A stretch of DNA of 36,606 bases from Deltaproteobacteria bacterium (GTDB taxonomy: Bacteria; Myxococcota; SpSt-1050): assembly GCA_026416535.1 (NCBI GenBank), contig JAOAFA010000032.1:1-36606 (forward strand), written 5' to 3'. The position numbers and the translations under genes are program-made. The notes beneath the pieces are model-generated. The model did not search any database. It was not told the origin of the DNA and saw only the letters and a program-made list of their open reading frames with translations. Shown here in pieces: positions 1 to 36,606 of this stretch; position 1 is the first letter of the stretch, and the number at the start of each line of letters is the position of its first letter.

Positions 1-274
1 CCTTTTTCTCTAAAACTTCTGTAGTTCTAAATCCTAAGAAATCCTCTTCTCTTTCTGTTCTTGCCTCATATTCATCTTTATCAGTAGTCTCTACATAGGA
101 TAATTTCTTACCTTCCCATAAAATCTCTATCCTTCCATCCAAAAGTTCGCATATCTCTACCCACCTTCCACAGAAACTACTTATCTCGTTAAATGGAAGA
201 ATTTGATAAATATTTCCGCAGAATCTAATGGTATTCTCCTTGTTTACCTTCCTTCCCTGTTTTATTGAAAAGAT
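1..274 (-). pseudogene. C-terminal fragment of an integrase-type IS transposase, truncated
   Basis: The minus strand is open for about 91 codons from 274 to the window edge, directly after an in-frame TGA (277-275), and has no start codon of its own. The translation carries features typical of the domain that follows the DDE integrase core in IS481/ISNCY-like transposases: a VNKENTIRF strand, NIYQIL, then GRWVEICELLDGRIEIL and EGKKLSY. The catalytic core and N-terminal helix-turn-helix are missing. The frame continues past base 1, so the true C-terminus is not seen. I infer a remnant created by internal deletion, because IS-end-like repeats lie directly upstream (291-330). Family assignment is from motif memory only; that it is a transposase tail is likely, the exact IS family is uncertain. 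Confidence 0.55.
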
Positions 275-290
275 TCAGAGACCTAACAAA

Positions 291-330
291 AGTGACATTT
301 CAAATTAGTAATATCCTGTGACATTTTAAA
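291..330. repeat. Two GTGACATTT repeats, candidate IS terminal repeats
   Basis: AGTGACATTTCAAA (291-304) and TGTGACATTTTAAA (317-330) are near-identical direct repeats 26 bases apart. Repeated GTGACATTT-type units are common at the ends of integrase-type insertion sequences. They lie on the N-terminal side of the transposase remnant, where an IS end would be expected. The inference rests on position and resemblance; the other end of the element is outside the window. Confidence 0.4.
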
Positions 331-395
331 ATAGAAATCACACATTGCGTATTTTTCTTGAAATAATTGTTGGAGTGTGTTAAGTAAAAAATGCT

Positions 396-476
396 GCCGA
401 AGTGGTGGAATTGGTAGACACGTACGTTTGAGGGGCGTATGCCTGCGGCGTGTGGGTTCGAGTCCCACCTTCGGCA
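396..476 (+). tRNA. tRNA-Leu (anticodon GAG)
   Basis: A class II tRNA can be folded by eye. The acceptor stem is GCCGAAG (396-402) with CTTCGGC (469-475) and discriminator A476. The anticodon stem TACGT/GCGTA encloses the loop TTGAGGG, giving anticodon GAG, which reads CUC/CUU leucine codons. A long variable arm with GCC/GGC pairing follows. The T arm is GTGGG-TTCGAGT-CCCAC. The 3' CCA is not encoded; a T-run follows directly. The gene is single and sits between the transposase remnant and the diguanylate cyclase. Confidence 0.95.
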
Positions 477-508
477 TTTTTTTGTATTTTGTTGTTAAAG
501 AAAGAAAT

Positions 509-538
509 TTGCAAAAAGCATTTTAATATATCTATAAG
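509..538 (+). promoter_or_regulatory. Candidate promoter of the diguanylate cyclase operon
   Basis: TTGCAA (509-514) and TATAAG (533-538) are separated by 18 bases, 50 bases before the TTG start at 589. A 9-base inverted repeat, AAAAAGCAT (513-521) and ATGCTTTTT (554-562), overlaps the -35/spacer and the early leader, so it could be an operator. Consensus match only. Confidence 0.4.
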
Positions 539-588
539 ATTGTAAAACATTATATGCTTTTTAAAGGCTTAATATAAGGTTGTAAGTC

Positions 589-2505
589 TTGGGAAAAACA
601 AATCAGAGGCTAAAAATCAAGCGAAGTATAGCCTTTAAGGTGTCAATAGTTATATCGCTTGCTATTTTTGTTATTATGGGGATTGGATTTTATTTTCTAA
701 TAGGCATGCAAAGGGCAGCTATTAAGAAGAATATTAATGACTATTTTGTTTCAATCTATGAGATGGTTGTCTCAGCAATCAGAGAACAGCATACTCAAAA
801 TGGCATCTTACCTTCAAAACAAATAAGGGAAATTATGCGCAGTCACAAAGAGATATTGTCCTCAAATATTAGTAATTACCACGGTGTTATAAAGTGGGCA
901 TCTAACCCTTCTGATGTCGGTAAAATAAATAAAATTGTCAGTGACTACAAAAGGGAATGGATAGGGGGGGAAAAGGCTAATATTAAGATGTTGGAACACA
1001 AGAATTCGACACAAATTGTTGTGCCAATATTACCAGAACAAGCGTGTTTTAGATGTCATCAAGAAAGAAAAGAGCCTATCGGTTTCTTTTTTGCAGAAAG
1101 TATAAGCCTATCGACCCTATTTAGTGATGTATATAAATTTTCAACCGTATCTTTTTTAATCATTCTATTAACGATTCTTGCGACTTTAATTATACTTTCT
1201 TTGGCTATTAGATATTATGTGGTTAAACCAATTAATACGTTGTTAAACATGATAGAGGCGGTAGAGAAGGGTAATTTTCTGGTCAGAGCCGAGGTTAAAA
1301 CTGCTGATGAACTCGGGATACTGTCGAGTGGATTCAACAATATGCTTAAAAAGATTACCGACTTAATGGTTTCGCAGCTTGAACATGAAAGGGAGGTTGT
1401 TGCTATACAACAGGAGTTAAAGTATAAAGAGCAAATTGAAGAAAAGAGTAGGAGGATTTTTGAGATCAATAGCTCACTTGAGCGAAAACTAAATGAGTTG
1501 TCACTTTTATTTGAACTATCGTCTGCCCTAAATTCCAGTCTTGAGCTTGACGACACCTTAGAATCATTAATTAAGATTCTCCAAGAGAAAATGAATTATT
1601 TGGAATTAGCTGTGCTATTATGGGATGAGGAGGATAGAGTTTTAAAGGTTAAGAGGGCATTTGGATATGACAATGAAGAGCAGTTGAAGAATATGACATT
1701 TAAGCCAGGTGAAGGTATCTCTGGTAGAGTAGTTGAGAGTGGAGAGATGATTTTAGTAAATGATACGACAAACGACCCAAGATTTCTTCATTATAAAGGG
1801 AAAAAGATAATCGATGGTTCATTTCTTTCAATACCAATGAAGTTTAAGGGAGAGATTATAGGGGTATTAAATTTTTCTAGACCCGGCATAAATATGTTCA
1901 AAGAGGAAGAGGTAGAACTTCTCAAGGCAGTTGCAAACCAGGCCGCAATAGCCATTAAAAACGCTGAATTGTATCAGAAAACCCTTGAGCTATCTATTAC
2001 AGATTCCCTGACAGGTTTATACAATAGGAGATACTTTTTTAAGAGATTTGGTGAGGTTGTTGATAGTTCCATTAGGTATAATACTGGATTTGCTATATTA
2101 ATGATTGATATAGACCATTTTAAGAGTTTTAATGATACTTACGGGCATAAGGTCGGTGATGAGATATTGAAAAAAATTGCCTACATATTTTCCTCAAGGG
2201 TCAGAAAAGTAGATATTGTGGCAAGATATGGTGGAGAGGAATTTGTGATTTTATTTCCAAGAATAAAGAAGAAAGAGGCAGTAGATTTAGGAGAAAAATT
2301 AAGAAAAAATGTTGAACTATCAAAGTTTATTTTTGACGGGGAACCCATAGAGCAAAAAATAACGGTGTCAGTGGGAGTAGCTGTATTCCCAGAAGATAGT
2401 AATAATGCCAGAGAAATAATAGAGTTAGCCGACAAGGCTTTATATGAGGCAAAGAGGAGAGGGAGAAATCAGACTGTGGCTTATGAAAGTAATTTAAATG
2501 TATAA
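589..2505 (+). CDS. Membrane diguanylate cyclase with periplasmic CxxCH domain, HAMP, GAF and GGDEF
   Basis: Predicted to make cyclic di-GMP from two GTP. Order: transmembrane segment about 14-39; periplasmic domain with a CFRCH heme-type motif at residues 153-157; second transmembrane segment about 184-212; HAMP to about 262; coiled coil; GAF about 318-465; GGDEF domain from about 467 (SITDSLTGLYNRRYF). The active-site loop is RYGGEEF, an active GGEEF form, and RKVD five residues before it is a canonical inhibitory I-site. The CxxCH domain resembles the DUF3365/Tll0287-like periplasmic sensors, so the signal may be redox, NO or another haem ligand (inference). The start is TTG at 589, with AAGG at 577-580. 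The 3' end overlaps the next gene by 8 bases. A PilZ protein at 25085 could be one effector of its product. Confidence 0.93.
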   Translation: MGKTNQRLKIKRSIAFKVSIVISLAIFVIMGIGFYFLIGMQRAAIKKNINDYFVSIYEMVVSAIREQHTQNGILPSKQIREIMRSHKEILSSNISNYHGVIKWASNPSDVGKINKIVSDYKREWIGGEKANIKMLEHKNSTQIVVPILPEQACFRCHQERKEPIGFFFAESISLSTLFSDVYKFSTVSFLIILLTILATLIILSLAIRYYVVKPINTLLNMIEAVEKGNFLVRAEVKTADELGILSSGFNNMLKKITDLMVSQLEHEREVVAIQQELKYKEQIEEKSRRIFEINSSLERKLNELSLLFELSSALNSSLELDDTLESLIKILQEKMNYLELAVLLWDEEDRVLKVKRAFGYDNEEQLKNMTFKPGEGISGRVVESGEMILVNDTTNDPRFLHYKGKKIIDGSFLSIPMKFKGEIIGVLNFSRPGINMFKEEEVELLKAVANQAAIAIKNAELYQKTLELSITDSLTGLYNRRYFFKRFGEVVDSSIRYNTGFAILMIDIDHFKSFNDTYGHKVGDEILKKIAYIFSSRVRKVDIVARYGGEEFVILFPRIKKKEAVDLGEKLRKNVELSKFIFDGEPIEQKITVSVGVAVFPEDSNNAREIIELADKALYEAKRRGRNQTVAYESNLNV

Positions 2506-3556
2506 TACTCTTAATATAGTTCTCTCCTTATATGTTATAAAAAGGATCTTACTTTCATTTTTATTTGCTTTGCTTACCTCCTCTCTCTTATTGTCATTTA
2601 TTTCTTTTGTTCAGTACGCAGATATTTTTGTTGTAAAAGGGATTCGTATTGCAGATTTATTTCAAATACTTGTCTTTATGCTACCTATGTCTATTGAGTT
2701 TGCTTTGCCATTGTCTCTTATGGTATCTCTAATATATGTGTTTTACATTTTAATCACCAAAAATGAAATTTTAACAATCGAATTAACAGGGAATACAAGA
2801 TATACTATAGCCGTTCCTGTTATTTTACTCTCGGTATTGGTGTTTATTGTAAATTTCTTATCTTCTTCTTTCCTCTTTCCATACTCAATAAAAATTATTA
2901 AAGACAAAGCTACAACGTTTGTAGGTCATAGTCTTAGGAATTCATTGTCCGAGAGACGTATTAATGATGAAATACCTGATACGGTAATATTTTTTGAAAG
3001 TAAAAACAATAATATGGTATATGAGAATGTATTGATTTTTCAAAAAGAGGAGAATGGGGAGAATCTTTTAACTTATTCAAAAGACGCTGTTATTGCTTTT
3101 CATAAAGGATCTCAGACTATAGATGTTGAGATGCGGGATGGTAGTATTATTCAAAAGGACAACATGTCGCTCAGATATATCAAATTTAAGAGCGGTAGTA
3201 TGAAAATTGATATTTCAGAAATCATAGAAAAAAGGATTAAAAACATCAGAGGGTTCTATCAGACTGGATCATACAAAGATAAGTTGATATGTACTTATGA
3301 TGTAACATATTTGTCTCTTGTAAATCTATGGATAGGAATATTAGCAGTAATCATTTTCCTTAAAAATTTAAATCTGAGTCTGTTTTGGAAAAATTGTATT
3401 TTCTTGTTTTTTGTAGTCATTTATTATTTTGGATTTAGGTTGTATCATTTCCTATTTGAGATGGGAATTATGAAGGTTGCACATTCCTTTTTGTTTGTTT
3501 GTTTCTTTCTTTTTTTAACTCTCTTTCTTATAAACAGATTTCTTCCTCAAGAATGA
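2498..3556 (+). CDS. LptF/LptG family lipopolysaccharide export permease (first of pair)
   Basis: A 352-residue member of the YjgP/YjgQ (LptF/LptG) family, the inner-membrane half of the LptB2FGC machine that lifts LPS toward the outer membrane. It has the expected layout: three hydrophobic segments in the first about 125 residues, a roughly 130-residue soluble periplasmic beta-jellyroll part in the middle (about 140-265), and three more transmembrane segments at the end. Sequence identity is low, as usual for the family, so I rely on topology, size and the tandem arrangement. The ATG overlaps the cyclase stop, and its own TGA overlaps the ATG of the next gene (ATGA), so the two permeases are probably translationally coupled. 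First position suggests LptF, but F versus G cannot be decided here. Confidence 0.8.
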   Translation: MYNTLNIVLSLYVIKRILLSFLFALLTSSLLLSFISFVQYADIFVVKGIRIADLFQILVFMLPMSIEFALPLSLMVSLIYVFYILITKNEILTIELTGNTRYTIAVPVILLSVLVFIVNFLSSSFLFPYSIKIIKDKATTFVGHSLRNSLSERRINDEIPDTVIFFESKNNNMVYENVLIFQKEENGENLLTYSKDAVIAFHKGSQTIDVEMRDGSIIQKDNMSLRYIKFKSGSMKIDISEIIEKRIKNIRGFYQTGSYKDKLICTYDVTYLSLVNLWIGILAVIIFLKNLNLSLFWKNCIFLFFVVIYYFGFRLYHFLFEMGIMKVAHSFLFVCFFLFLTLFLINRFLPQE

Positions 3557-4665
3557 TTACTCTCTTTTTTTATACTATAAAGAGATATATCTTAATATTA
3601 GTTTCTTGCATTATATTTGTATTATTCCTTTCTTTCTTGATAGATACTATAGAAAACTCAAAGATAATTACACAGGATAATATTGGAATTAATTTGATTA
3701 TTTCTCTCCTAATCAACAGGTTCATTGTGTTGAGTATCCAGACTTTTCCTCTTTCATTGTATATATCCTTACTTATTTTTATTTTTAGCTTCCAAATTAA
3801 AAATGAATATCTAAGTTTTTTGACGTCGGGTTTCAATCCCAATTTATTTGTCATGCTTCTTCTCTTGCCTATAGCTATTTTTACAATGCTTCACTTTTTG
3901 TTATTAGATTCTGTTTTGCCAAAAGCATCTCGAGAAGTAGATAGACTACTAGTCTTAGAATTTAAGAGATTTACGGCAAGTTGGACATACTTTTACAAAG
4001 ACAGGACGTGGTTTCTAGGTAAGAATAATTGCATTTACAACTATAGATACATTAACGAGAAAGATAAAATTTTAAAAAACTTTGAGGTTTATAAATATGA
4101 TGAATTTGGAATACGCGAAATAGTAGCAATATCAACTCTTAAACATATTAGTAAAAATGAATATCAAGCAACAGATATCAAGAGATTTTTGTTGAAAGAT
4201 GATAGAAATATTGAAGTAATCTTTGAGGATTCTTCAACTATATATTTAGAGGACGAGTATGACATATTTCTACAAAGGAGAGGTAGACCCTATCAAATGA
4301 GCTTGGGTGAATTAAAAAATGTGATTGAAATCAGAGAAAGAATCGGGCTTGATAACTCAAAATATAAATATGAATTTTACAACAGATTTTCCAATTCATT
4401 ATCGACTTTATTTCTGTGTCTATTATTAATATTACTTTTTATTAAACGGCTTTACCTTGAAAAGTATTTGTATTTCATTTTTTGGGGAGTGGTTATACTA
4501 TTAGTTTACGTTTTGTTATTAATGTTTTCATACAGGTTATCCGATAGTTTTTTGAAATTTCAATTTTGGGTAGCAGTAATGCCATCTCTGCTTGTCTTTC
4601 TTGCTATAATAACAACACTTTTGGTATGGAATATAAAACCCAAGACTAGTAAGAATGATAATTAA
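3553..4665 (+). CDS. LptF/LptG family lipopolysaccharide export permease (second of pair)
   Basis: A 370-residue YjgP/YjgQ-type permease, partner of the preceding gene. I choose the ATG at 3553, which forms an ATGA overlap with the upstream stop; a longer reading from 3499 would add 18 residues inside the upstream gene and lacks support. Residues from here read MITLFFYTIKRYILILV, matching the usual short cytoplasmic lead and first transmembrane helix. A soluble middle region (about 135-270) contains strands such as RTWFLGKNNCIYNYRY, where LptG proteins carry the periplasmic domain, and three helices close the protein. Its last 20 bases overlap the 3' end of the convergent ABC ATPase gene. LptB, LptC and LptA are not in the window. 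Confidence 0.8.
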   Translation: MITLFFYTIKRYILILVSCIIFVLFLSFLIDTIENSKIITQDNIGINLIISLLINRFIVLSIQTFPLSLYISLLIFIFSFQIKNEYLSFLTSGFNPNLFVMLLLLPIAIFTMLHFLLLDSVLPKASREVDRLLVLEFKRFTASWTYFYKDRTWFLGKNNCIYNYRYINEKDKILKNFEVYKYDEFGIREIVAISTLKHISKNEYQATDIKRFLLKDDRNIEVIFEDSSTIYLEDEYDIFLQRRGRPYQMSLGELKNVIEIRERIGLDNSKYKYEFYNRFSNSLSTLFLCLLLILLFIKRLYLEKYLYFIFWGVVILLVYVLLLMFSYRLSDSFLKFQFWVAVMPSLLVFLAIITTLLVWNIKPKTSKNDN

Positions 4666-5596
4666 AGCATCTCACTTTGTGGTTTTCATATTTTATTGTT
4701 AGGGGTGGGAGTTCTCTTTTGCATATGTTGATAACATTTTCACATCTTGGATTAAATGGGCATCCTTTGGGCATATCCTTGATTGAAGGTACATACCCCT
4801 TAATCTCAGGAAGACGAGAGTTGTAAGTATTTTTTCTTTCTTCAAATAATCTTTTGAGGGCTATTGTATAAGGATGTAATGGTTTATTGAGTATATCCGT
4901 TTTATTTCCTTCTTCCATAATTGTCCCACCATACATTACTATGATCCTGTCAGCCATCTTCTCAACTATGTTTAAGTCGTGAGAGATGAAGATGAGGGAT
5001 GTCCCTTTTGAGTTTTTTAAAAAATCTATTAGAGAGAGAATACCAGATGACATGGTTACATCAAGGGCGGTAGTTGGTTCATCGGCTATTACTATTGATG
5101 GTCCTGGCAAAAATGCCATAGCGATTAGTATCCTTTGTCTCATCCCTCCTGAAAGCTGATGTGGGTAGGAGTGAAATACCTTGTCGGGATTCTTTATTCC
5201 CACACTTCTTAGTGCATCTAAGACCACTTTCTCCTTCAAGGTATTGTTTCTTCTAACAACTTCTATCAATTGATTCCCTATTGAGAATACAGGGTTCAAG
5301 GCTGTCATTGGCTCTTGAAAGATCATAGTTATTTCTTTCCCTCTATACTCTTCAGGATTACTATATATTTTGCCTTCTTTGGTAAAGTATACTTCATAAT
5401 CCGAGATCAAGTTTTGAGGAAGAAGCCCCATCAGACAATAGCCTGTCATAGTTTTACCTGATCCTGATTCACCGATAATACAGACTGTCTCCCTTCCGAA
5501 AATCTCAAACTCAATGTCCCTTAAAATATATAGTCCATCCAAGGTTTTTACATAATTTATCTTAGTTTTCAAGAGACTATTAGAAGACACGCTCAA
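4646..5596 (-). CDS. OppD/DppD-type peptide/nickel ABC transporter ATP-binding protein (orphan)
   Basis: A 316-residue ABC ATPase. Visible motifs are Walker A GESGSGKT (about residues 40-47), a Q-loop FQEPMTALNPVF, signature LSGGMRQRI, Walker B IVIADEPTTALDV and the switch histidine in FISHDLNIV. The C-terminal oligopeptide-type extension PFNPRCENVINICKRELPPL has the Cys-rich pattern of the OppD/DppD subfamily. Such proteins work with OppB/OppC-like permeases, an OppF-like ATPase and a binding protein, none of which is next to this gene. It overlaps the LolB-like lipoprotein gene by 17 bases and is probably cotranscribed with it. Either the other subunits are elsewhere or it has been recruited to another permease. 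The substrate cannot be read from the ATPase. Confidence 0.88.
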   Translation of the reverse strand: MSVSSNSLLKTKINYVKTLDGLYILRDIEFEIFGRETVCIIGESGSGKTMTGYCLMGLLPQNLISDYEVYFTKEGKIYSNPEEYRGKEITMIFQEPMTALNPVFSIGNQLIEVVRRNNTLKEKVVLDALRSVGIKNPDKVFHSYPHQLSGGMRQRILIAMAFLPGPSIVIADEPTTALDVTMSSGILSLIDFLKNSKGTSLIFISHDLNIVEKMADRIIVMYGGTIMEEGNKTDILNKPLHPYTIALKRLFEERKNTYNSRLPEIKGYVPSIKDMPKGCPFNPRCENVINICKRELPPLTIKYENHKVRCFNYHSY

Positions 5597-6284
5597 ACCC
5601 CTTGAATGTCTCCATTTCGAATATGCCTTGCTCCTTTATACCCCTTTGGATCTTGGTTATATCAATATCTAATGAAATGTCGTTTTTATATCCTTTTATT
5701 CTTAATTTGTGAAAAATATATGCCCCGTTAAGGTTTGAAAAGTCTGAATATATTGCTTGTAGATTGCCAAATGTAGGTGAATCATAGTTAATTCGGATAT
5801 ATTTACATTCATCTGTGTCTTTATCTATTATTATCTTTTCTTCGCCACATATCTTTGTTGAACCCTCTTTTAAATTTTGGCACGCTGGAATTGTATCGTC
5901 AGATAGGGTTAAGAAGAATGGTAGCCTGAATATCGGCAAGTGTAAATTAAACCTTTTATAAAACTCATCTTCACTTGTGAAAACATATAATTTATATTGT
6001 TGATAATCAACTACATAAAACTCATCTTTTTTTATTATGATTGTATTAATGACTTCGTCAAACACTCCTAATGTGTCTATTCTGATTGTCCCACTTTTTA
6101 TATATATATTTTGTCTCAGTAGAATCTTATCCTTACTAGATAGTATTCTTGTTTTTGTTGTTAAACATATATTATCTAAAAATGTAATGTTATGGCATTG
6201 GTTAGATTTAATGTTTTTTGGTAACCTTGGTAGACAACCCGATAATACCAACGTGAATACAAGGAGTAGTATAATCCTCTTCAT
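5580..6284 (-). CDS. LolB-like outer-membrane lipoprotein (putative)
   Basis: A 234-residue lipoprotein: the signal MKRIILLLVFTLVLSGC has a clear lipobox LSGC. The mature part holds short beta strands in the order of LolA/LolB-fold proteins: a strand ending in GTIRIDTLGVFDEV, then EFYVVDYQQYKLYVF, as in the 'R.D..G.F' and 'Y.....LY' pattern of LolB-like families. Two Cys in the second half (ACQNL and KICGEE) could form a disulfide. LolB receives lipoproteins from LolA at the outer membrane; that function is inferred from fold-like pattern and lipobox only. The OppD-type ATPase gene overlaps its end. It faces the YciO-type gene divergently. Confidence 0.5.
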   Translation of the reverse strand: MKRIILLLVFTLVLSGCLPRLPKNIKSNQCHNITFLDNICLTTKTRILSSKDKILLRQNIYIKSGTIRIDTLGVFDEVINTIIIKKDEFYVVDYQQYKLYVFTSEDEFYKRFNLHLPIFRLPFFLTLSDDTIPACQNLKEGSTKICGEEKIIIDKDTDECKYIRINYDSPTFGNLQAIYSDFSNLNGAYIFHKLRIKGYKNDISLDIDITKIQRGIKEQGIFEMETFKGFERVF

Positions 6285-6340
6285 AGTTGTTTATAATTAA
6301 CATAAAAAATTTAATAAAAACACTTTAAATTTTAGCAAAA

Positions 6341-6370
6341 TTGATATATAAAAGCAGTCCTTTGTTATGA
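6341..6370 (+). promoter_or_regulatory. Candidate promoter for the YciO-type gene
   Basis: TTGATA (6341-6346) and TTATGA (6365-6370) are 18 bases apart in the divergent intergenic region. Transcription would begin about 6377, just before a hairpin with a T-run (6388-6410). Consensus match only. Confidence 0.35.
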
Positions 6371-6387
6371 CAGCTGGTTGTATATTT

Positions 6388-6410
6388 TATCCCAGCGGGA
6401 TAGATTTTTT
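6388..6410 (+). terminator. Terminator-like hairpin in the leader of the YciO-type gene
   Basis: TATCCC (6388-6393), loop AGC, and GGGATA (6397-6402) form a perfect six-pair stem, followed by GA and a T-run. It lies 28 bases before the ATG at 6431 and after the candidate promoter. No plus-strand gene ends upstream of it for 1.7 kb, so it would act as an attenuator rather than an ordinary terminator. The stem is short, so this is tentative. Confidence 0.4.
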
Positions 6411-6430
6411 TATTTTAAGGAGAGTTAGTT

Positions 6431-7039
6431 ATGTTAATTCAAATTAATCCTATTAATCCACAGAAGCATCTCATTGAAAAGGCAGTTGACGTACTTAAGA
6501 ATAAAGGAGTAATAGCATATCCTACTGATACGGTATATGGTATTGGTTGTGATATATTTGAAAAGGAGGCGGTTGAAAGAGTTTACCAAATAAAATCAAA
6601 AGATAAGAAAAAACCACTTTCTTTTATATGTGAGGATCTGAAACATATAAGTCAGTTTGCAATAGTTTCTGATAGTGCGTATAGACTAATGAAGAGGTTG
6701 ATTCCCGGTCCCTATACTTTTATACTTGAGGCTACAAAATTAGTGCCTAAGATAATGCTTACTAAGAGAAATACGGTTGGTATAAGGGTTCCTGATAATA
6801 AAATATGTCTTGAAATAGTTAAGACATTGGGACATCCTATTGTGACCACAAGTGCTAATATCTCAAATGAGGAAATCCTTTCGGACCCAATTGAGATACA
6901 TAAGAGGTTGGGTAAGGTTCTGGATTTGGTCATTGATGGAGGTATTCTTTCTCAAGAGCCATCGTCAATTATAGACCTTACAGGTAAAGAACCGATTGTT
7001 ATTAGGGAAGGTAAGGGAGATGTTTCACTTTTTAAGTAG
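6431..7039 (+). CDS. Sua5/YciO/YrdC-family protein, YciO type
   Basis: A 202-residue single-domain YrdC-fold protein. The family binds L-threonine, bicarbonate and ATP to make threonylcarbamoyl-AMP for the t6A tRNA modification. Conserved pieces visible are AYPTDTVYGIGCD near residue 35, KKKPLSFICEDL, IPGPYTFILEATK, TVGIRVPDN, TTSANIS and VIREGKGDV. The wording of the segments SFICEDLKHISQFA and PYTFILEATKLVPK matches the YciO branch more than TsaC itself, and there is no C-terminal Sua5 domain. YciO proteins have weaker or debated activity, so calling it the cell's TsaC would be premature. AAGGAG lies before the ATG. The asnS gene follows after 26 bases, consistent with a translation-related operon. 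Confidence 0.88.
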   Translation: MLIQINPINPQKHLIEKAVDVLKNKGVIAYPTDTVYGIGCDIFEKEAVERVYQIKSKDKKKPLSFICEDLKHISQFAIVSDSAYRLMKRLIPGPYTFILEATKLVPKIMLTKRNTVGIRVPDNKICLEIVKTLGHPIVTTSANISNEEILSDPIEIHKRLGKVLDLVIDGGILSQEPSSIIDLTGKEPIVIREGKGDVSLFK

Positions 7040-7065
7040 GTTTTTCAATAATTAGGATAAGCCGT

Positions 7066-8373
7066 ATGATAAAACCGGAAGTTTATATTAAAGACCTCGA
7101 GAAGTTTGTTGATAGAGAAGTAACCATATATGGGTGGATATACAATATAAGATCTAGTGGCAAAGTCAGATTCCTTCTTGTTAGGGATGGAACTGGTATA
7201 GTTCAATGTGTAGCAACTCCTCAATCTATATCGCCTGGAAAATTTGAAGGTTCCGATAAAATACCACAAGAGAGTTCGATTATTGTCAGAGGAAAAGTTA
7301 GAAAGGACAGTAGGGCGCCTTATTGTGGCTATGAAATTGAACTAACTGATTATAATGTGGTTTCCTACGTTGAAAGAGAATATCCTATAGCCTTGAAGGA
7401 ACATGGGATTGATTTTCTAATGAATCATAGACATCTGTGGATTCGCTCGTATCAGCAGAGTATCATTCTTAGAATTCGGGCAACCATAGTTAAATCAATA
7501 AGGGATTTTTTTGATTCAAATGGTTTTATACTAGTTGATGCACCTATATTTACTCCCAATGCCTGTGAAGGGACATCAACACTATTTGAGACAAACTACT
7601 TTGATACGAAGGCATACCTTACCCAGTCAGGTCAATTATATATGGAGGCAGCAGCGATGGCACTTGGTAAGGTATATTGTTTTGGTCCCACTTTTAGAGC
7701 AGAGAAGAGTAAGACCAGAAGACACTTAACCGAATTTTGGATGGTAGAACCAGAGATGGCATACTATGACCTTGAGGATGATATGGAAGTAGCAGAAGGA
7801 CTCGTCTCATATATTATAGAGACAGTTCTTTTAAAACACGAAAATGAATTAATTGTTTTAGGACGTAATGTTGACAACCTAAGGAAGGCATCAAAAAGAC
7901 CTTTTTATAGAATAAAATATGCCGAGGCAGTGGAGCTATTAAGAAAAGCGGGTCATGATATTAAATATGGTGACGATTTTGGTGGAGATGAAGAAACGAC
8001 CCTAACAAAGCAGTTTGACAAACCAGTATTTGTTACACACTATCCAATCGAAATCAAGGCTTTTTATATGAAACGCGACCCAAATGACCCTTCACTTGCT
8101 CTTAACATGGATCTCCTCGCCCCAGAGGGTTATGGAGAGATAATAGGTGGTGGACAGAGAGAAGATAATTTACAGATTCTATTAGAATCAATAAAGAAAC
8201 ATAACCTTCCACAAAATGTATTCGAATGGTATCTGGATCTTAGAAGATATGGTTCAGTGCCTCATTCTGGCTTTGGGCTTGGAGTTGAAAGGACTATTGC
8301 TTATATTTGTGGATTACATCATGTGAGAGAGACAATACCATTTCCAAGACTTATGGATAGACTCAATCCATAG
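7066..8373 (+). CDS. asnS: Asparaginyl-tRNA synthetase
   Basis: A 435-residue class IIb aminoacyl-tRNA synthetase. An N-terminal OB-fold anticodon-binding domain (about 1-105; starting EVTIYGWIYNIRSSGKVRFLLVRD) is followed by the catalytic domain. Motif 2 region: LYMEAAAMALGKVYCFGPTFRAEKS and RRHLTEFWMVEPEMA. Motif 3: GFGLGVERTIAYICGL with HHVRETIPFPR near the end. The pattern and short length match AsnRS (about 430-460 residues) rather than bacterial AspRS, which carries a GAD insertion. It charges tRNA-Asn directly. Likely cotranscribed with the upstream YciO-type gene. Convergent with the PHP gene, with only seven bases between the stops. Confidence 0.96.
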   Translation: MIKPEVYIKDLEKFVDREVTIYGWIYNIRSSGKVRFLLVRDGTGIVQCVATPQSISPGKFEGSDKIPQESSIIVRGKVRKDSRAPYCGYEIELTDYNVVSYVEREYPIALKEHGIDFLMNHRHLWIRSYQQSIILRIRATIVKSIRDFFDSNGFILVDAPIFTPNACEGTSTLFETNYFDTKAYLTQSGQLYMEAAAMALGKVYCFGPTFRAEKSKTRRHLTEFWMVEPEMAYYDLEDDMEVAEGLVSYIIETVLLKHENELIVLGRNVDNLRKASKRPFYRIKYAEAVELLRKAGHDIKYGDDFGGDEETTLTKQFDKPVFVTHYPIEIKAFYMKRDPNDPSLALNMDLLAPEGYGEIIGGGQREDNLQILLESIKKHNLPQNVFEWYLDLRRYGSVPHSGFGLGVERTIAYICGLHHVRETIPFPRLMDRLNP

Positions 8374-8380
8374 TATGATT

Positions 8381-9502
8381 TCATAAAATTAATGCTGTAA
8401 TCCATAGAATTTCTTTCTTCCCAAGAATAACAGATGGAATCTCTATTGTTACCTCCACTCTTATTGGTGTGATTGGTAGACCCTTTACTACAGCCGAATT
8501 GCTCTTCTGCGAGAAAATCCTTTTCTTATTTGAATAAACATTTATCTTTAGTGCATCCTTATTGGGGAAATCTCTAACTCCTATCTTCAGTGTTCTTGTA
8601 TTATCAGTCGGATTAACATCCATATATGCATAAAAACCGTCCGCACTAGCTATAAAGTCATTAGCAATATAAAGTGAGCCGTTTTTAATAGCAGATAGAA
8701 TAATCTTTTTATCGGTTATAGGATCGTTTGTTAGCGGCGTGTCTGTTATTATATGATTTATACAGAAATCTATTACCTTGTCATAAGGTGGCTTTCCATG
8801 AGCATCACTTCCGCATGTGATGAAGACTGGATGAGTAGCTAGTGCGTCGTTCAAAAACTCAATCTCTTTCCTAGGATATGTTAATATGTTGAGCATTGAC
8901 CATCTGAAATTTATAGGAGAATATAGGGTAGATATTATTCCTCTTAAAAATGGGGGTTTGAATGAATCTTCAAAATAACTCTTTAAATTGATCAATTCGA
9001 TGCCTTCAAAATCTAAGTTCTTTTTATCTGTCCAGGGGTTTGAATGGCGTGTAGGATGGGCGACTATTGAAAAACCACCTTTGCTTTTTACTCTCTTAAA
9101 AAAATAATCTGAACGCTCAGATTCTTTTAATGGTTCGTCTATGTCGATTGCTAAAAAGTGTCCATAGGGTGTAGATACCTCCATACCTGCAATTAACAAG
9201 ACACCTTGTTTGTATCCTTCGTATGATTTTATACTTAAATTGTTGTGATCTGTAATTATAACAAAATTTAAATCTGCTTTAGATGCAGCCAATAATATCT
9301 CTGAGACAGTTCCAATTCCGTCATGTGAATAATTCGTATGTAGATGAATTGCCCCTTTATAGTGATATGTCCCGTCAGGTCGCTTACTCGCTTGAGGCTT
9401 TACGTCGTATACTGGAAAATTGAAAAAGGCTATTCTAAAGCTCACATAGATAATGAAAATTATAGGTGATACAATAACAATTTTTGCCACTACATTTTTC
9501 AT
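8381..9502 (-). CDS. Membrane-anchored PHP-domain metal-dependent phosphoesterase
   Basis: A 373-residue protein with an N-terminal hydrophobic anchor (about 5-27) and a PHP domain outside. Metal-ligand motifs of the PHP family are visible: AIHLHTNYSHDG near residue 52, IITDHNN, a GME strand, IVAHPTR and CGSDAHGKP. PHP domains hydrolyse phosphoester bonds; the substrate here is unknown. The last about 80 residues form a beta-rich tail (LKIGVRDFPN, RVEVTIEIPS) like accessory domains of exported PHP proteins. It is the last gene of a three-gene minus-strand run and starts two bases after the ABC exporter stop. Linkage to a lipid exporter and a sugar transferase suggests a role on envelope lipid or glycan intermediates (inference). 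Confidence 0.88.
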   Translation of the reverse strand: MKNVVAKIVIVSPIIFIIYVSFRIAFFNFPVYDVKPQASKRPDGTYHYKGAIHLHTNYSHDGIGTVSEILLAASKADLNFVIITDHNNLSIKSYEGYKQGVLLIAGMEVSTPYGHFLAIDIDEPLKESERSDYFFKRVKSKGGFSIVAHPTRHSNPWTDKKNLDFEGIELINLKSYFEDSFKPPFLRGIISTLYSPINFRWSMLNILTYPRKEIEFLNDALATHPVFITCGSDAHGKPPYDKVIDFCINHIITDTPLTNDPITDKKIILSAIKNGSLYIANDFIASADGFYAYMDVNPTDNTRTLKIGVRDFPNKDALKINVYSNKKRIFSQKSNSAVVKGLPITPIRVEVTIEIPSVILGKKEILWITALIL

Positions 9503-9504
9503 TG

Positions 9505-11292
9505 TTAAACCTCATTGTTTATTTGTATTCTATAAAAGTCATAAAACAAACTCTTTTTATTAATAAGCTCCTCAAATGTTCCCTTTTCTATTACACTATT
9601 ATCTTTGATAAAATAAATCACGTCACAATTTTTTAGAAAAGAGAGCCTATGTGAAATGATTATTGTAGTTTTATGAGACATAAGGTTATCAAGTATATCC
9701 CTAATAAACACCTCATTTTTGATATCAAGAGAGCTTGTTGCTTCATCCAATATTATTATAGGAGAGTCTTTTAGAAATGCCCTTGCGATTGAGAGTCTTT
9801 GTCTTTCTCCGCCCGATAATTTTATTCCCCGCTCACCTATCTCAGTGTGAAATCCATTTGGGAGAGATTGTATGAAATCATGAAGATTTGCCCTCTTTGT
9901 AGCTTCTATTATCTCATTCTCTTTTGCATCAGGTTTTCCTATAAGAATGTTGTTGTAAATAGTATCATTGAAAAGGAAGACATCTTGGGAAACAACCGAA
10001 AACAGATTTCTGAGACTATCTAATTTTATATTTTCGATATTTATTCCATCTATTATAATCTCACCTTTGGTAGGTTTAATTAGTCTTGAAAGAAGTAAAA
10101 CCAGTGTGCTTTTGCCGGAACCACTTTCACCAGCTATACCTACCTTCATCCCTTTATTTATTACTAAATTTACATTCCTTAATATTTCACGCTCCCCATA
10201 GGAGAGACTAATTGAGCGCATTTCTATTTTGTCTTTTAAATCACGGATATCAATGCCGGAGTCATCTTCATAGATCTCCGGTACTTCGTCGATAATCTCA
10301 AATATCCTTTTTGCCCCAGCCATACCTGAAGTAAAAAAATTGTTCATTCTCGCAATGTTTTTAACAGGGTTGTATAACATTAAAATGGAGGCGAATAGAG
10401 AAATAAAATGTTCTGGTTTTAATTCACCTGAGATGATCCTCTCTTTTGCATATAAAATGGTCAAACAAATGCCTAAGACACCTATTAATTCCATCACAGG
10501 CGACTGAATTGAACGAATAAAGAGTGATTTTTTAATGACACCAAAGTATTTAGTTAGTTTTATATTAAACTTATTAACAATATATTTCCTAACTCCAAAG
10601 AGATGAATTGTCTGAATTCCATTTATGAAATCAGAAGAGGCAGATGCAATCTCTCCCAACTTATTGTGAATATCAACAGTAGTCTCTTTTAACTTTAGTC
10701 CAAATATACCCAGAGGTATGGATGCAATTGCTAATGCTATAAATGATATTAATGTTAATTTATAATCAAGATAGAAGCATAGTCCTACCAACACAACAAT
10801 TTGTATTGTATCTCTTATGGCAGAACTTAAGGCGTACGTTACTGATTGTTCTACCTTTTCACAGTCTGAGATTATCCTACTTGTAATGTCTCCAGAACTT
10901 TTTTCCCAAAAAAAATTTATGTTTTGCGCAATTATTCTTTCAAACAAAATCTTTCTGAGGTCAAAGATCACTTTCTGTCCTATATACCCCATAAGATAAA
11001 ACTGTGCCCCGTAGGATATACCCTTTAAAATACCAACGATTAAAATGAAAATTGGTAATACATAAATCATATTTTCTTTGTACACTTTTATCTGAGGAAC
11101 GAATACGCCAATAAATTCAAACAGTGTACTATGTTCAGCTTCACTACCTATAAATATAAATTTTATTAACGGTCCAACAAGGTAGCTATATATAGCTGTT
11201 GTTATGGCCAGGACCAACATAGATATTACTGCCCCAACAAAATGGATTGTATATGGTTTTAGGAGCCTCAATAGTTTTAAATAATCCAACAT
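9505..11292 (-). CDS. MsbA-like ABC exporter (lipid flippase family)
   Basis: A 595-residue half-transporter: six-helix membrane domain (about 1-310) fused to a nucleotide-binding domain (about 340-590). Visible are Walker A GESGSGKSTL near residue 386, Q-loop VSQDVFLFND, signature LSGGERQRLSIARAFL, Walker B IIILDEATSSLD and the switch histidine in IIISHRLSFL. Length and order match MsbA and related lipid A or polysaccharide-lipid flippases. Pairing with an ArnT-like glycosyltransferase supports an envelope-lipid substrate, but the MsbA/drug-exporter boundary cannot be settled by sequence reading. It sits 16 bases after the glycosyltransferase stop and two bases before the PHP gene. Confidence 0.88.
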   Translation of the reverse strand: MLDYLKLLRLLKPYTIHFVGAVISMLVLAITTAIYSYLVGPLIKFIFIGSEAEHSTLFEFIGVFVPQIKVYKENMIYVLPIFILIVGILKGISYGAQFYLMGYIGQKVIFDLRKILFERIIAQNINFFWEKSSGDITSRIISDCEKVEQSVTYALSSAIRDTIQIVVLVGLCFYLDYKLTLISFIALAIASIPLGIFGLKLKETTVDIHNKLGEIASASSDFINGIQTIHLFGVRKYIVNKFNIKLTKYFGVIKKSLFIRSIQSPVMELIGVLGICLTILYAKERIISGELKPEHFISLFASILMLYNPVKNIARMNNFFTSGMAGAKRIFEIIDEVPEIYEDDSGIDIRDLKDKIEMRSISLSYGEREILRNVNLVINKGMKVGIAGESGSGKSTLVLLLSRLIKPTKGEIIIDGINIENIKLDSLRNLFSVVSQDVFLFNDTIYNNILIGKPDAKENEIIEATKRANLHDFIQSLPNGFHTEIGERGIKLSGGERQRLSIARAFLKDSPIIILDEATSSLDIKNEVFIRDILDNLMSHKTTIIISHRLSFLKNCDVIYFIKDNSVIEKGTFEELINKKSLFYDFYRIQINNEV

Positions 11293-11308
11293 TTTCTAAT
11301 TTAAATTT

Positions 11309-12718
11309 CTAATTATTAATTTCTTTATTGTCGCAGTAGATAACATCTATACGGCGAATAATATTCATATTCTCGGAAATTACAAGTGGAATTCTTACTA
11401 TTGAATTATTACAAATATTAAGTGCTATCTCTGTTGCAGTTTTGGCCGGGAAGAAATCAATCATAACCCAATTATGGGCATCCTTGGTACCAATTTCAGA
11501 GTTGACAAATCTCCTATCAAAACAGAGAGAAGTAATCTTCCCTCGACTATAATAATACAGGATAGAAGATATTTGATATCTAAATGTAACTAGTGTTTTG
11601 TTTTCAGGAATATTCTCTCTAATCATATTATATGTTTTCTTCCAGTATTTTACTTGTGTAAGGGGATCATTATCAGCGCTTAACGGAAGAATAGAGAAGT
11701 TTATATGGAGTAATATGATTAAAAATACTAGTACATGGTAAGATAGTATTAGTAAAAGTCTTTTTACTGATTTAATAACTTCGCATATTGTTAATATGAG
11801 TAGTGGCAAAAAGCCAAACGCAGACCAATTCGCCTCAACATGCTTAAATAATGCTAGTATCATGAATAACCCAAGTGGGATTATTGTCCAGGCAAATAAT
11901 AAATATCTTTGGATATCACTTTCTTTTCTATATCTGTTTAGATTGATAAGAAAGACTACGAATACGAAGGGCGAAAATATGAACAGTTGTGATAAAAAAT
12001 ATGGAATAAAAGTCTTAATCGGTTCGAGTTTTGGATGTAGTATTCCGTGTGTGATCTGGAATAGGTAACTTTTGTATCCTGTATTGACATTGTAAACAAT
12101 ATTAGGAGAATATACTAAAATGGATACAAGGATAGGGATGAGTGCTATTTTCTTAATAATTGCAAAATTTTTTCTGAACCTTAAGGAAAATAAGAGAAGA
12201 GATGGTATTATGAAAAATGCTGTGTATTTTGACAACATTGATAAGCCGAGAAAAATACCAGAGAATATGCTAAACAAATATTTGTCAGATTGTATAGTTT
12301 TAAGTGTGAAGTATATATACGTTGATATGAAAAAAATTAGGGGAGTATCAGGCGTTGTTATTATGGTGCCGGTAAGAAAAATTGGGGATAGTATTACTAT
12401 AAGTAAACCTGTATATATAGAGTTATCATTATTCCAAATTAATCTTATTGATTTCCCAACCAATGCTAATAAAATAAAAGCTAAGATAATATTTATCCCT
12501 CTGATCTCAAAATTCCCTTCAAATAGCACTCTTGATAATTTAATTATGTAGGCAATAGCTGGGGGATGGTCCAGATATCCGCTTCTTAGATATTCAGACC
12601 AAGAAAAGTAGTATGCCTCATCTGGATGTATATCTAAGGTGCTAGCTAAATAAATTATAACTGAAAAAACTGTTACTGATGAGATTAAAAAGACAAGTTT
12701 AATATTATGTATCTTCAT
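11309..12718 (-). CDS. ArnT/PMT-like polytopic glycosyltransferase
   Basis: A 469-residue integral membrane protein with about eleven to thirteen hydrophobic segments. The first outside loop carries DIHPDEAYYFSWSEYL and GYLDHPPAIAYII, the hallmark of the PMT_2/ArnT (GT39/GT83) family; the Asp-Glu pair is the catalytic acidic site in relatives. These enzymes move a sugar from a polyprenyl-phosphate carrier to lipid A, a polysaccharide or a protein on the periplasmic side. A soluble C-terminal region (about 370-469) follows the last helix. First gene of the operon with the MsbA-like exporter and PHP protein. The donor sugar and acceptor are not readable from the sequence. Confidence 0.85.
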   Translation of the reverse strand: MKIHNIKLVFLISSVTVFSVIIYLASTLDIHPDEAYYFSWSEYLRSGYLDHPPAIAYIIKLSRVLFEGNFEIRGINIILAFILLALVGKSIRLIWNNDNSIYTGLLIVILSPIFLTGTIITTPDTPLIFFISTYIYFTLKTIQSDKYLFSIFSGIFLGLSMLSKYTAFFIIPSLLLFSLRFRKNFAIIKKIALIPILVSILVYSPNIVYNVNTGYKSYLFQITHGILHPKLEPIKTFIPYFLSQLFIFSPFVFVVFLINLNRYRKESDIQRYLLFAWTIIPLGLFMILALFKHVEANWSAFGFLPLLILTICEVIKSVKRLLLILSYHVLVFLIILLHINFSILPLSADNDPLTQVKYWKKTYNMIRENIPENKTLVTFRYQISSILYYYSRGKITSLCFDRRFVNSEIGTKDAHNWVMIDFFPAKTATEIALNICNNSIVRIPLVISENMNIIRRIDVIYCDNKEINN

Positions 12719-12905
12719 ATAGACTTCAATATCTTATAATCATTTAAAAATAAAGTTTATTATTGTTTTAGGAGGCTTTCTCTAATTAGAAGTCGGCAGT
12801 GTTGTATAAATCGCTGACATAGAACTTTTTAAAAAGTCGAGGGAATTTCTGAGTGTCTTATTTTTGATGGATATGTAAATAACTCTGGAAGGGAGTTTTT
12901 AGGCA

Positions 12906-12934
12906 TTGCCTTTAATTTACTTTTGTTGTATATA
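12906..12934 (+). promoter_or_regulatory. Candidate promoter for the substrate-binding protein gene
   Basis: TTGCCT (12906-12911) and TATATA (12929-12934) are 17 bases apart. Transcription would start about 12941, giving a 35-base leader that contains the SD-pairing hairpin. A 14-base perfect palindrome, ACTTTTTAAAAAGT (12824-12837), lies further upstream. Consensus match only. Confidence 0.4.
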
Positions 12935-12950
12935 TATTAATCAAATAAAG

Positions 12951-12965
12951 CTCCTTTACAAGGAG
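12951..12965 (+). promoter_or_regulatory. Hairpin pairing the Shine-Dalgarno with an anti-SD
   Basis: CTCCTT (12951-12956), TAC, AAGGAG (12960-12965) form a perfect six-pair stem with a three-base loop. The AAGGAG arm is the Shine-Dalgarno for the TTG start at 12976 (10-base spacing). In RNA the ribosome site would be hidden unless the stem melts or is bound, so it may tune translation. The structure is seen directly; the role is inferred. Confidence 0.5.
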
Positions 12966-12975
12966 GTTTAAAATT

Positions 12976-13914
12976 TTGAAAGGATTAGTTATATTCTATG
13001 TATTTGTTTTTGAGCTGACTATTTTAACTTATATCCATTCAGCCGGTATTGCAGTTGTTAAATCTGATTCATTAAAAGCGTATAATAAGGTTTTAACAGG
13101 TATTTCTCTCGAAAGTAAGTTGGCTGTTGAAGAATTTGATATGAAAGGAGATAAGGATAGGGGACATAAGATCTTTGAGGTTTTAAATTCTAAAAGACCA
13201 TCGGCTATCATAACTATTGGACCTGAGGCTACTCTTCTTGCCAAAAAACTTGTAAAAGATATTCCCGTCATATTTTGTATGGTGCCAGATCATACGAAAT
13301 ACGGATTAAGTGGGAGTAACTTTACTGGTGTTTCACTTCTTCTACCGTTAAAGACCCAGCTAACCATTCTGAAATCTGTTACGCCAAATATTAGAAACGT
13401 GGGAATAATATATAATCCCAAGATAAGCAAGAGTACTTTTAATGAGCTCAACAAAAAAGCGACTGAATTAGGGTTGACATTGGTGCCTGTACTTGTCGAC
13501 GAAAGTGAGGAGGTAGTCTCTAGTATTCAGGTTTTGCAGGGAAAGGTTGATGCTATATTTCTATTTCCGGATCCAACAGTTGTGAGTTCTGTAGATGTGG
13601 TAAAAGAGATAATTAGATTCGCTTTTGATAAAAAGATTTCTCTATTTGGTATTGGAGAAGAAATGGTAAAAGAGGGTGCTCTCTTATCTATAAATCCAGA
13701 GTACACATCAATAGGACAACAAGTTGCAAGGATAGCCCAAGATATAATAAAACAAAATATAAAACCCGGCCTGATCCCAGTGTCTGACCCAGAAAGCGTA
13801 AGTATAGCCCTAAATATTACTACAGCAAAGAGGATTGGTGTTGAGTGTAGTATGGCCCTTGAAATATTCACTTTTTCGGCTTATAACGAGTACCCAATAA
13901 AGGTTTATAAGTAG
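12976..13914 (+). CDS. ABC transporter substrate-binding protein (ABC_sub_bind / TrpX-like family)
   Basis: A 312-residue exported protein. A type I signal peptide (first about 23 residues, ending near IHSA) precedes a two-lobed periplasmic-binding fold. Sequence typical of the PF04392 family is visible: AIITIGPEATLLAKK, PVIFCMVPDH, NFTGVSL, VGIIYNPKISKS, VDAIFLFPDPTVV and INPEYTSIGQQVA. Relatives bind aromatic amino acids or other small ligands, or work without an ABC permease. No permease or ATPase gene is adjacent, so it may be a stand-alone sensor or receptor. Translation starts at TTG 12976 behind a Shine-Dalgarno caught in a hairpin. A class IV aminotransferase follows after 30 bases, hinting at an amino acid ligand (inference). 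Confidence 0.85.
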   Translation: MKGLVIFYVFVFELTILTYIHSAGIAVVKSDSLKAYNKVLTGISLESKLAVEEFDMKGDKDRGHKIFEVLNSKRPSAIITIGPEATLLAKKLVKDIPVIFCMVPDHTKYGLSGSNFTGVSLLLPLKTQLTILKSVTPNIRNVGIIYNPKISKSTFNELNKKATELGLTLVPVLVDESEEVVSSIQVLQGKVDAIFLFPDPTVVSSVDVVKEIIRFAFDKKISLFGIGEEMVKEGALLSINPEYTSIGQQVARIAQDIIKQNIKPGLIPVSDPESVSIALNITTAKRIGVECSMALEIFTFSAYNEYPIKVYK

Positions 13915-13944
13915 ATAGTTTTGACATTATTTAATGAGGTTGTT

Positions 13945-14814
13945 ATGAGTACTATAATAAATATAAATGGAAAGTACTATACTAAAAGTAATGCAAAAAT
14001 TTCTGTTTTTGATAGAGGTTTTCTATTTGGAGATTCTATCTTTGAGGTTGTTAGGACATATAGGAGAGATAAGATCCTTGCACTCGATATGCACTTAGAT
14101 AGACTATATAAATCTGCAGAGTTTATCTCTTTGAAATTGAAAAGAAAGGGATATATTGAAAAAATTATTAGAGATACGATAAAAAAGGGGAATAACAAAG
14201 AGTCTTATGTTAGATTAATTATAACAAGGGGAGTAAGTAGGGAAATTGGGATGGACCCTCATTACGCAGTTTGTCCGAACTACATTGTGATTGTAAAAAA
14301 TTACCGTCCGCCGCCTGCTAACCCGCATAAAAGGAGTGTCAGTGCAGCTATTGTCTCAGTGAAGAGAAATCATAAAGAGGCCTTAAATCCACTTATTAAG
14401 TCTGGGAACTACCTAAATAACGTTCTTGCCCATATTGATGCGATGAAAAGGGGTGGGACTGAGGCAATTATGGTAAATTCTGAAGGTTATATAGCTGAAG
14501 GAACGACATTTAATGTATTCATGGTGAAAAACGGTGTATATTATACCCCGCCGGTAGATGCCGGTATATTAGACGGTATTACAAGAAAGATCCTGCTCAA
14601 ACTCATGAAGGAATCAAATATAAAATTCCTTGAAAAGATGATAACACCCAGTGAATTATTAAATGCTGATGAAGTCTTCTTTACATCAACCCTTAGAGAG
14701 ATTCAGCCTGTAGTTAAGATCAATGACAGAAAAATAGGAAATGGCGTAGTAGGGGCATATACTGTTAGATTATTGGAAATTTTTAATAAAAATCTACACC
14801 GATTTCTTAGCTAG
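13945..14814 (+). CDS. Class IV PLP-dependent aminotransferase (BCAT / D-amino acid aminotransferase family)
   Basis: A 289-residue fold-type IV enzyme from the ATG at 13945, with GAGG at 13936-13939; a TTG at 13921 would add eight residues but has no visible ribosome site. Family motifs: SVFDRGFLFGDSIFEVVRTY near residue 20, the PLP lysine in LIKSGNYLNN (Lys152), Glu185 in AEGTTFNVF, and GILDGITRKILL. It could be branched-chain aminotransferase (ilvE), D-alanine aminotransferase (dat) or aminodeoxychorismate lyase (pabC). The short length and R-T-Y segment after the first motif favour BCAT or DAAT, but I cannot decide. Probably cotranscribed with the substrate-binding protein gene; converges on the beta-barrel gene with a four-base overlap. 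Confidence 0.88.
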   Translation: MSTIININGKYYTKSNAKISVFDRGFLFGDSIFEVVRTYRRDKILALDMHLDRLYKSAEFISLKLKRKGYIEKIIRDTIKKGNNKESYVRLIITRGVSREIGMDPHYAVCPNYIVIVKNYRPPPANPHKRSVSAAIVSVKRNHKEALNPLIKSGNYLNNVLAHIDAMKRGGTEAIMVNSEGYIAEGTTFNVFMVKNGVYYTPPVDAGILDGITRKILLKLMKESNIKFLEKMITPSELLNADEVFFTSTLREIQPVVKINDRKIGNGVVGAYTVRLLEIFNKNLHRFLS

Positions 14815-15485
14815 AAAACAAATACTATGGAAGATATGATATAAGGTCCACTTATATTGATTTCTCCAATTTTTGTGTCAAACTGCTTTGATACTTCAAC
14901 TTTATAGTCAGAATTTTTCAACTCTTCATAAGAGAGTGAATTTAAAAATCTATATCCTAATTGGGTATCTAATCCGATTGTCACTAATTCATGCCAATGT
15001 TGTTTGGTCCATCCCTCACTCCTGAAGAGAGTTGTTGGCAAATTAATCCTAAAACCACTATATAAAGCTATTCCATAAGTGTGAGCTGAATCTGAATAAG
15101 ATATTATTGACTCAACAAACTTAATATCAGAAATCCCATATACGAAATTTAAACCACCGTAAAGACTCAGGATGTCTTTTATTGTTTTATATCTATATGA
15201 CACTCCGGAGGAAATGTAGAAAATAGAGTATTCTGTTTTAATATTATCAAATATTTTATTTGAGGCAGAGTTGCTACTAAACAAAAGATTTAAATAAATT
15301 TCCTTATCGTAGATTAAATTTTGCTCCAATCTTAATGAGGGTCCAAATAACCAGTCGTCATTGGAAAATATGTCAAATGATTTTTCGGGAACTATATCAT
15401 AGCCTATCCCAGCCATAAAATCGGTTGTTGAGTATGCGTTAGCTGCTATTATAAATATAAATAAAAAAATGACGCCATACCTCAT
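14811..15485 (-). CDS. Predicted outer-membrane beta-barrel protein, function unknown
   Basis: A 224-residue exported protein with a signal peptide (MRYGVIFLFIFIIAANAYS, cut near ANA). The rest alternates in short amphipathic strands (for example YLNLLFSSN, FYISSGVSYRY, GIALYSGFRI, LGYRFLNSL) and ends in IVFVF with a terminal Phe, the usual last-strand signature of BAM-inserted barrels. About eight to ten strands would fit. It has no catalytic motif I recognise. It is last in a three-gene minus-strand run behind two paralogous lipoproteins, 18 bases after the preceding stop, so it could be their outer-membrane anchor or pore (inference). Confidence 0.6.
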   Translation of the reverse strand: MRYGVIFLFIFIIAANAYSTTDFMAGIGYDIVPEKSFDIFSNDDWLFGPSLRLEQNLIYDKEIYLNLLFSSNSASNKIFDNIKTEYSIFYISSGVSYRYKTIKDILSLYGGLNFVYGISDIKFVESIISYSDSAHTYGIALYSGFRINLPTTLFRSEGWTKQHWHELVTIGLDTQLGYRFLNSLSYEELKNSDYKVEVSKQFDTKIGEINISGPYIISSIVFVF

Positions 15486-15503
15486 ATTACCTCCCTCCTT
15501 AAA

Positions 15504-17015
15504 TTAAAACTCAGATAATTCATTGTATTTGAGACCTATATAAGTGATTACCTTGTTTTTATTTTGAAAGTTTATCAAAGTTAGAATGTCATTTGAACTA
15601 TTATGAGTTAGAATAAATGATAGTTCGTTGATGTTAAATAACCCCGATGGTAGAAAATCTATTTCTATTTGATCATTACTGTCATTGTTAAAGTTTATGT
15701 AGTTGAATTGGTAATAGTTTTTACCATCATCGGTGTTTATCCTCAGATCTGATACAAAGAAAAAGAGGTTGAATTTATCGGAATAGTTATATAGTTTTTG
15801 ATAAGGGCTAAATGAAAATTCTTTGTTTCTAATCTTTATTGACTTACTACTGATTGAGGGTCTTATATGTCTAACGGATAATCCTTTGTTTTCAAATTGA
15901 AGTACGACTATGTCTCTTGTTGAAGAATATCCGAGTATAAGGAAATCATCAGCAAAAATTCTTATATCTTCTTTTATATTCTCTGCGATTGGATAGAGTG
16001 ATGTTATTTTGATATATTTTAGCCAGTAATTAACTATGATCACATAAAGAATGTTTTCTATATTAAATGCGTCAAGTATGTAACAATTTGAATCAAGAGC
16101 TATCTGATTTTGAAAGATATTGTTTGATTCAGCACTCATAATGGTAAGTTTAGGCAGTGGATATAAATACTGAGCGATAAATGTATCATCTGAATCATTA
16201 ATTGTTATGGGCTTTAAAAAGACAAGACCTTTAAACGGGCTTGAAGGGACGTTTACTTTGATTAATAAATCCTCCCCTTCATTATCGATAAACAGGGCAT
16301 ATATATCATCTTTACCTTTTGCCTTTAGAAACAAATATCTTCCTGTTTTGCTAAAATATGCGGATTCAATTTCTGGGGACTTTTTGTTTATGTCTAAGTA
16401 AACATATTTCACTCTTTCAGGATTTTTGTAATCTAATATAACTACACCTTCATGACACAATATTGCAACTAGATGTGTTAGGGGATCTGAAAAGATCAAT
16501 TTTTTTTCAATCATTGAAAAATTGAGAGTCATTTTTTTCAGTGTTTTGCTTTTTAGTTCAAGGATTCCTATCTCATTTTTAAAAAATATAGCAGATTTTT
16601 TGTTGTCAGCTTCACCATTGAGAAGTGAATGTCTCATAATGAGATATTCTTTATCTTGTGATACCTCGAATAAAGTGAAAGGTGAACCCAAATTAATGGA
16701 ATTTTTCTCTTTCCCCTCAGAATCATATTCTACAAGGCTCTTTTGTCTGGTATTCTCATTCTCTATGATAATGTATATTGAGGGTAAAAGTTGGTCAAGT
16801 ATTGTATATATCTTGCCCTTTATCTTAAATTTGCTAACACCACCGTTTTCTGCGTTAATCTTTATAATAGAATTTATAGCTGGATTAAAAAAGAATACTT
16901 CTTTTTCGCTAATAAATGGACCCTTTAGTAAAAATTCGTCATTTTTCAATGTCTTATCCATATCTCCACAAGACGCCAGCAAAACACTTATAATAAAAAT
17001 TATTGTCTTTTTCAT
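15504..17015 (-). CDS. Propeller-like lipoprotein, paralogue of its upstream neighbour
   Basis: A 503-residue lipoprotein: signal MKKTIIFIISVLLASCGD has lipobox LASC, with Asp at +3. The mature part is built from repeating short strands about 40-50 residues apart (FNPAINSIIKINAENGG, EYLIMRHSLL, LVAILCHEGVVILDY, YLFLKAKGKDDIYALF), as in WD40/YVTN-type beta propellers; no family could be named. It resembles the neighbouring 564-residue protein: both have an 'FxNPxxNSIxxIxxE' segment near the start, and both end in an 'ITxxGxxxxNxL' stretch. Possible binding protein on the outer membrane. It lies 12 bases after the upstream gene and 18 before the barrel gene. Confidence 0.6.
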   Translation of the reverse strand: MKKTIIFIISVLLASCGDMDKTLKNDEFLLKGPFISEKEVFFFNPAINSIIKINAENGGVSKFKIKGKIYTILDQLLPSIYIIIENENTRQKSLVEYDSEGKEKNSINLGSPFTLFEVSQDKEYLIMRHSLLNGEADNKKSAIFFKNEIGILELKSKTLKKMTLNFSMIEKKLIFSDPLTHLVAILCHEGVVILDYKNPERVKYVYLDINKKSPEIESAYFSKTGRYLFLKAKGKDDIYALFIDNEGEDLLIKVNVPSSPFKGLVFLKPITINDSDDTFIAQYLYPLPKLTIMSAESNNIFQNQIALDSNCYILDAFNIENILYVIIVNYWLKYIKITSLYPIAENIKEDIRIFADDFLILGYSSTRDIVVLQFENKGLSVRHIRPSISSKSIKIRNKEFSFSPYQKLYNYSDKFNLFFFVSDLRINTDDGKNYYQFNYINFNNDSNDQIEIDFLPSGLFNINELSFILTHNSSNDILTLINFQNKNKVITYIGLKYNELSEF

Positions 17016-17027
17016 ACCTCCTCCTTT

Positions 17028-18722
17028 TTATTCAATTAGACTATTTAGTTCAAAACCTGTTATGGTTTTCATAATACCACTTGGCATAAATATGAAAGAA
17101 ATTCTCCCAACAGGGTGTTTCTGTAGGACATAGAAAATATCTTTACCTGGTATGGAACCAGCGTAAATTATGTCAGAATAAAATTGAATGTTGTCATCGT
17201 TGATTATAGGTTTTGTTAGTTCTACTATATATGCATTGAATTCATTGGTCGAAGGATTTGAACTAGTGACCATTGCATAGGTGGAGTTGTCAAGAAAAGA
17301 GATTGTCTTGGGTTGAGTGTTAAGAAGCAGTTGGGTATTTATTTTTTTCTTTACTAAACCGAATACTGAAAAACCTTCTTGATTGTTTATTGCGATCTCC
17401 GTTGGATCGTGTTCATTGGGGTCAGTACCTTTTTTGTGGATAATAATAGCACTAAGCCCATTTGGTGAACATAGTATAAAATTTATGGCTTTATCCAGCT
17501 CATAGCTATGGTCTATTTTCTCGAATGAATAATCATTTAAGTCCAAGATCATTAGCTCTTCCCTATAATATACATTCGTATAGATTAGTACTTTTTTAAA
17601 TTCCTGATTTTCACATATCTCAAGCGAACCAGCTAAGAAGTCACCTAAATTAACCTCTTTAATTAATGAGTTATCAACAATACCTTGTGGTATCGGAATT
17701 ATTTTTATTTTCCCAACATCTCTAAATGATAAGATTATTTTGTTCATGCCTTTTGCAACTCTCATATCAGTAATTACACTTTCAAATCTTATCTCATAAG
17801 ATTTTAGGTCAACAGTAGAGATTACCAATAGAGATTGACCTGATAGGTATCTTAACACTATATATTCAGAATTTTTTAGATATGTAGCTATGCGGTTTTT
17901 CACGTTTTCTGTGTAATTTGGGTTAATGTTGATAAATTCTTGATTCCCAAGCTCATTGAATGGGTCGTCAAGTCTCAGAAAGTAAATTCTCTCCTTTGAA
18001 ACTATATACGCCGTATTCCTCTCTTGAGAGTAGAAAATATTAGTTATTCTCCTACCTACATCTATTTCTTTATATATCTTTTCATTAGGATTAATTTTTA
18101 ATTTGCTTATGTCCTCTGTCTTGATTAGGTTAATTCTACCTTCGCCAGCGTATATCTCGTTGTTTTGTCTTAATAATTCATTGTAATATGCGATAATATA
18201 CTTCCCGTCTGGAGAAACAGAGATATCATTATATTGTTGTCCCAGCGGAAATGATAGTATATTGGTAGTATCTTTATCGATTGAGAGCATCGCTATCTTT
18301 GAAGCCTTGTCTGCTAATACGAGGGCATAGTCTGTCTTTGGAATTACGATTAGGTTTTTAGGTGAGAAATCCATCTTAACTGAAAAGACTTTTAAAGATT
18401 CTGGTTCTATAATGGCAATTGAATTATTTGAAGGATTTAAAAGAAACAGATATTTATCTGAAGTAATGGGTGGAACGGCAGCGTATGGATTAGGTCGTTC
18501 TGGCTCAATATAGCCTGTATCTCTTCCTATATTTCCGTAGTCATACTGATAACCATAGTCATAATAAACCTGAGTATCAGGGGAGTAATTTCTAGCATCC
18601 TCTAAAGATATATCCCCTCCCAAATACAAATCCGTTTCTATATCCCCGCACCTAATTAAAAGAAATAGTAAACTAAATATAATGATTGAAAACACTATAT
18701 TTTCTGTCTTCAATATTTTCAT
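17028..18722 (-). CDS. Propeller-like lipoprotein with Asp/Tyr-rich N-terminal linker
   Basis: A 564-residue exported protein. A hydrophobic signal ends in LLIRCGD, a probable but atypical lipobox (Arg before Cys). Next comes an acidic, Tyr-rich linker (about 35-75; VYYDYGYQYDYGN) and then strand repeats like a YVTN-type seven-bladed propeller: YLFLLNPSNNSIAIIEPES, YALVLADKASKIAML, DISVSPDGKYIIAYY, and so on. DISVSPDGKYI is a typical propeller blade phrase. It is probably a tandem paralogue of the following gene. AAGGAGG precedes the ATG. Function unknown; a ligand-binding surface protein is the most I would infer. The 96-base gap to the Kelch gene shows no convincing promoter, so readthrough from 20455 is possible. 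Confidence 0.62.
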   Translation of the reverse strand: MKILKTENIVFSIIIFSLLFLLIRCGDIETDLYLGGDISLEDARNYSPDTQVYYDYGYQYDYGNIGRDTGYIEPERPNPYAAVPPITSDKYLFLLNPSNNSIAIIEPESLKVFSVKMDFSPKNLIVIPKTDYALVLADKASKIAMLSIDKDTTNILSFPLGQQYNDISVSPDGKYIIAYYNELLRQNNEIYAGEGRINLIKTEDISKLKINPNEKIYKEIDVGRRITNIFYSQERNTAYIVSKERIYFLRLDDPFNELGNQEFININPNYTENVKNRIATYLKNSEYIVLRYLSGQSLLVISTVDLKSYEIRFESVITDMRVAKGMNKIILSFRDVGKIKIIPIPQGIVDNSLIKEVNLGDFLAGSLEICENQEFKKVLIYTNVYYREELMILDLNDYSFEKIDHSYELDKAINFILCSPNGLSAIIIHKKGTDPNEHDPTEIAINNQEGFSVFGLVKKKINTQLLLNTQPKTISFLDNSTYAMVTSSNPSTNEFNAYIVELTKPIINDDNIQFYSDIIYAGSIPGKDIFYVLQKHPVGRISFIFMPSGIMKTITGFELNSLIE

Positions 18723-18818
18723 ATGAAACCTCCTTTTCTGTTAATATATAATGGAATTTAATGAATTTTTCTATAAAAAAGTTAAAATGGAAAGTTGGGG
18801 AAATAGATGTCAGATTCT

Positions 18819-20402
18819 TTATTCAATAAAAGAACAACTACACCCATTGGAGCCACTGTTATCCGTATTTGTGTCAAAAGATGATAAATTATCTATTATG
18901 CCTTCGGTGTCTTTATACATGAGAATATCCTCTTCTATCTCATCGTTACCTATAATATCTTCCCTTTTTTCAGATTGATTGTCAGATAAAAATGTGTCCC
19001 TTCCTGCATCTAATACACCTGTGTCTCTCGGGGGAATCTCGCCATCACAATACCCATTTTTACATGACTCTTCACACTGTTGATGAAGCACCCAGCCACC
19101 TGTTGCATTACATATCTCTACGATAATTTTGACTCCAATATCTCTGCATCTCCTTTCCCCTTCTTTACAGCCACCTATACACTGGCCATCCTTACACCCA
19201 CCGGGACATTCGTTGGTTCTATTAGTTCCATCTCCAAATGAGTTACATTTTACTATCCAATTGCCATCACATGAAAAAGTTCCAGGATTACATATCTTTT
19301 CCGGTGTGTATATTTCACATGTTTTAATAGAGGGTGTATTTTCGCCAACGTTTCCTCCACATATAAGCACTCCTTCTGGTCCAAGGAGTTCAGCAGTATG
19401 ATTTGCACGAGCCGTAATTAAATTAAGCGTATTTGCCCATTTGCCCGTATTAGGGTCATATAGTTCAAGTTGGGGGATAGCCTTTCCATCTTTATCAATT
19501 CCTCCTGATGCCAATACTTTTCCGTTATGTAAGAGCGTAAGCCTAAAATCCCTTCTAGGTGTATTTAGACCGCCTGTCTTTCTTATCTCATTCATAAGGG
19601 GATTATAGATGAATGTTTCTTGTAGAAAGCTTCCATTTTCATTTATACCACCTGCTATTAAGATATCGCTGTTACTTAAGGTCACTATTTGGTGTCCTAT
19701 TATATCTGACGGAAGCTCTTTAGCTACGGACACCGAATCATCCTTATAGTTGTAGACCTCCATTACCTTATTGCCTCCCCCGACAATTAATATTTTGCTT
19801 TCGGGGATGGCTACAAATTTATGACCATTTCTCGGATAAGAAAGATTATTAGGGGATTGAACCCAGTTGATTTCATTATTGGATACGACAAGTTTAGTTA
19901 TCGAATTGCCCGGCCCTATTAGCACAGAAAATATTAAAGGCTCCTCTGTGGGATTAAAAAACACAATACCCCCAGAATGCCCTACTGGTAGTGGTTTAAA
20001 TTCGTCTACAGACTTGGTCTGTATATCATAGAAATCTGCCTTGGTTATAGGTGACCCACTCTGATCTTCTCCGCCAACTATTAAAATCGACCCCTTTTCG
20101 GAACCTTGTTTAGATAAAGCAAAAAAATTCGCAATAGGTGGGTTCTTTCTTGCAACTTTCATTTTTGGGCCGCTTGTCCAACTTAGGGTTTGGATAGAAA
20201 AAAATTCACAGGTATCAAGGATAGTATTTCCATTTTTGCCACCACAGATTAAGTATGAACCTTCTATAGGGATATAAAGTCCTTCGTGATATGCTCTTGG
20301 TGTAATCATGGATTGGGCAGGTTTTACCTTTGCAGGTTCTTGCGTGTAACCAATACTTAAAAACATCAGAGATATTGTCAAATAGATGATCTTATACCTC
20401 AT
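18819..20402 (-). CDS. Secreted Kelch-propeller protein with Cys-rich module, acidic linker and GCSCSFIE tail
   Basis: A 527-residue exported protein. Signal peptide (1-20; cut near GYT) is followed by about six Kelch blades (about 35-365), each with a Gly-Gly core: ICGGKNGNTILDTCEFF, IVGGEDQSG, IVGGGNKVMEVY, IAGGINENG, ASGGIDKDG, ICGGNVGEN. A Cys-rich module (about 370-450) repeats patterns such as FSCDGNWIVKCNSFGD, GGCKDGQCIGGC and CKNGYCDG, as in Myxococcota surface proteins. A 70-residue Asp/Glu/Ser linker then leads to the final residues NGCSCSFIE. The same GCxCxFIE ending occurs on the phosphatase at 21393. AAGGAGG precedes the ATG. Likely surface-displayed binding protein; ligand unknown. 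Confidence 0.8.
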   Translation of the reverse strand: MRYKIIYLTISLMFLSIGYTQEPAKVKPAQSMITPRAYHEGLYIPIEGSYLICGGKNGNTILDTCEFFSIQTLSWTSGPKMKVARKNPPIANFFALSKQGSEKGSILIVGGEDQSGSPITKADFYDIQTKSVDEFKPLPVGHSGGIVFFNPTEEPLIFSVLIGPGNSITKLVVSNNEINWVQSPNNLSYPRNGHKFVAIPESKILIVGGGNKVMEVYNYKDDSVSVAKELPSDIIGHQIVTLSNSDILIAGGINENGSFLQETFIYNPLMNEIRKTGGLNTPRRDFRLTLLHNGKVLASGGIDKDGKAIPQLELYDPNTGKWANTLNLITARANHTAELLGPEGVLICGGNVGENTPSIKTCEIYTPEKICNPGTFSCDGNWIVKCNSFGDGTNRTNECPGGCKDGQCIGGCKEGERRCRDIGVKIIVEICNATGGWVLHQQCEESCKNGYCDGEIPPRDTGVLDAGRDTFLSDNQSEKREDIIGNDEIEEDILMYKDTEGIIDNLSSFDTNTDNSGSNGCSCSFIE

Positions 20403-20426
20403 GACAGACCTCCTTATGGTAAATAC

Positions 20427-20455
20427 ATATTAATTATTCTCATAAATTTTTACAA
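20427..20455 (-). promoter_or_regulatory. Candidate promoter for the Kelch/lipoprotein block
   Basis: On the minus strand, TTGTAA (20455-20450) and TAATAT (20432-20427) are 17 bases apart, about 25 bases before the Kelch ATG. It could drive the four minus-strand genes down to 14811. Consensus match only; the rest of 20456-20679 shows no gene. Confidence 0.45.
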
Positions 20456-20679
20456 CAAAATTCCTATAATTTTGATTTAATGGGGAGTGATTAGCATTGT
20501 TTCAGTATAATTTATCTAAAATGGGGGATTTAAAACTGAATTTCTTTTTTGTTTATACAAGATAAACCTCTTTATTGATAATCTGGAACGAAAAACAAGT
20601 AGAATGGCTAAAGTAGTCGAGATGTACGCCTGTCGATCAGATTGTTTTAGTTTGCAAAAAGTTTGAATATGAAATGCTA

Positions 20680-21249
20680 TTATTTAAGGCTGTTTTCAGC
20701 AAATGCTATTCCAAAACCAATGAACACGGCTCTTGTTAGGGTGATTCTTATTAAATCACCTGTGTAAAAAGATAAAGTTTCTATAGAGGGCATTGCCTTT
20801 CTCAAAATGTTCATCTCAATACTTGCAACTTTATCAATTAACATCTCTGCTGCTGGCTCTTCATCCAATAAATTGTTAAATGCCTCGCTTCTCTCATTTG
20901 GGGTTCGTGGAACCATCGTATTATTGTATTCGTCCATAAGAGTTGGATTATAGCGTATCCCCTTTTTAGGCTTTCTTTTAATCTTTTTTAGATTTTGATA
21001 AGAAATAAATATTAGATAACCGGAGAACAAGGAATTTCCTATCGCTCTAACTATTTTGTTACTTTCTTCTTTTGGGAGTTTGTTTAGTTCAGGAGCCTCT
21101 TCAAATAACTTTTCTTCTAGTTGGTAATTAAACTGGTCAATAGCAGCAGCTACGCCATCCTCAATTGTGTCATCCAGCGCTCTTGCCTCTTCTGGGGAGA
21201 GTGCGTTTAGCCTATCCCATTCCCTCGCTATATCCTTATACATTAACAT
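20680..21249 (-). CDS. Hypothetical protein, 189 residues
   Basis: I do not recognise this protein. It has no signal peptide. The first about 75 residues are acidic and helical (SPEEARALDDTIEDGVAAA), followed by a semi-hydrophobic stretch (SLFSGYLIFISYQNL), a Lys-rich patch (KKIKRKPKKGIRY), and another helical region ending in a semi-hydrophobic helix (AVFIGFGIAFAENSLK). This looks like a cytoplasmic all-alpha protein. The start is supported by AAAGGAGG seven bases before the ATG at 21249. A TTGACA (21309-21304, minus) lies upstream but I see no good -10. Divergent from the phosphatase gene; monocistronic. Confidence 0.7.
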   Translation of the reverse strand: MLMYKDIAREWDRLNALSPEEARALDDTIEDGVAAAIDQFNYQLEEKLFEEAPELNKLPKEESNKIVRAIGNSLFSGYLIFISYQNLKKIKRKPKKGIRYNPTLMDEYNNTMVPRTPNERSEAFNNLLDEEPAAEMLIDKVASIEMNILRKAMPSIETLSFYTGDLIRITLTRAVFIGFGIAFAENSLK

Positions 21250-21340
21250 CAGATGACCTCCTTTGTGCGCGCATTCAAGTTACCTCTCATCGGTTTTGCT
21301 TTTTGTCAAGTGAAAATAAAAACTATATTTTTTGGACTAT

Positions 21341-21369
21341 TTGACTTAAAAAGATTTTAATATTAAAAT
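21341..21369 (+). promoter_or_regulatory. Promoter for the secreted phosphatase gene
   Basis: TTGACT (21341-21346) and TAAAAT (21364-21369) are 17 bases apart, 23 bases before the ATG at 21393. Good consensus match in both boxes and spacing. Confidence 0.55.
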
Positions 21370-21392
21370 AGTAAATAAATGAGGTTAGAGCT

Positions 21393-23018
21393 ATGAAAAT
21401 TATTTATCTCTTGTCTCTTATCTTTTTTACTTTTCTACCATTATTGAATGCAGATCCAAAATATATAAGGTTGTCATATACAAAAGATGCCTCTTCTACA
21501 ATTACGATAGTGTGGCATACCGATATAGAGACGGATACTATGGTGAAATACGGCAAAAAAAGTGGAGTATATACAAACTCTGCAACGGGAAACTCTTTTA
21601 AGGCTAATGGTTTATTAAATTATATTCATGAGGTTACTCTTACAGGACTTGAACCTGATACAACTTATTATTATATAGTGGGTAGTAATTCCGATGGCTT
21701 CTCAAGCGAAAGAAGTTTTAAAACAGGACCTAAGGAAGATATTAATTGTGCTGAATTTAGCTTTGGATATCATGGGGATAATAGACCTGATCCAACATTT
21801 GGCGGTGGTGAAAATTGGCCTAAAATACTGGAGCAATGTGCCGCTCATGGGCCATCGTTTACCATAAGTGGTGGAGATTTGGTTATAGATGGTGACAAAA
21901 TTGACCAATGGATTAAGTTTTTAGGGTGGACTGAAAAAGTCGCAAGTAGTATTCCGTTTATGCCAACGATTGGGAATCACGATGATGGGCCGGGACAAGG
22001 TGATTCAGCTAATTATAATCAGATATTTGCTCTACCGCGCTCAGCTGGCATTTATGGAAGTAATACCGAAGATTACTATTATTTTACGTATGGCAATGCC
22101 ATATTTGTTTCTCTATCTACTCAAACATTTAAGGAAGGTTCTATCCCATTTGAGAAACAAGCAAAATGGTTAGACGAGGTCCTTACGAATAATCCTAAGA
22201 AATGGAAGTTTGTGTACTACCATCATCCTTCATATACAAAGAACGTAGTATTTGACATAAGTCATCAACCCAATGAAGTTAATCAAAATGCCGCTTTAAT
22301 ACCTGTATTTGATAAACATCATGTGGATATAGTATTCACAAGTCACAATCACTGGTATGAGCGATTTGAACCCTCAGCCTGTTCTAAATTGGGTAACGCA
22401 GGCTCTGATCAACCATGTCCTGTTGGGGAAAAGAATTTTGATAAGGGGACTGTTTATGTTGTCTCAGGAGGTGCAGGGGCATTTACAATTCCAGGATTAC
22501 TATGCGGGACAATGAAGGGGAGAGTCAAGTGTTCAGGGGATCATCATTATATAATTGTAAAAATAAAAGATGAAGTATTGACATATGAAGCCTATTCAGC
22601 TTATCCTCAACAAAATAAAATGATGGATACCTTTACGATTTCGAAAACTATTGGAAATTGTTCTGCATCTATAGATGCAGGATACCAAGATGTTTTAGGA
22701 GATGGGTTATTATTGGATATTATATTAAGTGATGAAGATTCTGGAATTAGCAGTGGTGATATACGGGATATTGGAACAAATACGGGTGATGAATCGGTAC
22801 AAGACATTTTTGAACATGATACTTTTGATATAAGTGAAAATATAGTGGATAAGGAGATGCATGATTTTGTGGATCTCTATGATAGTACTGAGCAACCAGA
22901 TAGGGTAGATGATAACGTAAACGATATTAAGACGACTCTTGATATTGCCGCAAGGGCTGATGTACCTTTATCTGATTCAAGTGAATCCGTCGGTTGTGGG
23001 TGTCTCTTTATAGAGTAA
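21393..23018 (+). CDS. Secreted purple-acid-phosphatase-like metallophosphoesterase with GCGCLFIE tail
   Basis: A 541-residue exported enzyme. Signal peptide to about residue 20 (LNA); fibronectin-III-like N domain of purple acid phosphatases (about 22-110, ending LEPDTTYYYIVG); calcineurin-type catalytic domain (about 120-410). Metal-ligand motifs appear in order: GYHGDNRPD, ISGGDLVIDGD, TIGNHDDGPG, YYHHPSYT and FTSHNHWYERFEP. It should hydrolyse phosphomonoesters outside the cytoplasm. The last about 125 residues are an Asp/Ser/Glu-rich linker with spaced Asp (DIILSDEDSG) ending in SVGCGCLFIE. This tail matches the Kelch protein ending, though the two proteins are otherwise unrelated. The small Cys-rich lipoprotein gene follows six bases after the stop. 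Confidence 0.88.
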   Translation: MKIIYLLSLIFFTFLPLLNADPKYIRLSYTKDASSTITIVWHTDIETDTMVKYGKKSGVYTNSATGNSFKANGLLNYIHEVTLTGLEPDTTYYYIVGSNSDGFSSERSFKTGPKEDINCAEFSFGYHGDNRPDPTFGGGENWPKILEQCAAHGPSFTISGGDLVIDGDKIDQWIKFLGWTEKVASSIPFMPTIGNHDDGPGQGDSANYNQIFALPRSAGIYGSNTEDYYYFTYGNAIFVSLSTQTFKEGSIPFEKQAKWLDEVLTNNPKKWKFVYYHHPSYTKNVVFDISHQPNEVNQNAALIPVFDKHHVDIVFTSHNHWYERFEPSACSKLGNAGSDQPCPVGEKNFDKGTVYVVSGGAGAFTIPGLLCGTMKGRVKCSGDHHYIIVKIKDEVLTYEAYSAYPQQNKMMDTFTISKTIGNCSASIDAGYQDVLGDGLLLDIILSDEDSGISSGDIRDIGTNTGDESVQDIFEHDTFDISENIVDKEMHDFVDLYDSTEQPDRVDDNVNDIKTTLDIAARADVPLSDSSESVGCGCLFIE

Positions 23019-23024
23019 CTAACC

Positions 23025-23387
23025 ATGAGAATAATAAATCTTGGCTTGATATTAATTTTTCTTTTTACCAATTGTTTTGATAAGTGTAAAGGTGAGTTGT
23101 ACGTATGTACGGAACTTCAAAAGAGGGCAGAGGAGTGTGAGGGAGAGATACTTGAGATATTCAGAAATTTTATAAAGGAAAATGAGAATAATGGCCGTAC
23201 TGATTTTGATTTTATCCTAATCGAAAGTAGAGTAAAGAAAAAGATAGCCCAAAAACAGGGGCAAAAACAATGTGAAAGATATAGATTATCTAAGAATAAA
23301 GATGAGCTATCAAGGTATAATAAACTTAAACATTGTGTTTATACCAAATCTTGTAGAGATTTTGCCTCTTGTATTATCTCATTTTAA
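23025..23387 (+). CDS. Small Cys-rich lipoprotein, function unknown
   Basis: A 120-residue exported protein. The signal ends in LFTNC, a probable lipobox with an unusual Asn before Cys17. Eight Cys in total, seven besides the lipid-modified one, sit in predicted helices: CTELQKRAEEC, KKKIAQKQGQKQCERY, KHCVYTKSCRDFASC. Spaced Cys in helices with charged faces suggest a disulfide-linked helical bundle. It begins six bases after the phosphatase stop and ends before a terminator, so both are likely one transcript; it may be an inhibitor, anchor or chaperone for the phosphatase (inference). No family recognised. Confidence 0.65.
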   Translation: MRIINLGLILIFLFTNCFDKCKGELYVCTELQKRAEECEGEILEIFRNFIKENENNGRTDFDFILIESRVKKKIAQKQGQKQCERYRLSKNKDELSRYNKLKHCVYTKSCRDFASCIISF

Positions 23388-23392
23388 TTTCT

Positions 23393-23437
23393 AATTCTAG
23401 GGTTTTACGAGGGGTTTTAGAATTTTTGATTTATTTT
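23393..23437 (+). terminator. Rho-independent terminator-like hairpin after the phosphatase operon
   Basis: AATTCTA (23393-23399) pairs with TAGAATT (23418-23424) around a G/T-rich loop, followed by T-runs. It comes six bases after the lipoprotein stop. The loop contains two GGGTTTTA-like copies. The stem is AT-rich, so strength is uncertain. Confidence 0.45.
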
Positions 23438-23453
23438 TATAACGTGTTAATAT
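23426..23453 (+). promoter_or_regulatory. Candidate promoter for the yggS-divIVA operon
   Basis: TTGATT (23426-23431) and TAATAT (23448-23453) are 16 bases apart, 25 bases before the ATG at 23478. It overlaps the T-run of the preceding terminator. Consensus match only. Confidence 0.4.
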
Positions 23454-23477
23454 TTATTATGGAGTTAAGCAATATCT

Positions 23478-24206
23478 ATGGCAATAGATAAATTTTATGA
23501 TATAGGTAGAAACATTGATGCAATAAAAGTTAAAATATTAGATGCCTGCAAGAGATCTAATAGAAGTATAGATTCAGTAAAACTAATAGCAGTAAGTAAA
23601 ACTGTCTCACCAGAATTTATAAAGGTGGCCTATGAACACGGAATTAAAGATTTTGGCGAAAACTACGTGCAAGAGATGAGCAAAAAAGTGGAGCTTTTAC
23701 CACGTGATATTAGATGGCACTTTATAGGACATTTACAAACCAATAAGATAAAATATTTAATAAAAATCGCCTCCCTGATCCACACTGTATATAAAGTAGA
23801 GCACCTACTTGAGGTAGAGAAGAGATGCGAGAAACTTGGGATTACAGCAGAGTTGCTTATAGAGGTAAATATTGGAAATGAAGTGAACAAATCTGGTATT
23901 CCACCTTCAAAAGTAGAAGAACTTGTTAAGAAATCGCTCGATTTTAAATACCTGAAAATTAAAGGGCTTATGTGTATTCCACCTATTGGTGGACCTGAAG
24001 AGACTAGAAAGTTTTTCAAAAACTTGCGTTTTATAAAAGATTGTATTAATAATAACTTGGGAAGCGAATTGTTAACAGAACTCTCAATGGGAATGAGTTC
24101 TGACTTTGAGGTTGCCATTGAGGAAGGTGCTACAATGATACGTATTGGTACTGCAATCTTTGGAGAAAGAAAGAGAGGAGGATACAATGAAGACGAGTCC
24201 AATTGA
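23478..24206 (+). CDS. YggS/PLPBP family pyridoxal phosphate homeostasis protein
   Basis: A 242-residue fold-type III PLP-binding protein with no known catalytic activity, which buffers PLP and affects amino acid balance. The PLP lysine is Lys41 in KLIAVSKT. Other family pieces: IKDFGENYVQEM, IRWHFIGHLQTNKIKYL, LIEVNIGNE, LKIKGLMCIPP, LSMGMSSDFEVAIEEGATMIRIG and GTAIFGER. Length is normal for the family (about 230). It opens a tight operon: its last 20 bases overlap the divIVA start. This neighbourhood is the widely conserved yggS-divIVA-DUF167 arrangement. Confidence 0.95.
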   Translation: MAIDKFYDIGRNIDAIKVKILDACKRSNRSIDSVKLIAVSKTVSPEFIKVAYEHGIKDFGENYVQEMSKKVELLPRDIRWHFIGHLQTNKIKYLIKIASLIHTVYKVEHLLEVEKRCEKLGITAELLIEVNIGNEVNKSGIPPSKVEELVKKSLDFKYLKIKGLMCIPPIGGPEETRKFFKNLRFIKDCINNNLGSELLTELSMGMSSDFEVAIEEGATMIRIGTAIFGERKRGGYNEDESN

Positions 24207-24732
24207 TATTAGGGAGGCTAGGTTCAAGGTTTCAATAAGGGGCTATGATAGAAAGGATGTAGAGGCTTTTCTAACCATGGTTGCAAGAGACTTTGAAAAC
24301 CTTCTTAGAGAGAATAATGAATTAAAGGAGACAATTAAACAGCTCACAAATCAAATCGAGGAGTATAAAGCGAGGGAGACTTCATTGCGCGAGGCAGTCA
24401 TTGCAGCTCAGAGAGTTGCCAATGAAATGAAGGAAGCAGCCAAAAAGGAGGCTGATATTATCTTATCGAGGGCAGAATTTCAGGCAGATAAAATAATCGA
24501 AAATGCAAATAGAAGGGTTATGGAGCTTCTTAAAGATATATCTGAACTAAAGAGACAAAAGATGGAATTTATAACTAGACTACATGCTCTTCTGGAGGGT
24601 CACTTGAAACTGTTATCTGTACAAAGGGAAGAGGAGATTTTATCAAAAGATTCCAATGTAACCTTCTTTGATGCTAATTACCATAATCAACTAGATACAG
24701 AGAAGACTGCTAAAAAAGATATGGAGAAATAG
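24187..24732 (+). CDS. DivIVA-domain protein
   Basis: A 181-residue coiled-coil protein. The start is the ATG at 24187, behind GAGGAG, inside the end of yggS; a longer reading from 24145 lacks a ribosome site. The N-terminal DivIVA lipid-binding motif is present: SPIDIREARFKVSIRGYD then RKDVEAFLTMVARDFENLL. A long heptad region (about 45-145) follows with LRENNELKETIKQL and an Ala-rich coil, then a short variable tail. DivIVA proteins mark curved membrane and scaffold division or pole proteins; in diderms their targets are less known. The next start codon directly abuts its stop (TAG then ATG), so the genes are coupled. Confidence 0.9.
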   Translation: MKTSPIDIREARFKVSIRGYDRKDVEAFLTMVARDFENLLRENNELKETIKQLTNQIEEYKARETSLREAVIAAQRVANEMKEAAKKEADIILSRAEFQADKIIENANRRVMELLKDISELKRQKMEFITRLHALLEGHLKLLSVQREEEILSKDSNVTFFDANYHNQLDTEKTAKKDMEK

Positions 24733-25080
24733 ATGAGTGATTACATTACTAAGATAAAAGATGGTGTTATTTTGAGAGTTATTGTTCATCCGAGGGCTAA
24801 CAAAAATGCTATTATTGGGGTTTATAGGGATATGCTCAAGGTGCAAGTTACAGCCCCTCCTTTGGGGAACTCAGCTAACGAGATGTTAATCGAGCTCTTG
24901 GCATCTTCTCTAAAGATCCCTAAATCCCAAATTAGCATTACAGTTGGTAAGTCATCTCGCCAGAAAATATTGAAGATTAGTTCTGTAAAATTTGAAAAGG
25001 TAAAATCTATGTTAGACGAGATAATCTCACCTAGTAAAAAGATTATCAAGGATAACGATCTTAATTTGGGGTTAGAATAA
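24733..25080 (+). CDS. DUF167 (YggU family) protein
   Basis: A 115-residue protein of the DUF167/YggU fold. Typical segments are visible: GVILRVIVHPRANKNAI, LKVQVTAPPLGNSANEMLIELLA, LKIPKSQISITVGKSSRQKIL. The function of the family is unknown. The tail after about residue 90 (Lys-rich) is a short extension. Its ATG directly follows the divIVA stop; the PilZ gene begins four bases after its own stop. Confidence 0.92.
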   Translation: MSDYITKIKDGVILRVIVHPRANKNAIIGVYRDMLKVQVTAPPLGNSANEMLIELLASSLKIPKSQISITVGKSSRQKILKISSVKFEKVKSMLDEIISPSKKIIKDNDLNLGLE

Positions 25081-25084
25081 GACT

Positions 25085-25486
25085 ATGCCAGATAGAAGAA
25101 AGTATCAAAGGAGAGTTTTAATAAAAGAAAATATTGAAGTGGAGAGGAGATATCACGAGAGGAGGAAGGGAGAGAGGAGAGATTCACCAAGGATAGCTGT
25201 AAAGATGTGGATTGACAACTTGGAGACTGAAGAAAAGGGGTGGGAGTATTTTGGCAATATTGGTCTTGGTGGGGCATTCATTGAGACGGACACGCCACCT
25301 GAGGAGGGCAAATATGTAAATATTAAACTGAGGAACATCGATGAAGCAGGGGACTTGGTACTAAAAGGAGAGGTAGTTGGGATTGATATTGAGAAGGGGA
25401 TAAGGGTAAAGTTTTGTGATATGTCATTTGAGGATGAGAGACGGCTTGCAAGATATATTGATGAGTTAATAAAGAGAGGGTTTTGA
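25085..25486 (+). CDS. PilZ-domain c-di-GMP-binding protein
   Basis: A 133-residue protein. The N-terminal 30 residues are strongly basic (RRKYQRR, ERRYHERRKGERR). A PilZ domain follows: the RRxxxR motif is RRDSPR (about 37-42), then the strand NIGLGGAFIETDTPP where most PilZ proteins have (D/N)xSxxG; here Gly replaces the Ser. RVKFCDMSFEDERRLARYI closes the domain. With RRxxxR intact it may still bind c-di-GMP, but the changed second motif could weaken binding. It could be an effector of the cyclase at 589, although many other cyclases probably exist in the genome. The response regulator starts just after. Confidence 0.85.
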   Translation: MPDRRKYQRRVLIKENIEVERRYHERRKGERRDSPRIAVKMWIDNLETEEKGWEYFGNIGLGGAFIETDTPPEEGKYVNIKLRNIDEAGDLVLKGEVVGIDIEKGIRVKFCDMSFEDERRLARYIDELIKRGF

Positions 25487-25489
25487 TTA

Positions 25490-25924
25490 TTGAGTGAAAA
25501 GAAGATTAGATTGATGATTATTGATGATGAACCTCAAATAAGGAAAGTTCTCTCCTATATTATTTTAAATTCCGAGATTGAAAAATTCGAAATCATTGAG
25601 ATAGAGACCGCAGAGGATGCGCTGAGAATGCTTAAGGTTAAAGAGCCAGATATTATTATTTGTGACTATCTCCTGGAAAATACGAGTGGAATTGACTTTT
25701 TTAAAAAGATTAGTGTAGATTATCCTTTTGTGGTAAAGATACTGATTAGTGGCAATGTTAATTATGGGGAATTAAGAGATGCTGTTTTAAGGGGTGCTGT
25801 TTTTAAATTTTTGTCTAAACCGTTCAATGAGGAAGAGATTCTAAGTGTGTTAAAAGAGGCAGTAATAAAGGTTAGAGACAATTATCAGAAAAAGGACCTT
25901 GCGGAAAGGCTAAAGGATTTTTAA
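25490..25924 (+). CDS. Single-domain response regulator (CheY-like receiver)
   Basis: A 144-residue receiver domain with no output domain. The acidic pocket is Asp12/Asp13 in LMIIDDEPQIRK; the phosphoacceptor is Asp59 in IIICDYLLENTSG; the switch Ser is in KILISGN and the conserved Lys in FKFLSKPFNEEE. The start is TTG at 25490, ten bases after GAGAGGG; the alternative ATG at Met9 would cut into the first strand. An extra tail (about 120-144) is charged and helical. No histidine kinase is adjacent. It ends the yggS-to-PilZ run and may link phosphorelay to c-di-GMP through its neighbour (inference). Confidence 0.9.
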   Translation: MSEKKIRLMIIDDEPQIRKVLSYIILNSEIEKFEIIEIETAEDALRMLKVKEPDIIICDYLLENTSGIDFFKKISVDYPFVVKILISGNVNYGELRDAVLRGAVFKFLSKPFNEEEILSVLKEAVIKVRDNYQKKDLAERLKDF

Positions 25925-25934
25925 TTTAATTATA

Positions 25935-25963
25935 TTGACATAATAGAGTTTTAGTATTAGAAA
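25935..25963 (+). promoter_or_regulatory. Possible promoter for the S1 leader
   Basis: A perfect TTGACA lies at 25935-25940. The best -10 at 17 spacing is TAGAAA (25958-25963), a poor match. It would place transcription start near 25970, at the edge of the folded leader. Confidence 0.3.
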
Positions 25964-25970
25964 TTCTACT

Positions 25971-26050
25971 CCCTTGTCGGTTCCGATATCCGCCCGTATC
26001 TGGAGCCGAGCTTGGAATATTAACATTCCCCTGATAGGGCGGTGTCAGGG
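25971..26050 (+). ncRNA. Structured leader RNA upstream of the S1 gene (candidate cis-regulator)
   Basis: CCGCCC (25990-25995), a bulged G, and UAUC (25997-26000) pair with GAUA (26033-26036) and GGGCGG (26037-26042), giving ten pairs with one bulge. Inside, GGAAU (26014-26018) pairs with AUUCC (26025-26029), GG (26002-26003) can pair with CC (26030-26031), and AGC/GCU (26004-26012) may form a mini-hairpin. UCGGUUCCGA (25977-25986) is a palindrome on the 5' side. There is no T-run, so it is not a terminator. It ends 11 bases before the AAAGGA ribosome site. I recognise no known riboswitch; S1 autoregulation is a natural guess. Confidence 0.55.
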
Positions 26051-26071
26051 TATTATTTGGAAAGGATTTAG

Positions 26072-27415
26072 ATGGAAGAAAAGATTAAAGAAGTAGGTAA
26101 GATTGAGAGTTTTAATGACAAGAAGTTTGGAGATTCGGAAGAGTCGTTTGCCAAGCTACTTGAAGAGTCTGGACAAAAGAGAATAGGTCCTCAAGAAGGA
26201 GAGTTGATCAAGGGGAAAGTAGTAAAAGTTCAAAAGGATTTTGTATTAGTGGATGTTGGTTTGAAATCTGAAGGGAAGATAAATATACTTGAATTTGGGA
26301 CTAAAATTCCCAAGGAAGGTGACATAATAGAGGTATTACTTGAACAGTATGAAGACAACGAGGGTCTTATAGTCTTATCTAAAGAAAAGGCTGATAAGAT
26401 AAAGGTGTGGGATGATATAACCTATGCCTATGAACATAACAAACCTATAGAAGGGACAATTGTCGCTAAAGTAAATAAAGGATTATCTGTTGATATCGGT
26501 GTAAGGGCATTCCTACCTGGGTCACACATAGATTTAAGACCCGTAAAAAATTTCGAGAAGCTCATAGGTACTACTGCTAAATTTAAGATTATAAAATTCA
26601 ACAAAAAGAGGGGAAATATTGTCCTTTCTCGTAGACAGATTCTTGAAGAAGAAAGGGAAGAGCTCCGAAGGGAGACATTAGCTAAATTGAAAGAAGGAGA
26701 GATTGTAAAAGGGACGGTAAAAAATATTACAGAATATGGGGTGTTTATAGATTTAGGTGGAGTAGATGGACTATTACATATATCTTATATTACATGGGGG
26801 AGGATAAATCACCCTGAAGAGCAGTTTAAGATAGGAGATGAGGTTCAGGTTAAAGTATTAAAATATGATAAGGCAAATGAAAAAGTTTCGCTCGGGTTGA
26901 AGCAGCTAACAGAGGATCCGTGGCTTAGGGTTCATGAAAAGTATCCGATCGGCACAAAAGTAAAAGGTAAGATTGTAAGTCTTCCTGATTATGGGATCTT
27001 TGTAGAGATTGAACCAGGTGTTGAGGGACTTGTCCACGTAAGTGAGATAAGTTGGACCAAAAAGAGCAAAAATCCATTAAAGAACTTTAACTTAGGGGAT
27101 ATTGTGGAGGCTGTTGTTTTAGATGTGGATCCAGCAAACAGAAAGATCTCTCTTGGGATGAAGCAGTTAGAGCCTAATCCATGGCTTTTGCTGAAGGAAA
27201 AATTCCCTATAGGGACCAGGGTAAAAGGTAGAATAAAGAATATCACAGATTTTGGAGTGTTTATTGGAGTGGATGAGGGCATTGATGGACTCGTACACAT
27301 ATCGGATTTGACATGGTCCCAGAGGATAAAACATCCAGGTGAACTTTATCGAAAGGGCGATGAGGTGGAGGCTGTTGTTCTCAAGGTCGCCGTTGAAAAT
27401 GAGAGATTCTCATGA
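26072..27415 (+). CDS. rpsA: Ribosomal protein S1, domains 1-5, cut by an in-frame TGA
   Basis: A 447-residue product with five S1 (OB-fold RNA-binding) domains, beginning near GELIKGKVVKV, KPIEGTIVAKV, GEIVKGTVKNI, GTKVKGKIVSL and GTRVKGRIKNI. S1 brings mRNA to the 30S ribosome. The frame ends at TGA 27413-27415, in the block where earlier repeats read KVSLGLKQL and KISLGMKQL. Here it reads RFS-stop-GIKHLNPDPW, so the stop sits exactly at the conserved Leu. The same frame stays open to 27811 and holds a sixth S1 domain; the whole would be 579 residues, close to the six-domain S1 of E. coli (557). TTA-to-TGA is one base change. It may be a real nonsense change, a sequence error or readthrough. 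Confidence 0.9.
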   Translation: MEEKIKEVGKIESFNDKKFGDSEESFAKLLEESGQKRIGPQEGELIKGKVVKVQKDFVLVDVGLKSEGKINILEFGTKIPKEGDIIEVLLEQYEDNEGLIVLSKEKADKIKVWDDITYAYEHNKPIEGTIVAKVNKGLSVDIGVRAFLPGSHIDLRPVKNFEKLIGTTAKFKIIKFNKKRGNIVLSRRQILEEEREELRRETLAKLKEGEIVKGTVKNITEYGVFIDLGGVDGLLHISYITWGRINHPEEQFKIGDEVQVKVLKYDKANEKVSLGLKQLTEDPWLRVHEKYPIGTKVKGKIVSLPDYGIFVEIEPGVEGLVHVSEISWTKKSKNPLKNFNLGDIVEAVVLDVDPANRKISLGMKQLEPNPWLLLKEKFPIGTRVKGRIKNITDFGVFIGVDEGIDGLVHISDLTWSQRIKHPGELYRKGDEVEAVVLKVAVENERFS

Positions 27416-27454
27416 GGAATAAAACATCTTAACCCTGATCCTTGGACTAGGTTT

Positions 27455-27811
27455 ATGGATGAGTACTCCGTTGGTTCGAAAGTTCAGGGTAAGGTTGTGA
27501 AAGTTACCGATTTTGGAGCATTCGTAGAAATAATTCCTGGAATAGAAGGACTCTTGCACGTAAGTGAGATGAAAGAGGAGAGGATAGATAACCCCAAACA
27601 GGTTGTAAAAGAAGGTGATATTGTAAGAGTAATGATTATTGATATAAATCAGAATGACAGGAAAGTGGCGCTCTCAATGAAAGCACTTGTGAAGTTAGGA
27701 GAGGAGGAAGACTATAGGGCATACCAACAGAAAGAAGAGGATTCGAGAGGTAAATTAGGAGATATATTAAAACAGGAAGGTATTTTGGAGCAGTTTAAGA
27801 AAGAAAAATGA
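27455..27811 (+). CDS. Sixth S1 domain of ribosomal protein S1, separated by the in-frame TGA
   Basis: This is the continuation of the upstream frame. From the codon after the TGA (27416), 13 codons read GIKHLNPDPWTRF; the first in-frame ATG is 27455. The 118 residues contain a full S1 domain (GSKVQGKVVKVTDFGAFVEI, GIEGLLHVSEM) and an acidic tail. There is no good Shine-Dalgarno before the ATG, so independent translation looks weak. Most likely this is the C-terminal domain of one S1 protein, lost only if the TGA is real and not read through. sppA begins nine bases after its stop. Confidence 0.75.
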   Translation: MDEYSVGSKVQGKVVKVTDFGAFVEIIPGIEGLLHVSEMKEERIDNPKQVVKEGDIVRVMIIDINQNDRKVALSMKALVKLGEEEDYRAYQQKEEDSRGKLGDILKQEGILEQFKKEK

Positions 27812-27820
27812 TCAGCGATA

Positions 27821-28705
27821 ATGAATTCCATTAAGAATTTAATAATATTAATAGCGTTAAGCTGTAGCCTTCTGTGTGGATGTTTTTTCCCAGTAATAGA
27901 CAAGGATAAAATTATTAGTGGTCCAGTGATAGGAGTTATTGAAATAAAAGGGATAATTGAAGATTCAAAGCAGGTTTTAAAAAACCTTAAGAGGTTTCTA
28001 TCAGATACTAATGTCAGAGGAATATTGATTAGAGTTGATTCACCAGGTGGAACAATTGGTCCAACACAAGAAATATACAGTGAAATTAGAAAGGCGTCCA
28101 AGAAGAAAAAGGTATATGTTTCTATAGGTAATGTAGCGGCCTCGGGTGGATATTATATAGCTTGTGCAGGTGAAAAGATTTTTGCAAACCCTGGATCTAT
28201 TACTGGTTCTATTGGTGTAATAGTTCAAACGGTGAACATAGAACAGCTCGTAAAATTTATGAAGATTGATGTAGAGACAATAAAAAGTGGAAAGTACAAA
28301 GATATTGGAAATCCATTCAAAGAGCTTACACCCGAAGATAGGGAGATGCTAATTAAAGTAACGACAGATATTCATGCCCAATTTGTAGAAGACATATCCA
28401 GGGCCAGGGGAATCTCCAAAGAGAAAATAAAGGAGATATCAGATGGACGTATAATGACAGGGCTATTGGCCAAAGAATATGGACTTATAGATGAGATCGG
28501 TTCTATTGAGGATGCCATAGAAATGTTATGGAAAGACCTAAATCTATCAGGAGAACCTAAAACTATTTATCCTAAAAGACAAACTCCTTCATTTTTTAGG
28601 GAGTTTATTGATTCTATATCTGAGGATGTTGAAGAAAGACTTAATCTTAGAAATAGAGGTCTCTCATTTTGGTTTCTTACCCCTTATGGATTGGACATAA
28701 GGTAG
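27821..28705 (+). CDS. sppA: Signal peptide peptidase SppA (36K type), probable lipoprotein
   Basis: A 294-residue serine-lysine protease of the ClpP/crotonase-like fold that breaks down leftover signal peptides in the membrane. Catalytic Ser lies in NVAASGGYYIACAG and the catalytic Lys in KSGKYKDIGNPF; PGSITGSIGV is the usual following strand and IRVDSPGGTIGPTQEIY the first substrate-binding strand. Length matches the half-size SppA_36K type that works as a tetramer or octamer. Instead of a plain anchor the N-terminus ends in LLCGC (Cys21), a lipobox, so it may be lipid-anchored. The start is the ATG at 27821, nine bases after the S1 stop. Confidence 0.92.
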   Translation: MNSIKNLIILIALSCSLLCGCFFPVIDKDKIISGPVIGVIEIKGIIEDSKQVLKNLKRFLSDTNVRGILIRVDSPGGTIGPTQEIYSEIRKASKKKKVYVSIGNVAASGGYYIACAGEKIFANPGSITGSIGVIVQTVNIEQLVKFMKIDVETIKSGKYKDIGNPFKELTPEDREMLIKVTTDIHAQFVEDISRARGISKEKIKEISDGRIMTGLLAKEYGLIDEIGSIEDAIEMLWKDLNLSGEPKTIYPKRQTPSFFREFIDSISEDVEERLNLRNRGLSFWFLTPYGLDIR

Positions 28706-28806
28706 GCAAAAAGTAATTTTTTATATCACGGCTATTCAATAATTTGTTAGAACCATTTTCGTTAAGGATTTATGGGGTAGATAGCCTATTATAGAGAAGT
28801 ATGATT

Positions 28807-30384
28807 CTATAGGTATGGTCCGGCATCTATTACCTTTGGATCAGCCCCTGATCTAAATCTTTCAAAATTTTTATTAAACATCTCTATAAGCGCTCTCATT
28901 TTTTCCCTGTAAAACTCCTTGTTGGGCCATGTATTTTCAGGAATCAAGACTTTACTATCTACTCCTGGGATTTTTTCCGGGATGAGAAGGTTTAAATTAC
29001 CGAGCTTTATAAATTTTGCATTTGCCAAATCCTCAGTGAGAACAGCATTGATGATCGATCTTGTTAATTCGATACTCATCCTTCTACCTATACCGTATGG
29101 ACCACCACTCCACCCAGTGTTTATCAACCAACAATTAGCCCTAAATTTTTTCATTTTATCAGATAGCATCCTTGCATAAATCCAAGGGCTTCTCGGCAGA
29201 AAAGGTGCTCCAAAGCATGCAGAAAATGTTGCTTGAGGTTCTTTGATTCCAGATTCGGTGCCAGCTACCTTTGCCGTATAGCCGGATAGGAAGTGGTACA
29301 TTGCTGCTTCAGGCTCTAATTTGGCGATCGGTGGTAATATGCCAAATGCATCAGCTGTGAGGAAAAAGATATTCCTTGGATGATCACCTATTCCGTCTAT
29401 CACTACTTCCGGGATATAATCTACAGGATATGTGGCTCTTGTATTCTCTGTAATAGATGCATCATCATAGTCTACTATCCTGGTCTCGTCATCGTATATT
29501 ACATTTTCAAGAATTGATCCAAATTTTATTGAATTGTATATAAGTGGTTCTGAGACCTTGCTTAACCTAATTACTTTTGCATAGCAACCACCTTCAAAAT
29601 TAAAAATACCTTTTTCACTCCAACCGTGCTCATCGTCACCTATGAGTCTTCTGCTTGGATCTGCTGATAATGTCGTCTTTCCAGTACCTGATAAACCAAA
29701 GAATATAGCAGTATCTCCTTTAGCACCTACATTAGCAGAGCAATGCATCGGGAATACCCCTCTATCAGGCATTAGATAGTTCATAACTGAAAAAATACTC
29801 TTTTTTATTTCACCTCCATAATTGGAGCCACAAATTAGTACTGACCTCTGTTTAAAATTTATTACAATAGCTGTATTTGATCTCACCATATCTTTTTCAC
29901 CATCAAGTTTAAGATTGCCACAGGCATAAACAGTGAAATCTGGCTCAAAGTCCAACAATTCCTCCTTTTTAGGTCTTAGAAAGAGTGTAGTGGCAAATAA
30001 TGCATGCCATGCCTGTTGGGCGACAACTCTTATCCTTAGCCTATAGTCGGGATCGGCACCAACAAATCCATCGAAAACAAATACCTCTTTCCTTCTGAGA
30101 AAGCTCTGAATTTTGAGAAAGATATGATTGTAGGCGTCTTCTGAGATTGGGATATTAACCTTATTCCAGTCTATATTTGACTCTGTTGAACTCTCTCTTA
30201 CAATATAGCGATCATTTGGAGATCTTCCTGTTCTCTCTCCTGTTCTAACCAAAAGGGTTCCATTTAATGCCAGAATCCCTTCATCTCTTTTAATACTTGC
30301 CTCAATTAACTTTGGAACACTAAGATTTCGATAATATGAAATACATTCAATACCATTTGATTGAAACCACGAACTTATGTTCAT
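28807..30384 (-). CDS. pckA: Phosphoenolpyruvate carboxykinase (ATP)
   Basis: A 525-residue ATP-dependent PEP carboxykinase: oxaloacetate plus ATP gives PEP, CO2 and ADP, the entry to gluconeogenesis. Visible: RTGERTGRSPNDRYIV near the N-terminus, the P-loop GLSGTGKTTLSADPSR, the metal site RLIGDDEHGWS, GGCYAKVI, RATYPVDYIP, and LTADAFGILPPIAKL. Length is typical (about 530). The glucogenic role fits a heterotroph or amino-acid user. It has its own promoter at 30458-30430 (minus), with a dyad at the predicted start of transcription. Monocistronic as far as the window shows. Confidence 0.97.
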   Translation of the reverse strand: MNISSWFQSNGIECISYYRNLSVPKLIEASIKRDEGILALNGTLLVRTGERTGRSPNDRYIVRESSTESNIDWNKVNIPISEDAYNHIFLKIQSFLRRKEVFVFDGFVGADPDYRLRIRVVAQQAWHALFATTLFLRPKKEELLDFEPDFTVYACGNLKLDGEKDMVRSNTAIVINFKQRSVLICGSNYGGEIKKSIFSVMNYLMPDRGVFPMHCSANVGAKGDTAIFFGLSGTGKTTLSADPSRRLIGDDEHGWSEKGIFNFEGGCYAKVIRLSKVSEPLIYNSIKFGSILENVIYDDETRIVDYDDASITENTRATYPVDYIPEVVIDGIGDHPRNIFFLTADAFGILPPIAKLEPEAAMYHFLSGYTAKVAGTESGIKEPQATFSACFGAPFLPRSPWIYARMLSDKMKKFRANCWLINTGWSGGPYGIGRRMSIELTRSIINAVLTEDLANAKFIKLGNLNLLIPEKIPGVDSKVLIPENTWPNKEFYREKMRALIEMFNKNFERFRSGADPKVIDAGPYL

Positions 30385-30410
30385 TGCTGGTACTCCCTAC
30401 TTGCTAATAA

Positions 30411-30426
30411 AATCCTTCTTAGGATT
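30411..30426. promoter_or_regulatory. Dyad at the pckA transcription start, candidate operator
   Basis: AATCCT (30411-30416), TCTT, AGGATT (30421-30426) is a perfect 6-4-6 inverted repeat. It overlaps the predicted start of transcription of pckA (about 30423) and would also fold as a short leader hairpin. Role inferred from position. Confidence 0.35.
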
Positions 30427-30429
30427 GCT

Positions 30430-30458
30430 ATATTAAATAAACTCCATCTGTTTATCAA
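30430..30458 (-). promoter_or_regulatory. Promoter for pckA
   Basis: On the minus strand TTGATA (30458-30453) and TAATAT (30435-30430) are 17 bases apart, 45 bases before the ATG at 30384; GGGAG serves as ribosome site. The remaining gap to the TetR gene (30459-30812) shows no convincing gene; a 38-codon minus-strand open stretch at about 30433-30552 has no start. Confidence 0.5.
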
Positions 30459-30812
30459 AACTAACCGCCTCAACCTTGATTCTACATAATTCTATTATAT
30501 CTTTCAAAAACTCTCTGAATATTTTTCTAAGTTGATAGAACCATTTTTTAGGTTATTTGAGTATCTATCTCTTAAAAAATGAATCAGGATTTTTGGATTA
30601 TTCATTCATGCCTCCAATTAAGTTTAATTTAAACCATCATATCCTATAAAAATCAATAAAATTGATGTGATGTCAATCTTTTTACATTATTTTAGGAAAT
30701 ACGACTGAATGTGTATTCTGACATATCCTAAATGATCTTCGTTGATTTTGTGTTGAAATACCCAAGATGTATCTTGTTATTGAAGTGGATCAATTTACTT
30801 TACAAATATTAC

Positions 30813-30862
30813 TTGACAACATGGGTCAGAACAGAGATAATATAATTTGGATGGATGTCCAA
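30813..30862 (+). promoter_or_regulatory. Promoter and possible operators of the TetR/radical SAM operon
   Basis: TTGACA (30813-30818) and GATAAT (30836-30841) are 17 bases apart. Two inverted repeats flank the -10: TGAC-7-GTCA (30814-30828), overlapping the -35, and TTGGA-6-TCCAA (30847-30862), between the predicted transcript start and the ATG at 30868. Either could be the autoregulatory site of the TetR protein (inference). No clear Shine-Dalgarno is present, so the second repeat may also affect translation. Confidence 0.5.
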
Positions 30863-30867
30863 CTTAA

Positions 30868-31500
30868 ATGAGTAGAAGACTTGTAGCACATCTGAGAAGA
30901 GAACAAATATTAAATGGACTATATAAGAGTATTGTGAAAAAGGGTTTTCTTAAAACCTCAATTACCGATATATCAAAGAAGGGGAGAATAGCTAGGGGGA
31001 TTATACATTATTATTTCAAGAACAAAGAAGAGATGCTCTCAGAACTTATGAAACAGCTTAGCAACAAATATGTAGTAGGATTAAGAAAATACATCAACAG
31101 ATTTGAGTCACCTATTGACAAACTAAATGCCTTTGTGGATTATCATTTATTAAGGGATGAAGAAGATTTGTATGGTTTGATGGCTGTGTGGATAGAGTAT
31201 TGGGGGCAGAGCATAAGGAATAAGGCTGTAAATAAGATAATCTTTAATCTTCAAGATGAAATAAGAAAAATACTTGATGATATAATGAATGAGGGGATTA
31301 GTAGAGGAATTTTTATCAATGGGAATAGTAGGGCTGTTGCATCTATATTACTTGCTGTTATGGAAGGAACTATGCTTCAATGGCGTGTTAATAGAGAGTC
31401 TGTTAATCTTAGAGATTTATATTCAGAATTGAAAAAAATAATTTTGTTGTTTAAAAGGAAAAATTTTTTACAAGGAGTTAGCTATGGAAAAGAAGTGTGA
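30868..31500 (+). CDS. TetR/AcrR family transcriptional regulator
   Basis: A 210-residue repressor-type protein. The N-terminal helix-turn-helix is typical: RREQILNGLYKSIVKKGF, then TSITDISKKGRIARGIIHYYFKNKEEML. The C-terminal part resembles the BetI-like ligand-binding domain (YGLMAVWIEYWGQ, ASILLAVMEGTMLQWR). It overlaps the radical SAM gene by 17 bases, so it almost certainly controls that gene together with itself. The ligand is unknown; the substrate or product of the radical SAM enzyme is a fair guess. The start ATG at 30868 matches the promoter position. Confidence 0.92.
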   Translation: MSRRLVAHLRREQILNGLYKSIVKKGFLKTSITDISKKGRIARGIIHYYFKNKEEMLSELMKQLSNKYVVGLRKYINRFESPIDKLNAFVDYHLLRDEEDLYGLMAVWIEYWGQSIRNKAVNKIIFNLQDEIRKILDDIMNEGISRGIFINGNSRAVASILLAVMEGTMLQWRVNRESVNLRDLYSELKKIILLFKRKNFLQGVSYGKEV

Positions 31501-32731
31501 ATTGAAGGATCCCTCTGTGTTGGAGAATTTCGAAATTGATCTTATAGATGGGAAATTAGTTGCTAGGAAGGTTGGTGAGATGCCTGATGAGGCATTTGCC
31601 TATGTTGTAAAGACTACCGAACGTTTCAATAAATTTAAATTAGTAGGCTATTTTAGAGGAGCAAGGTCAGTCTCATTTTTTGCTCCACCTTTACCATCTA
31701 AGGCAGGCAAAAGAGAACTTGTTTATAGACTAAGGAGAGTATATTTAAAGGAGAGAATTCCAGCTGCGGCAACCTTAGGTATTACTTATGCCTGTCAGCT
31801 GGATTGTTATCATTGCTCAGCCCAACTCTCAAAAGATCCAAACAGAAAGTGGCTCACTACTGACCAATGGAAAAAAATTATATCAGATACAATTGAGATG
31901 GGGTGTACTAATATTATTTACACCGGTGGCGAACCCCTTGTAAGAAAAGATATCTTCGAACTCGTTGAATTTGTAGATAAAGATAAGGCAACAGTTGTTA
32001 TGTTTACTAATGGCGAACTTCATACAGAGGAAAATCTGAAAAGACTTAAGGAAGCGGGTATATATGCAATTTTTATTAGTCTTGATTCACCTTATGAAGA
32101 AGTCCATGACCACCTCAGAAAGAGGCCGGGGCTTTACAAAAAGGTTATGAGGTCCGTTGAGATATGCAAAAGGCTTGATATATTGGTAGGTTTCTCCTCT
32201 TATATTACTCATGATAGGTATCAAAAGGGAGAGCTAAAAGATCTAATGGAATTAGGTAAAAATGTGGGAGTGTGTGAGATTGTCCTATTTGATGCAGTCC
32301 CCACGGGTGCCTTCATGCGTAAGACAGACATATTGCTTACTGCTGAGGATAAAGAAGGAATTATGAGAGAAACGTTGGAATACTTTAAGAAACCAGAATA
32401 TCCGACCTTAACAGCTCAGGCTTATGTAAATTCTCCAATTTCCATGGGTTGCTTTGCTGCATATAACCAGTACTATATGACGGCCTATGGTGATATGACT
32501 CCGTGTGATTTTACGCCGATTTCTTTTGGGAATGCTGTTGAAGAAGGCACTAAGACCGTATGGGAGAGAATGACGAATCACCCTGTGTATAAAAAGAGAC
32601 ACCAGATGTGTAGGATGCAAACACCTGAATTTAGAAAAAAATATATTGATAGAATCCCCGACGATGCGATCTTGCCTTATCCGATAAGTCTTTTGGAAGA
32701 TATCGATACAAGGGCCGCTGATTGTAAATAA
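31484..32731 (+). CDS. Radical SAM enzyme with SPASM-like C-terminal domain
   Basis: A 415-residue radical SAM protein. The [4Fe-4S]-SAM motif CxxxCxxC is CQLDCYHC at Cys104, Cys108 and Cys111; the GGEP-type SAM motif is YTGGEPLVRKD. About 100 residues precede the core, more than usual, with no recognised domain. The C-terminal region has CFAAYNQYYMTAYGDMTPC (the Cx12-13Gx4C start of SPASM), a Cys in HQMCRMQ and a final ADCK Cys, fewer Cys than full SPASM. Such enzymes modify peptides or small molecules. No precursor peptide gene was found nearby. It overlaps the TetR gene by 17 bases; the role is unknown. Confidence 0.9.
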   Translation: MEKKCELKDPSVLENFEIDLIDGKLVARKVGEMPDEAFAYVVKTTERFNKFKLVGYFRGARSVSFFAPPLPSKAGKRELVYRLRRVYLKERIPAAATLGITYACQLDCYHCSAQLSKDPNRKWLTTDQWKKIISDTIEMGCTNIIYTGGEPLVRKDIFELVEFVDKDKATVVMFTNGELHTEENLKRLKEAGIYAIFISLDSPYEEVHDHLRKRPGLYKKVMRSVEICKRLDILVGFSSYITHDRYQKGELKDLMELGKNVGVCEIVLFDAVPTGAFMRKTDILLTAEDKEGIMRETLEYFKKPEYPTLTAQAYVNSPISMGCFAAYNQYYMTAYGDMTPCDFTPISFGNAVEEGTKTVWERMTNHPVYKKRHQMCRMQTPEFRKKYIDRIPDDAILPYPISLLEDIDTRAADCK

Positions 32732-32735
32732 TAGC

Positions 32736-32760
32736 ATTGATCTAATTATCAATTTACTCT
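32736..32760 (+). terminator. Weak AT-rich hairpin between convergent genes
   Basis: ATTGAT (32736-32741), loop CTAATT, and ATCAAT (32748-32753) form a six-pair stem just after the radical SAM stop, followed by TTACTCTTTG. The stem is AT-rich and the T-run is poor, so this is a weak candidate. Confidence 0.25.
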
Positions 32761-32826
32761 TTGTATATCTTACTGAATAAACGGAAAATTTGAATGGTTA
32801 TTTTTAGAATTTTTATTTTTACAAGT

Positions 32827-35800
32827 TTATATTATCAGTTCTATTTTCAAATCAGAGCAAGGAACAAATTCTCTTATCCTTTCTGTATTCATATGAGTAT
32901 ATATTAGTCTATAAAGCCCAGGCTCGAGATTCTTAATTAATCTTTTATCGTCTCCGAAGAGTATAGCTCCGTACCCAGGTTTGAGGCTATATAATCTCTC
33001 AAGTGAGAATTTGACTGGTATGTTGGTGGGTTTTGTGAGCTTGGTTGAGATCTCAAAAGTAAACTCAGGCTTTGGAGAAAGACCATACGGTAGAGAGTCA
33101 ATATATTCCTTGGTCGCTAATACAATAGAATACCTATTTTTGGATATTAATGTGTCTTGATTTTTAAGTTCGAGCTCCAATATATAGTGAGTCGGATTAG
33201 ATATATCGTCAGTTGTTATATCTATATCAACAACTTTTACTACAGAATCTGGTGAAAGATCTATATCAAATTCCATGTGGGTTATGATGTCTTTCCCTTC
33301 ATCTATAGGATGAATTGCTATTGCTACATCTTTATGTTCGTATTGCATAAATGGCAACTTTATACCCTCGCCAAATCCATCTGGGTCAGAGCGGATTATA
33401 AAGGTGTTCTTTGTTTTCTTAAGCTGGGCAGATAGTTTTATTTTCGAGTATTCGTTGTATTCATCATTAACAATGTAAATCGGTATTTTAACTGAATCCT
33501 GATAGAAGATACCATTTTTGACAATCGCTATGGGCTGAATACTTTTGTTATATTCACACAGTTGTTGATATGCCAAAGTAGGCTCTCTGTTATCGGAAAG
33601 TGTTGCCCATGTAATACCTTCCCAGTAGTTGTTAAACATGAAATAGAAATAGGCGCCTGTTGGATTGTATTTATTTACTCTAAAGAATTCAATGTGAGAC
33701 TTAATTATAAAGGATTGATATAATTGTGAGGCGAATACCCAATCAAGATATCTTTCATATCTTGATGTTTTGCCAATCCTTGCTGACAAGATAGGTAATT
33801 GGCAGTCGTGATATGCTAACTTTTTATAAGCCTCTTCATTCCTGGGTGGCCAAAACAACTCCTCATATTTTTTGTAGATATTTTTTTCTGAGGAGAATTG
33901 AAGTGCCTGTGCCCCAAACTCTATAGGCATTGGCTCAATCTTCTTCTCGTATAGGTCAAGTATAGTCCCGTTATACCAACCATAGTAATTGGTTGAATTG
34001 GTAAATTCATTCCCACTTATATGATAAGGCACTGACGGATTATATTTTTCGACAACCTTCTTTATCTCGTCATCCAAGATCTTATTTCCACTTCTATCTA
34101 CCATGAATGGGGGTTTCTCATCCTCCGAAAAAACCTTTTCAGGGATTACGGTTTCGCCAGCATCGAAATTTCCGAAGGTAAAGAATGGCTCATCGTGCAT
34201 TGACCACCATACAATAGATGGGTGATTTTGATATTTCATTAATGCCTCTGTAACCATTCTCTTTATTACCTCAATATTAGATGTTAAAGAAGAATCACCA
34301 CACTCCCTCTTGAAATTTGCTATATTATACTCCCATACAAGGGTAAACTCCTGAAACACCATTATTCCAGCTTCATCCATCATTTCGTAGAAAAAATTCG
34401 GTAAAAGATGATCTAGAACGATAACGGCATTTAAATTGGCTTTCTTTATTAGACTTATATCTTTTTGAATGCTGTATTGGTTTATCTTGGAAAAATATAT
34501 CGAAGGGATTATATTTGTTCCCCTCACAAATATTCTCTTACCATTGATGTAAAACTCTGTTTTATCATCAGATTTTATTAGTTTTGTCTCCCTGAAACCA
34601 AATGTACTTTCAAAACAATCATGATACTTACGCATTTTAATTTTCTTTTTTTCTGTTTCTCTTTTTTTGGAACGCTTTGATTTAGAAGGCTTTTCTACTT
34701 CTACTTCTACTTCACTTACCGTAGTATCTGAAATTGAAGTTTTTAGTTCGTATAAACTAGGCTTACCAAGTTCGGGGTGAGAATATGGCCACCACAATTT
34801 AGGTTGTTTTATATCTTTTTCAATCACAAATCTTGTAAATCCTTTATCAACTGTTATTCTATGTCTCATATTAATATTGTGATCTTTGTCTTTACACTTT
34901 ATCTCAGTTGTTATAAAAAAGTCTTTGCACTTTTCGGTATAATTTCCTATATCAATTGTTAGTCTAAGTTTTGCTGAATCTTCATTTATATCAAAGGTAT
35001 CGATTCTTACATTTTCAAACCTGATGTTACTAGTTCCTATAATCTCAACTGTATCTACGATTCCACCAGTCCCAACTGTTTGAGCTAATTTATCATCTAA
35101 CATAATAGAACCAGGTCTTGTATCATGATAATTTAGTATACCCTTTATCCATATTTTTTCTGCCAAATTTATGGCATTTTCGTCAGCCGCTGTTTTAATA
35201 CCATTATCATAGGGATTTTTGACCTCCAACAAAATTAGATTTTCGCCTTCCTTAATAAGATTCGTTATATCAAATTGGAAGGAGTTGAAATATCCTTCAT
35301 GGCTTCCAAGAAACTTTTCGTTGAACCAAACCCTTGCAAAGTAATCAACTCCATTGAATCTGAGGTAGAACCTTTCGTGTCTCCTCAAGAATTCTCCATC
35401 TATTTTTACCCTCTTTCTAAAGAAAACCCACCCATAATAATCAGCCAATAATGGATCATCGAGAGAGTAGTTTATCGGGATCTTACAACTTCTCCACTCA
35501 GTATCGGAGTATGTGATCTTTGCAACATCCTCCTCATTTTTCATTAATTTTCCTTCAAAATCAACTTTATAATACCATGGACCTTCAATTTCCTTTTTAG
35601 TTGTTATTTGTCCGGGTTCCTCCTTTTCATATTCCACTTCAATTATAGCGTTGCTGACTACTATATTGGTAGAATTTTGAAAGACTGAGTTCGGCATCGT
35701 ATTAAGCTCTTTATCCATTTCTACATTAATAATTGGAGGATCGACTATGCCACTTCCTGTTATTTCCAGAATTACCTTATCAGAGATGGGAGAAAATGAG

Positions 35801-35991
35801 AAAATAGCAGTTTTAGTGGAAATAACAGGTTGTCCCAGATGCCCACTACCACTTAGGATATTTACTTTTATATCATTAGGTTTTTCGGGACCTATATGGT
35901 TCCCCCCGTTATCAAAAAATTTCACAAAAAATAAGGTAGATTCTCCGGCTTTTAGCTTGGCACTTTTCGGATTTACTTCAACTATTGGCAT
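32827..35991 (-). CDS. Family 2 glycoside hydrolase, mannosidase-like, divergent
   Basis: A 1054-residue enzyme. Order: N-terminal Ig-like domain (about 1-105; VNPKSAKLKAGESTLFFVKF, as in Big_1-type modules); GH2 sugar-binding jellyroll (about 140-300; FNGVDYFARVWFNEKFLGSHEG); GH2 immunoglobulin-like domain (about 320-470) carrying a Lys/Arg/Glu-rich insertion; TIM barrel (about 480-800). The acid/base is Glu601 in WWSMHDEPFF, and the likely nucleophile is Glu691 in PIEFGAQAL, 90 residues apart as in the family. The barrel opening (YINGKRIFVRGTNIIPS, FYEMMDEAGIMVFQEF) is closest to beta-mannosidases. There is no signal peptide and an upstream in-frame TAG fixes the start (GGAGG before ATG), so it appears cytoplasmic. 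Substrate uncertain. Confidence 0.85.
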   Translation of the reverse strand: MPIVEVNPKSAKLKAGESTLFFVKFFDNGGNHIGPEKPNDIKVNILSGSGHLGQPVISTKTAIFSFSPISDKVILEITGSGIVDPPIINVEMDKELNTMPNSVFQNSTNIVVSNAIIEVEYEKEEPGQITTKKEIEGPWYYKVDFEGKLMKNEEDVAKITYSDTEWRSCKIPINYSLDDPLLADYYGWVFFRKRVKIDGEFLRRHERFYLRFNGVDYFARVWFNEKFLGSHEGYFNSFQFDITNLIKEGENLILLEVKNPYDNGIKTAADENAINLAEKIWIKGILNYHDTRPGSIMLDDKLAQTVGTGGIVDTVEIIGTSNIRFENVRIDTFDINEDSAKLRLTIDIGNYTEKCKDFFITTEIKCKDKDHNINMRHRITVDKGFTRFVIEKDIKQPKLWWPYSHPELGKPSLYELKTSISDTTVSEVEVEVEKPSKSKRSKKRETEKKKIKMRKYHDCFESTFGFRETKLIKSDDKTEFYINGKRIFVRGTNIIPSIYFSKINQYSIQKDISLIKKANLNAVIVLDHLLPNFFYEMMDEAGIMVFQEFTLVWEYNIANFKRECGDSSLTSNIEVIKRMVTEALMKYQNHPSIVWWSMHDEPFFTFGNFDAGETVIPEKVFSEDEKPPFMVDRSGNKILDDEIKKVVEKYNPSVPYHISGNEFTNSTNYYGWYNGTILDLYEKKIEPMPIEFGAQALQFSSEKNIYKKYEELFWPPRNEEAYKKLAYHDCQLPILSARIGKTSRYERYLDWVFASQLYQSFIIKSHIEFFRVNKYNPTGAYFYFMFNNYWEGITWATLSDNREPTLAYQQLCEYNKSIQPIAIVKNGIFYQDSVKIPIYIVNDEYNEYSKIKLSAQLKKTKNTFIIRSDPDGFGEGIKLPFMQYEHKDVAIAIHPIDEGKDIITHMEFDIDLSPDSVVKVVDIDITTDDISNPTHYILELELKNQDTLISKNRYSIVLATKEYIDSLPYGLSPKPEFTFEISTKLTKPTNIPVKFSLERLYSLKPGYGAILFGDDKRLIKNLEPGLYRLIYTHMNTERIREFVPCSDLKIELII
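34693..34713. repeat. TTCTAC hexamer tandem repeat inside the GH2 gene
   Basis: Three perfect TTCTAC copies plus a partial copy. On the coding strand they give the Glu-Val run EVEVEVE just before the Lys-rich insertion. Such repeats can change length by slippage in whole codons. Confidence 0.7.
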
Positions 35992-36084
35992 AAGACCTCC
36001 ATAAATTTTCTATACAGTAAAAGCTAAAAGTAACTTTAGTATAAAATCCTTTCAAATGCAAATATAAATGAAGCAAAAATTTTA

Positions 36085-36100
36085 GAGTTTGTAGAAACTC
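36085..36100 (-). terminator. Hairpin in the GH2 upstream region
   Basis: GAGTTT (36085-36090), GTAG, AAACTC (36095-36100) is a perfect stem; read on the minus strand it is followed by TAAAATTTTT, terminator-like. It could end an upstream minus transcript or attenuate GH2. The rest of 35992-36378 shows no convincing gene; a 63-codon frame at 36174-36365 lacks a ribosome site. Confidence 0.3.
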
Positions 36101-36378
36101 AAGTAGAGATTAGCTTGATCTTACCCTGATTTTTTTGCAGTAATTTGAACCTAACTTACGAAGAGACCTTACTATGATTAAAACCTTTATCATAACCTAC
36201 TTTTTCCTAATGAGGTTTAGTAATTACGAGGAGAGCAAGCAGAGAGTGGAATTGAGATTGTTTATTTGGGTGTGGTACAAAGGTTGTAGTTTTTATTTAT
36301 TTAGGATACAAGTAAAAGGTGTTTTTAGGTATCTAAAGACTTACTGGTTGGCCGGAGGGAGTTAGTAAAATTATTGGG

Positions 36379-36407
36379 TTGACGAGGTTAAGAATTATGA
36401 ATACAAT
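36379..36407 (+). promoter_or_regulatory. Promoter for the partial lipoprotein gene at the right edge
   Basis: TTGACG (36379-36384) and TACAAT (36402-36407) are 17 bases apart, 28 bases before the ATG at 36436. Good match to the sigma-70 consensus. Confidence 0.6.
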
Positions 36408-36435
36408 ACACAGGTGCTGTTAAACGGAGGTCAAT

Positions 36436-36606
36436 ATGAGAATATCAAGGCTTTTCCCAGTCATAGTAAGTGTTGTTGTAGGACTATTTACCGGTTGTTC
36501 AAATGGTGGTGAATATGGTCATGAAGATGCCCCAAAAGATATTATACTTTCCGATATTATGTTGATGGACAGTAATGTAGATAGTATGACTGATATAGGT
36601 GGTGCC
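36436..36606 (+). CDS. Lipoprotein with Asp-rich linker, cut by the window end
   Basis: The first 57 codons of a new gene, open to the edge. ACGGAGG stands five bases before the ATG. The signal MRISRLFPVIVSVVVGLF ends in the lipobox FTGC (Cys21). After it comes an Asp/Ser/Met-rich stretch with spaced acidic residues (KDIILSDIMLMDSNVDS), similar to the linkers in the Kelch and phosphatase proteins here. The functional domain lies beyond the window. Probably a surface or outer-membrane lipoprotein of the same exported family style. Confidence 0.8.
   Translation, partial: MRISRLFPVIVSVVVGLFTGCSNGGEYGHEDAPKDIILSDIMLMDSNVDSMTDIGGA

Follow-up and report, generated by a model that had tools for sequence, protein, structure and literature searches.

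Two neighbouring genes in the window (the whole 36,606-nucleotide stretch of DNA that was analysed) are divergently oriented and encode exported proteins of different kinds, one a Kelch/β-propeller protein and the other a metallophosphoesterase, that end in NGCSCSFIE and VGCGCLFIE respectively. The features of the two genes are given below; the signal peptides were read by eye from the translations, with no dedicated predictor, and the linkers and tails were likewise taken from the translations.

18819..20402, minus strand: exported Kelch/β-propeller protein of 527 aa, with a signal-peptide-like N-terminus and no lipobox
20343..20402, minus strand: signal peptide of the Kelch protein, approximately residues 1-20, MRYKIIYLTISLMFLSIGYT
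18846..19037, minus strand: Asp/Ser/Glu-rich linker of the Kelch protein, approximately residues 456-519
18819..18845, minus strand: C-terminal tail GCSCSFIE of the Kelch protein and stop (GCSCSLVE in the same-genus homologue)
21393..23018, plus strand: exported purple-acid-phosphatase-like metallophosphoesterase of 541 aa (PF16656, E 1.7e-21; PF00149, E 7.6e-14)
21393..21452, plus strand: signal peptide of the phosphatase, approximately residues 1-20, MKIIYLLSLIFFTFLPLLNA
22671..22991, plus strand: Asp/Ser/Glu-rich linker of the phosphatase, approximately residues 427-533
22992..23018, plus strand: C-terminal tail GCGCLFIE of the phosphatase and stop (GCGCSLLK in the same-genus homologue, genome G167)

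In agreement with the original prediction, which was made from the letters of this DNA, both tails lie directly at stop codons (NGCSCSFIE-stop at 18845-18819, minus strand; VGCGCLFIE-stop at 22992-23018, plus strand) and the two carriers are unrelated. They have no common domain (Kelch as against purple acid phosphatase/Metallophos), and a BLASTP comparison of one with the other gave E = 0.049 with little aligned outside the low-complexity linker and the tail. The acidic linkers that had been placed ahead of the tails are present, but the length of 70-125 residues ascribed to them does not hold, the actual figures being approximately 64 (Kelch) and 107 (phosphatase). The coding pattern of the tail is matched twice in the window and was not matched in 100 shuffles. 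The same divergent Kelch/phosphatase pair, with the tails given above, is present in G167. Between the two genomes the Kelch linker is 49% identical over aligned columns and the body 75%, and the phosphatase linker is 36% identical and the body 81%.

The source genome (G000; 2.96 Mb, 98% complete) was compared with G167, from the same genus, and with G166, from the same order; the genus is represented by the two genomes G000 and G167, which were counted as one lineage. Exported proteins of both carry an eight-residue tail of consensus [GA]C[SGNAE]C-x-φ-φ-X immediately before the stop, φ being a hydrophobic residue. The pattern GCxCx(xTx)x[E/K]-stop gave 13 matches in G000 and none in a backwards control, and allowing one mismatch in this E/K-ending pattern gave 18 matches in G000. 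The extra sites of G167 were read likewise, and the comparison at this point covered 42 distinct carriers, G000 and G167 taken together; in the matches that read as tails the Gly, the hydrophobic residues and the Glu vary and both Cys are constant. Leaving the last four residues free gave 75 matches in G000 (15 in the control) and 87 in G167 (41 in the control). Among the matches listed (63 of the 75 and all 87), approximately 30 in G000 and 50 in G167 have tail-like ends, in which both Cys+2 and Cys+3 carry a hydrophobic residue and X may be anything; these were counted by eye among 33 and 58 core-like strings, a small number of which, such as GCSCFWKR and ACGCCKGL, look like chance. Sixteen more loci of G000 were read, almost all of them with a last residue that is not Glu. 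They yielded 13 carrier ORFs with exported-type N-termini, one of these carriers being cut by a contig end so that its N-terminus was unseen; the other three loci (L239, L241 and L242, the last with a very short frame) yielded none.

The position of the stop is tightly fixed. Among the GC[SG]C sites listed from G000 and G167 that have a stop in frame no more than ten codons away, the stop falls exactly four residues past the second Cys in 36 of 51, and any other distance accounts for at most four sites. In the matches listed, L, I, F or V occupies the hydrophobic positions Cys+2 and Cys+3, and Cys+1 is mostly Ser or Asn. Most tails have Glu or Asp as the last residue, X; Asn, Tyr, Phe, His and Lys also occur there. 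An obligatory C-terminal Glu was considered and dropped when the X-free search gave other last residues, and the FIE that had been put forward as the conserved end likewise gave way to a family-wide x-φ-φ-X in which X is variable. In 11 reciprocal-best G000/G167 pairs the bodies are 51-84% identical and the linkers 36-50% (aligned columns); the GCxC core and the hydrophobic pair are kept in all 11.

The clients come from a wide range of families that includes M10, M64 and M4/M36 peptidases, S8 subtilisins, C1 papain-like proteins, GH25, GH123, NAGPA, amidase_3, CAP, metallophosphoesterases, and Kelch and other β-propellers. A simple N-terminal hydrophobicity rule, used here rather than a dedicated predictor, scored as signal-like 53 of 57 carriers and 32 of the 136 other ORFs of the same loci (Fisher p = 3e-20), an enrichment whose odds ratio is rough because those other ORFs were delimited mechanically and not all of them are genes. 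The four carriers that fail the rule look exported by eye, one being apparently GTG-started and the others having no Lys/Arg ahead of the hydrophobic run. In a few carriers an N-terminal lipobox is present as well (VASC in L128, LSAC in L148), and for these the C-terminal tail would be a second anchor.

The original prediction had taken the tail for a short C-terminal signal, new to the literature, that would serve in sorting or anchoring and might be modified on Cys; the reading as a signal is supported by the number of carriers, their unrelated domains and their signal-like N-termini. It was to be abandoned if only these two proteins carried the tail or if the tail region had been spread by recent fusion; the first is contradicted by the approximately 30 and 50 carriers, with unrelated domains, in the two genomes, and the second by the retention of the tail in homologous pairs whose linkers are only 36-50% identical. 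The enrichment of signal peptides that it had proposed to look for was found (53 of 57 carriers against 32 of 136 other ORFs), as was a co-occurring protease, for which a myxosortase-core CPBP protease is the candidate.

The tail is restricted to the genus among the phylum genomes examined. Across 193 other genomes of the phylum, G166 included, the Glu-ending tail pattern gave five matches against six in the control, and the X-free pattern eight against ten. The single matches in these genomes were rejected as tails: their number is that of the backwards control and several end at TGG (Trp) and not at a stop.

The signature motif of MYXO-CTERM has been defined as a generic GCGC with an invariant Cys, and it has been shown by experiment that MrtX cleaves MYXO-CTERM and that the Cys is required (PMC11980579). 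Lipidation of MYXO-CTERM was advanced as a hypothesis in the same study, with Lgt suggested as a possible lipid transferase (PMC11980579). The genus tails are like MYXO-CTERM in having a GC[SG]C core, with its Cys, at the C-terminus in both genomes, exported carriers (signal-like in 53 of 57 by the hydrophobicity rule) and acidic, disordered-looking linkers, and the genomes are like those with MYXO-CTERM systems in having a myxosortase-core protease together with type II secretion. They are unlike it in that no helix follows the motif, only four residues lying past the second Cys, in that they end in x-φ-φ-X with no Arg-rich cluster, and in that both Cys are kept in the matches seen. Some MYXO-CTERM tails in the compared genomes have a single Cys (GCSATS, GCSSTG). 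No description of a transmembrane-less form of MYXO-CTERM was found in the open-licence literature.

The MYXO-CTERM model TIGR03901 has no match in G000 or G167 at E<=0.001, and when matches were listed to E = 10 none exceeded the 20-bit cut-off in either genome. A lone partial match in G000 at E<=10 proved on reading not to be MYXO-CTERM. With the same listing to E = 10, G166 has four matches over the cut-off. Phylum-mates have up to 26 matches to TIGR03901, a number from which the phylum was inferred to be Myxococcota. Recognisable tripartite signals were seen below the cut-off in G178 and G191, and the search can therefore detect weak ones; an AT-rich form of MYXO-CTERM could escape it. In one homologous protein the two types of ending can be compared directly. 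Full-length homologues of approximately 866 aa end in GCSCNLLE in G000 and GCSCSLIE in G167, whereas the G166 homologue, of 963 aa, ends in GCGCASVGAGDDAGLLALLAVLGAALAALRRRR, that is GCGC-transmembrane helix-RRRR, with the GCxC cores aligned. The G167 and G166 proteins are 34% identical over 908 positions (E = 3e-134), a pairwise demonstration of homology rather than one from a tree. The aligned sequences indicate that in this protein the tail has taken the place of the tripartite signal. The resemblance to MYXO-CTERM minus helix and Arg cluster that was remarked on at the outset is therefore borne out, and is more than a resemblance, since a full-length homologue has the tripartite signal in that place.

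A single PF02517 (CPBP) protein was detected in G000 (64.3 bits). It passes the NCBIfam model NF040914 (Mrt_core; cut-off 100) with 109.6 to 110.7 bits, as does its G167 counterpart with 117.9 to 119.3 bits, and G166 also has an Mrt-core protein. In alignment the CPBP motifs EExxxR, FxxxH and HxxxN/D are intact, as EEIFFRG, FSLGH/FALGH and HWxSN. The G000 and G167 enzymes score 154 and 160 bits against MrtP (NF040674), for which the equivalog cut-off is 250 bits, and the G000 enzyme is also below the MrtC and MrtX cut-offs. JDVT-CTERM/MrtJ and Synerg-CTERM/MrtS likewise have CPBP-family sorting proteases, and the signals in both cases have three parts, one of them a transmembrane helix; unlike MrtJ and MrtS, the G000 enzyme lies below both equivalog cut-offs (72.7 bits against 75 for MrtJ, 68.4 against 130 for MrtS). 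A sequence search for a solved structure that closely resembles the G000 enzyme found none. There is an Mrt-core match in each of the 12 phylum genomes tested, over the cut-off in 11, and the presence of the enzyme could therefore be inherited housekeeping and not a specific link to the tail. For type II secretion, a full-length GspD is present. A tandem lgt pair adjoins lspA and ileS (ileS-lspA-lgt-lgt) in G000, G167 and G166; in a tree the two Lgt copies belong to separate groups, and support for the deeper branches is poor. The tandem pair is a lead on the lipid transferase rather than evidence for that role.

Rce1 removes -aaX from CaaX proteins. As in this eukaryotic system, the genus tail includes a Cys and a hydrophobic pair, its last residue is free and it lies at the very end of the protein; a CPBP-family protease is likewise present. 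Unlike CaaX, which has exactly three residues after its Cys, the tail has four after the second Cys and six after the first, and its clients are exported, as their signal-like N-termini suggest. The Rab CxC tail similarly has two Cys one residue apart near the C-terminus; it is terminal, cytosolic and uncut, whereas four residues follow the second Cys in the genus tail. The tail is probably a minimal signal for lipid anchoring, comparable to the CaaX box of human Ras.

The reading that we prefer, and which we consider likely, is that the tail is a minimal C-terminal sorting signal, a MYXO-CTERM derivative lacking the helix and Arg cluster, that would be lipidated and trimmed by the myxosortase. 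It would have evolved from MYXO-CTERM via loss of the transmembrane helix and the Arg cluster. The clients would be exported by Sec via the N-terminal signal peptide. On the outer side of the inner membrane one Cys of the CxC core would then receive a lipid, possibly from an Lgt-type enzyme. Next, the genus myxosortase, of the CPBP/CAAX-protease family, would cut after the lipidated Cys and remove no more than the short peptide x-φ-φ-X, as Rce1 does with -aaX. With its lipid tail the protein would reach the cell surface through the type II secretion system, and the acidic linker may keep the catalytic domain off the membrane. We infer the lipidation, the Cys used, the cleavage and the surface location from sequence. 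Points against this reading include the lack of a helix to hold the tail at the membrane before lipidation and the four residues past the Cys, as against three in the canonical CaaX. More tentative is the wider proposal that the genus runs an extracytoplasmic CaaX-like pathway, in which a helix-less C-x-φ-φ-X box would be lipidated and myxosortase-trimmed and the tripartite tag would be dispensable, having been replaced across the detectable clients; this may well be so, and we stop just short of favouring it.

The tail also resembles an almost fully processed MYXO-CTERM, and lipoprotein-type machinery is present in the ileS-lspA-lgt-lgt cluster. It might be, then, that the tail is in effect already cut, the Cys being lipidated and the protein sorted with no proteolysis, while x-φ-φ-X serves only in recognition by the lipid transferase and the myxosortase is either a relic or an enzyme for other substrates. 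The last residue, being free, may therefore not be read by a protease. We regard this as unlikely, as the fixed length of four residues and the hydrophobic Cys+2 and Cys+3 suggest a protease or another enzyme that reads the C-terminus, and the sole CPBP enzyme detected in G000 has been retained with its motifs intact. True CaaX chemistry would mean prenylation of the Cys and then cleavage of the protein by the CPBP enzyme, perhaps with methylation as well, either outside the cytoplasm or before export. It would suit a C-x-φ-φ-X that directly precedes the stop and varies in its last residue, and the presence of a CPBP protease related to Rce1. Known protein prenyltransferases are cytosolic; the clients here are exported and have four residues rather than three past the Cys, and we hold this explanation to be improbable.

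We think it just as improbable that the system is an unrelated one, with the tail serving in surface cross-linking through Cys, in metal binding by CxC or in type II secretion and the likeness to MYXO-CTERM being convergent. The constancy of both Cys in the one-mismatch matches, as against the MYXO-CTERM tails that have a single Cys, would be consistent with such a role, as would the N-terminal lipobox of some clients, but convergence is difficult to reconcile with full-length homologues in which GCGC-TM-RRRR and GCSCxφφE occupy one and the same place and with the fact that tripartite MYXO-CTERM was undetected in G000 and G167. The loss of the helix and the Arg cluster is also what might be expected of a decayed and non-functional MYXO-CTERM remnant. 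Either this or chance seems to us highly improbable given that carriers are far above the controls and exactly spaced, that the tail is conserved in 11 pairs with diverged linkers, and that the N-termini are signal-like.

LPXTG, PEP-CTERM, GlyGly-CTERM and MYXO-CTERM, the known prokaryotic C-terminal sorting tags of this kind, combine a signature motif with a transmembrane helix and a cluster of basic residues. In the lineage described here, which has a myxosortase, the motif and four residues alone appear to be retained, on approximately 30-50 clients per genome. If our preferred reading is true, the tail isolates what a myxosortase must recognise and offers an eight-residue tag with which to probe the lipidation step of MYXO-CTERM. 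It would also mean that TIGR03901-type annotation misses surface proteins with such tails, and would tie bacterial sorting closer to the Rce1/CaaX pathway than before.

The asparaginyl-tRNA synthetase encoded in the window found its best matches, among those listed in the contig scan, in other phyla at no more than 65% identity, a result to be read with the possibility that records close to this genome were excluded from the scanned set. The ribosomal protein S1-like gene is interrupted between S1 repeats by an in-frame TGA at 27413-27415 (RFS*GIKHL), with the reading frame open on either side, and this may represent a nonsense change, an assembly error or a natural split.

7066-8373, forward strand, asparaginyl-tRNA synthetase
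26072-27811, forward strand, ribosomal protein S1-like gene

The MYXO-CTERM model TIGR03901 under-reports in the lineages of two other genomes, G178 and G191, since C-termini there (loci L184 and L181 respectively) are tripartite and MYXO-CTERM-like and yet score below its cut-off. The tail rule is exceeded by one residue in the homologous M10-type proteases L240 and L246, which end in GCSCSILSY and GCSCSTISY.

Each of the order's three genomes has an ileS-lspA-lgt-lgt cluster in which two different Lgt paralogues are adjacent.

L251, own genome (G000), contig C81
L252, congener (G167), contig C105
L253, same-order relative (G166), contig C382

A match to the tail pattern, GCSCSYVH, adjoins the lgt pair of the congener. 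Some tail-bearing proteins (L128, L138, L148, L135, L147 and L209) also carry an N-terminal lipobox or lipobox-like Cys. The combination of such a Cys and the tail on one protein would result in lipid at both ends.
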